A DNA stretch of 64,000 nt. Origin: Deuterostichococcus epilithicus (Eukaryota; Chlorophyta; Trebouxiophyceae; Prasiolales; Stichococcaceae). The notes under the pieces were generated by a model. It made no database searches. It was not told the origin of the DNA and was given only the letters and a program-made list of their open reading frames with translations. This document shows, piece after piece, positions 1 to 64,000 of this stretch. Location of the stretch: the NCBI GenBank assembly GCA_033439295.1, contig JAVTLE010000003.1:2108001-2172000 (forward strand), in the 5' to 3' direction. The translations under genes were made by a program, and so were the position numbers. The first letter of the stretch is position 1. Every line of letters begins with the position of its first letter.

Positions 1-662
1 ACAAGTGGTCGATGCTCCAGCTGCTCCGCAGCTTCACTGTGCAGCGCAACTCCACTGGTGGAGTTTGCAACGAAAAAAGGCCACACCTGCTGCGCTGCCC
101 CGGTAGCGGGCTGCAGGCGTCGAGAAGGAGGGCCCCAGCGTTGCCGTGCCGGCACCGACCGCACCGGCGCTGGCNNCTGGCCACGCGCCGCCCCTTGCGG
201 CGGCGGCGNCGCCGTGCGCTGCAGCGCTGCCGTCGGCGAGGACGGAAGCACCCTCGGCATCGCTCACCCACGGGACGCCTGCAGCATACTGCTGCAGCAC
301 CGCCACGGCCTCGGCATCGGAGACCTCCCCCTCTGCCCCCCGCAGCAGCCTTGGCTGTTGACAGGCATCCAGTGTTCGTCACGATGTGTGTCATGACGGG
401 TCTGGCCACAGGTCCCTGATGCTGCGGCAAAACGTTCTGCGGGACTAAGCATATGGACAGACCTGTTTGAAGCCCATGGCTTGGCGGTTTGGCGGTTTGG
501 CAGCAGGAGCTAAGTGGTCACCGAGGATCCAAGATGTTGCCAAAGAATGCCGACCTGCAACCGCCTGGCTGCGCCCTACTCAAGAAGCTGCCCAGCTTTC
601 CCGCGATGGCCTCGAATGCAGTTTCCTTGTTCAGGTCGGCACAGCTGTCGGTGACCCACCTG
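1..662. other. GC-rich low-complexity left edge, probably beyond or at the 3' end of the MORC gene
   Basis: This stretch holds Ala/Gly/Ser/Pro-rich open frames on both strands and three unresolved bases (175, 176, 209). On the minus strand a short frame at about 520-650 reads DLNKETAFEAIAGKLGSFL and could be a last MORC exon. It does not join the preceding exon in phase with any splice site I can see. I cannot place the MORC stop codon, and the gene may continue past the window edge. Confidence 0.3.
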
Positions 663-3600
663 CAGCGCCGAGTGAGAGGGCGCCCTGCTCGCGCCGCCGG
701 CGTCCGCCGCGGTGTCAGCCTGCGAAGCCAGCACCTCGTTGACGTCGCGCGTGAGGGCATCGGAGTGCGCCGGCTGCGCCGCCACCTGCACCACTGCTGC
801 GAGCGCTGGAGGCTCTGCCGCCGCTGGTCCCTGTGCCGCCGCCGCATGCTCCGCTTCGACCGCCGCAGCTGGCGCCGCAGCTGCGCCACGATACAGCGCG
901 CCCGCCTGGCCGAGCAGCGGTTTGAGGTCGCTGCTGGGGCCCAGGCCCGGCTGCACGGCGGACTGCGCGCCGCCGCCGCCGCTGCCGTCTGGCGCCTCCT
1001 CAGCGTGCAACTGCTCCGACACGTCTGATGCGCGCCGCTCAGCGCCTGCAGTGCAAGGCGCAATGGTACTCGTCATGCGAATGCAGGTCTCATCGAGATC
1101 CATGCACAAGCTTCTGTTGCCGAATTCATTCTGCCAGTGCAACAGGGACACACAAGTGCGACACCGCTCATGATCGTCGCCGGCTCCCGTCTACAAGGTG
1201 TCTTGAGCGTCCGGCAGTGCCATGCACCTGTCGTGCTTCCGTCAGCATGTGGCTGCTGCTGCTGAGCGGCAGCGGCGCCCGCCGCCGCCGCCANCGGCAC
1301 TCCGCCAGCCGCCGCTCCGCCGTCCCGCGCGTCTCCCGCCGCCGCCCCACCATCCGGCGGCGCACCCTCGTCGCCAGAGTCCTCGAGCTGCGCCAGCGCC
1401 TCTGCTCGCGCCCGCTCGGCTTCCTCAGCCGAGCGCCGCAGGACCTCCTGCAGCACCGCCTCCGCCCGCCGCTCTTCGCGCTGGCGCAGCCGCTGCTCCA
1501 TCTCCGCCGCCTGCGGGTTTCAGGGTTTAGGCTTCAGCCTTCGAGCGGTGGTCCTGTCTCGCGCTGGGTTTCTGGCGTTGGCACTGACGCTGCTCTCCGC
1601 ATGCGTGTGCTTATCCCCTGGCCCTGCCGCCTGCAGGCAGAAGGGCGCTTTGCAAGGCATGAAATGCAGTCGTGGTCCTCGGCAGACGCCGTTTGTCAGC
1701 TTCGCCTGCTGCTCTGTCGAACTGTCAGGTCCGCGGCTGCGGCTGCGGCAGCCGCTCTAGTACCATGTGCCATGCCTGGCACCCAGACACGATCGGATGT
1801 CTGCGCTGAGACAGCTGCCTGGTGCACCCACCAGTTCAGTTTGCTGCCGGCTGCCTGGACAACAGCCCTGGTTGCCGATGCAGCTCCCTTGGGTGTCTGC
1901 GAGACTACCCTGCTCCGCCGCCCGCTGTCCCCCCGCGTGTTGCTGCACGCCTGGAATTGCAGCCAGCGAGTCGCTGTCACTTCGTCTGCTGGAAGATTTT
2001 TTCACCAGTCGGTCCGGCCGCTGCACCTTAGCAAGGAGGCGAGCCTGTTCCTCTGCCTGAAGCCGCGCCAGCTCTACGATCCGCTCACGCTCGCGCACCC
2101 GGGCTTCTGCTTCCCGCCGCCGCGCCGCTTCCGCCTGCTTGGCCTCCCGCTCCTGCAGTGAACAGGGTTTTTTTCGGTTCCTTAGGTGAAGCAGAGCTCG
2201 TCAGCGCACAGGCGTCGGGGTTAGAACAGGAGGGGAGGGCTTCCGCGCTGTGGCGCGGCTGCATCCGATCTGGCCTCAAGCTTCGCCTTCTTCTGCAGGG
2301 ATGGAAGATGAGGAAACGAGTGTCAAGAAGCGCTTGGCGCAGAGGCGTCGTGGCACGAGTTGTACTCAAAACCATTGCAGCCGTTGCAGGATCAGGCGGA
2401 CAGGAGTCGTGTGCAGCTTCAGTTCCGCTGCAGTTGGTCCTTCTCTGGTGCCGCAACCTGCGCCCCTGTGCAACCTCTGTTGCTCGTCTGCAGGAGCGCA
2501 GCACAACTGTGTGAACCGGGATGACAGTGCAGTGCCACAGATTAGGGGCTGTGCAGCACGCCAAGGTGTTGATCGGCAGTGTTGAGCGCGGCAGACTGCG
2601 CTGCCGGGTGGGCCTGCATCGAAAGGGTTCAGACCGAAGGCTCCGATTCAAAGCCCCTTTCACGAACACCCACCCTTTCCAGCTTCTCCTTCTGCAGGCG
2701 CGCCTTCTCGCGCAGCCTGTCAGCCTCCGCCCGCTTGGCCGCCTCCCGCGCCGCCCTGTCTGCCTCCCGCTGCCTCCGTTCCTCCTCCAGTCGCAGCGCG
2801 CGCTCCGCGTCACGCTGCGCACACGGAGCGGTTTCTGGGGTTGGCGGCGGCGGCGGCGGCGACGAGGCTTCCCTGGGATTCGACCTCGTTTTGGCACAGG
2901 CGCTCGGGAGCATGCCCCTGCCTGGTGCGCGCTTCCCCAGGGCGGGCGGCATACGCCCCCCCTCCATTGCAATTGCGTCCCTGTGCGGGACCCTCGGTGG
3001 CCGGAGCGGGCGGCAGCCCCGGGACCTCGATCCGTCACGCAGCAGCGAAGACGCAGCGCGATGCGGAAGGGGCCCCAGACGTGTGTCGCCAACGAGCACA
3101 GAGGAGCATGTGTATGTTTCATCAGCGCGGCGCACTCCCCAGGCTTTCAGAGGGTCACACCTTTCGCTTCTCGGCGGCGCGGCGGGCCTCCTCCGCCGCC
3201 TTTGCAGCCTCCTTTTCTTGCTGCTTCCGCCGCCGCTCCTCCTCCCGCTCCTCCTGCTTCCGCCGCTTGGCGTCGCCGCCGCCGCCGCCGCTGCTCTTGC
3301 GCTTGGTGTACTCCGCCGCGCGCCGCCGGGCCTCTTCCTGCTCCCGCTGCTCCTCCAGCTCCGCCTGAAGCAGTGAACAAGTGACAGGGTGTTTCAGGGT
3401 GTAGATGATGATGTCCTGCCGCCGCCGGGCCTCCTCCTGCTCCCGCTGCTCCTCCAGCTGCGCCTGCAGCGGTGAACAAGTGACAGGGTGTTTCAGGGTG
3501 TAGTTAATGATGTCCTGCCGCTGCGGTTTATGTAAGGCAGTAGGACGGTTGTCAGGTGGCCCAGGCCTTGACGTAGGCATCCGGCGAGGATGTCTCCCCA

Positions 3601-6600
3601 GCTTCCGCAGGTGGGAGCGCTACGGGGGCTCAGGCGCGGCCCTGATGCACAGTGCCAGAGGGCTGCCCTGGCCATCTGGCACGCTGGCCGGCTGAGACTC
3701 TGTACACCCTGTTCCTCTGCCTGCCTGCCCATGCCTGGACGCTGCCGGCGGGCCCCACGACTCGCGCTGCTGAGGACAGAGCGGTGCCGTTGACGAGCCG
3801 CCAGGCAGGGGAAAATGCTGCCTGTCGGGCATCAGGAGCGGTTTCTTTCCTGAGGAAGCGCAGCCCACCTCATCGACTTCCTGCGGCGCATCATGCCCAC
3901 GCTCCGCCATGCCGGCGTCGGCGTTCATGTCGCAGTACCACGCATCATCGTACTTGGGGTCGCTGACGGACTCGGCCGGCGGCAGGCGGCGCCACTTGAG
4001 GCACTTCGACTCGCAGCACTGGACCCAGCCCGTCCGCACCCAGTCCTGCGAGCCTGCAGTGCAGGGTTGTGCGGGTGTCACGGCGGGTGTCCAGCGGGTT
4101 CCGGCACGCGCCCAAATCGGCATCATCCATGCTGCAGAGACCGACGCAGCAGCGCCAAGCGCCCGCCGCATCGAGCGCCTGGGTGCGGGTGATCGCCACA
4201 CGCGCAGGCGCCCGCTAAAGCCCTTGAAACCTGGGGAATTGACTGCGGCAGGCGCCGCGGAGTGGGGGGAGCTGGCAGGGAGGAGGGCGGGGGAGCGGGG
4301 AGCGCACCTCCGCGGGCGTTGGAGCTGCCGCTGCAGCCAAGCATGGAGCGCTCGTGCTGTGCAGGCACGTCGACGCGCGCCACCCAGAACTCCTTCAGCC
4401 TGCTCTGGATCTGCCCGTGCAGCTTCCTGCGGGGGCACACATCGTGCTTCAGTGATCAATCTTCAAAGATCATGCAACGTTCCATCAGGACACCCCAGAA
4501 CTCCTTCAGCCTGCTCTGGCTCTGGCCCGTGCAGCTTCCTGCGGGCGCACACATCGTGCTTCAGTGATCACGCGACATCCCGTCAGAAAGAGAGCCCCCA
4601 AACTCCTTCAGCTTGCTGTAAACCGGCCGGGCAGGCTCCTGCAAGGTGCACGCAACATCGTTTTCAGCACACCCTTTGAGAACAGGGACTGAGAGCACCA
4701 GCATGCCCTGCATTCGGCCCCTGCAGCTGCTTGCGGACGCGCGCAGCAGCGCAGCAGGGATGTGAGGCTGCACGGATGGCGGGTCACCGGACCCTGGACA
4801 TACAGACTGATCAAAAGATGTTGACGGCACTGGCCTTGGCGCCGCGCATGAACTTGCTGCGCTCCACAGCGGCTGGGACTCGATCCCAGCGCAGCCGCCG
4901 CTGCAGCAGCCGCCGCTGCTGGGACGCTGGCACGGCGCCTGAACATACTGGCCTGTGAATATTTGGCGGGCAAGATTTCTCCGCTTCCAGTGCCGCAGGC
5001 GCACTGCTGGTTCGAGACCTTTCGCCATCTCATGGCGCACCTGTAGGCGCCGTCGGGATCGTCAAAGTCCTGCTTGTTGTGCGTGGGGCGGAGCCAGTCC
5101 GCGTCCACGACCGCGACCGCCTTGCGCTCGTCCACGCTGCCGTCCGGCCGAATGTGCGCTCGGGTGCCTGCGGGGTTGAGGGTGTAGGGGTCAGACCGAG
5201 CGCAGGTGTGGGCACCTCTTCTCATGGATGGCTGGCACACAGGATCGACTGCCCAGTGCGGCTGGGACGCTGGCTAGACATGATGACGCAGACGCCAGAG
5301 GCGGGCCCGTCCTGAGCCGGGGCCGCCGGCAGGGTGCCGCCTCACGCCGGCGGCGGATGCACCTCGCTGTGCCGGGGCCGGCGCCGCGCACCGGGGGGCT
5401 TGCCAAAGCCCCCGGAGCCGCTGGCAGCGGGTCAGCACGGGAGGCGCCAGCCGTCGGCAGAGGGCCGGGGGAGGCGCACCGAAGCGGTGGAAGGGGACGA
5501 TCAGGCGGTTGCGCCAGAATATCAGGCAGGAGTAGGTGTGCTCCAAGTCCGGCTCCAGGTCCCTGTCCTTGATGAAGCCGACCTCGACCTTGACCTGCAT
5601 GCCAGGGGCCATGCGCAGCGTGGCGCTCCAGCAGGAGGCATGGGTGCAGAGGGTGGTACACCAGGCAGGGGGTGGCGTGCTCCGGGTTCCTGTCCTTGAC
5701 GGAGCCGACCTCGGCCTTGGCCTGCGGATGCGGGCACGATGGAGCGTCGCATGACTGGCTGTCCTGGTGTGTGCAAGCAAGGTCGGGACACTCTGCCGTG
5801 CGGAGGCTGCACCCCCGAATGGGTGTGCAGCCTCCTCGTCAAAGCGTCCCCAACCTCACCCCACCCGGCGCGACTGGTGAAGGGCACTGCAGACGACTCG
5901 AGCACGCCCCATTGGCGAGGGCGCTGCCGCGCAGCGCTTCAAAGAAGCTGTCTGCAGGCTGCGCCGCGCCGCAGCCGACCAACAGGCTCACGGCTGCAGG
6001 CCCGCGTCGGGCTGTGCAGGCAGACCCTGCCTGCCCAGCAGGGCGCTCTTTGAGTCAATTGTCGGGAAGGCCGTCTGGACATGGGTTTGGCGCACCGTCG
6101 ACGGGCCGTCATAGTCGGCGGGCATCGCCGGGTGGTACTTGTAACAGATCTTGTGGCTCAGCTCTGCCGTGATGCGCTTCGTGCGCACCTGCGTGACACC
6201 ATATACAGCGCCGTCATGCCGCTGCGAGTGCCGCCTGAGGCCAGGTGCCGGCCGTGACGGCAGCGCGCAGAACCAGATGCCAGCCGCTGCGGCGAGTCTT
6301 CCTGCCGGCATGCATGGCGGAACCCCGCAGCGCAGCAGCCCGTCAACAGCAGTTGCAGGCACAGCTGACAGCGCTCCCTGCTCTTGGTTCATGGGGGCAG
6401 GGCCGCGCGCGGGGGTCGGGCGCGCGGCCACAGGGCCAGGACCGCAGGCGCGAGGCCGGCCAGGGAGGGCGCACCCGGGCGCCGGCGACCAGGATCTGCA
6501 TCTTCGGGTCCCGGTACAGCAGGGCGCTGTATGTGCGCAGCGACGTCCGCACCGTGCGCGGCGCCATCCGCGCCGCCCCCACCACCAGCGGCGCGCCTGG

Positions 6601-9302
6601 ACAGCGCGCAACAGCAAGGCAGGTTCGGATGCGCTAGCAAGGCAAGTTTGAGGCGGATTTGGATCGAAGGACGGCAGCTGCGGGCGCGCGGCGACGCATG
6701 CGCGATCTGCGAGCGATCCGCGCCGCGCCCACCGCCAGCAGCGCGGCTGCGGGCCGGGTCCCGACCGGGAGCCGCACAGGAGGCATGTCGGCATTCCGTT
6801 TTGCGCCCAGCGAGTGTGCATGCAGACACAGAGCGCCTTCGAGCACCTGCCAGCCCGACTATCCTGCGGCAGTGTCGTCCTGACAGGAGGGAGACCACCG
6901 CAGTCACCGTTCGACCATGCAGCAGGCAACAAACGCTTGTGTGCCGCTGCCACCAAAGGCTCGGCGGTGCTCAGCTTGACTGGGTCAGTTCATGCCGCTT
7001 GCTCGGCGCGACACACCTGCGCCGTCTTCGTTCTCGTGCAGCAGGACGTCGTTGGGGTCGGACTGCCAATCCAGCTCGTACCTGCAAACCTTTCTTGCGT
7101 TCTCAACATCTTGTTCAGGTCAGCCTACTGCCCAACAGCAGACATAAATTATTGTGAGATTGTGATGGTCAACCGCAGGCACTTGCAGTGAGTCGAGTGC
7201 TGGCCTGAGCGCGTTCATTCACGCAGTCCTGATCATCCTGGCCTGGTGCGACTGCTCAGGGGCTGTCAGCTGTGCACAGACGCAGGCGCAAGGAGGGTTG
7301 CAGCGCGCAGCTGCCGGGGCTGCACATCGGCGCCAACGCAGGGAGGCTGCAGGGAGGCGCCGCACACCGGCCAGTGTCAAACCGACGCAGGCCGCTGATC
7401 ATCACGATGGTGCCGGTCTGCAAGGCAGCACGCCCAGGCAGCGTCAGCGCCGCCATCCGTCAGGCCACACAGGCTGCCGCATGGCACACAAGTTTGTCAC
7501 CAGCTGCTGACGAGACAAAGAACGGCACATGGTGTCATCCACCACAGCAGCCTGATCGACTTTGCACCTCGGGGATGAGGTCCAGTTGCTCCAGACACAG
7601 TCGCTGGTCCTTGTACGGGCTGACTGCAGGCGGCACAGCGGCGGTCCAGGCTGAGAACGTGAGCTCTTGGTGCGGTCTCGTGACATTCCAAAGCAACGGC
7701 TCAAGCTGAGAGCCGAGAGGAAAGGGACATGTGCTTCGTGCGCCGGCCCAGCCGCCGCACGGCCCAGCCGCCGCACACAATAGGCGGAATGCACGGTGCT
7801 CGGAATGCGCAGGACATGCTGGCACTTGAGTAGGTGGGATCTTGTGGCGATCAAAATGTGTGTGAATGAGGAATCGCACAGGCGGTGATGGCCTCCAGGC
7901 TCTGCTGCGTGTGTGCCGCGCACTCCTCCATCGGGTTGCCATTCAGGTCCCAGGTCACCTGAAGGGCAAAAGGGCAGGAAAGGCACAATTTGGAATACAG
8001 AATGGTCGCTCTCTGTCGTGCAGCAATTAACGACAGCAAGGCAGCGTTGAGCGCTGGGGTATCGCCGCGCCGCTCAACGGTCAAAGCCTGACGGTGGCTG
8101 ACCTCGGGAGCCGCTGTGCCTGAGGGTTGCCGCAGGAGATGTAAGAAGCAATGAATGCGCACCAGCGGCACACGGATGTCGGGCGAGTCGGTGGCCTCCA
8201 GGAATGTCTGGCTCAGCAGCCCAATCGACTGCGTGTGCCGCGTCTTCGTGAACACGATCATGTCCTTACCCAGACGCTGCGGAAGGAGCAGGGTGGGGTG
8301 ACGCCTCAGAAGTCAGCACGCATGGACTTTGTCGCTTTCTGATGTGCTGCGGGCTGGCCCCTGCTGCCGCCGCAGTAGTCTGCTGGAAACGGCATGCACA
8401 CCGCTACTGCATGTGAAAGGCAAGCAACATGCCCAAGAGGTGCAGCGACGACACGGCAAGATGGGAACACGCCAGCAGAATGCAAGCACTACATCGATGC
8501 GACTTGGGGCAATCAGGTCACCCACCATGGACGCCGACTTCAGTCCGTTGCCTGCATGGTTTCAGAAGCGTGTCGTGGTCACTCGAAAACAGTTGCGCAA
8601 AACCACCCGAAGCACACACTGATCCTAAGACGCCACTCCTCCTGACCCAACAGCTCCACTCACCAGCCCAGCCGATGGGTCGGACGCGCCTCGACACCTC
8701 CTTGATCGTGTGCCCAAAGCCGAAGGCCTTCTCGAGCGTGCCGGGGCTCATGCCACACCCCGTGTCCATCAGGATGAGCAGCGGCCCTGTGACAAAAGGA
8801 ATCGCAAAAGCAGTCAGCTTCGCAGCTGCCACGCGAAGGTCTGTTTATTTTTTCTTTCCTGATGAGCTTGGCAGGTCTCGCAGCACAGCGATGCTTCCGG
8901 CAGTCATACAAGGCTTCCTGCGTGCCAGATGCGCACCCTCGAAAAACTCCAGCTCTCGAACCTCGATGGAGCACTGGCTTGCGCCGGCGTCGCAGCTGTT
9001 GTCAATCTGAGGTCGCCAGGAGGTTGCTTTCTCGTGTTTTGATCGTGCATAGCATTTGCAGAACAACATGAAGGACCATTGTTTGACCCCACAAGCAGGC
9101 GGTGCATGGCAGGGCAGCTGCGCACCAGTTCTGCGATGGCCGAGAACGCCCACACGTGGCTCGTGGCATTAGATTTGAGGTAGTCACGATTCGTGGAGAT
9201 GACTTTGAGGTGGCCGTAAGGACCGCCACTGGCAGGCCCCCGCGATGCGGAGACGCGGCCAGAACGCCCGATGGCGGAGCCGCTGGCGGCTGAAGTCGGC
9301 AT
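663..9302 (-). CDS. MORC-family GHKL ATPase with CW zinc finger and coiled-coil tail (multi-exon; 3' end unresolved)
   Basis: MORC proteins are ATP-dependent chromatin compactors used in gene silencing. The start is the ATG at 9302. Exons in order: a substrate-facing N-terminus ending WAFSAIAEL (about 9300-9130) spliced to IDNSCDAGAS (about 9010), which rebuilds the GHKL N-box; ILMDTGCGMSP (about 8780); GNGLKSASM (about 8555-8530), the G2/lid loop; RHTQSIGLLSQTFLEATD (about 8240-8190); YELDWQSDPND (about 7075). The S5 part holds RTYSALLYRDPKMQIL (about 6540), HKICYKYHPAMPADYDG (about 6150), KVEVGFIKDRDLEPD (about 5590) and the NRLIVPFHRFG box. THNKQDFDDPDGAYR lies near 5080. A CW finger with WVQCCESKCLKWRRLPP and WYCDMN sits at about 4040-3920. 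A long E/R/A-rich coiled coil follows (3580-1380). ATP-binding residues look intact. Flowering-plant MORCs as I know them lack the CW finger, so this is closer to the animal layout. Exons around the CW finger and the stop codon are not fully resolved. Confidence 0.85.
3322..3519 (-). repeat. Two-copy 99-bp tandem repeat in the MORC coiled-coil region
   Basis: The unit starting at 3322 recurs at 3421 with only a few differences. It contains coding sequence for LEEQREQEEARRR plus the intron-like 3' end with the acceptor (motif gtgaacaagtgacagggtg on the + strand). The period of 99 bp is 33 codons, and the minus-strand frame stays open through both copies. The repeat therefore either lengthens the coiled coil or adds an acceptor. 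Confidence 0.9.
4385..4740 (-). repeat. Tandem array of a MORC exon segment, three clear and one decayed copy
   Basis: The + strand word aactccttcagc, with flanks, recurs at 4385, 4496 and 4599. A fourth, weaker copy (ctgcagctgcttgcgg) lies near 4688-4740. Spacing is 111, 103 and about 90 bp. The minus-strand translation of copies 1 and 2 is KLHGQIQSRLKEFW-like, which resembles the helix after the MORC S5 domain. Which copies are spliced into mRNA cannot be decided from sequence. Confidence 0.8.
5560..5730 (-). repeat. Exon and decayed copy (echo) of the MORC KVEVGFIKDRD segment
   Basis: The segment 5560-5602 is repeated at 5687-5730 with about 85% identity. The first encodes KVEVGFIKDRDLEPD, which fits MORC. 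The second reads KAEVGSVKDRNPEH and lacks the continuation expected of the domain, so it is probably an intronic relic. The offset is about 127 bp. Confidence 0.75.
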
Positions 9303-9910
9303 GCTGGCGTGTGATCGCGCCTGTTATATTCGTCCGCAGTCTAAGCTGTCACGATGCCCGGGAAAAGGTCAGAGTCTTGACCTTTGTCAGTGCCGCGCTG
9401 CCGCGCATTGTCAAATCGCCTGCAGCTGACCCACGCGGTTGCTGCTTTGCTGCTGCGCAAGCCAGTGGAGGTGTTTGCTGTGAGCTGGTACACACACGTC
9501 GGGATTGGGACCAAACACCTTCTGCACCTATAGTACGGGTAGAGGATGGGCAAGCTTTGCCAAGCGGTCCCGCAGCTCAGCTTTGCATCCAAAAACCGAC
9601 AACATCTTTGGCTTCTGCATTTCCTGTCCGGTGTCCGCAGGATAAATCACAAGATCTGCACCGTCAAGCGCTCGAGACGTCGATAACTACTTTCCGAAAC
9701 GAAGTTCCGACACGCCTTTGGCCTCCAGCCAAAGTCGCTGCAGCTTGCCACAATACCAGAATTCTCAGGTATCTCAGTGTCTTGGGCCCCTCACAGATGC
9801 TGCAGCAATCGAGCAATCACACCCCTGCCATATATATTTCAGACCGGCATCAACTCACCTTAGGCCAACTCCAGGCGGTAGCATTTGGTGGAAATCACAT
9901 GTGAGCTGAG
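9303..9910. promoter_or_regulatory. Divergent intergenic region between MORC and the small membrane protein gene
   Basis: The two genes start back to back, about 608 bp apart, so both promoters should lie here. The region is less GC-rich than the flanking exons. I see no convincing TATA box or conserved element. Confidence 0.4.
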
Positions 9911-10220
9911 ATGGTCAAGACCGCTGGCGTTGAGCCGCCATCGCCGGCGCGCTACCTGCTAGGCTCAATCCTCATGCTCATTGGCGTGGTGAGCGTGCAC
10001 CACGTCCTGCCTGCCTGTGACGCTCGCAGCCGAAATTTGGAATGCACAGGCTGTCGCGATGCACCGAAGGCGATTTGGCTCTCAAGCAGCCTCCCCAAAT
10101 ACGATCTTGATGTCTGACATTCAAATCGGTTGCCATGCTGCGCAGATTTTGCCGCTCGCATACATGATGGTTCTAAAGAAACGCAACCCCGCTGGCTTCA
10201 AGGCACAGCGAACGGCGTGA
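9911..10220 (+). CDS. Small conserved-looking membrane protein, 50 aa, two exons
   Basis: Exon 1 is 9911-9988 and codes 26 residues, beginning MVKTAGVEPPSPARYLLG and running into a hydrophobic stretch. A gt donor follows at 9989 and the ag acceptor ends at 10145. Exon 2 is 10146-10220, starting ILPLAYMMVLKKRNPAG and ending in TGA. Both junctions are phase 0. The product is 50 aa with one membrane-spanning segment of about 20 residues (residues 15-35) crossing the exon junction, then a basic tail. From memory, land plants have small proteins with a similar EPPS...R/YLIG...IGVVLP pattern, but I cannot name the family. It starts divergently from MORC. Function unknown. Confidence 0.7.
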
Positions 10221-10572
10221 CGGCGGCGGCCATTCCGAGGAGCCATGCGCACATGAACCCGAGCAGCATTACGCTGCAGGCGCCGCACCGCTGCCGGCGG
10301 GTGGCAGGGCGGCACTGCTGTATTGTGCTGATAGAGCTTGGGGCTTGTACACGCAAACGCGTAAGATGAGATGGCACAAAGTCAAACGGTCTGTTTGATC
10401 GCCCGATGTTACAGCGAGCCTCGGGCCGGAATGCAGAAGCCTCAGCGCGCAGCCTTCCAGAGTAATTTCGACCATGAAAAAGGCTTCATTGGTGCAGAAT
10501 GGATGCTGAAATCGCTTGTACAAATTGACAATTAAAATCACAGCGACAGTCTGCTCAACATCTTGGCCACCA
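10221..10572. other. Convergent intergenic gap
   Basis: About 350 bp between the stop codons of two converging genes. It should hold both 3' UTRs. No coding or RNA signal seen. Confidence 0.5.
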
Positions 10573-12511
10573 TCAGGCATCTTTACCAGACTTGCCGAGC
10601 TGCTGCAGGAACCCGGCTTGCTCCTGCTCCGTCATTGCAGTGTCCGCTGCATCTGGGATGCCCTCGGCTGCCTGTGCACATTGCCGCAAGCTCTCAGCGC
10701 GATATGTCCATCAATCATGATGAAAACCAACCCATGGATGTCTGCACAAATTCTGCACAGACGAGGCAACGGCTGGGTTCACGACGATTGGGAGCGCCAG
10801 CCCCTTGGCAGCAACAAGTGACAGCTCGGGAACAGGGCAGGATCCGGATCAGTGGGCATGCGGCACCTGCTGCAGGGCATGTCCGAGCGCGTCCATCTGC
10901 TGCTTGACGAAGTCCGCTCGCTGCTCCTGTGTCATGCTCGTCATCTTCTCCGCCATCACCGCTTGCTGCGGGCAAATCGTGTCCAGCCATGAGCAGTGTG
11001 GCGCTCATGAGCCGTGTTGCTGCTGGCATGTTGGACCAAGGGGCCGGACGGGATTGACTGCTAGAAAAAGACGACTTCGTGCAGAGCAGCCTTCTTGGTG
11101 CTGCGATCGTCGCGTCAGTGCAGCACCGCCGAGTGCGCAGCAATGCCGATGGGCATCGCGACCCTGCGGCCACGGCCGCGCCTGCCTAGTGCAAGGCGCA
11201 GGGTGGTTGTGCACATCTGACATGCGCACTGCAGCAGGACAGCCCCACCTGCTCCTGCATCTGCGCCATGACCAGTTGCTGCTGCTGCAGGAAGTGCTGG
11301 CGCTTTTCCGGCGGCAGGCCCGCCATGCGCGACTTGAACTCCTCCTGCTGCTGCTGCAGCTGCCCCATCATCGCCTGCTTCTGTGCGAACGCATCCGCCG
11401 GCATGACCGCCTCATCCACAGCCGCCTCCTCCCTACAGAGGAACGAGACACATTTTGTCTGGATAAAAGTGCCACTTCAGGTCAGCCTACTGGGAGACTT
11501 CCTGCGGAACAAAAAATTGGGAAGGAGGCCGCCGTGAAGTTGACGTTGCCGCGTCATACACCGGGAACTCACTGAAAACTCATTGCAACAAGATGGAAGC
11601 TCACTACATCACAAATTGGAAAGAGCTGGCCTTTGAAACGGCGTCCGCCTGGTGCTTTGTGTTGGTGCTCCCAAGCTCATCGCATGACATACTGGGAAAA
11701 CCCTCACCGCATCACAAACTGGAAAAAAGCGGCCATGAAATCGGCGTCCCCCCGGTGCTCCGTGTTGATTCGCCCAAGGCACAGTAGCCCCCAGTCGCCA
11801 TGCACGCCCTGCCTCCGAAACAGCTCCTTCTGCAGCTCCGAGATCGCTTCCTCCACATCCTGCGGGCAGGAGGGAAATGGGCCAGTTGCGCGCTGGATTC
11901 CGTCTGTCCTGGCGCCGCTGAGGTGAGGCTTGGAGGCTCGTGGAGGTACATGCTGTGCTTCACAGTATTTCACTGCTGCAGCAGGACGGGAGATGCGCTC
12001 TATGCCAGGATGCCGCCGCGACTTTTCGAGGGAAGAGGGTTTGCGGATAATTCTGGCGCCGCACCTGTTTTGCCTCATGGGCCTGCTTCAACCGCTGTTT
12101 CACCTCTGCACGAGACATGAAACATGTCTGTGAGACAGGTTTGTCAGCACGGCAGCTCAGGGCTTGATCAAAGCGCGGACAGCAATCGCACGGAACGGCT
12201 GCGCGGCCAGAACGGATCACCTGGATCGTTGAACTGCTGCATGCCCACGTCAAAAAACCGCAGCAGCTGGCCCTGTGGGAAGAAGAAGAAGGCTCGATTC
12301 TACTGACATGCAGCGAAAGGAGAAACGAGTACACCTTGTGGTTGCAAGATTTGAGCAGCAGCCTCGCCTTTGTCAGCATGCCAGTGGACTGCAGTGGCGC
12401 GTCAGACACCGCTGGTTCGGCAGGCGCAGCGGCATTGTGAGAGGCATCTGGTGCTGTCGCCTCCTGGCTGCTTCCCAGAAGGGAAGATAGGCTCTCGCTG
12501 AGCCACTGCAT
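10573..12511 (-). CDS. Unrecognised Gln/Met-rich protein, about 250-260 aa, seven exons with consistent phase
   Basis: I do not recognise this protein. A phase-consistent model is: ATG at 12511, exon 1 MQWLSESLSSLLG to KSCNHK (ends 12335, 59 codons); GQLLRFFDVGMQQFND (about 12275-12220); EVKQRLKQAHEAKQ (about 12110-12070); DVEEAISELQKELFRRQG through AAFFQFVMR (about 11855-11700); EEAAVDEAVMPADAF through MAQMQEQ (about 11435-11250); QAVMAEKMTSMTQEQRADF (about 10965-10860); AAEGIPDAADTAMTEQEQ to KSGKDA and TGA (10573). Every junction is gt-ag, and the codons split at exons 2/3 and 4/5 rejoin correctly. The C-terminal half is helical, rich in Q, M and E, with repeated Met-Gln motifs (MMGQLQQQQEEF, FLQQQQLVMAQMQEQ). 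No signal peptide or membrane segment is evident. It could be a soluble coiled-coil adaptor; that is a guess. Confidence 0.65.
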
Positions 12512-13518
12512 CGTCGTCGTGCACGGCTGTCGCAGGGCTTACGAAGCAGTTTGATCGGATGCCACAGATCCCGACCGTGGATGAAAGAAAGATATCGCTT
12601 CCTGGATGAGAGTCTGGTTCCAGGGAAGCCAGTGGCTAGAAGCAGCAAGGCTGATGATGATGCTAGTGCGATTCGCCAGCATGAATTGCCTGTTCGAAGG
12701 AGACAAGTCATTGACTGTCTGACACAGGGTTTTGTGCGGGTGATGCAGCGGTTCCTGCGGCGGCGAACTCAGCTTTCAATCATTTGGTTATGGGTAGTTC
12801 TTTGCAGAGTACCGCGTGGCTCGATTGGTTCCGAGCACGCGCCTGCATTACGCAGCGGCGTCGCCATCGCTGATTCAATGTGTTGCCTGGTGCTGATTTA
12901 CAAGCCAAACCGTGTTTCATCAGTTGGTTATGGATATCATAGCGAAGCTACCTCCATCGTCGAACAGAGTCTGCGGGGCCGAAGCCGTTTGCTGCTAAAT
13001 CTCTGGTATTGCCCCGTTCGCTAGTTGCACGTGGTGTCTGAGGGAAGCATTCTGGTGCTGCGAGCTTTGCTGCCGCACAATTACATGACCTTTATTTGGC
13101 GCTGTCCGCCAGCAGGTGCCACTCAACCGGACTTCCAGACCCCCACCTTTTTACGTTGGATGGCCAACTCCCTGCTGCTGCGACTGCCCGATGGCTGCCA
13201 TATGTCAGCAGGGTGAAGGTATCACATCTGCCGCCCTTCAGATCAAATGCCGTGGATCTGTCGCCGCCGCGCCGCCAACCGCCTGCCGCAGCCAGGTGTC
13301 AGGGGTGGCAGCGCCGCGCATGGGCGTCGGTGGCGGCGCAGTGCCCGACAGACGCCGACGATGCACTCGAGCTTAGAGCCTGGCATGCGCGGCCGGCATG
13401 GCAGAGGCACCATAACAGAGCTGGCAGCCGGCGGCGCCAGCCAGTATTCCCCCGGAGAGCGCAGACCGCCTCAGCCGCTCCAGCGCCGGCAGCTGCTGCC
13501 ATCAGCGCAACCTGTCGG
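12512..13518. other. Intergenic region between the GIF-like gene and the Q-rich gene
   Basis: About 1 kb, upstream of the Q-rich gene (-). The part nearest 13518 is GC-rich and may hold the GIF 3' UTR or an extra 3' exon; a minus-strand frame around 13300-13500 is Ala/Arg-rich. I see no independent gene. An ATGATGA word at 12657 was considered as a snoRNA C box and not supported. Confidence 0.4.
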
Positions 13519-14754
13519 TCACCGCTGCTGCGGCTGCGCCGCTGGCGGCGCTACTGCCGCCGGCGAAGGCGCCTTTGCCGGTGTGGCTGAGGCAACTGCT
13601 TGCGGCTGCGCATCGGCAACGGAAGCCAGGTACATCAAACTGGTCTGCAGCTTCTGCTGGTACCTGCACACGCAAAACACAAGACTATCATCACTGCCCA
13701 CTCGGATGGGCAGCGTTGGCTGACCGTGATGCTGGCTGGCCGTTCCACAACCAGTTCTCATGAAGTTTGACAGCGCATGGCTCCCCCTGCTATTTGCAGG
13801 GCTGGGCGCCAGCAGCAGCAGCAGCTGCTGCAGTGCCGCCACGCAGGCACCGACGGCCGTGCTTTAACATGGGAGAACCTCTCATATAGAAATGTTCTGA
13901 TAAGTTTTGGGCACTGGGGCTGCGGCAGTGCCGAGCAAAACATCGCATCAAGCACTCCTGCTCTCGCCCCTCGTCGTGCATGTCACAACCGCCAGGAGAC
14001 CATCCAGGCGAAGTGCAGGCTGCAGCAGCTTGCAGACTTTGTGTCCCCAACATCCTCGCAGTCACTCGATGCAACAGTGCACAGAGCCCGTGCTGTCTGG
14101 GCGCTTGCAGTCTACTCAAGAGTTTTGCACAAGATCCAAGGGCGCACTGGGCAATGATAAAAGCAGCGGGGACGCACTGCGTGGCCTGGTCGATGCGTCC
14201 TAGCGCCGTGTTCTCAATGATGGCCTTGATCCATGCGGCATTTTCGTCCAGGTGCTGCATGCGACACGGCAGAGGCTTCTTGTTCTTGTGTTGTGATCTT
14301 TCCAGGCTGCTGCCAGGTGCATCACACTGGTGTTTGCATCTGTAGATATGCAAATACTGTTCCGACAACACTATATTCCGACCAGCCTTCTGGTTGGTCG
14401 GTCCGCCAGCAAGCCCAGCAAACGCAACGCGGGCAGGGCTTGCAGGCAGGCCATCTCCACAGTCGGGAGCTTGTTACCCGCATGAGTACATGGTACCAGG
14501 TGCACCTGCTGAATTTTGGCCGTCGTCAGCACCGGCGGCGGCTTTGCTGCCGCGGCCGCCGGCTGCGCCGTGGGCTGCGGCGGCACCGCGGGCTGCAGCG
14601 GCGCTGCGGCCTGCTGCTGCGGGGGCGGTCGCAGCGACTGCGGTAGCGCCTGGGTGGCCTGCTGCGTTGCCGCTGCGGAGTACTGCTGCTGCTGGGGTCG
14701 CTGGACTGGAGGCAGGGGCGCTGGCGGTTGGTGACCACTGTTGAGCTGAGCCAT
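13519..14754 (-). CDS. GIF/SS18-like transcriptional coactivator (SSXT domain), three exons
   Basis: SSXT-domain proteins (plant GIF/AN3, animal SS18) bind GRF factors and link them to SWI/SNF remodelling. Exon 1 (14754 down to about 14500) is Gln/Pro/Ala-rich and ends VLTTAKIQQ. Exon 2 (about 14260-14180) reads HLDENAAWIKAIIENTALG and then RIDQATQ. Exon 3 (from about 13656) reads YQQKLQTSLMYLASVADAQ and then an Ala/Pro tail to TGA at 13519. Joined, these give the SSXT core: the I-Q-x-x-LDEN start, the Y-Q-x-x-L centre and the LMYLA-IADAQ end all match. The codon split between exons 2 and 3 (CA + G) restores Q. The product is about 155 aa. Unlike plant GIFs, a Q/P-rich segment precedes the SSXT domain. 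The frame is open upstream of the chosen ATG, so a further 5' exon is possible. A gt at 13521 would allow a longer C-terminus. Confidence 0.8.
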
Positions 14755-15896
14755 GCCTTGTTTGAGTGCCTCGTTCAAAATGTCATTGCAGTTCTGCGGC
14801 TGCAAGAGTTCAGCAGGCTCGAGCTTCAGCAAGGTCTCAGCACAGCCTCAAAGCCCTCTTTACTATAAACTGTCGCCGCTGCCTCCCCGGCGACCGAGCA
14901 GGCCTCGAGACAGCCAGAAGCGATGCACGCTGTTGCTGCGAACTGTCGGCGCACAGCTTCGGCGAAGTGTCGGCGCACAGCTGCAAAGCTTGGAACTTCA
15001 GCGGGCAAAGATGGCGAAGGCCGAAGTCGCGATATGGCGTCCAGCGTGTCATGACATGTCAGAGATCACACGAGACGCATATCTGGACAGCGGTAGGGAA
15101 TGATCCTGCACAGGTGGGTGTGTGCCGCCTCATCCTGCGTGATCGCATGCCTGATTACCTTAGATCCTGAATCCAGTCAGTCAGTATGTGCGCTGGCAAG
15201 GAGGCAGATCTGCCAAGCGAGCCACGGTACGATGCACGTGAGTGCGGAAGCGAGGTGCAGCCCGGCAACGCGAACTCGTTCCGGATTGTCATACCAAGTA
15301 AGCGCTTATTGTAAAGATACCAGCTCGTGGACGGGTCGTTGGTTATTTCGGATTCTGCTGATGATGTTGGTCGGCAAGCAACCAAGCCCGCCGGTGCAGA
15401 CCTGCTCTTCCACGGCGATGTGACAGTTGATGTGAACTTGAGAGCAGCCGGGCCCACCGGTTGGGTGGCCATTTATGAGCTCTCGGGCCAGTCGGACGAG
15501 CGCTCGGCACCGCTGCCGAGTTTGCTTCTGCATAACGGCCCGAAGCATCATTGTCCCCTCAGAAACAAGCCTACTGCAGTGAGACCAATGCACGATGTGG
15601 CAGCGTGTATCTACCTGATGTAAGTTCATCAGCCACCTGCAGCATCTCAAGTTATGTGGGTACGAATGAGAGCGCCATCCGCTGATTGCCCCGCCTCCAT
15701 CCGATAAGTCACATATCATGAGCAGTCTGTGCAACCGTCACGAACCGCGCTTCGACAGCAGGGCAAATTCCGACTCGATGGCAGAAGCTTCATCGTCACG
15801 CCGCTATCCTGCCAACCTCACACCACCGCTGCGCTATCCTGCCAACCGCACCGCAGCACTGCGGCGCGGGGCTGTGAAGCGCAACCAACGGTGGCC
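14755..15896. other. Intergenic region, about 1.1 kb, no gene supported
   Basis: Lies between the 3' end of the CREC gene and the 5' end of the GIF-like gene, both minus strand. Several open frames of 60-140 codons occur, for example around 15306-15734 on the minus strand and 15327-15623 on the plus strand. None shows a recognisable domain or compatible splice chain. The promoter of the GIF-like gene should lie at its high-coordinate end... that is, directly above 14755. Confidence 0.35.
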
Positions 15897-18800
15897 TCAA
15901 AATTCGTCGTGCAGCGATTCGCTGTCCTCCTCGCCCTCGTCAATAACTGCACAACATGAGAGTTCCACTCAAGAAGACGTGGAAGACGTGGAATGATTTC
16001 CATTATTCTCGAAAGAGATAGACGCAGCACACAGCTGCTGCGAGATGGTGAGCACGATATGGGCAATTTGCAGCCCGTTCCTGCACAAGCGGATGCAACC
16101 CCACATTGACAGGGGTTAAGCGCAGGGGCAGTCCCGGCCTGGCCGTGGCGACACACAAATTGACCAAACAAAGGCCAGCGACCTGCGTTTTCAGGATCGT
16201 TCACACTGGCATGTGGGCTACTTCACTAAACAGCGCTGACAGTGCTGCTGCTGCACCTGAGGACCCGTAGAAGACGTAGGGATTGGAGATCATCTCGTTC
16301 AGCGTCAGCATGCCGTCTGCTGAGTTGTCAGCTGCCTCCAGCTGGTGCAGCGCCTGCGGGGCGCACACGGTCATGACGGTCGCTCACAGCAGTTGCGGTG
16401 TGTGTAATTTGGTCGACTGCAATGTCCTGGCTGAGAGGGACCGGTTGCCGCGCGTCTCCAGAGGGGTATGCCCGCCAGCTGCGCCCCCACGAGGCAGCAC
16501 AATCGAAAGCACAGCAATGCGTCTCCAAGGAGGCGGGCTGGGCCGCCAGGAGAGTGTCAGCACTTCCGGTGCCAGGCTGGCGCGCCGTCTGTGAGATCCT
16601 GCCCACCCGCAACTGCGGCGGCCGCCCGCCCCTCTGGGGAGAGTCGCCGGGCCCCGGGCCCGACACCCTTTCGCCGCGCAAATGGCAGAGCGAGCAACTC
16701 TAGAGAGCAACTCTGGAATGGCGCTGGATTCATGCTGCGCCTCTGCGCCGCACGCTAGAGCACGCCAGAAATCTGCAAACCCCCCTGGACCCGTACCTGG
16801 ATGCGCGCATAGTCGTGCTCACGGGGGTGCATCAGGTGGAACACCGACGTCAGCTCCTCCGCCTCCAGGAAGCCGTCCCTGCAGCAAGAGATGGGTTCTG
16901 CTGAGCAACGACGCTGTGCACAAGCAAAGCAAAACATACTGGCTTGGCAAAGGTGCCAAGACAGCTCCGGCTCCTCCGCCACCGGGATGCCATCCATGCG
17001 CCGCGGAAGGAAGACATTGATCAGCTCTGGCTCAGGTACAAGACGCGATCTCACTGCCCCATGGACTTGCCACCAGCTCCTCCGCCTCTCCCGAAAACCG
17101 CCCCTTCGGCAGCAGGTACGTGAGCTGGATTAGTAGATGTGACGCAGATATTTAGAGTTCACGCACTCATCTGTCCAATGGCTTCCAAAGACGGCAGCTC
17201 AACCCTTCAGTACTCTTCAGTTTGACTGCATCCGTAGCGAAAACCTGTCGAAAGGCCTTCACATGCCTTTGAGGAAATGGAAGGATTGACAGCAGTCAGG
17301 CAGCGCACTTATTGGCGTCCAGCAGTGCGAAGCGCGCCCGTGCGGCCGTGCCGCCGTCCTCGGGTGGCTCCACATCGGGGTGCTCCCATTCGTGCAGCGT
17401 GAAAAACATCTGGTCCTTGAACTCCTCGAAGTCCAGCCTGCGCAGCACGCATATCAGATGCTAAATATCTGGGTGCGATCAGTCGGATCAGGACTCTTCG
17501 CAAGGCCTTGGGTTTGAATATGAACTGTCCATTGCAGCCANGACCGCGGCCACTGACCCCCNCGGCGCATGCCCCAGATGTTGGCAGCTCCAGCCTGGCA
17601 TCAGGATGTCGTCCTCCACTGAACACATCGGGGGTGCACATGCAGCTTCGGTGCTGCTGAAACTGATGGTTCTCTAACAATGTAAAGCCATTTCCCGGTT
17701 CTGATGGCGTACTTCCCAGCGCACTCACTTGTTGTCGTGGTTGCGGTCCCGGTCCGCGATGTCCTGCCGCCGCAGGTGCGCATGCAGCGCCGCGTTGTTG
17801 GCGTCCTCGGGGTGGCTGAACGCGAAGTGCTCCTCCGGGCTGAGGCCGCCGCTGTTGTCGGCGTCCGCCAGCCGGAACGTCTCCTGCACGAGGCCCCAGA
17901 GCAAGTAGCACCCTTGTATTCGGCTTGCGCTGACCGTGGTATGGAGCGGCGGCCCTGGCAGGCGGAAACAGGGGCAGGGTGCCTTCTCGAGGCTGCGCGG
18001 CCTGCCCTGCCGCCGCCGCCGCTGCCACCGCCAGCTCGGGCAGTCGAGGTCAGGGCCCCCAACTGTCTGGGGGGCTAGCCGTGCAGCTGCGCACCCTGTT
18101 GTGCCGGATCCACTCGTGCGCGGGGTCCTGCCACACGGGGCTGGCGTCCAGCTCTGCCGCCGTCTCGTTGCCGTGGAAGGAGTCCGGCAGCAGATCCGCC
18201 AGGTACTCTGCCAGAGTCACCTGTTTGTTTCAGCACACGCAGCGCTCCTCGAACTTTTTCAGCTTTCTGGAAACTTGCGCAGGAGGACACTGCCGGGACA
18301 GCACGGGAATGCCTTCCAGAAGCAGGTCCTCTCACGGCAACGCGTGCGCATGAAAACACCTTGCAGCTGTGGCTTGCTGCCACTGTGTGGAGACGTGCCA
18401 AGGGCGCTGAGCTCGCAGAGCGACTAGTCTCTGCCACATGCATGCCACTGCACCAGCTGTGCTGCCATGCTCAGCAGCACAGCGCCAACGACAGCCCCCA
18501 AACTCTGCTGAGCGGCAGCCGGCCCTCATTGTCTTAATATGTGTGCTTCTGACGGGCAGCAGGTGCAAAACGTCGACGCGTCAGGACCTAGAGCCTTGAC
18601 CGCACCTGGCCGTCCTTGTTGGTGTCTGCCCATTCGAACTCCCGTTTTGCGCGCCGCGCGCTGGTATTCCTGCCTGCAGCGCGGCAGGAGCCAATAAGCA
18701 GCCTGCGCCGTCGTGCTGGCGGCGCCGCAGTCGGCTGCACACCCAAGTGGAGAAGCACGGTGCCAAGGCGCCACGCCAGCGGCGCCGCCATGAAAGGTTC

Positions 18801-21800
18801 ACCATTGATATTGCAACTGCAAGCACGTGGCTCAGCAAGTCCGGCAACCCAATGAAGAAGGTACCCAATGAAGAAGGCGTCATTACTTTGCAGCAGTTCG
18901 CAAGCCCTGACTGCATATCTCAAGCCCTAATTGCAGTTCATAAGCCAGCAGTGTGCATGGCGCGCCAGGGGAGCAGGTCAGCCGGCGCACCGTTCTCGTC
19001 GTGCCAGGCCAGCAGCTCGGCCTGGTCGATGTGCATGTCCCGGTTCTTGTCAATGAGCGGGAAGATCTCCGCCAGACGCGCCCGCACCTGCAGGGGGGGC
19101 ACGGGCGACGCGCTAGTGCCACAGGCTTCATTCAAGCTCAAATAAAGTTGTACTTGGAAAACAGGGTTTGACAACAATCAGGCAGCCAGCGGCGCATGGC
19201 GATGCACCCGTGGGAGCAGCCAGCGTGGTGGAGCACCTTGATTTTGTGCTCCTTGTCGTGCGGGTCGTCCTCGTGCCCCTCGTGCGATTTCCACCCCCCT
19301 GCAGCCACCGGCAGCACAGGTAATGAGTCCAGCACAGGCGGGGCGGGCCAGACGGGCAGGAGGTGTCACTGGGAGGCCGGGCGGCGCTGCCGAGCGGCTG
19401 CCCTGCGGCGAGGCAGTCTGTGCCGGGCGCAAGCAAACAGCAAGCAAGCAAGCAAGCAAGTAGAAGGAAGGGAAATGCAACGGCACCCAGCGCCCAACTC
19501 GGCTGCGCTCGCGCTCTCAGTGCCGCAGTGCAGGTACCCCAGTGGCCTTTGCCCTGATGGACACATTAATGCACTCCACAGGGAACATGCCAGCGGGCGG
19601 CTTCGTTGCCCGCCGCAGCGGCGTGCCGCGCCCTGAAGACAGTCACAAGCACCCCCAGGTGCGAGCCCTGCCTGAGCCCTGCCTGAGCCCTGCCTGAGCC
19701 CTGCACCGGGGGCGCGCACCGTGGTGGCGTTCCGGCGGCACCTGCGGCCCGGCATGGCCGGGCACGTGTGCGTGGTGCCCGGGGTGCCCCTGCCGCGGGT
19801 GCAGGTGCTCCTCGCCCGCGTGCAGTGCGCTGTCGTCGCCCACGTGGTGGCTGCAGGCAAGGAAGGACCACTAGGGCTTGGCTTTGGCGTCATATATTGC
19901 TTGCATTCACAATGTTGGAAGTCAGAGTCCGCTTCCTCGTTCCCTTGGGCGCAGCGCGCCGTCGTTGCCCATGTGGGGACATGCGACCGAAGGACAAGGA
20001 TGCTGTTAGTCGGACTCCAGCTGGAAGCTGTGCCTCAGTGCGACAGGGGCCGCTGCACGCCTTCCATGGCTGCGCGCAGTCATCGCACTGCATCACGCTC
20101 TCTTCCAGTGGCGAGCAGGGCAGAGGTGTAGCACAGGAAGGGAGGGTGGGCCCACTGCAGGGTGCGCGTGCTGCTGCCGTGGAGGCTGTGGCGGGTGCTG
20201 CCCTCGTGGCCGTGCCCGCCGTCGTGGTGTTCGTGCCCATCATGCGACTCGTGCTCCCCGCCATGCTCCCCGTCATGGTGCTCCCCTGGTACTGCCGTCT
20301 CCTCTGCGCGTCGCAGTAGCAGCGTCTCAGCATGTGACTTGCCCAAAATGGCTACAAGCACAGGTCCACCATCCTCTGCGGGCGATGGCCTAATCCAAAA
20401 GAAACAACTGGACGTCATCCTGGTGTCCCCCATGATCCCCTAGTGTTCCTGCACTCTGCACTGGCGTCCGCCTCCAATGTTCGAGATGGTTACATGATGA
20501 GGGGATGATTACAGCACCCATGCGCGCTGAGCTGCGAGACGGATCCATGTGCTCTGCCCCGCCCGACTCCGCCTGTGACCTCTCACAGCGTGAGGCACTG
20601 ACGGAAGGGCCGGAGCCTCGCCCTTAGAGCCCTCCTCGCCCTGCGCCTCCTCGTCATGACCCCAGATCACGCAGGCCCATCTTCCAGGCGATTCTTGAAA
20701 CTCGAGACCACATTCTGAGTTCAGGTGGTTGATGACAGTGTGTGAGCTCACCCGCAAAGTCTTCTTCTTCCTCCTCCTCCTCGTCATAGCCCAGGTCCTC
20801 TGGATCGAAGCCATCCTCGAAGGCGGCCGCCTCTGGGTCGAAGCCGGCATGCTCCAAGTGCTCAAGATCCATCTCTTTCGTGACGGTCTGGGTTTCATGC
20901 TCCGCCGTGTGTACGTGCTCCGGCGCCGCATGGCCGCTTCCCTGCGCAATTGAGGTCAAAGCCCCACTTTGGTGCTCCAGGTGTTCGAGGTCCAGCTGCT
21001 CTGTGCTTGTCTGCGCTTCCTTTTCCGCCGCCGCCGCCTCGTGGGGCCGCCACCCTGCGCGGCCGCGGCCAGAACATGGCTTGGGTGCTCCGGCCAATCG
21101 CTTTGCAGCCTGGCTGAGCTCCGCTGCGTACCCGTGCTCTGCCGTTATGCGGCCGCCGCCGCCCTGCTGGGCGCAGGGACTGGTGGATGAGATGAGCCAG
21201 GGCGGCAGGTAAGTTGACCAGAGACTGACAACACAGGATCTGAAACGGATTGCCCAGTGCAGGGGGAGGAGGAGGAGAGGGGGCCAGGCAAGGCCAGACT
21301 GTGTGGTCTGGGCCACGCGGAGCCTTGGTCGACAGCCAGACTGCTGGTCGCGGCCATAGCAGCAGTACGGGGGTGGCTTGCGCACCGCAGCTGTGCGCGG
21401 CTGCGCTTAGGGCAGGCAGCTGGCTGAAATCCTGCAGGAGGCAGCTGCTGCGTGCCGTGGCATCTTTGGGGGGACGAGGGACGGCTTGGCTGGGTGTCAT
21501 GCACCACACTCGGCATGATCACACCGAGCGTACACGAGGCAATCAAATACCACAGCAGATCCTGAGGCAGCGTCCTCATTGAGACGGCTCACCTTGGCAT
21601 CGTGTGCCGCCAGGCCGTGCCGCTGCACGATGCGCTTCACCTTGGGGAAGCCCTTCAACTTGCCCTTCATGCTGCCGACCTTGAAGCCATACTGCGGGCA
21701 GGCAGCGTCAGCGTCCGTTGGCGGCGTGCAGTACTATTCAACGATGCTTCTTCCTTGCTTGGGGCAGCCAGAGGCGTGTCTCTCGGACTTTGGGTCTCGT

Positions 21801-22336
21801 CTCGCCCTACAGGTCACTTCGCTGCCTGCACAGATGTAGACGTGTCCAGGGGCATGTATTGCCGCTAATGGAGGCGGGGCATCCAGAGGACAGACACCGA
21901 CCTGCTGGTTTAGGCCAGGCTTGTAGCGGATGAGCTGTGAATACAGCAGCAGTCCCGCAAACTGCAGCACAAAGTGGCGGCGCATCAGTCACAGCGTCTG
22001 AGTGCAGCCATGGTTGCAGAAGAGCTGGGAGGGCATTGTGCCCAAGCAGCGCCCAGGCCCGCACGCTGTGATTTATGCGCTGTGACCACATGCGTCAGAA
22101 TCTTCATCTTCATCTTGTACTTGATCCTCTACTTGATCAGCAATCGGCGGCACGGCATGCTTGCGCTGCTGGCGGCACCACAGAAGCATACTCACCACAA
22201 GCGCCGCGATAGCGATGAGCAGCATCCGCAGCGTGCTCACGCCCTTCTTGCCCGGCTTGCGCTTGCTGCTGTGCTGCGCATATCCATTGCTCAAGTCCGG
22301 CAGCCCGCCGTTCTCCGCGGCGCTGTGGTCCCACAT
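15897..22336 (-). CDS. CREC-family (calumenin/reticulocalbin-like) ER calcium-binding protein with N-terminal signal anchor, six EF-hands and C-terminal HDEF
   Basis: CREC proteins are low-affinity Ca2+ binders of the secretory pathway. The ATG at 22336 opens exon 1 (to 22133) with a basic stretch (SKRKPGKKG) and a hydrophobic anchor (LLIAIAALVVSMLLW), suggesting type II topology. Next come FAGLLLYSQLIRYKPG (about 21970) and YGFKVGSMKGKLKGFPKVK (about 21690), then an exon at about 21185-20745 rich in Glu with the paired motif LDLEHLEH, then His-rich exons (about 20320-20165 and 19855-19720) and KSHEGHEDDPHDKEHKIK (about 19290). The EF-hand loops are DKNRDMHIDQAE, DTNKDGQVTLAE, DADNSGGLSPEE, DRNHDNKLDFEE, DANKDGFLEAEE and DNSADGMLTLNE. 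Several are split by introns (loops 2, 4 and 5) and rejoin in phase. Then ISNPYVFYGSS is spliced to VIDEGEEDSESLHDEF and TGA at 15897-15899. HDEF is the calumenin-type ER retrieval tail. I checked phase at most junctions from exon 1 to the stop. Unresolved bases at 17541 and 17562 are intronic. Confidence 0.82.
16849..17116 (-). repeat. Three tandem copies of the EF-hand 5 exon start, two decayed
   Basis: The + strand word agctcctccgcct, with neighbours, recurs at 16849, about 16963 and about 17072, spaced 111-114 bp. The copy at 16796-16878 is the real exon, because KDGFLEAEELTSVF completes the EF loop begun by LLDANK upstream in phase. The other two read MDGIPVAEEPEL and GRFSGEAEEL on the minus strand. 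Both lack the Asp ligands, so they look like relics inside the intron. Confidence 0.8.
19441..19460. repeat. (CAAG)5 microsatellite
   Basis: Five tandem copies of a 4-bp unit inside a CREC intron. Confidence 0.9.
19663..19704. repeat. 11-bp minisatellite, about 3.8 copies
   Basis: The unit gagccctgcct is repeated from 19663 without mismatch until the last partial copy. It sits in the CREC intron just 3' (on the minus strand) of the second His-rich exon. Confidence 0.9.
19822..19986 (-). repeat. His-rich exon start and its upstream echo
   Basis: The stretch 19822-19857 recurs at 19951-19986 (offset 129 bp). The minus-strand readings are HVGDDSAL, which splices in phase, and HMGNDGAL, which soon runs into a frame that does not fit. 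Confidence 0.7.
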
Positions 22337-23257
22337 GCTGCTGCCGCTGCTATGCCGCTGTCTCTGCTGCTGCTACCGTGCTGACAATAGTTCGGGCCGG
22401 CCTCAGCGCTGCCCCGCCTGACCGATTTGTTCGAGTTGGGGTGCAAGCTGCGCAGCCTGCAGAATCGGTGGCAGACGGTCGCAGCTGATCAGATCCACAC
22501 ACTCGGAGCACCAGTACCTTCACGCCCTCGCCAAAATTGCTGATGTTTTCATGAGTGTGCTAAGGTGTATTGCTGTTCAAGTGTTTCAGAGGATCACAGC
22601 AGCGACTTCCTGTAAGGATCCAAAAAGCTGCTATCTGACAGTTCGCATGGCCTCTTTCTCTCAGGTGCGCTAATCGATCCGTGCCGAGCTGGACGGGATG
22701 CTGAACCAGAGCATGCTCTCCATGATCAAGGTTGACACTTGCGCTGTGTATGCGAGCTGCGAGCTGCAAAATGCGAATCTGCAGGCCGCAGCGTTCGAGC
22801 GTTCTGCCTCAGCCAATGGCGAGCCGCCAGCGGGGCATGAGTCAAGACATGATGTCACGTGACTCTCGTGATGCGCAAGACAGCCCTGAGAACTGAGGTC
22901 TCGAACAGGCCACTAAACCAGACCACAGCCGGCTCGGGCAACTGCACATCAACTGCATACGGTATCCAGCTCATTGCCATTACTCACCTTGTTTGTCCAG
23001 TCCAACGGAAGCAGGAAGCTTCGGCAGTCATCATACAGAAACCTTTATTTCCCCTAGCCATTCCCCCCAAGCCGCCTTGCGGTTTGCCTCACTATGCTGA
23101 AACATCAAGGGAGATTCCTCACTTTAAGCACCATCCCGACCGCTATCAGCCCGCAGACGGTGTGGTCGGATCGCTCAGGGGGTTGTCGATCCGACGCTGC
23201 CACCTCCGAAACGCCATGCGGCGCTGATGCGGCCGTGAGCCGCTATTGCGGCCGATC
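22337..23257. promoter_or_regulatory. Divergent intergenic region between CREC and UTP12 genes
   Basis: About 920 bp between two divergent start codons. Both promoters should be here. I see no strong core element and no supported gene. Confidence 0.4.
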
Positions 23258-26200
23258 ATGGTGAAAGCCTATCTGCGTTATGAGCACACTGGCAGCTTCG
23301 GCGTCATCGCCGGCGCCGGCGCGCTGGCCTACGATCCCAAAACAAACCTGCTTGCAGCAGCCGCCCTGGAGGATGTCGCCGTCTGGAACGTCAAGCAGGC
23401 CAGTTTGGTGAGCAGCCTCAAACTCACGACATTTCCGCCTGGACATGCGAGGCGATGCCTGCAGGTTCTGTAGTTGCTGTGCCGAACTGCACCTGCACAG
23501 TGGTGAGTCGCTCGTGTGCACCGGCTGCTCCAGCATGCACGGTCCTCCTGTGCTGCGCAGGTGCGGAAGCTCACGGCGGCATCCACCGCAAACGGTCGGG
23601 CTCCAGCAGAGGTCACGCAGCTAGCGGCGTCAGCCGCCACCAATCTGCTGGCCGCCGGCTACTCCGACGGCACGGTGCGGGCACTGCTTCTGGCCTTGCT
23701 GCCGTCCCGATCTCATTCTGACGAATCGGTAACGTGTGGCGACCCTGCAAAACCAACAGCGTGACTGTGTTTGCCGTGGGGACAGCATCGATACAAGCGC
23801 GCAACCACACCGCAGGTGCGGCTGTGGAATGTGGAGACGAACGAGTGCGACGTCACGCTCAGCGGCCACAAGGTGAGGGCGCTCTGCTCGCCTGAGGCAG
23901 AGAAGTTGCTGAAGAGTACGCTGCTCTGCCTGAGTCTCCGCTTGCCCAACATCAGCTTCTGCAGCCTCCATGGGACGCCTTGCTCACCCCCACGCCTGGC
24001 CCTTGCCGCGCAGTCGGCAGTGACGGTGCTGCGGTTCAGCGCCTCGGGCGCGCAGCTGGCATCGGGGTCGCAGGACACCGACGTCATCGTGTGGGACGTT
24101 GTAGCGCAGACCGGCCTCTTCCGCCTCCGCGGCCACCACGGCCAGGTGCGCACTGACGGTGGACCAGGTTCCTGTGTGGTGCAGTCGCTGACCTGCCTTC
24201 TGCTTGCCGCCATGGCGCCCCTTGGGTGCACTGCTCCACGTTCGCCGCACGACGGTGACGGCACGAAACATGACTTGACCACTCCCCTGTTCTGCCGTGC
24301 ACACACGCAAAACGCTAAGGTTTCATCGTGCGCCAGGTGGCAGCTGTCCCATCGACAGGAGCCTCACTCTGAGTTTTCTGGGTTTTGCAGATCACGGGGC
24401 TAGCATGGCTGGAGGCGGGTGGCCGCCTGGTGTCGTGCGCCAAGGACGGCTACGTTAAGGTTTGGGAGCTGTCCACGCAGCACTGCTCCCAGACCGTCGT
24501 CGGCCACCGGTGCGGCACCTTGTCTCGGCGACCCGATCGTGTGCGATGGTGGTCTCGCAATCGGATTGATCCGCTTTCTCGTCAGCTTCTCACCCAGTCA
24601 GCCCCACAAATCTGGCAACTGTGCGCGATGTGCACAACGGTGCATGGAACATGGGTCTGCTGCGGATGATGATACTCGAATCAAACAGTTATCCCTGTCT
24701 GAGAGGGTCGAAAAGACACTCGTGAGGACACACTTCCGAGCTCCAACTGACGCAAGCAGACACCCGACTTTTCTAAGATCTCCTAGACCAATCCTCTATG
24801 ACAGCGAGCCTCTTCCCCGGGAGTCAGCGCTGCACTGAAGTTGTACGACCCTTCGCCAGTCCTAGATATACGAAGCCTTCATGCCACCAGACAGCAACAA
24901 TGCCTCCAGACGTGCAGGGGCGAGGTGTGGGCGCTGGATGTGGACGCTGAGGGGCAGCGCCTCGCCACTGGCTCTGCGGACGCGGACCTGCGGCTGTACA
25001 GCATCCAGAGCCCCGAGGCCACAGGTGCGCGCTCCTGCCCGCTTTTGGAACCTCAGCACCAGATGTGCTACTTTTTACATTTACAAGCCTTGTGTAGGGG
25101 ATGCACGGTGGTTGGCTTCTGCTGCGCTTGCGCAGCGTCTGCGCCGTTGTGTAGCTCAGAAACACAGGGTGAAGGCCTCACTTACAGTGCGCTCGTAACA
25201 CCTCAATGTGTGAACTATAGGTGCTAGCACATCTTATGAGACGCTCAAGCCGCTGGGCGCTGTGCGACGGTCGGCGCCGGAGCGGGCGTCTGGCGTCGCA
25301 TACGGCGGCCCCGGCAGCCGCCTGCTGGCATGCCAGTCTGCCGGGCGGGCGATTGAGCTATTCAGGTGCGCGCCCTTGACGTTGCCGCTGCCGCATATCC
25401 ATCCGGGCAGCACCTGCAGCCTCAAGATGTTGCGACATCAGCAGTAGTTCGCTTAAGGCAAGCTTACTGCATGCAGCACTTCGTGTAAGTCACGTCTGTG
25501 CAGCGAGAGCCTTATCGAAGGGCGCCATACTGCACGCCAGGTCGTCATGCCACCTCACCTGATTGGCGTCCTGCCGTCTGCTCCAGGATGCGGTCGGAAA
25601 CAGAAGCGCGAAAGCACATGAAGCGGCGGCGGAAGCGCAAGAGGGAGAAGGCGGCCAAGGCCAGTGGCGGCGATGCATCAGCGGCAGCAGCGGCGGCGGA
25701 AGCAGATGCGGCAGACGAAGAAGTGCTCACGGCTGCTGACGAGCTCGAACCGCTGCAGGTAGTGTCCCCTTGCGAGGACGCCACTTCTTGTGTGCCAACC
25801 ATGCTAGTGTCTCCTGTCCTCCGCTGAGTGTCAAATGAGCGCGTCACAGTGTTTTTATTATTGTCTCTGCCCAGTGCAAAGCGGCCGATGCCTGCTTTCT
25901 GGACCCATTTCGAAATTCCTGCAATGATGACGCTCATGCACCTTGCAAACGCAGGTAGTGCGCAGCAAGCACAAGATCCGGTCGTTTATGTTTTCGCCGT
26001 CACCACGCCGCGGCCTGCTAGCACAGCTCACCCTGTCCCTGGCCAACAACACCATCGAGGTGTGCAAATAAAATAAATACATGAATAACATGAGAACACC
26101 TTGACGCATCGCATGGTCTGAGCCATCCACGATGTGTGAACACGATGCCTGCTGCCGTCCTCGGGTCCTTCCGCCGGTCCTTCTGTAGTGTGGCTCTCCC

Positions 26201-29200
26201 AACTTCTAGTATCATGGGAATGGTGTGCTGCGGAATCATCCAACTTCTAGTATCATGGGAATGGTGTGCTGCGGATGATGATACTCGAATCAAACAGTTA
26301 TCCCTGTCTGAAGAGTGTCGGAAACGACACTCGTGAGGACACACTTCCGAGCTCCAACTGACGCAACAAGATGCCACCACCACATATTCAAACCCACTCC
26401 TTTGCAAGAGCCGCGGGCCGCCCCTAGGCATGCACAATGCGGCAGTTTTGCGCAGGCAAGAACTTCCAGACTGTCGCCCAGCTGACATGAGATACCTCAA
26501 CCCTTGCAGCTGCTCAGAGAGACGGTCTTCATTCGCGAGCCTCATGTCACTCGTCAACAATCTAGATCCCTGATCCCTCTCGTGCGCCCGCCCAGGTGTG
26601 GGATGTTGTCGAGGAGGCGGCCACCCGCGCGGTTGCGCTGGAGGCCGCCGGCCACCGCTCCGACGTGCGCGCTGTGGCACTGTCGGGCGATGACGCCTCG
26701 CTGCTGTCTGCAAGCAGCGCCGCCGTCAAGGTGTGTGTGATTCTGCAGCCTCGTGTCACCTGTTGCAGCCAGCATTCCTACGCTCTTGGCTGCTTGTGCT
26801 TCTGTGTCCTCACGCGGTCCTCGGAAGCGACGCATCCCTGCTCTCTGCCAGCAGCGCCGCTGTCGAGGTGCATGGCAGCGTCGATGCCAATCTGACATGT
26901 ACTCGTGGTGCGGCGCTTTCGTGCCATTGATTGTGCTAGCACTGTCGAAAGGCGGGCCATCTTGGCAGTGCGGAGGTACACCCGGTCCTGTCGTCCGATT
27001 TTGCCACAGGCACTTGCAGGCGGCCAGGAGTTTCGTCAAGGCCATTCTCGTGCCTCACCCTGCCTCACAGCAGCATGCACTCGCTCGCTCGCTGCTGCTT
27101 TCCGGCAAGAAGCGCTGATGAAACCGCGCCGTCGCCGTGCAGGTGTGGAATCCACGGACAGGCGCGTGCACTGCCACGGTCGAGACGGGGTACGGCCTGT
27201 CGCTGTTGTGGGCGCCTGGCAACCGGCACGCCGTCGTCGGCACGAAGGCAAGCCAGTGCTCAGGCCAGCGCATCACCTTGCCAGATGTCCACCGGTCAAG
27301 CTCGTGCGGCATGCGCCCTCCTGCCAGCCTTGACATGCCTGGTAGCGGACTGCATTGTGTCGTCCACTGTGAGCGCACAGGGCCTTCATGGAGATGAGTG
27401 TGAGGGCCACACACCTTCCACCGATGGCAACTCACTTGGCCTTCTTCTTGCACGGCTGCAGGAGGGGACCCTGGACATCATTGACGTCGGCGCGGCGGCG
27501 CGCACTGAGGAGGTGCCGGCACATGGCGGCCCCGTCTGGTCCCTGGCCGCCCTGCCCGACAGCTCAGGTGCGGCATCCTCCTCTCTTCTCGGGGCGTTGC
27601 ATTGCACCATCGCCCTGCTGTGCATGTGACTGCCAAGTGTGCTGCTGCGTGTGGCCTCTCCCCCCGGCTCTCAAGTCAGGCTGAATCTGAATCTCAATTT
27701 TTGACATCTTGACCGAGCGCACATACCTCCCGTCCGCAGGCTTTGTCAGCGGGTCGGCGGACCACGAGCTCAAGTTCTGGGAGTGGCAGCTGGTGTCAGA
27801 CGGCGCAGGGGCAGACGGGGCTAGGGCCGCCCCCGGCACCCGGCGGCTGACCGTGCGGCACACCCGGACGCTCAAGATGACTGACGACGTGCTGTGCGTC
27901 CGCATCAGCCCCAACGGTGCGTTGCCACTGCAGACATCTCTTGACTCCATAGTCCTGTGCCTTGGGCTGCATGAACGAGCACAGAGTCGGGCCTAATGTA
28001 TGTGCACGATGCCTTGCACATATGATGGCACACAAAGAAAGGCAGCCAAACATCAAGCTCCATAACCGCTGGTCGATGATTCAAACAACTAGATGCAAAA
28101 CATCTGAGCAAACCCTGCTGATAACAACCTTGGAGAAATGAGGCCAGCTGCCACAACTGCCGTGAGCTGTGTGTCCCGGTGTCTCTTGACGCTGCATTCT
28201 GTCTAGATGTTTTGGGTTTAGCCGTCTCAGCTCTGAACTGTTAATCCATGCATCCAACCACGAACTTTACGTCCTTGTCCTGCAGGCAAGCTGCTGGCGG
28301 TCGCGCTGCTAGACTGCACCGTCAAGGTCTTCTTCCTGGACAGCCTCAAGTTCTTCCTGAGCCTGTACGGCCACAAGCTGCCGGTACTTCCAGCTTCCTC
28401 CTCATGCAGACTCTCGTGATCGCAGCCCATGCAGCGACAGGCAGGCTGTGTGCTTTCGACACTTGCCGGGGCAGCCAGACAGCCAGCCGGCCAGTTAGAT
28501 GCTGATTGAGGAAACTAACAAGATGAAACCTCGCAAGCCGCACTTTCCAGCCCTCCGCGCTGCCCCCGATCAGCGCGGCAGGTCCTACATACAGTTGTGC
28601 GGACAGCCGACAGCACGATATACCTATTCCAGGCATGAGCGAAGTGTGATTGCACCGGAAGAAATGCGTGCGACATATCAGCCTATCGAAACCCCATGTC
28701 TCACCCCTTGACCAGGGTTTCATGTCACCTGCCCCCGGCCTGTCACAAATCCTGCAGCAGTGCTGCAGCTTCCCTGAACATGTTGCGGGCCGGCTGAAGG
28801 ACACTCTGGTCTAGGGAGAAGCCTTGCCTATCAAGCAGCCTCGTCCTGATCAACACTGGGTGGCCACGAATGAGGCACGAGTTCCCCAGAAATGCTGACT
28901 GTGCGTCGCCCGCCCCGCCCCAGGTGCTGTCGATGGACATCTCCTCCGACTCCACGCTGCTGGCGAGCGGCTCCGCGGACAAGAACCTCAAGATCTGGGG
29001 CCTGGACTTCGGGGATTGCCACCGCTCGCTCTTTGCGCACGGCGACTCGCTCATGGCTGTCGCCTTCCAGCCCAACACGCACTACGTGTTCACCGCCGGT
29101 GCGCACACAACAAATGAGTTGTAAACAAAGCTCTCCTCCCGCTGCGCGCCGGGTCGCAGTATGTGTTTAATACTTTGAGCGTCTCCACAGCCTGTTCTGG

Positions 29201-31668
29201 CAGCGCTCTGAAGTCTCTCAGGAGCAGTCGCCTCCCTGAGATGCGGCCCCGAGACCCCCTGCAGCCGCAGCATCACCGGCCGTGCAGCGGCTGTCGTTCT
29301 CAGGGCTGCCTCGTTCCTGCAGGCAAGGACCGGACCGTCAAGTACTGGGACGCGGACAAGTTCGAGCAGCTGCTGGAGCTGCAGGGCCACCAGGGCCCGG
29401 TGTGGGGCCTGGCCGTCTCGCACCTGGGCGACCTGGTCGTCTCCTGCGGCGGCGACCGCGCCATCCGCAGGCGCGTGGAACACCCTCCGTCCCGCCGTCT
29501 GCTGTCCCCTCCTGTCTGCCTCGGGCTGAGTCCCCGCTGGTCCGCCACCCTTCTCCTGCTCTGCCCTGGGTCGCAGGTGCGCACGCAGAACTGTGCCTGT
29601 GCCCGCACGCCGCGGCTCCAGCAGCCGACGTTCGGCCTCGCGCTGTTCACCACACCCCTCTGCAGCATCCCCCCGACTTCGTCTGAGGCGCTCGCCTGCG
29701 CTGCGGCCTCCCACGCTGAGCTGCATCTACGATGCTTCAACACAGGTGGGAGCGCACGGAGGAGCCCTTCTTCGTGGAGGAGGAACGGGAGGCGCGCCTG
29801 GAGTCCCTCTTCGAGGCCGACCTCGAGGTGCGGTGCTCCTGCCCCATGGTCTCTACAGGATCCAAGCTGGCAGAAGCCGGGAGGCCTCCGGCTGCCAGGC
29901 GGCCTTCAGCTGCCAGCAAGCCGCTCGAACAGCCCTGCTGCACATGCCGGCACCGTGGCAGGACAGCTGCGAGCAGCCCGGGGCGACTGCGTGCCTCGTC
30001 CAGGCCAGAGCCACCAGGTTTGCTTTTGAACAAGCAGTGTCTTGGACGGCTGCGGCCTGGACGAGGTAGCGTTCAAGGCAGCGTTCGTTCAAAGGAGCAT
30101 CGGCTGGCAGCTCTGACGTCTGGCTTTGCGTCGCACCAAAACCTCTGCCCCTGACCTCACGCCAGCCCGCCGCTGCCGCACACAGGACACAGCGGGGGTG
30201 CGGCGCGATGACAAGCCGGGCCAGGCGGCTGCCGCCGACGCGGCGGACGAGGGCTCTGGCGCGCCGGCGGCGCGGCGCACGGTCGCCAGCCTCAGCGCCA
30301 CCGACGCGGTCGCGGACGCGCTGGAGGCCGCCGACGCGGAGGAGCGGCGCACCGCGGACCATGCCGCCTCGGGTGCGGGCTTCAGCTGTGTTTCGTCTTT
30401 CTGGGGGTTAGAGCTTCGTCCTCTGGTTGTGCTCTCCGTCCTTCAGGGGGTCCTTCAGGGAACTGCGTGGTGTGGGTGATGTCGTGTGGGTTCCTGCATT
30501 TGGCGACTTTGCAGGGCTGTGCAGCAGATGGACATGAGGGTGTGTGTGCCAATGGAACACGCTCTGCGCGGCATGCGACTTCTCCTTTGGACTGTCAAGG
30601 CGCCTTCGCAGCGTGTGTATCGCCGTGTTTTGCCCAAAGCTGTGCCCGCACCTGCTTCACCCTCCTTCACCCTTTCCACATCCGTGGCATTGTCCCTGAT
30701 TGCATTCCACCCCCACTCACAAATAGGCGCCGACGCCAGGGCGCTGGCGCCCAACCCGCTGATGCGCGGCATGAGTGGCGGCGAGTACGTGCGCTCGGCG
30801 GTCGTCAGCGTGCGGCCCGGCGACCTGGAGGCCGCGCTCCTGTGCCTGCCCTTTGCCGAGGCGCTGCGCCTGCTGCCGCGCCTCACCCAGTGGCTCGCCA
30901 CCGGCGCGCAGGTGGAGCGCCGCTCTTAAACCCCTGAATCCCAAAATCACAATGTGGAGGCACCCGAAGTCGACCTGCATGACCTGCATGATGATGAGCC
31001 CCCTGTTCACCAGGTTTCACAGTCGCCCTCCGCTGGCAGGGCGCGCACGCCGTTGACTGCGCTGCACGCTCGTGCTGCGCGCTTGGAAACAGCCGCGGCC
31101 GCCCCCTGAACCAGCAAACCCCGAAGCGGACGGTCCCTGAACCGTCCGAGCCTTGCGATCCTGCGCCTGCTAGGTGGAGCTGGGCTGCCGGGTTGCGGTG
31201 CTGGTGGTGCGCCTGCACCGGCAGCAGCTGCTGGCGACGCCCGCTGCACGGCCACACCTGCTGCAGCTGCACCGCCTTCTGCACCGCCAGGTGCGCCCCC
31301 GGCCCCGCGCACATGCCCTGGTCATGACACGGGGTACATCAGAGTGGCAGGGCACTTCTGAGCAGCCTGGATCACCAGCTGCTGCCGTTGCCTGTCGCAC
31401 GCCTGCCGGCTGGGTCTTGCATGGCATCAGGGCATTGAGGGAACTGTTCTTCTGCCAGCGCCGCAGATGAAATATATATAAATGCTGTGCCTGACCCTGC
31501 GCGTGACTCGCGCGGCAGGTGCGGGGGCTGAAGGACACGCTGGGCTTCAACCTGGCGGCGATGCGCCACCTGGCACGCTCGCACAAGGCTGCCACGGCGG
31601 TCATGGGCGAGGAGGAAGCCGATGTCGTGCGGCCAGTCAAGCGGCTACGCGAGGTCATAGAGGACTAG
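23258..31668 (+). CDS. UTP12: UTP12/DIP2 (WDR3) WD40 protein of the U3 snoRNP / small-subunit processome
   Basis: UTP12 is part of the UTP-B subcomplex that binds the U3 snoRNP and 5' external spacer during 18S rRNA maturation in the nucleolus. The ATG at 23258 begins [19 protein letters not shown], as in the family. WD40 blades follow in separate exons: [19 protein letters not shown] (23818), [20 protein letters not shown] (about 24040), [19 protein letters not shown] (about 24450), [10 protein letters not shown] (about 24980), a basic linker [13 protein letters not shown] (25615), [19 protein letters not shown] (26596), [18 protein letters not shown] (27143), [16 protein letters not shown] (27740), [20 protein letters not shown] (28310), [16 protein letters not shown] (28968) and [19 protein letters not shown] (29326). 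The Utp12 C-terminal domain reads [13 protein letters not shown] (about 30755), then [20 protein letters not shown] (31519) and [10 protein letters not shown] with TAG at 31666-31668. Every major family landmark is present. Two introns contain box C/D snoRNAs. Confidence 0.93.
24656..24760 (+). ncRNA. Intronic box C/D snoRNA, copy 1; predicted guide for 2'-O-methylation of LSU rRNA (yeast snR38-type target)
   Basis: It lies in a UTP12 intron, same strand as the host. Box C is ATGATGA at 24666-24672, D' is CTGA at 24699-24702, C' is GTGAGGA at 24722-24728 (one mismatch to the consensus) and D is CTGA at 24747-24750. The terminal stem pairs TCTGCTGCG (24656-24664) with CGCA-A-GCAGA (24751-24760): nine pairs with one bulged A. 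A hairpin fills the D'-C' interval. The 13 nt directly 5' of D', CAGTTATCCCTGT (24686-24698), are the exact complement of ACAGGGAUAACUG, the conserved peptidyl-transferase-centre segment of 25S/28S rRNA. By the D-plus-five rule the target is the middle G of GGG, which by my alignment to E. coli 2445-2447 is yeast G2815, the snR38 site. The D-box guide has no target I recognise. Confidence 0.88.
26199..26277 (+). repeat. 41-bp tandem duplication directly upstream of snoRNA copy 2
   Basis: A unit beginning ccaacttctagtatcatggg starts at 26199 and again at 26240 (period 41). It ends in the tgtgctgcgga that forms the 5' terminal stem of the snoRNA, so part of the snoRNA 5' end is itself duplicated. 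Confidence 0.9.
26267..26368 (+). ncRNA. Intronic box C/D snoRNA, copy 2; same predicted LSU rRNA target
   Basis: A near-identical second copy sits 1.6 kb downstream in another UTP12 intron. Box C is ATGATGA at 26275-26281, guide CAGTTATCCCTGT at 26295-26307, D' CTGA at 26308-26311, C' GTGAGGA at 26333-26339 and D CTGA at 26358-26361. Between D' and C' a perfect 8-bp hairpin (GAGTGTCG / CGACACTC) closes on a GAAA loop. Copy 1 keeps the same hairpin with one mismatch, as expected if structure is under selection. The terminal stem is shorter here (TGCG with CGCA, then two more pairs after a mismatch). Guide and boxes are unchanged, so copy 2 may still be functional. Confidence 0.85.
26692..26868 (+). 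repeat. UTP12 exon end and its intronic echo
   Basis: Positions 26692-26731 (gacgcctcgctgctgtctgc and on to the gt donor) recur at 26829-26868 with seven or so differences, offset 137 bp. The first copy is the end of the exon coding [13 protein letters not shown]. The second lies in the following intron and keeps the aggt at its end. Confidence 0.8.
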
Positions 31669-32694
31669 GATCGTCTGCGGCAGCCTGTCATATGCTGCAG
31701 CTAACGTGGGTTGTTGGCTTCTAGTAATTCTTTGTTGACGATAGAAAGACGGTCGGAGGTTTCCACAGACACGTTGTAAGGATGCAGCCTCTCCGTGCGT
31801 GAACTCATTCAATCTCTCGGCTCCTTCCGCAAAATCTGCTGACTGCCAGTCGGCTGGCCACAGCCTGCTGCGAGCCGCTGCCATTGGCGCTCAGCAGGCT
31901 GTCGCAGGCGGCGATCAGCAGCAGGGAGCCTCCTCTGCCCATGGGGCAGCGGATTTCACAACAGCATGGGATGCTCGGCAGAATTAGTAGGTGGCGGCTG
32001 TTGCAGTGGGTCCTCCAGCACGCAGTCCCGGCGCTCAGTGGCGCTACTGCTGCTAGCCCTCCCGGCAGGCTGGGCTGGGCTGCGGCGCAGCAGTCCTGCT
32101 GATGCAACAACGACTGGATCGCAGCCTGCCGGGTGCGGCCGTGCAGCTGTACCGACAACAGCACTGTGAGGTATGCTTTTCGGCCAGCGCCCGTCCCCCT
32201 GACATGGCAAGAGTGTGCGGAAGGTGTTCAATTGACCAACCGGTGCCCTGGGTACGTCTGAATGCCTTGGGCCGACGCCGCTTGCACAGTCAGCGATTCT
32301 GATGTCCGGCACCTTCATCGAAATGACACCTTACCGTGACTTACAAACCTTGTCTCTACAGGTGCGTGGGCTCCACGGAGAGGGGGCAGGTGCATCGCGG
32401 CAAGTCATCATGCGGCGCCAAAGCCAGGGTTCCTGACACGTTTGTTGCTTGGTCTGATGAACTGCTGCCTGATGTGACAATGTGAAACTTCGGTCGGTTT
32501 GCATTAGGAGTGAATTCGGATACTGCATATTTAGGCATCGAAATCCGCAAGAACAGTCCATTATGTATGCCACGGGTGGTCAACTGGCAAATGCCATTGC
32601 TTCGGCCTGGGTCGTGGACGCGCCCAAGTTGTAAACGCCCCGCAGCTTGTACCAGATTCATCACTGACACGAGCGATACATCGTTTCCCCTCAC
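31669..32694. other. Convergent intergenic region; may contain unresolved 3' exons of the F-box gene
   Basis: About 1 kb between the UTP12 stop and the last F-box/LRR exon I can support. Minus-strand frames around 31805-32164 are Ala/Ser/Gln-rich and could be a 3' exon or noise. Nothing recognisable. Confidence 0.35.
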
Positions 32695-34160
32695 CTGTTG
32701 GACTTCAGGTCGAGCTCCTCCAGCTGTGTCAGCCAGCCGAGCTGCGACTGATACTGAAGCCCATGCGCGTCCAGGATCAGCGTTGTTAGACCCGCGGGCG
32801 CAGACAGCCCCAGCAACGCATCCTGCAGCCCCGCGCCGCTGTTGCACAGTCGCAGCGCCCTCAGGCTGCGGAGGCGGCTGACCAGCTGCAGATCTTCTGC
32901 CGCTGGGTCGCATGGGTCAAATGCCAGGTTTTGCAACACTGAGAGCTTCCAAACGGCAGGCGAAATGCTGACGGTGCTGATAACCAGGCTGCTCAGCCTG
33001 CTGCATCGGCTCAACTCGATCGGGAGGTGCAGCTCGGGTCCCTCAAGCAACCTGGCGACCAACACATCGAGTGCAGCCAACCTGGTGAGGTGGCCGATGC
33101 TCACAGGAATGTTGCCAAGGGATGCAGCAGTTCTGGAAAGCCAACTTTGACACCGATGTGAGGTTGCGAAACAATGCTTCGGGTAGCTTGCCGAATGAGA
33201 AACAGGAATGGGATTTGGGTGCGCTAATGTCAATATACTGCAGCTGTGTGGCAGACGCATGCGCCAGCGGCAGCCCGCAAGGGACTGCCTGCCCGATGTC
33301 TGCAGCATCACAGGTGGAAATCAGCTGGCGTGCTGAGGCTTTGGGCAGTCCGCATGTTCAGCGTGGTCAATAACCGCATACAGAGGGAGAGAGGGACGCA
33401 CAGCCTGTGCGCACCTTTGAAGGTCCAGACCAGGGTCTTGAGTGAGGTGAGACCCCACAGCACTGCATGTACGTCAGACTCGTAGACGGGCCCCCACAGC
33501 GCGTCTATGGTGAGGCACGTGAGCTGCCCAAACAAGCGAAGACAGGCAAAAATATGCCTGTCCATCCATGGGTGCCGTCACCGGCAGGCCTCGCAGCAGA
33601 GGCCCGCCGGCGAGCAGCGTAAGAACCGAGCTGTCAATAATCGGAAGCGCTTTCACATCAGCACATGCCTTGGTTTCCGGAGTAAAGCTAGCAGCAGATT
33701 ACATGATGAAGCAAACAAATAGCATTGCACGGAAAGCATCGCAAAGCCATTGAGGGGTGCGCACGCTGCCAAGGACGGTGACGTCTTGCAGGGCGCACAA
33801 TCGGCGCTTCACGAACGTGTTCACCAGCATCCAGGTCTCCTCGTCCGCTTCTTTAGTGAGACTGAGCTTGAGAGACCGCCATAAGTGACTGGGCGACTTC
33901 AGCAGTGTCTGCCATCGCCTCGACACTCGCTCCGCCACAAGCCTGCAATTAAAAGTTTTAAAATGCAAATTCGATAAAAGCATCAAAGCAGGACGTCAGG
34001 CACCGGGCTTGCGATCAACATTCATGTGTGCGCACCTCTCTGTCAGGTTCAGCTCCTCGAATATGCGCAGCAGGACTTTGTCGTCGAGGTCCGCTGAAGT
34101 CGGGCCGCTAATAGGTGCACTGCCACAGCTACTCCTCGCCCCGGCTTTCCCAGGTGGCAT
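32695..34160 (-). CDS. F-box / leucine-rich repeat protein (3' end unresolved)
   Basis: F-box proteins recruit substrates to SCF ubiquitin ligases, with the LRRs as the substrate side. The first ATG in frame is at 34160. Exon 1 ends TSADLDDKVLLRIFEELNLT and ER; the split codon (AG + G) joins exon 2 (about 33950) starting RLVAERVSRRWQTLLKSPS and HLWRSLKLSL. Together they give the F-box core: L-P/D-x-LL-x-IF, then C/RLVxRVxRRW and LW. LRR exons follow: PIIDSSVLTLLAGGPLLRGL (about 33640), LTCLTIDALWGP and LTSLKTLVWTFKG (about 33520-33410), then a long exon (about 33130-32695) with repeats such as LSSLVISTVSISPAVWKL, LRSLRALRLCNSGAG and LTTLILDAHGLQYQSQLGWL, ending LEELDLKSNR at a gtgagg donor. 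The donor shows at least one further exon exists, which I could not place. The frame stays open upstream of the ATG, so the start is also provisional. Confidence 0.72.
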
Positions 34161-34754
34161 CCCGGCCAGAAATGCGGGCGATTCGGTTGCTGCGGTGCAG
34201 TCGGCTGGTGGCGCTGGTGCGGGCTTCGAAGCCGAGTGCAGCAACAAATGTAATTTTCAGGCCTTTATTCTGGTGGTGGCATCTGCGACGTGGCATTGCG
34301 CCATAATCAGAGCATATATTCAAAGAGAAGCAGCAATCGCTGCATCCGACAGAAGCCACGTGCCGCAGGCGAATTTGAGATTTCTGGGCAAACCCCAGAT
34401 CTCGGGCGCGTTGTTCGAACACGATTTCACAAAGTTGCCGTGGAAGGTCCGCAGGCACGCGCAGCAGGTCGGCTCTGCACTTCGAGACGCTACCCTGCAC
34501 TGCCCTTGAGTCCAGTCGCCCGTGGTCGACGCATAGGCAGTCGAAAGCCTGTGATGCCTTGTACAGACTTTCCTGGTTTGCTTGACGTTGCACAGGCGCT
34601 TGCTCCAGGCAGCCTTCGCTGCAGCAGCTACCTCGTAGCTCGGAAGTGACAGCCCATCACAGCCTAAGACGCGCTGCCGCGGCCGCTGCCACCAGTTGGC
34701 CGCCGACCTGCTTGCGCCGCCGGCGGGCAGTCGCGTGCCACCTGCGGTGCCGTC
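34161..34754. promoter_or_regulatory. Divergent intergenic region between F-box and SulP transporter genes
   Basis: About 590 bp separate the two start codons, so both promoters should be here. A minus-strand frame through 34129-34593 could include an upstream F-box exon. No clear regulatory motif. Confidence 0.35.
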
Positions 34755-37700
34755 ATGGACCGTGAGGCAAGCAGCTCCTCGCCAGCAGTGTCGCCGCTGG
34801 CGCTGTTCGGCTCGTCACACGCCACGCGGTCGCCCTTCCAGTGGGACCGGCCGCAAGAGGTGCGCGTCAGCGCAGCACACGTGCTTCACGCTCCTTCCAG
34901 GCAACCCAAACAACACCATCAACACGCGCCTGGACAAGGAGTCCCGATGTCAAGTGCAGCCACACACAAGAAAGTCATGCAGCACTGTGTCAGCGAGCAA
35001 TTGTTCAAGCACAGCACCATGACGGCCGAGAAACACGCACAGGCGCGCGGGCCGGCGGCGGCATGGCCGATGCCGTGGGGACGGCGGTCCATGGACGGCG
35101 GTGCAGAGCAGCCGCCACAGCGCTCGGCGCACTCGCTGCCGCAGGAGGCGGTCTACCTGCACGAGCCGCTGCTGCGGCGGCAGAGCAGCGACATTCGCAG
35201 CGGCAGTGCGGGCTCTGGCTCTGGTGGCGTCATCAGCGACGCGCTGCCAGGTGAGGTTCATCTTTTGATAGGGATGCACGAGAGTGGCGGCATGCGTGGC
35301 GGCTGCTTCACACTGTTGGCGCGATCCGCTGCCGAGTGGAGCGCCTCACCCATTGGAGATGCACGGCTGGATGGCATTCCGGCATGCCTCGGAGCTTCCC
35401 AGGGCCAAAATTAGGCTTCGTGCTCCACATGCGCTGCACCTCGAGTGCGACTGACAGGAGCACTTCAAGCTGCCTGTGCTGCTGTTGCGGGCATCTGCAG
35501 CAGGCATGATGCAAGGCGCAAAGCATGCACATGAAGTTGTCACCGCCTCGCTTGCCAGGTGCTGGGCGCCCAAAAAGCACATCCTTCAGCAGCCCCGGGC
35601 CGCCGGCGCTGCCGGCGCCGGCGCCGACGTCCTACGCAGGCAGCAGCGGGGGCGCTGGCAGCGGCGCGGACGAGGGCGGTGTCAGCGGCGGCGCCGCCGG
35701 CCGCGGTGGATCCCTCATGACGTCCGCGCTGCGCAGCATCACGGAGTCCGTCCGTGGCTCGCTGTCGCTGGCGTCGGTCTCCTGGCGCAGCGGCAGCGAC
35801 GCAGCCGGCAGCGAGGTGAGGACCAGACCTTCCTGTGCACTGGTACAGCATGCGGGAAGTGGGCGGGGGCGGCACCCCGCCGCCGAACCCCAAAGTAAGG
35901 ATCCCAAAGTTCCCGGCACAGGCGGCCGTTGCCGAGCCACAGCTCACACCTGCTCGCTGGGACTCACAGCAAGGCACAAGGCGCACCACCAGCACCCCGG
36001 CACGCGAAGCTGGGCTGCAGGCTGCCTGGTTCAAACCGGTGGTGTCCTTGTCCACGTGCGCAGGCGCACGGCCAGCCGGACAGCCGCCTGGAGCGGCTGC
36101 TGTCATCAGCGTCGGAGGAGGCGGGCGATGCGGCGGCGGACCTCGAAGCGGCGCTGCCGCCCGACTTTGAGCACCGCATCACATCGGACGGTGCGCTGCC
36201 GCGAGCGGCATGGATGTCAGGGTCTAGGGCCTATAATGCCACTTCATCCCTGAGGTGCTCTGAGGCCCTGCAGCGCAACCTCCCGTCTCTGCCTGACTTT
36301 TTCTCCGTGAATCGAATTTGAGCCGTGAGGCTGTTGCCAGGCACACGGTAGCCACGAACGAACGCTGGGCTTCATACTCGCTGACATGTTGCAGATGATC
36401 CAGCGGTAGCTGCTTCGCAGTGAGGACGGGCGGAAGACTGGCGTCAAAACAGCAGGCATGTTTGTTGGCCGCAGAGCACCCGGCGTTTCGGAGGCGCTTG
36501 GACGCGGCGTCAGAGCCGGCAAGTGACGCTTACCCCAAGATGAGCGCCGGCCAGCGGCTCAGCATTGACGCCGTGACCGGCGTCATCAACGCCATCGTGT
36601 CGCTGCCCGTCATGATTAGCTTCGCTGTGATAATATTTCAGGCAAGTGTCAAGTCCGTATCTGCCGGTCTGGTCTGGTAGCAGCCGATTATTCTGACGCC
36701 GCCAATCACCCCAAGAGAGGCCGCAGCAACATCTCCCAGTCTGTCGTGCTCTGGACTGCAGGACTCGTTCTTTGGGCCGTGGGCAGGCAGCCTAGTACGG
36801 CTGGTCATCCTCAGCGCCGCCATCCACCAGGCTGTCTTTACAGCGTTCTCCTCCATCATATTTGCGGTGCGTGCACTGCCACCGTTGAGATTGTTTGCGA
36901 TTGCTGCTGTTGGGGCGCTTGGTTCATGCATCTGTGTGCTTCGTGCCGCCGGAGCTCTGGTGTCTTGGAAGGTCTGCGGTCGCAGAAAGCCCTCAGACGA
37001 CACAAGTTGGTTCCAGCCCCTCAGAGATCTCAGGTCGGGTCCAGCCTCCAGAGCTGACCGCCTTTGATTTCTGTCACTCCCGCAGGTGGGCCAGGTCCAG
37101 GATGTGGGCCTCATCTTCATGTCTGCTATCGCCACCAGGTGATGAACAAACTATAAAGTCTCTCCTATAGGCTTGCGGATTTTTGCGTTCCCCCAATCCT
37201 TGGTACTAGAATTGGACGGCTTGGTGTCCATCGCCTCTGCCATGCGACTGTAGCTGGACGCCTGACAGCAGGTGTGGCCACCGCAGTGCCTGATTTTGCC
37301 TGAGGCGGGCCACATTGCCTTTGCAGCGTGGTGGCGATGGCGAAGGAACAGGGGCTGACGGACGAGCAGACGCTGGGCACTGTGCTGCTGACGCTGGCGG
37401 CAAGCACGCTGCTGGTCGGCCTGCTGATCGTCCTCGTCGGTGCGTCTTTCGCAGTACTCACAGCAGTTGGACAACGGTTCAACTTCTTTGTGTCGAGCAG
37501 CATGCAGCACGAGGCCAAAGAAAGAGGGGGAGAGGGGAGGGGGGGGCCTGCATTTTAGAGCTTGGCGGCTATGACAGTCGAGTAGTCGTGTCGGAGGTGA
37601 AGGCGAGACCATCCTTCATGAGGCTTGTGTGCCGTGTCTGCAGGCCAAATGAAGCTGGCGTCCACTGTGCAGTACATTCCGCTGTCCGTCATTGGAGGCT

Positions 37701-40700
37701 GTAAGTTTGCTGTTTGCTACAATACCTGTTGCTTGTTACGCCTGCATGTTGATGATAATGCAAGGCTCCAGGAATGTGCTGCCATCCCTGTCAACTCCTT
37801 TTTTGTGTTGCCTGTGCAAATGGTGTCGGTGCTCACGACTGTGCACACTGCTTGAACGCAGACCTGGGCTATGTGGGCTATTTTGTGGCCGCGTCAGGCG
37901 CCTCCCTTGCTACAGGTATGCCTTTCTTGAGCTGCCCGAGTTGCTCGGAGCGATGCCCGAGTGCAACTGCATGCCTGCGGAGTCAGCCGGCATGCCGTCT
38001 GGCTTGCTTGGCCGTGGCAGCAATGTTGCACTCCTGCTCTGGCAGAAGCTTTCGAGAACTTCAGCATCTGGGGCAGCTGGCAGCAAAGCAAAGTTCTGAC
38101 AAAACGCCCAAACGACTGCATCGCAGGCAAGGCCTTTGGCTCGCCCGCCAGCTGGCGCCTCGTGACGTGTTCAGACGTAGACTCATGCGCCGCACAACGA
38201 TCTCCCACACTGCTGTCGTGATCGTGCACAGGCAAGACCTTCGGCTCGCCCGCCAGCTGGGCTCAGCTGGCGTCCGCCAACGTGTGCGCCAAGCTGGTGC
38301 CCGCGGCCGCCGGCGCGGCGGTGCTCTGGGCGGTCACCCACCGCGTGCGCTCGCCCTGGGCGCTGCCGGCGGCGCTGCTGGTCATGCCGGCGATGTTCTT
38401 CGCGGTGCTGTACGGCGCCCTGCACAGCGACCTGCCGGCGGCGCGTGCTGCAGGGTGGGTCACCGAGAGCCAGGTGACCAATCGTTCCTGTGATAACCTC
38501 AGCACGCCCGATGGCAGCAGAGCTTCTCCAGAAGGAGAAAACTTCAAGAAAATCCTGCCCGCCAGTGTGCTGGGTGGCTGAGCTGCTCGGGAGGCATACA
38601 CCGAGTTGAGGTGTTGATTCAGGAAACTGTCTGAGCCGTCTGTCGGAATGATCCAAGAGCTTCACCACAGATGCCAGCGGTGTGGCCCCGTGATGACACA
38701 ATCGCTGCGGGCCTCCATATTCGACGAGAAGCTCCCAGTCAAATAACCGCTCGGATGGCGCGCAGGCCGCCACGGCGCCGGACCACTTCTGGGACGTGTG
38801 GAAGCTGTTCAACCTGCGCGACGGCGGCATCCTGTGGTCTGCCATGCCGCGGCAGCTGCCGACGGTGCTGGCGCTAGCCTTCGTCGTCGCCTTCGGCAGC
38901 AGCCTGGACGTCGCAGCCATCCAGCAGGACAACCCCGAGGAGCTGGACTACAACCGGGAGCTGACGACCGTCGGTGCGCGACTGTTGCAGTCCTGCGGAG
39001 CGTAGTCTCTCGAACTCTGACATGTCACACAACACAACTGCTGGACGTGCAAATGCGTTCACGGGTGATGGTCAGTGGCTGTGAGCCGCCCTGGGGCAGT
39101 CGCCAGCGAGTCTGGCGCAGTTGATGCTCTTGGCCGGCGTGGCGAGTCGCCTTCGCATGCAGCACCCACGCTTGTTGGTGACACACTCACCAACTTGTGC
39201 CCGCAGGCCTGTCTAACATTGTTGCTGGGCTGTCGGGTGCGGGCTACACTGGCAGCTACATCTTTTCGCAGACCATCTTCAGGTACTGACGGCTCAGCTT
39301 TCCTGCACACGCATCACTGCAAGCAACTGCGCCGGCAGTGGCTTGATGAAGCCCTACTGGGACCTGACCAACGCGGCTGCCTGCATTGCTGCACCATAAT
39401 GTGACATGAGGCATGTTTGCCATTGAATTGCGATCGCTGATTCTGCCAAACCCATGCATGCCTGCAGCATGCGGGCGGCGGTAGCGACACGGGCGTCCGG
39501 CATCGTGCTGGTGGTGTCCGAGCTGGCCATCTTTGCTGCGCCCTTCAGTGTCATAGAGTACCTGCCGCTATTCTTCTTCGGAGCGCTCATGATCTGGATC
39601 GGCTACGAGATTCTGGCGGTGGGTATCGGGTCGTTCTTCCTGACAGCGCAGCTGCTTGGCACGTGCACGCGCCTCAGCTTTGGTCGACCAGTCGCCAGCT
39701 AGGCCACAAACCTCGCCTCCCAAGCCACGCACGAAGGACAATAGCGGGTGGTACTGATGTTCCGTCAATGCTGCTTTTGTGACGGATTGCAGTTTGCATG
39801 CCAGCCCCAACCAGAGCTGCATGACCATACTGACCTGAGCGTGACGTCACTGCACAGGACTGGATGGTGTTGTCGTACCAGCGCATGACAACGTTCGAGT
39901 ACATCACCCTGTGGCTCACCTTTGCCGCAATCATGGTGCGCTTTGTCATCGACCCGACCTTCTGGTTGCTACTGCACATGTCTGGCAGCACATCAGCACG
40001 TTGCATGCTGTGGCGGCTCAGCGCACGCTACACTACCGAGGACCATGGTGTCACATCCTGTCTTGTGCGTAAACGCAAAGGGAGAGTGCCAGTGTCGCGG
40101 CAAATGAGCTGTAAGTCGGCCCTGCGTCTCTGCGCATGCGGTCAACATCGTGCTGGCTGGTACTGGGTCGCAGGCCGCAGGGTTGGAGGCGGGAATCGCT
40201 GCAGGGCTGCTGCTGTCCGCCCTTTTCTTCAGCTTCCAGTACGCCAGGTGTGCAGAAGTTGCCTGCCTTGTGCGAGATTGCATGAAGAAAGAACCTCCTA
40301 TGCAGCAGCGGACAAAGACTTGTGTGTCAACTGCACCCTCTGCTCCCGTCCTTCAGGCACCGGAGTGCGCCTGTGCGGCAACACCCGCACTGGCTGCGCT
40401 GGCTAGAAGCAGCAGCCTGAGGTGCTTGAATTCGCAATGCAATGCCGAGCGGATTGCTGTGTTGCGCTGCAGGGTGCACGTGACGGCTTTCAGTGTGGTG
40501 CCCAGCCGCAGCGGCGTTGTGCGCACCTTCCAGCAGCGCACCCTGCTCGAGGTGCCAGCGCCTGTCAAGAAACCCAATCCTATACATCGAGACCCAGCAG
40601 TGCTGCCGCGAGATCGTGCATACAACAAGCATGTGCATTCAGGAATGTTGGTGTCTGCTGAGCGAAAGTGACTAGGAATAATCTCGCTTGGCATGTGCGG

Positions 40701-43700
40701 TGATGAGCTGTGGGTGTGTACGACCTACCCCAGGTGTTTGCCAACCGCATCGTGGCAGTCAGCTTGTCGGGCTACATCTTCTTCGGCAGCAGGTGTGCAT
40801 CACTGGCTAGGCGTGGTGGCTCGACACCCGTCATGGAACTATAATTGTTACTTGGGCGACATGTGCAGAGCGCCATTTTCTGTTTGCATTGCCGCAGCCA
40901 GACACTGAAAACATGTGTGTGTGCCTTGCAGCGTCAAGATCGGCGACCGCGTGTGCCAGGTGCTGTCTGTCCTGGCATGTTGTGGTCCCCTGCATGTCTA
41001 GTGCCTGAGACGATGCTGTCAGAACCCGCGCCGGCTGCAAACCCTAGCATGCCCTCTGCTCAGCTTCGTGACGGTGGGATCCACTCATCTCCCGCAGATC
41101 GTGCGCTCCAGCCTGCTAGCCTCGGAGGAGGACTCCCGCGAGCGCACCGCGGCGGCCGGCGCCGCTGCAGGGGAGCAGGATGCCAAACCGGCGGCGCCGG
41201 CTGCCGCTGCTGGCAAGGCGGCGCCGCCGCTGCGCGGGTCGGGCGAGCTGGAGGGCAGCATCCGCAACCGGGCGGCGGCGGCAGTGTTCCTTGCGCCCCG
41301 CTTCTGCCTGCTGGACTTCAGGTGCTCCCCTTGCTGATCGGTTGGCCAACAACCGGATCGATCGGTCGGAAACCTGCGGCCTAGCTTAATGGGGAGCTGG
41401 GTGTGCTGGAAGGGGGTGTCAGCTGGGAGGGGCATCAGCTGTGCAATGCGAGGGCTCGACGGCTGCCCAGATGCGGGCATCGCTGTGCGTCTGCCACCCT
41501 TCTGCATTGCAACTCGCTCGGCCGGCCTCTCCCTGTTCACAAGCGCCTCAGCAGCGTCTGCCTCTGGCGGTTTCACCTTTTTTGGTCAAAGTCTCGCCTT
41601 CAAGGACAGCTTTTGACGGCCTGCAGGCGGGTCACGGGCATGGACGGCACCGCAGGTCCGCCGCCGCCACATTCCCAATGTCTTCAGCGCCGCCGCCCTG
41701 ACCAACATGTCACACAGTTACCCTGCACGGCCCGGGTGCCGTGCTGTGTGGGAGGAGTCACGTGCTGCTCATCTCAGGAACACGGGATTCAGGTGCTTGG
41801 AAGAGCAATCCATCCAGGGACATTGCACTGAGGTTTTCTGTCATCAATCACGGCCCCGCAGCACGGCAGTTCTCGACCCTGCGCCGGCGGCTGCAGCAGA
41901 TGGGCATTGAGCTGGTCATCACGCACCTGCCATCACGGTGCGCTTTGAGGGGCACTGCGCAAACTCGTTGTGTCTTCAGCCTGCCGGCAGGCCCTGCGTT
42001 TGCTTGGCCTTTTGTGCCCTGCCCGGCTGGCGCTGCCAGCAGCCCAGGAGAACACCGGTTCCTGAGGGCTGCGGCACCTCGGGATCCTCGGGCGAGTGCT
42101 CCGGAGGCTGCGCAAGGCGCCCAGTGGCTGCTGAGTGACCTTGCAGTCTTGTAAACTTCGGCCGAGCCGTCCTGCAGAGGATTCGGCATGATCGACCTGG
42201 AAACCCGGCTGCCGCCGACGGCCCTGGACCCTGAACCCTGCTGCCTTTGTGTGCGCAGGCCGGAGGTGCAGGAGCTGCTGCTGGCGAACGGCGTCATAGC
42301 GGCGCCCGCCGGCGAGCCGCTGCCGGGCATGTGCCGCGCCTTCCCGACCCTCGACGAGGCGCGCCCCTGTTGTGCTGCGGAAATTGACAGAGGAATCGTG
42401 ACAGCCTGGAGAGCCGTGGCTGCCAGGTTTCGCTGTCACTCATGTTGCAGCTGTCGACAGAGCTCGCAGGCGGGCCGGTGTCCGCTGTCATGACTTGAAG
42501 AGCAGGTTACGTGTGCGTTGGACATCATGTTGAGCAGCCCTGGCGGGTGGAGGGCCGATGGGGAACACTCTGCGATCCCGCGCAGGGGCTGCACTACTGT
42601 GAGGAGGTGCTGCTGGACTGCGCCGTGCACTACGGCCTGTGCCGCCCGCCCGCCTCCCATGTCAGCCTCGCCGAGGCGCGCCGCTGACACGACAGCTGTG
42701 AACTCTCATGCCTCCTGCGTTCAAGCGTGGAAGGTCAAAGTGGTTTTTCTTTTGGTACCTGCATGATTTCCTTTTGGTACCTGCGATCAAATGGGAGCAG
42801 TCAAGGAGGCTTTTCCACATGCACGTGCTGCGCACACACCTGGAACATCCTGCGCACGCCGCTGCCGGGGCAGCATTGTTCATGTGTTGCTACTCCCCAT
42901 TGTCACCTCATTCCCTTTGCAACCGCAGGTGCTGCGCACACATCTTGAGTACCCGCGCCCGCTGCTGCCAGGGCAGCACACACGGTACGGCCGCGCCGCG
43001 CATGAGATGGCAGGCTTCATGCACCCCCGCCACCTCGAGCCCGGCCAGGTATGAGACCCCGCAATTGCATGTGGTGGTTCTTCTAGAAAAAATGCTTGCA
43101 CGCCAGACGATGGGCAATGCAAAGTGCAAACGGCCGCTCTTGCCACATCGTTCAAGTGGCGCTGCGTGCACCTTGCTGGCATGAGGCCGTCCGCTGAATG
43201 TCTGGGAGAAGCTACCACAATGCGCCCGTGCAAGGTGCGCAAACCTGCAAATGCTGCAGGTGCTCTTCCGGCCGGGCGACCCACCCGATGAGATGTTCGT
43301 CATCGAGTCGGGCAGCGTCGAGTGCCACATCGACTACACGCTCAGCTCGCCCGTCAGCCGCCGGCTGGCGGCCGCCGCCGCGGGAGGCGATGGCGACGCT
43401 GGCGCGCCGCAGGGCAGGTGTGTGTGAGCTGCGCAGTATCTCACGATGGCCCCACGTATCCCTGATCGCCCATCCAACAGGTTGAAAGAAGGAGATTGTT
43501 GAACGAAGTCACAACCAGACAGTGATGTGACACAGCACCAACTGCTCGCACAATTGCAAGAGCACTGTGCAACAGCGCCTTCAATGGGGACACCCATGGT
43601 AAGCGACTGGTGTGCCACACTGCAGGCTGTTCCAGTATGGAGCGTCATCGATCGTCGGCGAGCTGGATTTCTTCCTGCAGGTGTGGCCGCTCTGTCTGTT

Positions 43701-44518
43701 GCCCCTTGAAAAGTTGAACCCTCTGGAAACCCGTTCCCCTGCTTCTGGCTTGGGGAGTAGGAAGCAGCCATGCCGGAGTAGCTGATGGCATGTGGAGCTG
43801 AAAGCGACACTCGCACCCACAGCAAGGCTGAGAACTTTGAGCAGCCGCCCACAGGATGCTAGCAAGAGAGGAGTCTGCGTTCCCCAGTGCAGCCGGTTGC
43901 AAGATGCTGACAAGCACAATGCGTATTCTGGTGCGGCGGCCACGTTCCTCAGGGTTTTGGGTCCCCTCAAACCGCGAGCCCCAACTCCAAGACCGCTGGC
44001 TCGGCAGCCACCCGCTGAAGCTCTGACAAGTGGTGTGGACTCTGTGTGTTAATGCAGCGGCCGCGCTCCTTCCTGGCGCGCGCACACGCGCCGGCGCAGC
44101 TGCTGGTGCTGCCGCGGCACGAGTTTGAGCGCATGGCGGCACAGGCGCCCGCGCTGGCCACGCTGCTGCAGGTCAGCTCGAGTCTTCTAATCTGTGTGGT
44201 TCTGGCCTGGGTCCGTGCGATGAGAGGCAGTGATCCAGCCTTCTGCAAGGGTGTTACCCTCCGCACTCATCTGTGGGGAACGCTTTGTAGCGGCGCGCTC
44301 CTGCTGGGTCGAGCGTGTGCCGCATGCATGCACACCTGCCAGAGGGCTGCAATGCGCGGCAGCCGATTGCAGTGAGGCCTGCAGCGGCATCCCAGCCTTC
44401 TTAAGCCAAACTTTATGCTGACCGTGGCTGTGTGCACCGGCAGGCGGCGGTCCTGCGGTGCACCTCGCTGTCGGCAGCGCATGCACTGGAGGCGCTAGAG
44501 AAGGCTGGTCATGTGTAG
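34755..44518 (+). CDS. SulP (SLC26-like) transporter with STAS and C-terminal cyclic-nucleotide-binding-like domain, Vsb1/YGR125W architecture
   Basis: The ATG at 34755 starts a long Ser/Gly/Ala-rich cytosolic N-terminus (about 34755-36190, with SLPQEAVYLHEPLLRRQSSD). Transmembrane exons follow: MSAGQRLSIDAVTGVINAIV (36541), VRLVILSAAIHQAVFTAFSS (36797), TLGTVLLTLAASTLLVGLLI (about 37375), QMKLASTVQYIPLSVIGG (37645), LGYVGYFVAASGASLATG (37863), a block from 38231 on, QLPTVLALAFVVAFGSSLDV (38852), DYNRELTTV plus GLSNIVAGLSGAGYTGSYIF (39211; the SulP N-E-L...G...G motif), VLVVSELAIFAAPFSVIEYL (39508) and MTTFEYITLWLTFAAIM (39883). The STAS domain has FCLLDF spliced to RVTGMDGTA (about 41305-41650) and LRRRLQQMGIELVITHLPS (41880). 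A tail with EVQELLLANGVI and ALHYCEEVLLD follows. The CNBD-like fold is VLFRPGDPPDEMFVIESGS (43260), SSIVGELDFFL (43650) and RPRSFLARAHAPAQLLVLPR (44059); TAG ends at 44518. The phosphate-cassette arginine pattern is atypical, so nucleotide binding is doubtful. Yeast YGR125W/Vsb1, a vacuolar protein, shares this domain order. The substrate cannot be read from sequence. Confidence 0.88.
38125..38272 (+). repeat. SulP exon start and upstream echo
   Basis: The word aggcaagaccttcggctcgc at 38230 (real exon, TFGSPASWAQLASANVC) is matched by aggcaaggcctttggctcgc at 38125, offset 105 bp. The upstream copy keeps its ag acceptor but the frame after GSPASW is lost. Confidence 0.8.
42825..42980 (+). repeat. 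Exon before the CNBD and its upstream echo
   Basis: The exon at 42929 (VLRTHLEYPRPLLPGQHTR) is preceded by a decayed copy at 42825, offset 104 bp, in which gtgctgcgcacacacctgga is still readable. Confidence 0.8.
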
Positions 44519-45075
44519 GGTCTACCTGCAAGGGTTAACGACTAGTACCAGGGGCCTGCCAGCGCTGCGGTTGCATACCTTGCGACTGCTGGGCGCCTCC
44601 GGCGCTGCAGATGCGGCACATCCAGCTAGGAGGCACTCGCACTGATGAGGTTGCCTGTGCAATGGGCATTTCACAGCAATCCCGTCCTCAGCGGCGAGGC
44701 TGCAACAATGTACACACATGCGGCAGGGCAGTTATTTGCTGCAGGCCAGCTGGCCTGCAGCGCCACATTGATCGAACAGCCGTTACAAATAGGTAGCAGA
44801 TCTGGACACCATTTGCAGCACACAACTCGAAGTAATGTAGGCAATTACAGAGAAGAATACATGCATGCTGCCATCCGGCGGCGCGCAGCCTGTGTCTCTA
44901 TCATAGCGTCGCTGCTACCAGCACGACAGTCGAGCCAGACCCCGATGCGGAGACGACCTAAATAGCCTGGTTGTGATCTCGTCAGTAGTCTCAAGCTGCA
45001 TTGGATTCATGCGCGATCATCGAGTGCAATGCTGAACCCATCATGCGCAGCCATGCACCGTCTATGCCAGTCATT
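44519..45075. other. Convergent intergenic region
   Basis: About 560 bp between converging genes. No coding, RNA or repeat signal recognised. Confidence 0.45.
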
Positions 45076-46600
45076 TCATTGCCAAAGGTTTTGTCGTACG
45101 TCTTCCCAGCAAAGCAATCTGTCTACTAGATCTACTAGATCTACCTCGCCCAGATAACGCGCTCGTATCCGCACGTCTTGCCGATCCAACTGTAGCAGGG
45201 AAAAACGACCACAAGCGCATCCTGACACGCCAAGCTCTGCAGCTCCACAGTCCTGCAACGTGCACGATCCTTGTGCGCGGCGTCGTCGGCGAGCCCAACA
45301 GATGCACGACCTTGATGCGTGCGTCACCATGCGTCGGCAAGCGGTGCGGCTCTGGCGAGCGCTGCTGGAGACGGCTGCACTGGCTTGGCGCCTGACTGTC
45401 AGCCCCAGGAGAGCTAATCAGCAGGCCGTCTGCAGTAGGGCTTGCAGCGCCCTGGTCGCGGGCCGTGTTGACGTGCAGCCCTCTGCCGCTGGCCATGGGC
45501 CAAGCATGGCTGCCGCCCAACTGAGCCGTCTCTGGCCTTGCTCGCTCCAATGCTCGCGATGAGGGGCTATCGCTGCCGAGCTCCTGCTGCTGCTGCTGTG
45601 TCGTCACATCCTGCGGGTACAGTAGGCTTGCGCCGCTGCGGGCGCTGGCATTGCTGAGCAGGTCCTGCGGCTGCCACAGGCTTCGCTGCTGCTGCGGGCC
45701 GCTCATCTGCTCCTGCCCTTGATCGTTGCTCTGTCGTGGCGCAGAGGGGAAGGCTTCCTTGGCTGGCTCGTCGGTGTGCTGCCGCTCTGGCATAGTTCTG
45801 TCAGCCTTCGACAGTCTTTCCTCAGCGCCCCAGGCTGAGACAACCCGCGGGACGTAGCCAGGCTCCCCCCGGCTGGGTTGACTGGGCGCTGGTGGCAGGC
45901 GTTGCGTGGCCTCTCTGGCAGCCTGCGCTGGGCCACCTGTGGAGGCATGCCGGTGTGGCGGGCTGTCATTCAGAGGGTCCGCCAGAAACGACACGCTTCG
46001 GTGCGCGGTGGGACTCGCAAAGCCAGCCGCCGCTGTGGACGGCCGGCTGCCCAGTCTACCACCGAAGGCGCCGCTGCCGCCGACGCTGCTGGCACCATCA
46101 AATGCGCCGTTACCGCGCCACGCCGGCCCGAGGTGCTCGGTCGCAGTCCCGTGCCGCCGAGGCTGCCGCTGCCGCCGGTCCTGCCAGGCGTGCCGCTGAC
46201 GGTGCGGGGCGCCTTTCAGGGTGTTGCTCCACCGCCGGTTTTCACCGTGGCGTCGGGGGCGCCCACAACGCTGCAATCTGGGCTGAGCGCGGTGTCTCGG
46301 CAAATGGCCGAGCGCTCGGCTTCGGATGCCAGCCCTGAAGTCATCGCCGGGATCTTTGCGCCGGGTGCAGACCTGCCGCCAAGCCGCAGCTTGTGGGCAA
46401 CTGCATCATCACCGGTGGCTGGCCGGCTGCCGCCCATAGCGACACTGCCGCATGGCTTTCTCAAGCTCGACCGCAGACTGCTGGAGCCACTGCCCGGCGG
46501 ATGCCGTCCCTGAGTGCTCAAGGGGCTTTGCATCGCCGCAGCTGGTGCGGCAGCGGCACCCAGGCCAAGTGAGCAATGGCGACCTGCGTTTTGGTGCACC
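45076..46600 (-). CDS. Putative intrinsically disordered protein (low-confidence gene model)
   Basis: A minus-strand frame of more than 400 codons (46303-45071) is rich in Ser, Gln, Pro, Arg and Gly, with stretches such as GGSGAFGGRLGSRPSTAAAG, SVSFLADPLNDSPP and QDVTTQQQQQELGS. If a 58-nt gt-ag intron is removed after THGDARIK (about 45320-45262), the frame shifts in phase to DCGAAELGVSGCACGRFSLL and ends LGEVDLVDLVDRLL...VRQNLWQ with TGA at 45076, a more protein-like tail. Upstream, another frame (46599-46216) continues with similar composition but is offset, so an intron or frame error near 46216 is needed. I recognise no domain. A 211-codon plus-strand frame overlaps it. The size of the frame and its composition support a gene, but spurious GC-rich ORFs are common here. 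Confidence 0.4.
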
Positions 46601-47294
46601 GTCCCATGCCGTCGCAGTCACGAACGTCGTGTTTGCTGAGTTTCCAGTTTCAAACCACGTGCAGGCACAATGGAACCGCATCATGCTGAGTTCTGGTGCC
46701 GCATCAGCACCGAGCTGGAAAATCGGACTTGCTAAGGTCTGCAGATCTCTTGGATCACGCGCCTGGTAAATTCCAGAAACTTAGAATTTTTCTTTAAGAA
46801 CCTTGTTCTGAGTTGAATGAACTGCGAATCGAAGGTTCGAGTCCATCGCCGTTCGGATGTGTTGGCTGGTGCTCTCGAGGGTCGCAGCGCGACTGCCGCA
46901 TACCTAAGACGAACGAATATCTGCGAGGACGATTTTTTCTACACACTTGAGACGATGATTCTGAAGACGGGTGGGCTGGGCGTGAGCTGCTCGCACAACG
47001 CGCCAAGTTCCGGAAGCAGAGGAAGCTGTACCGATTGTACAATGCCGCTATTGGCGAATGAGGGCAGCACACAAGGCATTCGCAAGTTGCAGCGTGTACC
47101 TTCGTCTTGCATCAGCGCATGTTGAACGTGCAGAAACGCGCCGTCGTCAGCGTGTCTGCAAATGTCAACCTCCCGTGTTTGCTCGGTACCCGTTCCGCCT
47201 ACGCCTCTAGATCGATAACACCACTACATCAAGCGCATCTGACAGCTTTGCAGCCAAGTTTGGCTCTCTCACATCTGGATCCACGTCCTGTTGC
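46601..47294. promoter_or_regulatory. Divergent intergenic region upstream of the TGT gene
   Basis: About 690 bp that should contain the TGT promoter. The stretch 46770-46830 is AT-richer than its surroundings. A ggttcgagtcc word at 46832 resembles a tRNA T-loop but has no matching tRNA body. Confidence 0.35.
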
Positions 47295-50200
47295 ATGCCA
47301 CAGCCGCTCTGCGGACGGGTGGTGCACAGCAGACCGCCACCCAAGGCCAGCGGCGCCGCCCCATGTAGTGCTGCCAGTCGCAGATCCACGCCACGCACCG
47401 GCAGCCTGGCGGTGCGGACCCTGCTGCGCTCGACGTGCCCGCGGCATGCGCTCGTGCCCGCTGCAGTCGCCGCGTGGTGGGGACGCAGCCTCCACGCGGC
47501 AAGCGGCCCCCTAGCCCCGCCTGCTGCCTGCCGGTGCATGGCAGCTGGCGAGGCCGCCGCCGCAGACGGAGGTGCAGCTGCTGCCGCCAATGGTTACTCC
47601 GCAGCCGGCCCCGTGCTCAAGGGCGCCCGCACACAGCCGCAGCAGCAGCAGCAGCGGCAGCAGCAGCAGCAGCAGTTGGCCTGCGTCGCCGCACAGCAGC
47701 CACCTGCAGCAGACTTCGCCAGGCCTCGCACGACGGCTGCCGGCGAGGGCCGCCGGCAGCCGTCAAGTGCCACAGCGTCCGCAGCCGCCGGCGCGATATC
47801 TGTAGCAGACGCCGCGGCGCAGCAGCTGTCGGGCCTGCGCCTGAATGGCGAGCCGTCGGCGCCGGACCCAGACCCACTGCCGGGCTCGGCGTCGCCGGCG
47901 CTGACATTCCAGGTGCTGGCGCAGCAGGGGCGCGCGCGCGCATCGCGGCTGACGCTGCGCCATGGCGTGTGCCACACCCCCATGTTCATGCCCGTCGGCA
48001 CGCAAGGCAAGTGGGCAATGGTCCACTTGCCGCTTTGCCGCAGTCTCCGCACCCAACCCAGCGGCTGAGCATCCTGGCGCAGAATGCACCGCCACAGCGG
48101 CAGCTGGTGGCGGGTGCGCGACCACACCCCGCTCCGGTGACTGTTGCTGGCTAGAGAGGTCCACCCACCAAGCACTGCGCATCCTGGCGGGTCTTGCTGG
48201 CAAGGGTTTCGATGAAAACCGAATAAAGTTTCCTCTCGCGTGCTGCGACCTGCAGGTACGGTGAAGGGTGTGACGCCTGAGCAGGTGGAGGCCTGCGGCT
48301 CGCAGCTCGTCCTGGGGAACACGTACCACCTGGAGAATCGGCCCGGCAGCGACCTGGTTGCGCAGCTGGGCGGCCTGCACGCCTTCACTGGCTGGGCGCG
48401 GCCGATGCTCACTGACTCGGGCGGCTTCCAGGTGGGGCGCTCCCCGGCGCTGCTCCTCGTTGGTTAGGCAACCCGTGCAGGCATATCACCCATTGCTCCA
48501 GCAGACTGCAATATGCCAGCTGTTGACAGCGCCTTACAAAAAGAGACCCCAGCGCTTTGGGAGGGGCTACCTTCAAGCGCGCTTCACACCAAGGGCTCGG
48601 ACGTATCCTCATCGGCGGCGGGTGGCTGATCCATTGGTTCTGAGCGCCGCAGATGATGCCGCTGCTGCACCTTGCAGAATCAACACACGATGGCGGGATG
48701 GCCACTTGCGAGTGGGCTTGATACGGAGGCGCTGGATGCATCCTCATTGACGGCGGGGTGCCAAATCTCGCAGATGGTGTCGCTGCTGCACCTCGCGGAC
48801 ATAACAGAGGAGGGCGTTACCTTCGAGTCCCCCCGCGATGGCTCGCCCATGCTGCTCACGCCGGAGCACTCCATCGCCATCCAGAACCGCCTGGGTGCGT
48901 CCCGTCCTCCGACCCACACACCAGAATGGTCTCACGACAGAGGCTCTCCCATGCCGCTCACAGTGGATCACCTCTGTTGCAGTGCAGCCTGTTTGATACC
49001 AGAACTTCACGTCCACGCGGGTCTGGCGATGGTCCGAAGCTCAGAGAGGATGAGGCTGCGCAGTGCGGCGCAAACTATGGCGACAGGAAATTTCTCATGC
49101 TGTTACCTTGCGCACGCGCGGACACCGTCATGCACTTGGACGATGTGCTGCTCACTGCCGCAGCGGCAGCCCCCGTGGCAGAACCACAATCCTCAATGAC
49201 ACAGCCCCGCCAATGTGCGCAGGCGCCGACATCATCATGCAGTTGGACGATGTGGTGCCCTCCACGGCGGTGTCAGCGGAGCGATTCGAGGAGGCGACAT
49301 ACCGCACCACGCGGTGGCTGGACCGCTGCATCGCGGCGCACGGGCGGTCGGACGAGCAGGCGCTGTTCGCCATCGTGCAGGGCGGCACCGACGCGCGGCT
49401 GCGCGACATCAGCCTTCGGGTGCGTGTGCCATTTCGGAAGGGGCCTCTCGAAACCTTGAAACGAGACGGCCACTCGCCGTCGTGAAGGGCGGCAGCGACG
49501 CGCGGCTGCGCAACATCAGCCTGCAGGCGTGCGCTCGTTCGTGGCCCCTCAGGACCGGAAAGGCGAACGGCAAACGCGCTTATCTGCATGGACGGCGCAC
49601 ATGCATGGCTGCGTGCAGTGCCACCGCAGTCTCGCATGGAGTCTCGGCTTGTGTTCAAACGTCCGTGCTTGGAGTTGCCACAGGAGCTGACAGCAAGGCG
49701 AACGCCAGGGTACGCCATCGGCGGACTGGCCGGCGGCGAGGAGAAGTCGCTCTTCGTCAGGGTCGTCTCCCAGGTTTGCCATCATGAACACGCCAGTCGT
49801 CTTGCCGGCCACTGCTGGGGCGTGTCGTCTGGGGTCGAGCAGACATGCCACACCGGCAAGAGCTGCCGGCCAGGTTCCTGGTAACATCGAACTTCTGGCT
49901 CACAAGGAGCCAGGCACCCTCGGCTGCACGGCCCTGCGATCAGCAGCAGCGCACAGCAGCTTCCATGAGCGTAAGATCCAGCGGCCCGCCGTTCCCTGCT
50001 GCGCAGAGCACTGCAGGACTGCCGGAGGACCGACCGCGCTACGTCATGGGCATTGGGTGCGTGCACAGGCTGCGACCATCCGGCCTGGGTGCCATGAACC
50101 TCCGTGCTGCAGGGCTTGCGCCGGCTCATCACCGCTGCCTGGCTGGTGCAGCTTCTGGATCGCCTTGCACGCCGGGCTGTCCTGATGCTGCTGTGCATTA

Positions 50201-51564
50201 TGATGGGAGACGCCTTGCCGCAGTCGCTTGCTGCACCTCCTCGTCACGAGCCTGGCACCCTCACGCCGGTGGCTGCCGCCCGCCAAGACACACGAGGCAT
50301 TCCGTCTGCCGCACCCTCGGCGAGATGAGGGGATGATGCTACCCGGTTTAGTCCCCCAACCCCAGCCCCTCCTGCCACAGGTACCCGATGGACGTGCTAA
50401 TATGCTCGGCGCTGGGGGCGGACATGTACGATTCGGTGTACCCGACGCGGACAGCACGCTTTGGCGCGGCGCTGGTGCCGGGGGGTGTCCTCAAGCTGCG
50501 CAACACAATTTACGCCCAGGACTTCAGGTGGGGATGGAAGTGAACAGATGGAAATGAACATGGCGGTGCCGGTCGTGCGAGTGTTTAGGCAGTGCGACCG
50601 CACCGGCGCCGTGCCGCGCCCCACGTGCTTCTTGAAGTGCCTTCCGACATCAAAAGGGCAGGCCAGCATGGCCTCAAATGCCATAAATGAGGAAGGAGGT
50701 GGATCGAAGCCGACGCCTTGCAGTGGCCTGATCTCGTGCCCAGATGCAGGCCTGACATGGGAGCAAAAGGCCTCTGGAGGGGGTCCCTCAAGATGTTCGT
50801 TCGTGCGCAGGCCGATCGATGAGACATGTGACTGCATGGTCTGCAAGCGCTACAACCGCGCCTACCTGCACACGGTGCGGCCAGCTCATCATCCTTTCTC
50901 GCCACGACTTGCCTTGAATCGCAGCATTTGGTCTGCTGAAATGAAACATGCTGGCTCTGGCATCATGCTCCAAGTGCATCTGGCCGCCCTGCCGAAGCTA
51001 AGATTCGCCAACCTTGCCGCAGCCAATGTTCGCCTGCATGCTGCGATCTGGGTCTCGGTCTTGCGTGTCCTCCGCAGCAGGCACGCCACAGCAGAATGTG
51101 TGCCTGTCGCCAGGTGGTGTGTCGCTCGCTGCCGTTTGCGTGCAGCTTGGTGACGCTGCACAACCTCACATACATGGCGCGCCTGGGTGGCGAGATTCGG
51201 GTGCGCGGTCTTATCCGACAAGAGAAGCATGAGCATACCATCATGTGTGCATTATTCGTGTTGCGCAGGCTGTTGTGCTGCTGCTGCCATCTCCTTGCCG
51301 TGCGCGTGCAACTGCTCACAAACGGCGACTACGCCGCGGCTGGCAAGCAACCTTGACATGCCAGCTTGGATCTGCCAGCTGCGGGCTGCCTGCGCACCTT
51401 TGTGCAGCAACCTACTGGTTTTCCCCGGACACCCACCGCAGGCGGCCATCACGGAGCAGCGTTTCCCGCAGTATGCGCACGACTTCGTGCAGACAGCCTA
51501 CCCTGACGGGAATGTGCCGGACTGGGTGGCCCTGGGCCTCGAGCTGGCCGGCATCCCGCTGTGA
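47295..51564 (+). CDS. QTRT1: Queuine tRNA-ribosyltransferase catalytic subunit (QTRT1-like TGT)
   Basis: Eukaryotic TGT swaps guanine-34 for queuine in GUN-anticodon tRNAs, normally with a QTRT2 partner. Exon 1 begins with the ATG at 47295 and has an Ala/Gln-rich extension of about 200 residues before the enzyme starts at [20 protein letters not shown] (47908) and MFMPVGTQG. Later exons: [20 protein letters not shown] (48257), [14 protein letters not shown] (48406) spliced to [20 protein letters not shown] (48774), [20 protein letters not shown] (49224), [16 protein letters not shown] (49360), [12 protein letters not shown] (49707), [12 protein letters not shown] (50022), [20 protein letters not shown] (50392), then [15 protein letters not shown] (50826) with the zinc Cys-x-Cys-x2-Cys and His, and finally [19 protein letters not shown] to TGA at 51562-51564. 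The catalytic Asp residues (TDSGG and [10 protein letters not shown]) are present. An alternative start at 47538 would shorten the N-terminus. The extension could be a transit peptide or disordered linker. Confidence 0.93.
48648..48805 (+). repeat. TGT exon start and upstream echo
   Basis: The exon start cgcagatggtgtcgctgctg (48769) is mirrored by cgcagatgatgccgctgctg (48648), offset 121 bp. The preceding tcctcat...cggcgg is also shared, so acceptor and exon were copied together. The upstream copy soon hits a stop. Confidence 0.85.
48841..48965 (+). repeat. TGT exon segment and downstream echo
   Basis: The word gctcgcccatgctgctcacg at 48841 (real: [11 protein letters not shown]) recurs as gctctcccatgccgctcaca at 48943, offset 102 bp, in the next intron. 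Confidence 0.75.
49111..49253 (+). repeat. TGT exon start and upstream echo (LDD segment)
   Basis: The real exon reads [11 protein letters not shown] (49216-49253). An echo 105 bp upstream (49111-49148) reads [11 protein letters not shown] and then goes out of family. Confidence 0.85.
49381..49540 (+). repeat. TGT exon end and downstream echo
   Basis: The exon end [12 protein letters not shown] (49381) is repeated at 49488 as [12 protein letters not shown], offset 107 bp, in a different reading context that does not continue the enzyme. Confidence 0.85.
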
Positions 51565-52166
51565 TCCCCCAGTGGTCAGCAGCGCTGCGACAACCGCCGG
51601 CACAGCTGTGACCGATCCCAGCGGACAGCCGCTAGGGGCGAGTCTTGTGGAATGATGAACGGGCGTTTGCTCCGATTGCATCGGCCCGGGGCCTGCAGCT
51701 GTTATATGACGATCGACCTGGGGATGCCGTTGACAGAAAGCAGCAGCTGGCCGGCGTTATGCTGAGACACAGCACCGTTGCCACTGAGGCTGCCGAGAGG
51801 TATTGGAGTACTCAGGACAACACTCACACCTCTGTCGTGTGTACCATAGTACGATGTCTCAAAGTCTTCAGGGAGTCTTTATATCCAATCTAGCTACGGT
51901 GTATCGCAAAACCAGTTTGACATAATTTCCCTCGGAGATGAATGCGCATTGTTCAAGCATTCCTCATAAAGTCTTTGATTGCTGACTCCTTATTGCTGGC
52001 GGATGGGAAGCAGTCCACACACGTGTGCACTCACGCTCCAGAATGCCTGATCATTGGAAGGAGAGTTTCGAATCGGCACCAAATGTGTGCTTAGGTAGAT
52101 CAGAGGTCGGCTAGGAAAATCACAAGGTGGCGCCAAAGTTCAACTGCAGCAGCTGGGCCGCTGCCG
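51565..52166. other. Convergent intergenic region, AT-richer
   Basis: About 600 bp between the TGT stop and the DUF3181-like stop; it should carry both 3' UTRs. No gene supported. Confidence 0.45.
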
Positions 52167-53086
52167 TCAGTCCTGCAGGTCTGCAATGTCCTGCGCCGCC
52201 CGCTTGATGACGTTTTCAGGCACGACGTCTGCCAGCGACACCTGCAGCAAGTGGGAATTGTCAGGGCGTGTGTCGGCCGCTGCCACCAGGCAGCATCAGT
52301 GGAATTGTTCAGGTGCGCCGTGCATCGAGAAGAGTGTTATTGCATGCGTCATCACTCCCAGGGAGCCAAAGAACGCGCCTCCTTCCTGCCGCCGCCCAGC
52401 TTAATGCTGATGTCCTTCATCGCGGCCTCCACGCCGTCACCGCTGCCGACGCGCTCCGCAACGTCCTGCAAGGTGAGGTCCGTGCTCACTCAGGCTTCCC
52501 AGCATGCAGTACCAGTCGGGCTCCAGCTGAGCCTTCTGGCCAGCCCGGCACCGTCAGGACCTCTCCAAAGGCAGCCGCGCAGGCGCGGCGCCAGCATCAG
52601 ATGTCGCAGCATGCTCTGGGCGGTCATGGGCGTGCACCACTCCCTGCGGGGCAGTGAGACCACAGCGGAGCTGCAGAGCAGCTGTTCAGTTTTTGCGAAC
52701 TCTGGGCGCCGCGTCAGAAACTTTTGGTGCCACACCTGCGCCATGGACTTGCCGCCGTCGGCCTTCATGTCCCGCAGGTACAGCCGCCAGCCGTTGAGGT
52801 CCGCGTACACCTCGTCGCCTGCATCACAAACAACATCTCGGTCGTGGGGGGCGGCATCCGCCACCACCCGTCCATGTCAGCACCCACAGCGAGCGCCTGC
52901 CTGCCGTGCGCCTCGCCAAGGCGACGTGGCCGACGTGAGGGCTGCAGGCTGATGCCTCGTCGCAGAGCACTTCCGAAACATGCGCATGGCGTGCTGTGGC
53001 TCAATTGACAGCGGCGCAGGCAGCAGTAGCGCCGTCAACGTCTCACCCAATTTATCGGCGATCTTCTCAAAAGGACCGCCGGACAT
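52167..53086 (-). CDS. DUF3181-like plastid-type protein of cyanobacterial origin (start provisional)
   Basis: Exons: MSGGPFEKIADKLG (ATG 53086), donor gtgaga; then DEVYADLNGWRLYLRDMKA and DGGKSMAQ (about 52820-52735); DVAERVGSGDGVEAAMKDIS and IKLGGGRKE (about 52480-52390); VSLADVVPENVIKRAAQDIA and DLQD with TGA at 52167-52169. The split codon at the first junction (G + GC) gives Gly in phase. The pattern IADxLG-xxVYxDLxxWRLYL ... ISIKLGGGxKE ... SLADVVP resembles the small cyanobacterial family I know as DUF3181, whose role is unknown. The open frame upstream (APRRAPLQLRARGPF) looks like a chloroplast transit peptide but contains no ATG before a stop, so a further 5' exon is likely. The donor after the GGGRKE exon is not clear. 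Family call is from memory. Confidence 0.6.
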
Positions 53087-53949
53087 GGCGACCACCAGCC
53101 TCCGCCTGCCGGTCGCATTGAGACTGGTGAAGGGTCCCCTCGCGCGCAGCTGCAGCGGTGCACGTCTTGGGGCTGCAAGTCGCAAAAACGGCCGCTCAGG
53201 CCCCGTGAGCGATAGCTACAACAGCAGGGCCGAAAGGAAAGTGCATCTGACACAAAGTGAGCATGAAGGTTTACTGCGATCAGCTGGATCGAGAGGCTGC
53301 ACCGCCTGCACCTGCAATGGTTCGTGTGAAATTCCCTGTATCACACGCGATCCTTGTGGCAGCCATGTCGCACAGACGCTGTTAGATGCCACAAGTAATT
53401 GCGCACCACTGACTGAAGGCTAACGAATTGGAAACTCTGCTGAGCAAAGGGTGGAATGAAGCCGCGTCGGAAGGCTCCCGCATGCTGACTGGGCAGAGAT
53501 TGCAGATCCCTTAGTCATGGCCTCATCTTGAACCTGGTGTGCAAGCAAACACACAAGCCTACTGAACCAGTAGAGCCGACTGGCAGAAACGTTATCACTG
53601 GGTCGGATCGTCCGTCAGAATGCTTCAGCCGCCACCACGCCGCTAGTGCTTGTAAAAGCCGCCTTCTCGACATCCTTGCGACGGCAGTGGCCCGTCTATA
53701 TCCGCAGCTCCACCATGCAGCAGAGATCAGCGTAGCGTTTGCACCAGCCGTCCACAGTTGACCCTCCTCAGTGGTCCGGTAGGGCGGTGCCACGCTCCAG
53801 GTTGGCCTGCAGGCACAGATAGAGCAACTTGGCGCGTCGACATGAAGGCGCACAAGCTCGTCTACACATGCGCACGTTCGAGTGACAGGGCAGCTGCAGG
53901 CTGGCACACAATTGCTGGCCGGAGGGCGGGACGACGGACCAGAGAAACC
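53087..53949. other. Intergenic region, no gene supported
   Basis: Between the 3' end of the cyclophilin-SYF2 gene and the 5' end of the DUF3181-like gene, both minus strand. It likely includes the first exon and promoter of the latter near 53090-53300. The open frame 53907-53515 (-) has Cys/Arg-rich composition with no recognisable family. Confidence 0.35.
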
Positions 53950-53961
53950 CTAAACCCTAAA
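53945..53961. repeat. Short plant-type telomere-like motif, two CCCTAAA units
   Basis: The sequence aaaccctaaaccctaaaa spans the SYF2 stop codon: on the minus strand AGG GTT TAG supplies the last two codons and the stop. In plants, AAACCCTAA 'telo-boxes' occur in promoters of translation genes; here it is at a gene end, so chance or a telomerase-repair scar are alternatives. Confidence 0.6.
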
Positions 53962-56900
53962 ACGGTCCACCTTGATCTCCTGCGTGTATTTGCCGTAGGT
54001 GCGCTCGATCTTGCGGTTGAAATGTTCGTTGTCAGGGTTGATGCTGTCCACGTCCTTGTCTGGGTTGTACCGCCGTCGCCGGCTGTAGGTGTCCTGCTTC
54101 TTCTTCCTGCTCGCATGCAACACGACACATTTGGCAAGCGCCGGGTCGTGCGTGCAAGCCATCCGCGCGGCAGGCTGCAAGTGCGGACGGGCTGCCGGGC
54201 AGCAGGTTCCGCGAGCAGACAAGCAGGCAATCAGCGTTGCCGGACGCAGGTGCAAGCGGCGGTCAGCGGCATCGCGAGCCGGTCCCGGGAGCAAACTCAC
54301 GGGACCACCACCCACCCACTGGACAACTGCCCATGCACAGAAGTTGAAACGAAACACAAAAAGCACACCTGTCCTCTAGTTCCTTCACCATGCGGTCGAT
54401 GCCGGCGTCGGAGTCCTTCACCGCGCGGCCGTACGACATGGAGTCCGCGGCACGGTAAAAGTCTGGGTCTGACGCCTTTTTGGCCTCGTACTCCTGTGGC
54501 ACCAGTCGCCAGGGTTGCCGACGCCATCTCACGTTTGCCTCGCAGCCTGGTCAGCAACCCTAGCGACGACAGCAGGGCGAGGGCAGCGGTGCACAGAAAC
54601 TGGGTATCTGTGGGAGGCAGCTGGCGAGTGCAAGGCTGTGGTAGCGCAGCTTCAGCACCACACGAGCCAAGCAATTGCATGCGAGACGCCGACAGCCCTA
54701 TGTCCTGCAGGCATCGCTGCCGGCTGACACTGTCGTTCATCGGAGGAGATGCAGCCTACAGCCCCGATGGTGCCCAAGTTGCTGACAAGCAACTCTCGGG
54801 AAGTGGGGTCCAGCTCATCCATAAGGTTTGCGAAGAAATCACCTGCAGGTCCACGTCGATTCTCTCGGTGCGCTTTTCGTACGCCCGGAACAGAGTGCGC
54901 TGGTTGAAGGACTCCCAGCCCACTGGCGCCGTCTTCTTCTTGCGCTTCTCGTACAGCACCTCTGCCGTCTGCGGATGTCAGGAGGCACCGGGGTATGAAA
55001 CATGCTCGGCAACTGAGGCCTTGACTCTTTCATGTGGGTGAATCCGTCGGCGTCTCCGCATCTCTCGGCCGGCAGGGACGATGCCTGCAACGGCCACTCT
55101 GACAGCCATCGGGTTTCACACATGGACAGCAGCGCCGGCGGATGTGGTAGAGACCTTCAAGCAGAGCAACTCATTGAGTTCGCCCATCAGCGCACGCCTC
55201 CACCATGTGCAACCGAGCGTGCAGCAGGCGCCTGGCGCTGAGGAGGGAGGGGATGGCCGGGTGGCGCGACATCATTTGCGCAGTCTCCAGGCGGTGCTTG
55301 TGCTTCTCCGGCAGCTGTCATTCACCGACAGTCCCGGCCGCAACATCAATCCACACAACAGAGTGTCAATCTGTCTGAGAACCTGTGCAGCGCCAGCGCA
55401 ATGAATTTCGAGTTTCAATCTCATTCCCCTTGGGGTCGCACCTCAGCGGTCTCCAGGCGGTGCTTGTCCTTCTCCGACAGTCCCCGCCGCTCCAGCTCCT
55501 CGGTCAGCCGTTTCTGCTTCTCCTCGAACCACTTGCGCTTTGAGTTTTGGTGCGTCTTCTCCTCCCCCATCTGCGGGCGCGAGATGGCCCAGGGTGGGTG
55601 GGTGAGCCAACATGCCAGTATTCAAGCTTGCAGGTGGGACAGCCGGCTGCTCAGAAACACCTGCCGAGAGCAGGCCCGGGTTCTGCTATTCCGCGCCATG
55701 CTTGGTTGCTGCAAGACATGCAGGTAGATGGTTGCACATCAGATGGCCCGCTCCCTCCAAAATCGAGTGCCAGTCTGTCATGTCATTTGTCATGCCATTT
55801 GTCATGTGCATGCACCTTCTCGCGGCGGCGCTCCGCAATGACAGCGTTCTGGTTGGCTTTGCGGCTCTGCCGCAACCGCGCCTGCAGTTCTGCCAGCTTG
55901 CGTTGCCGCTCCGACATGCCAGCATACGGGTCCACGCCCTCCTGTTGGCGACAGCAGAATTTCAGCAGTTTTTGAACTCAACAAGCAAGAACATCAAAGC
56001 CTGACCAGAGCGGACTGCATAGCCAATACATGCGCACCAGTGTGTCTGCATCACACTTCTCCTCGAGGCGCTGCACGATGTTGCAACACTCTGTACAGCA
56101 TACCCTGCTGCGTTGCGACCACTGCCGCGGGTTTTAGCGTGTTGCAGCATGAACGATGCTGATTGGTCGCGAAGTGCCAGTCAAAGCAACAGGGGCGCAG
56201 GTATCCCTGGAGCAGGTTGCTCTTGATGCGGCACCTGCTCAGGCTCGCTGTCCGAGCTGGCGCCCGCCGCTTCCTGCTGCCGCTCCGCCGACGCCGCTGC
56301 CGCCTCGCCGCCGTCGTGCGCCTGTGCCTGTGCAGCGTCCTGCTCCCGCTGCTGCGCCTCTGCCTCTGCCAGCTCGTGCTGCAGGGTGGGGAGGCACACG
56401 CGGGGCTGGCATGTGTTTGAAAGCCGTCTCTGGCGTAAGTGCTGGCTGGCGGTGGGATCAGCAGACATCATTGGCGATGCACACTGCTCTACTTGAGCTT
56501 CAGTGCAACAAGGTGTGCATGTGCGTTGTCTGGATACAATGCATGATGTCTGTGCAGATGCGCCTTGAGCAGGCGCGTTGCTAACTGCTCGTGTCACAAT
56601 ATAGGCAGGACCGCTGCTCCCGCCTTTGCATTGACACTAACAACTGGCAGCGCGGCCGCTTTGCGGGCCGAAATGTTCTCAAGCCCTCGGGCACCGAGCC
56701 TTGCAAGCAGGACACAGACGGGACTGGACGGAGAAACGGACGAAGGCGGAGGCGGGGACGAAGGCGAAGAACTATACACCGAGACCGCTGCACGCGGGGA
56801 AAGGCGCTCACCTGCGCGGTGCGGAAGGGCAGATCGACCGCCTTTTTTGGCGCCGGCGCGTCGGCCTCTCCGCGCAGCGCCTTGAGCCGCGCGCGCGACT

Positions 56901-58707
56901 CCTCGTCCGCGTCCACCTCCTGGGGGTTGTCCTTCAGCGACGCCAGCTCCGCTTTCTCCGCCTATGCGTAGTTGGGACACGAAGGGTTTTGATTTCAGAA
57001 GCGTTGAGTTTGCTCAACGAGAGAGGATGGAAATGGCTACTGTCCGCGTCAATTGCCTGCGGATCACCTTCAAGCAATGCCCGCGCTGCCTTTTCCGCCT
57101 GCGCAGATGGTGAATTGAGCAGCTGGAATGAGCGGTTGGAATGAGAGTGAAACACGAGTTGACGAGGCTCTCGAAATGCCGGCTCCGCCTCCTTCGTGCT
57201 GACAGCCTGGTGCCGCTGCATATTCCTGAGCGTGATTGGCCCTTGACTCCTGTACAGTCCTCGAGCCGTGCATCTGGCTCTCCGAAGGGTGGACCGCCCC
57301 TCATTGATAGCCGCTCTGCACCTGCCACGCTCAAACTATGTCCTGCTGCAGGCGGGCTGGTCATGCCAGCTTCAGCTGTTCGAACGTTGCACTGGCGTGT
57401 TGAAGTCCGGTCCAGCAGCAGGTCGCGGCGCCAGGCTATGGCACCGGATGACAAATGCATTCTACCCATACCCCGAGCCCTGAGACAGGAAAGGCGTGAT
57501 CCTTTGCAGTTCTCGACACCTGTAGCTTGGCCAGGATGTACTGCCGTCCGGGCAACGCAACAATTTGGAAGCCGAAAACCCTGTGACCCGAATCTCGTAC
57601 CTGCAGCTTGGACAGGATCTGGCGGCGGCTGGGCAGCTCGCCGCAGTCGGCCACAACCACGCGCTGCGACGGCTTGCCGCTGCGGCTGCCGATGGAGTCC
57701 AGCTTCTTGAGCAGCCCCATGCCCTCCGTGACCCGCCCAAAGACCACTGTGGGACGGCAGGTGGGATGGGGTCAGCAGCCGGTGTTGGCAATGTGGTGAA
57801 AACGCTACAGCCACCTCGTCCGGCGACCGTGCAACTGCAATTCGCAACTGCAGCGCAGGCCCAATGCCCGTCTTGCTCGCACCTGTCTCTGAATGCAGCT
57901 GTGTAGCCAGACCACAAGAGTGAAACCGGATGCTCACCATGCTTGCCGTCAAGCCAGGGGCAGGCCACAGTGCACAGGAAGAACTGCGAGCCGTTGGTGT
58001 TTGGGCCCGCGTTCGCCATGGACAGCACCTGGATGGGCGGGAAGCGCACGGTTAAGACCGCACGGTGCAGCAGCGTTTCACCACAACTGGACTCGTGCAC
58101 ATTTTCCTCGCTTTGGAATGCCAGACGAAGTGATCAATATCGTGAACACGATCGAGTGAAGGTGCAACAAGGTTGCAGACCCACCCCTGGGCCGTCATGC
58201 CGCAGCCGGAAGTTCTCGTCAGCAAATGTCTCGCCGTACACGGACTCGCCGCCCGTGCCGTCCCCTTTTGTGAAGTCCCCGCCCTGCAGGAGGGGCGTGC
58301 CAGCGTCTCGAACTGCACCTCTGCAAACACGGCGGGCGTTCATGCTGCGCATAAGCCATGTGCATGCCTACGGCGAAACCCCGCACCTGTGCCATGAAGT
58401 TGTCGATGATCCTGCGAGCAGCACAGCATTCGATTTGATTGACGGTCATCGCGGAATGTGGCTCAGGTACAGCGCCAGTTAAGTGCGGCAGCGACAGCGG
58501 GCTGCAAATGTGCGGCACCGACCTGTGGAAGGTGCTGCCCTTGTAGTGCAGCTTCTTGCCCTTCTTGCCGATACCCGCCTCGCCGGTGCACAGCGCCCGG
58601 AAATTGTCTGCCGTTCGGGGCACCACATCTGCATACAGCTCAATGGCCAACCTCCCCAGTGGCTCGCCTCCAATCTCAACGTCCAGGTATACGCGTGGGT
58701 TGTCCAT
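53950..58707 (-). CDS. Cyclophilin-type PPIase joined in phase to splicing factor SYF2 (candidate fusion gene)
   Basis: The ATG at 58707 begins [18 protein letters not shown]. The PPIase exons carry [32 protein letters not shown] (about 58300), [17 protein letters not shown] (about 58020), PWLDGKH and [20 protein letters not shown] (57747); catalytic Arg, Phe, Gln, Trp and His positions are present. The exon ends [17 protein letters not shown] at a gtacga donor with no stop. The next plausible exons, all phase 0, are [20 protein letters not shown] (56960), [20 protein letters not shown] (56380) and [19 protein letters not shown] (55942), which lead into SYF2: [20 protein letters not shown] (about 55540), [19 protein letters not shown] (about 54930), [20 protein letters not shown] (about 54460) and [18 protein letters not shown] (about 54070), ending EIKVDRFRV and TAG at 53950. 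SYF2 is a Prp19-complex splicing protein, and cyclophilins also sit in spliceosomes. Two separate genes remain possible, but I found no stop after the PPIase part and no good ATG before the SYF2 part. Confidence 0.75.
55279..55490 (-). repeat. SYF2 exon end and its echo
   Basis: The word gtctccaggcggtgcttgt occurs at about 55283 and 55449, offset about 169 bp, followed by cttctccg and later gacagtccc in both. The 55449 copy is the SYF2 exon ([12 protein letters not shown] on the minus strand); the other lies in the next intron. Confidence 0.75.
57517..57634 (-). repeat. Cyclophilin exon end and its echo
   Basis: The exon end RRQILSKLQ (57598-57634) is echoed 81 bp downstream on the minus strand as [10 protein letters not shown] (57517-57552). 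Both copies end at AG followed by gt, so either could act as a donor. Confidence 0.8.
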
Positions 58708-59485
58708 GGGGGTTGCTGAACCAGGAACTCAGGCCGCTCGGCACGTCACAGGGTTCGAGACAGGGCAGAACCAAGCTGAGCACTCTGTTGAGAGCCTCCG
58801 AGAGAGCTGCTAACTCGTGAACATCAGCGAATTGCCTCAGCCCTGCACGCTGTGGACGGGTGTGAGCACTGCATAAGCTACTGCGCTGCCTCTTGTGCTG
58901 GCATGCGCTGTGTGCACTCTCGATTGGGCCTCTGTGCGGAATCACAGTGCAAATGGCAGCATGCAGCTGGAGCACTTGCCTCCGAAACTCCACAGCTGCA
59001 AAATCGGCGGTCCGACGGCTTACCAAATACCGTGAACCACCCGCTTGCGCTTTGGGGACACTCTCCATCGTTGCGAGGGCAGTGCCGTGAATCAGCCGTG
59101 ATCCAGCCGTGTAGTGTTTCCCGGCGGTGTGCGAGTAGGTGACATGGCAGAAATGCGGCACATTTGGACGCACGGCCGACACCCCCCATGATCCACACAC
59201 ATACATGATACTGCATGGATATATCACCCAAACAGGCGGAACAAACTTTTGCGTCATTCAGCTTGCCCAGCTTTCAGGCTTGACCTCCACGTCTTTTGAT
59301 TCAAACCCGCAACAGCGCACACGACGGTGCTGCATCTACCTACTGCTGGATTGTTGTAGCCTCATCTGATGTCAAAAGGTCGCATCTCTATTGTGATACC
59401 CTGAAGGTACCAAATGAATGCCTCAGGCGAGGCTCTGGCTGCAAGTGGCGACTTTAAAAAATATGAGCCGTCACTCCGCCCTTCC
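58708..59485. other. Intergenic region, promoter of the cyclophilin-SYF2 gene plus LSM2 3' UTR
   Basis: About 780 bp between two minus-strand genes. Open frames here show no recognisable family. Confidence 0.4.
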
Positions 59486-60190
59486 TCATTGGCCACGCGC
59501 TTCTCTCCTTGTCGCGTCGTGCAGCAGCTCGACGTCGACACTGCCCGGTGGTAGCTGCGCCGGCACCATGTGCGCATGAGCTGCCAGGGCCAAACAAGAA
59601 CAGCCAGAAGCACAGGGCAGTGAGGCAACCAGCACCATGGCGCAACAGCTTGAAGGCGGGGAACTTAAGGCAGAGGTTCAGAGAAGGCGTGGCCTTACCT
59701 GCACGTAGCGCACCACCGACCCGCGGATGAAGCAATTCCGCACCGACATCTGCAGCAGCAGTCGGCAACACCTTTAGTGGCTTGCGACACCGAGTGACAC
59801 GTGCCAAGAGCATGGACTCAGTCCGCTGATAGGTAAGCAGGGAGGCAGCACCCCTGACGACCGTAGCATCCAAGCTGAAGGACCTTGCCCATGACGTTCT
59901 CAATCATGCCGCTACAGACTCACCATGTGCGGGTACTTCTGCTCATTGACGACCTGCGTGTTGTGCAGCTTGATGTTGAGGTACTGGTCCACAGAGTGCA
60001 GCGTGCCCTTGATCGCCAAATCATTCTTAAGCTCCACTGTCACCTGCGCCACCAGTTGCCGTCAGTCAGGCAGGTTGTGCAGTCATGCTGGGGAGCTGGC
60101 AAGCACGCGGCAGCGGGATGCGGCTGATTTGCGATGTCATCAGACCTGTTTTCCCACTAGCGTTTTGAAATAAGAGTAGAATAACACCAT
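59486..60190 (-). CDS. LSM2: U6 snRNA-associated Sm-like protein LSm2, four exons, complete
   Basis: LSm2 is a ring subunit of LSm2-8 (nuclear, U6 snRNA 3' end) and LSm1-7 (cytoplasmic mRNA decay). Exon 1 starts at the ATG 60190 with MVLFYSYFKTLVGK; exon 2 (about 60050-59930) begins VTVELKND and carries LAIKGTLHSVDQYLNIKL through QKYPHM; exon 3 (about 59752-59700) is MSVRNCFIRGSVVRYVQ; exon 4 (from about 59560) is LPPGSVDVELLHDATRREAR with GQ and TGA at 59486-59488. All junctions are gt-ag and phase 0. The product is about 95 aa, the family's usual length. Sm1 and Sm2 motifs are intact (DQYLN; IRGSVVRYV). It is divergent from the uL29m gene. Confidence 0.95.
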
Positions 60191-60945
60191 GATTCACCAG
60201 TCGATCCTCTGAGTACAACCCGTGATCCTTACCCAAGCACAGGGCAATGTGCGCAAGCACTGCAGACTCGCGACATGAAGCAACTGCAGCTGCGATACGA
60301 AGCGTCACGTTGCTATAGCGAGAGATGGGCTGCCATTTCTGTGCCGGGATATCAAGGCCCCCCGAGGTGGGGGGACATGTCGCCATGCAGGACTGCCCAG
60401 GCGAAATCAGGGCTGTGGCGAAACTAGTCCCAATCGAAGTAGCTAATGTCCTCATGAGTTAACCTGGGTCACGATCTAAGCGACGGCCAGCAGCACAGCT
60501 CACGAGCCAGCTTCGTGCTTGCGTGAGCTTCGAGGCATCGCCTGGCTACACTGGATCTGCGCGGCCATAGCTGCGAGTATCTGAGCAACATCAGCAGTCG
60601 CCATTCCGAGGCATCCCCATAAAACCTTGGCATTTGCATTTGCTTGCAGCGTTCATAAGAGAGTCCGGCATCGCATTCCCGCAAACTTGAGCAATTTCGG
60701 CTCGCTGCCATCAGCTCCTGAAGCCCCTGCAATGCTTGGTGCCGAGTCTCGTGGCCAGCTTCGGCGTCTCTTCGGCGTGACCAGCGGTAGCTGACCAGTT
60801 TCCAGCAGATAGCTTCGCCCTGCTGCAGTCCAGGGTGTCGACTTCAAGCTCTTTTCAGTTGGGACAGCGACGACCACTCTCACCGCCACGCTGCAGCACA
60901 CGAACCTCTAGTTTGCCGCGGCAGACTAGCAGCACTGCGGCAGCC
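60191..60945. promoter_or_regulatory. Divergent promoter region between LSM2 and the uL29m gene
   Basis: About 755 bp between two start codons. A minus-strand frame at 60732-60469 has no recognisable domain. No clear core promoter motif identified. Confidence 0.4.
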
Positions 60946-62052
60946 ATGCAAGGACAACTTGCGCGGCAGCTGCGCCAGCTGCAGCCCGGCCTTCTGCAGT
61001 CCGGCCTTCTTCAGCCCAGCATCTTCCAGCACAGTCTGCAACAGCCCATCAGCCTGCTGCCGGCGTTGAGCCGGGGCATCAGCACATCACCAGCCGCCCG
61101 AGGCCTTGAGGAGTTCTTTGACACTCCCGGCAAAGACAATGCGGCGCCGACAGCAGGTAAGTCTCCATGCACGTTGTTGCACCGCAGGCAGCGTCGCCAC
61201 ATGTCGTTCGGTTCACGACATGTGCATGGCTGCACCTTTCTCAACATTGTCAAGCACATCATCGACAGCAGCCTCGCGGCAGCCGGGCGTCTTGCATGTT
61301 GAAACGTCCTGAAGCGCCCCGCGCCTGGGCACAGGCCGGTCGTGGAAGGCGCAGGAGCTGCGAAGCAAGAGCTGGGACGACTTGCACAAGCTCTGGTGAG
61401 GCACTTGCCCTTGCAGCTTCACCTGCTGGGATTCTTTGGCTTTCCACATAAAAGCGTGCATCTCGTTTCTACTGAGCAGTGCTGGTGCACGTCGGCAGCC
61501 CTTGCGGCCGCCAGACAGAGCAGCTGGACCTTGTGACCGACGTGTGCATGCCGCTCACGCAGGTACGTGCTCCTGAAGGAGCGGAACATGCTGCAGTCAG
61601 AAAAGCTGCGGGCGCGCGCTGCGAACGCCAGGCTGCAGAACCCGTTTCGTCTCACCAAGGTGCGTCCCTGGGACTTGTAGGCGCATGCAGCACAGGTGCT
61701 TGTTACGATACTGAAACGGTTGGTCTGGCTGTAAAAGAAGCACGTGCCGCATGTGCGGCGCCCACCGGGACTCATGGGTAAAGTGTTGGTGATGGATCAT
61801 CCCGGATGATCCCGGATAAAAATGCTGGTCCATCGCGAGCATCTCAGATGGATCCTCATTGCTAGTTTGAGGACATTTACGGGCGCTGTGACACACCTGC
61901 TACTGCCGGAGCCCCGTCAAACCGCTTTCATATCTGGGGTGCAGGTGCGCAAGTCGATGTCACGCATCAAGCACGTGCTGAACGAGCGGGTGATTGCCGA
62001 GACGGACCCAGAGAAGGCAAGGGCACTGAAGTATGTCATTGACGCCATCTGA
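60946..62052 (+). CDS. MRPL47: Mitochondrial large-subunit ribosomal protein uL29m (MRPL47), four exons, complete
   Basis: Exons are 60946-61156, 61335-61395, 61563-61659 and 61945-62052. Phases are 1, 2 and 0, and all split codons rejoin correctly. The first exon encodes a Gln/Leu/Arg-rich presequence (MQGQLARQLRQLQPG ... LSRGISTSPAARGLEEFFDT), typical of mitochondrial import. Exon 2 codes GRSWKAQELRSKSWDDLHKL, exon 3 YVLLKERNMLQSEKLRARA and NPFRLTK, and exon 4 VRKSMSRIKHVLNERVIAE to the stop. The SWxxxELRxKSxxDLHKLWYVLLKERNML signature is diagnostic for the MRP-L47 family. The product is about 158 aa. Confidence 0.95.
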
Positions 62053-62724
62053 GAGATGTACTCATAGACTAGGCAGCCTCCGGACATGACAGCTTTCACA
62101 ATGGTGCCGTTAGCTTTTCACTCATCACGGCGGCAGTGCGAGGAGCCCGCTGCAAGTTATGGCCGGCTCCGCCTGTGCAAAGCGGCAACATCATTGGTCT
62201 TGTATCGCTGCGCGCATGAGGCACCATCTGCAATGAAAGGTAGTGAACATGAAGACCGTATCTTACAAACCGTATGCGTCAATGTCCAAAGCACTCCAAC
62301 GTCGTTAGGTACAACAAATGAAGCCTTGCTGGTCAACATGCTGCGCTGCGCTGATCAAAACTGCCACGAGAGACGGTCACTCCTAGCACTCTGACTGAGC
62401 AATCGTCCAATCCAATGTGAATTGCATTCTCGTCCCAGTCTGGTGCGTCATGCAGCTGCATCAGAAAGCCTTATCGTCTCACGACTCACTCTTTGACAGT
62501 TATACCCTCAGATGTCTCTACGTCAGCGGCCCCACATCCGCAGGCGCCGCGGTCAGTCTTCCTGTTTCCCTCTCAATACTCACGGACCGCCGGGGTGCTG
62601 ACTTGCAGCCCCTGCGGCGGCACTGAAGCGGGTGCAGCATAGCAGCCCGGCAGGCTCGGGGCGGTAGCGGGGCGGCAGCAGCCACCGGCACCAGACCGGG
62701 TGCAGCATCCCACAAAACATTAGA
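62053..62724. other. Convergent intergenic region
   Basis: About 670 bp between converging genes. No coding or RNA signal recognised. Confidence 0.45.
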
Positions 62725-64000
62725 TCACGACGCATGGATGGGCGCCGACATGCGCTCGCTGATCTCCACCGGAAAGTCCTTGCGGTGGCGGCTGTGGCTG
62801 ACGCGCAGGCCCAGGCCTTGGGGGCTCAGCAGAAGGTAGAAATAGCGCTCCAAGTAGTCCTGAGTGAATCACCACAGCGAGTCACACAACGTTGATGGAC
62901 TGACAAACTTGATCATCTGGCCAAGCAATGCCCACGTCTGCAGGTCTTCTGTCGTGTAACCCTTCATCCGCAGTATCATCTGCATCAATGCAAGCATGCG
63001 GGGAAGCGCACTTGGAAGTAGGTGATGCGATCCAGACAGCCAAACTGGAGGTCATGCTGCTCCCGCGTCGCCGGGTCTGTCAGGACTGACAGTGCAACAG
63101 ACAGCCAGGTCAGGACGTTAAAACGAGCTTTGAGAGTCAGCGAGCGGGACGTGGATGACCGTGGGTCAATGTACACCAAACAGGTGTTGTAACATGCATC
63201 GTCTGCGGTGCCGCACCCTGGTAGGCGCGCGCTATGTGCTGGAAAGTCTCCTTTGCATTCTCGTCCCCTCTGTGCCTGTCAGGATGCCATTCCTGCGACA
63301 CAAAGTAGAGTGCGATCACGGAGGATATCAGTATGTCGCCAGTGTCTTCAGCCCTGCAATATGCAGCCTGGCAAGCACTCAGTCCTACGCCGCAGCTCAC
63401 CCTAGCCAGTCGCCTGTAAGCTTCCTTGATTTCACCCTTTGTCGCCTGCACGCAACATCGCTTTGCAAGTAACAAGCATGTTGCGCGAGCACGCTGGTCG
63501 CGAGTGCCGGAAAAGCCAGCCCGTGCATGTACGCGTGCGTGGAGTGGAAATGGGCAAAATACAACGCACCGTGACTTCAAGACCCAGGACAGCATATTGC
63601 GATCCATCAACGTCGTCCAGCTGGAGGGAAGGCTCCTTCTCCATTGCCTCACGACATCGAGTGAGATAAGCCGGGTCGTTGCTAGCTTTGCAAACCTTGG
63701 ACGTTCTGCCGCTCAAACCACCGCCTACAACCTACAACACCTGCATACCTCCGCAAACACTGTCCTGCGCGCTCTGTGCAAATGCCGTTAGCGGTTTCAG
63801 CCGAGTGCCGGTGATGTGGCAAACTGCAGTAATCCCTTTGGCCAATACGAGAGTCCGCCAAGAAGTAGGGGGCAAAATGAATTTGCCTCGTTGCCGCGCG
63901 CGGAGTGCAGGTGCAGTAAGCCGCAACGCGTCTAGATTCAGCTGACGCACATGCTCAAGGTCCGCTTCCACCCTGATCAGCGTCGCTGCCGACCCGCGTG
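62725..64000 (-). CDS. J-domain (DnaJ-like) protein, 5' end beyond the right edge
   Basis: J-domain proteins stimulate Hsp70 ATPase activity. Reading from the right edge, an open frame with RVEADLEHVRQLNLDALRL (about 63970) is followed by NDPAYLTRCREAMEKEPSLQ and SQYAVLGLEVT (about 63690-63580), TKGEIKEAYRRLAR (about 63440-63405), WHPDRHRGDENAKETFQHIA and RAYQ (about 63290-63220), and ALSVLTDPATREQHDLQFG (about 63095-63040). Joined, these form a J-domain with the HPD motif intact (H-P-D in WHPDRH). C-terminal exons are MKGYTTEDLQTWALLGQMIK (about 62965) and YLERYFYLLLSPQGLGLRVS (about 62855) to TGA at 62725-62727. The C-terminus is outside the canonical DnaJ G/F and zinc-finger layout, so this is a type III J-protein. 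The subfamily is not recognised. Confidence 0.75.

Follow-up and report, generated by a model that had tools for sequence, protein, structure and literature searches.

The host gene and its intronic elements

The forward strand of the 64 kb stretch of green algal DNA analyzed here (hereafter the window) codes for a UTP12/WDR3 protein, and two introns of this gene each hold one box C/D element of the snoR38 type (Table 1). In our gene model, which was built by hand from the genomic sequence, the reading frame is complete over all 21 exons. The product contains two WDR3 propellers (Pfam E-values 2.2e-155 and 1.1e-112) and a Utp12 C-terminal domain (E-value = 5.9e-18), with the families PF25172, PF25173 and PF04003 all exceeding their cut-offs. 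Likewise, its best matches in the PDB are WDR3/Utp12 proteins, the topmost being a chain of WD repeat-containing protein 3 (E-value = 1.5e-190). The identification of the host as UTP12, proposed in an earlier note on this DNA made from the letters alone, is confirmed by these observations, as is the location of the two elements, which the hand-made model places in introns 5 and 9, in the sense orientation relative to UTP12.

Table 1. Features of the UTP12 locus, in coordinates of the window
Feature	Position	Strand	Remarks
Host gene UTP12/WDR3	23258..31668	+	21 exons, 904 residues + stop; exon model by hand from genomic sequence
Intron 5	24510..24917	+	GT-AG, 408 nt, phase 2; holds copy 1
snoR38 copy 1, box C/D snoRNA gene	24656..24760	+	UTP12 intron 5; boxes, stem, RF00213 38.0 bits
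Box C, copy 1	24666..24672	+	ATGATGA
D' guide, copy 1	24686..24698	+	CAGTTATCCCTGT; D+5 nucleotide = C24694
Box D', copy 1	24699..24702	+	CTGA
Box C', copy 1	24722..24728	+	GTGAGGA
Box D, copy 1	24747..24750	+	CTGA
Intron 9	26060..26595	+	GT-AG, 536 nt, phase 0; holds copy 2
Tandem duplicate, 36 nt	26199..26234	+	partner 26240-26275; repeats the 5' flank and initial bases of copy 2; not a snoRNA
snoR38 copy 2, box C/D snoRNA gene	26265..26370	+	UTP12 intron 9; boxes, stem, RF00213 44.1 bits at 26267-26368
Box C, copy 2	26275..26281	+	ATGATGA
D' guide, copy 2	26295..26307	+	CAGTTATCCCTGT; D+5 nucleotide = C26303
Box D', copy 2	26308..26311	+	CTGA
Box C', copy 2	26333..26339	+	GTGAGGA
Box D, copy 2	26358..26361	+	CTGA
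Candidate third box C/D snoRNA, SNORD39/U55-like	28068..28148	+	UTP12 intron 13 (27917-28285); RF00157 24.2 bits

Both copies display the box C/D order with inner D' and C' boxes and a guide 5' of D', the boxes lying where the earlier note had placed them. A terminal stem, TGCG/CGCA in both copies, brings the RTGATGA-type box C next to the CTGA of box D; in copy 1 it is lengthened by TCTGC/GCAGA across a one-base bulge. Box C' is one base away from the canonical box in each case. Inspection of the sequence also bears out the predicted hairpin between D' and C', which in copy 1 spans 7 positions, one of them a G-A mismatch, and in copy 2 consists of 8 uninterrupted base pairs capped by a 4-nt loop. 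The shared 13-mer CAGTTATCCCTGT indeed adjoins D' in both elements. Vertebrate intronic snoRNAs have box D at a fixed spacing of about 70-80 nt from the 3' splice site; the corresponding distances of 167 nt (intron 5) and 234 nt (intron 9) do not show such an arrangement here.

A limited literature search found no precedent for UTP12 as a snoRNA host. The pair represents a known type of arrangement, since green algae are already known to have intronic snoRNAs in ribosome-biogenesis genes: in the account of Ostreococcus tauri in PMC7671301, protein genes carry 72 of the 131 snoRNAs in their introns, 33% are given as hosted by ribosome-biogenesis genes, and consecutive introns of one gene can each hold one snoRNA. 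The introns of the O. tauri example contain two different snoRNAs, whereas those of UTP12 contain the same one.

Family membership and chance controls

A mechanical scan of the window required boxes C and D, inner boxes D' and C', and a stem of 4 bp or more, with the C' pattern relaxed to accept GTGAGGA, a box known beforehand from both copies. This recovered exactly two matches on the forward strand, both being the snoR38 copies, and none on the reverse strand. As a control, 40 random sequences of the window's length from a first-order Markov model, each scanned on one strand, gave a mean of 0.25 matches to C, D and stem alone and none to the full set with inner boxes.

In the Rfam search the snoR38 family (RF00213) matches both copies over model positions 1-91 of 91 (copy 2: 44.1 bits, E-value = 5.1e-4; copy 1: 38.0 bits, E-value = 0.013; both for the whole window), and they are the top two among the four window matches with an E-value of 1 or below; neither reaches 45 bits, the gathering score of the family, which is set by curators and is not a biological trait. 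At the gathering score the window has no Rfam match. The shortfall can be attributed to the longer D'-C' hairpin of both copies relative to the Rfam consensus, to the spacer (the alignment of copy 2 has a 7-base insert before box D) and, in copy 1, to a misplaced 3' end, the alignment stopping at 24745, short of the true box D. The guide ACAGUUAUCCCUGU directly 5' of D' agrees letter for letter with the RF00213 consensus in both copies, and so does D' itself. Genome-wide, only copy 2 passes an E-value of 0.001 in the family search. The guide 13-mer occurs twice in the 46.8 Mb assembly, both times in the snoR38 copies, a count that is unremarkable by itself because the reversed pattern also occurs once.

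The sub-threshold scores and this near-chance 13-mer count are what might be cited in favor of the two elements being chance or repeat sequence rather than snoRNAs. We regard this as extremely improbable given the empty Markov controls, the family match, which covers the whole model and includes an unbroken 13-nt guide immediately before D', the recovery of just these two copies from the genome, and the restriction of conservation to the functional parts.

The guide, its predicted target and a third candidate

By the D+5 rule, C24694 and C26303 pair with the middle G of the LSU segment ACAGGGAUAACUG, in the peptidyl-transferase (catalytic) centre of the ribosome. In rDNA loci from other eukaryotes, which were chosen by this very segment, the guide forms 13 of 13 pairs in all eight. 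An exact-pattern search of the assembly did not find the species' own nuclear 25S rRNA; a 5.8S-like match elsewhere (31.5 bits against a cut-off of 42) was set aside, its contig also carrying rbcL and the match thus probably being of organellar origin. The corresponding methylations on record in PMC8307265 and PMC8817022 are yeast Gm2815 (guided by snR38), human Gm4362, Arabidopsis Gm2805 and Dictyostelium Gm3148. The D+5 nucleotides and these published equivalences support placing the predicted target G at the position that is methylated in yeast (Gm2815), human (Gm4362) and Arabidopsis (Gm2805), in line with the earlier note's alignment to yeast G2815. A scan of eight distant eukaryotic rDNA loci yielded no consistent target for a second guide 5' of box D: the best stretches were of 7-11 bp, mostly with G-U pairs and in scattered places, and the longest devoid of G-U was 8 bp. 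Hence, we treat the copies as probable single-guide snoRNAs acting through the D' guide.

Taken together, we assign a probability of about 0.93 to these being paralogous box C/D snR38/snoR38 guide genes, one in each of two UTP12 introns, predicted to specify methylation of this LSU G. From what is known of C/D snoRNPs in general, both copies are expected to be transcribed, processed, assembled into snoRNPs and used in methylation. Splicing of the UTP12 pre-mRNA would free introns 5 and 9; once debranched and trimmed as far as the C/D k-turn and the terminal stem, each would yield an RNA of about 100 nt. Its D' guide would then pair over 13 bp with ACAGGGAUAACUG of the 25S rRNA, allowing the fibrillarin of the snoRNP to methylate the middle G at its 2'-OH. 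This G is paired with the fifth base upstream of D', and closure of the C'/D' motif, which positions the D' guide, would fall to the D'-C' hairpin. One transcript might thereby supply the guide in two doses, as the earlier note had suggested.

The box order, the guide flush with D' and the D+5 target, the middle G of GGGAUAAC, are common to the known snoR38/snR38 RNAs (RF00213; yeast snR38, human snR38A/B/C and Arabidopsis AtsnoR38Y). Yeast and human snR38 are also intronic. The pair is an ordinary further instance of an ancient, well-known guide RNA: a snR38-type guide appears among the snoRNAs of the last eukaryotic common ancestor as listed in PMC3511168. The main text of PMC5122169, on plant snoRNA families, contains neither snoR38 nor snR38. 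The pair leaves views on snoRNA function unaltered, and adds for a green alga a clean intronic, duplicated snoR38 case whose host is itself a ribosome-assembly gene.

Intron 13 contains a new, weaker candidate for a third guide within UTP12. It has a 7-bp terminal stem and the guide ACCTTGGAGA, and has ACCUUGGAGA in common with SNORD39/SNORD55 (RF00157) at an equal distance from D. Unlike those RNAs its C (TCGATGA) and D (ATGA) boxes are degenerate, and its score of 24.2 bits (E-value = 0.68 in the window, 0.0042 in 401 bases) lies below the RF00157 gathering score of 35; lacking canonical boxes, it is not assigned to the family. Clan-mates of RF00157 include Arabidopsis AtU55/AtsnoR15, with the site Cm1850, the family-site pairing being taken from PMC3511168. 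The candidate would be expected to target the C that corresponds to human Cm2791. Exact TCTCCAAGG was absent from all eight rDNA loci of other eukaryotes scanned; the best match, TCTCCGAGGT with one G-U pair, falls in an LSU stretch of one of the eight. Genome-wide, RF00157 gave no match at an E-value of 0.001, a result uninformative on absence as 14 control genomes likewise gave none. Two other sites were rejected: a match to RF00157 at 18345-18417 (25.1 bits), ascribed to chance, in which the family guide is not kept, and a second genomic site of ACCTTGGAGANNTGA, with no RTGATGA seen by eye in the 151 preceding bases and no Rfam match up to an E-value of 1. The reversed ACCTTGGAGANNTGA pattern occurs once in the genome, on the reverse strand.

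It seems quite improbable that UTP12 is a dedicated multi-snoRNA host with LSU methylation guides in at least three introns (5, 9 and 13), two of them being the same peptidyl-transferase-centre guide with unlike D'-C' hairpins. Were this so, production of a component of the small-subunit processome would be tied to the dosage and efficiency of LSU methylation, and the two hairpin variants of that guide would differ in rate.

Relationship of the two copies

The copies are 96% identical. Between box C and box D all differences are confined to the D'-C' interval, the C-to-D' (37 nt) and C'-to-D (29 nt) segments being the same in both. Their 60-nt flanks show only chance-level likeness, with 318 of 2000 shuffles (5') and 926 of 2000 (3') reaching the observed score. 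This abrupt loss of likeness near the snoRNA ends could reflect retroposition of a mature snoRNA rather than a DNA-level duplication, and PMC3511168 describes snoRNA mobility within genomes. We consider such an origin possible but doubtful: reading the sequence by eye revealed neither an A-tail nor a target-site duplication, and tandem duplication is a simple explanation for two copies in one gene and in the same orientation. The copies probably arose through duplication inside UTP12 and have since been kept alike by conversion or by selective constraint on their boxes and guides.

Alternatively, one copy might be active and the other a decaying duplicate, still similar through recent origin or conversion. 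Copy 1 has the lower family score and the hairpin mismatch, and copy 2 the shorter terminal stem and the duplicated 5' flank; moreover, PMC7671301 reports an Ostreococcus gene in which successive introns yield two snoRNAs of unequal abundance. The boxes and guide regions are all identical and the changes fall only in the D'-C' interval, a pattern unlike neutral decay, which makes a single active copy unlikely.

Multiple copies of snoR38 are found in human (snR38A/B/C) as in this alga. PMC7671301 describes Chlamydomonas snoRNAs as mostly multi-copy families, mainly clustered, and those of O. tauri as single copy with three exceptions. The UTP12 copies are a natural pair within one pre-mRNA, alike in their guides but not in their D'-C' hairpins, and would lend themselves to simple tests of the effects of hairpin and terminal stem on snoRNA accumulation.

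Two snoR38-like elements in the window

Inspection of the plus strand shows that the elements termed here copy 1 and copy 2 (table below) carry boxes in the order C, D', C' and D, with a terminal stem, a D'-C' hairpin, and a 13-nt guide that directly adjoins D' in both. A mechanical scan of the window, set to require boxes C and D, internal D' and C' boxes and a stem no shorter than 4 bp (the C' pattern having been widened beforehand to accept the form known from these copies), recovered exactly these two on the plus strand and no match on the minus strand of the 64 kb. In 40 window-length Markov controls, C, D and stem only gave a mean of 0.25 hits per sequence, and the full set with D' and C' gave none. 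Inspection and scan thus bear out both elements as described in the earlier note, in their boxes, order, stem and hairpin, and likewise the guide flush with D'. Across the 46.8 Mb of the assembly the 13-mer of the guide has two occurrences, one at each copy, and the reversed 13-mer, taken as a control, has one, so that the count by itself is little proof. A DNA search with copy 2 as query returned itself and copy 1 (96% identity), and no others.

Rfam at the gathering score gave no match in the whole window. In an E-value-limited search the two best window matches were to snoR38 (RF00213; cut-off 45), over positions 1-91 of the 91 of the model: copy 2 with 44.1 bits (window-wide E = 5.1e-4) and copy 1 with 38.0 bits (window-wide E = 0.013). 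By these E-values the match of copy 1 is weak alone, and its assignment leans on its near identity to copy 2. Genome-wide, at E 0.001, copy 2 passes and copy 1 fails. Both copies lose score through a D'-C' hairpin longer than the consensus and copy 2 through an additional 7-base insert preceding box D, while the alignment of copy 1 ends at 24745, before its true box D. Guide plus D' (ACAGUUAUCCCUGUCUGA) equals the family consensus letter for letter in both copies. Given this identity and the coverage of the full model, the snR38-type identification proposed earlier is right. The copies are a new example of an old, well-described snoRNA family, which has its own row, marked plant, human and yeast, in a table of LECA C/D snoRNA targets within PMC3511168.

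Predicted target and divergence of the copies

The D+5 base of both copies is the middle C of CCC, pairing with the middle G of ACAGGGAUAACUG. According to a passage of PMC8307265, snR38 guides yeast Gm2815, listed with the peptidyl-transferase centre, and a passage of PMC8527467 also has nucleotide 2815 as snR38 target. PMC8817022 lists as equivalents human Gm4362 (snR38A/B/C), Arabidopsis Gm2805 (AtsnoR38Y) and Dictyostelium Gm3148; the numbering varies to Gm2812 (the table of PMC3511168) and G2811 (PMC5025663). The predicted target and its equivalence to yeast Gm2815/snR38 are supported by the pairing and by PMC8307265, PMC8527467 and PMC8817022.

Exact matching with two LSU patterns and the 13-mer complement found no 25S gene in the assembly, and nuclear rDNA gave no match with the patterns tried. 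We checked the 13-bp complementarity on eight rDNA loci of other eukaryotes within bacterial MAG records; all eight are complementary, which is true by selection because they were retrieved by searching that segment. Rfam reported eukaryotic LSU rRNA in all six of the eight that were submitted. These contigs (L005-L012), filed as bacterial MAGs and containing the eukaryotic LSU rRNA segment, are eukaryotic contamination of bacterial genome records. The assembly also contains an rbcL of plastid type. Its top two hits in the PDB are 8q04, at 1072 bits, and the Chlamydomonas structure 1gk8, at 1069 bits; taken together with the many introns of UTP12, this gene indicates a green alga. Contig C21, which carries rbcL and a weak match resembling 5.8S, is probably the plastid genome.

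The C-to-D' (37 nt) and C'-to-D (29 nt) segments are identical in both copies, and over the whole span of boxes C through D, both boxes included, the copies differ only in the D'-C' interval (19 nt in copy 1 vs 21 nt in copy 2). In that interval the stem of copy 2 runs for 8 bp without a break, and that of copy 1 has 7 positions, one of them mismatched. Outside the copies no flank similarity exceeds the level of shuffled sequence: the observed score was equalled or exceeded in 318 of 2000 shuffles for the 60-nt 5' flanks, 215 of 2000 for the nearest 30 nt, 926 of 2000 for the 60-nt 3' flanks, and 214 (5') and 157 (3') of 500 for the intron remainders. This pattern fits conversion or selection acting on the functional elements, and does not separate tandem duplication from retroposition as the origin. 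The 5' flank of copy 2, as far as the opening base of box C, holds an exact 36-nt tandem duplication (26199-26234 and 26240-26275, period 41 nt), in which 26199-26234 is an abortive, incomplete copy of the beginning of the snoRNA.

Host gene and a candidate in intron 13

Features of the UTP12 locus
Feature	Coordinates	Strand	Remarks
UTP12/WDR3	23258-31668	+	21-exon model
Intron 5	24510-24917	+	encloses copy 1, sense
Copy 1	24656-24760	+	box C/D snoRNA element
Intron 9	26060-26595	+	encloses copy 2, sense
Copy 2	26267-26368	+	box C/D snoRNA element
Candidate SNORD39/SNORD55 (U55-like) box C/D snoRNA	28068-28148	+	UTP12 intron 13; RF00157

The 21 exons come from a manual, sequence-based model that follows open frames and splice sites, and they join into an unbroken frame of 904 residues plus stop. 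In the modelled protein the Utp12 domain and the two WDR3 propellers all exceed their Pfam cut-offs, and the top three PDB sequence matches are WD repeat-containing protein 3, Utp12 and U3 small nucleolar RNA-associated protein 12, with alignments continuous across the junctions of introns 5 (GHR-GEVW) and 9 (NNTIE-VWDVV). The UTP12 host and intronic placement thus stand. The exon 1/2 junction is the weakest of the model. Introns 11 and 16 have GC rather than GT donors (GCAAGC at 27248-27253; GCGCGT at 29471-29476).

Nothing in the two copies departs from known snoRNA biology. For the green alga Ostreococcus tauri, passages of PMC7671301 count 72 of 131 snoRNAs as intronic, give 33% as hosted by ribosome-biogenesis genes, and describe two snoRNAs that come from successive introns of a single gene yet accumulate unequally; by analogy, the "two doses" from UTP12 suggested earlier should not be assumed. 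A shallow literature search found no published case of UTP12/WDR3 as snR38 host.

A weak RF00157 match at 18345-18417 (+; 25.1 bits) lacks the conserved guide and is probably due to chance. The intron-13 candidate scores 24.2 bits, under the cut-off of 35, with E = 0.68 in the window search vs 0.0042 for 401 bases searched. It keeps the family guide ACCUUGGAGA at the family's distance from box D, with ACCTTGGAGA as conserved guide, and has a degenerate box C and a degenerate box D. Its target had no exact match in the eight distant rDNA loci. The guide with a D-like end has one further genomic occurrence, which by eye shows no box C nearby and has no family match. The candidate is flanked by a 7-bp terminal stem including one G-U pair, and of 40000 positions in the window 56 have a stem that matches it in span and length. 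We lean towards regarding this element as a third guide snoRNA of UTP12.
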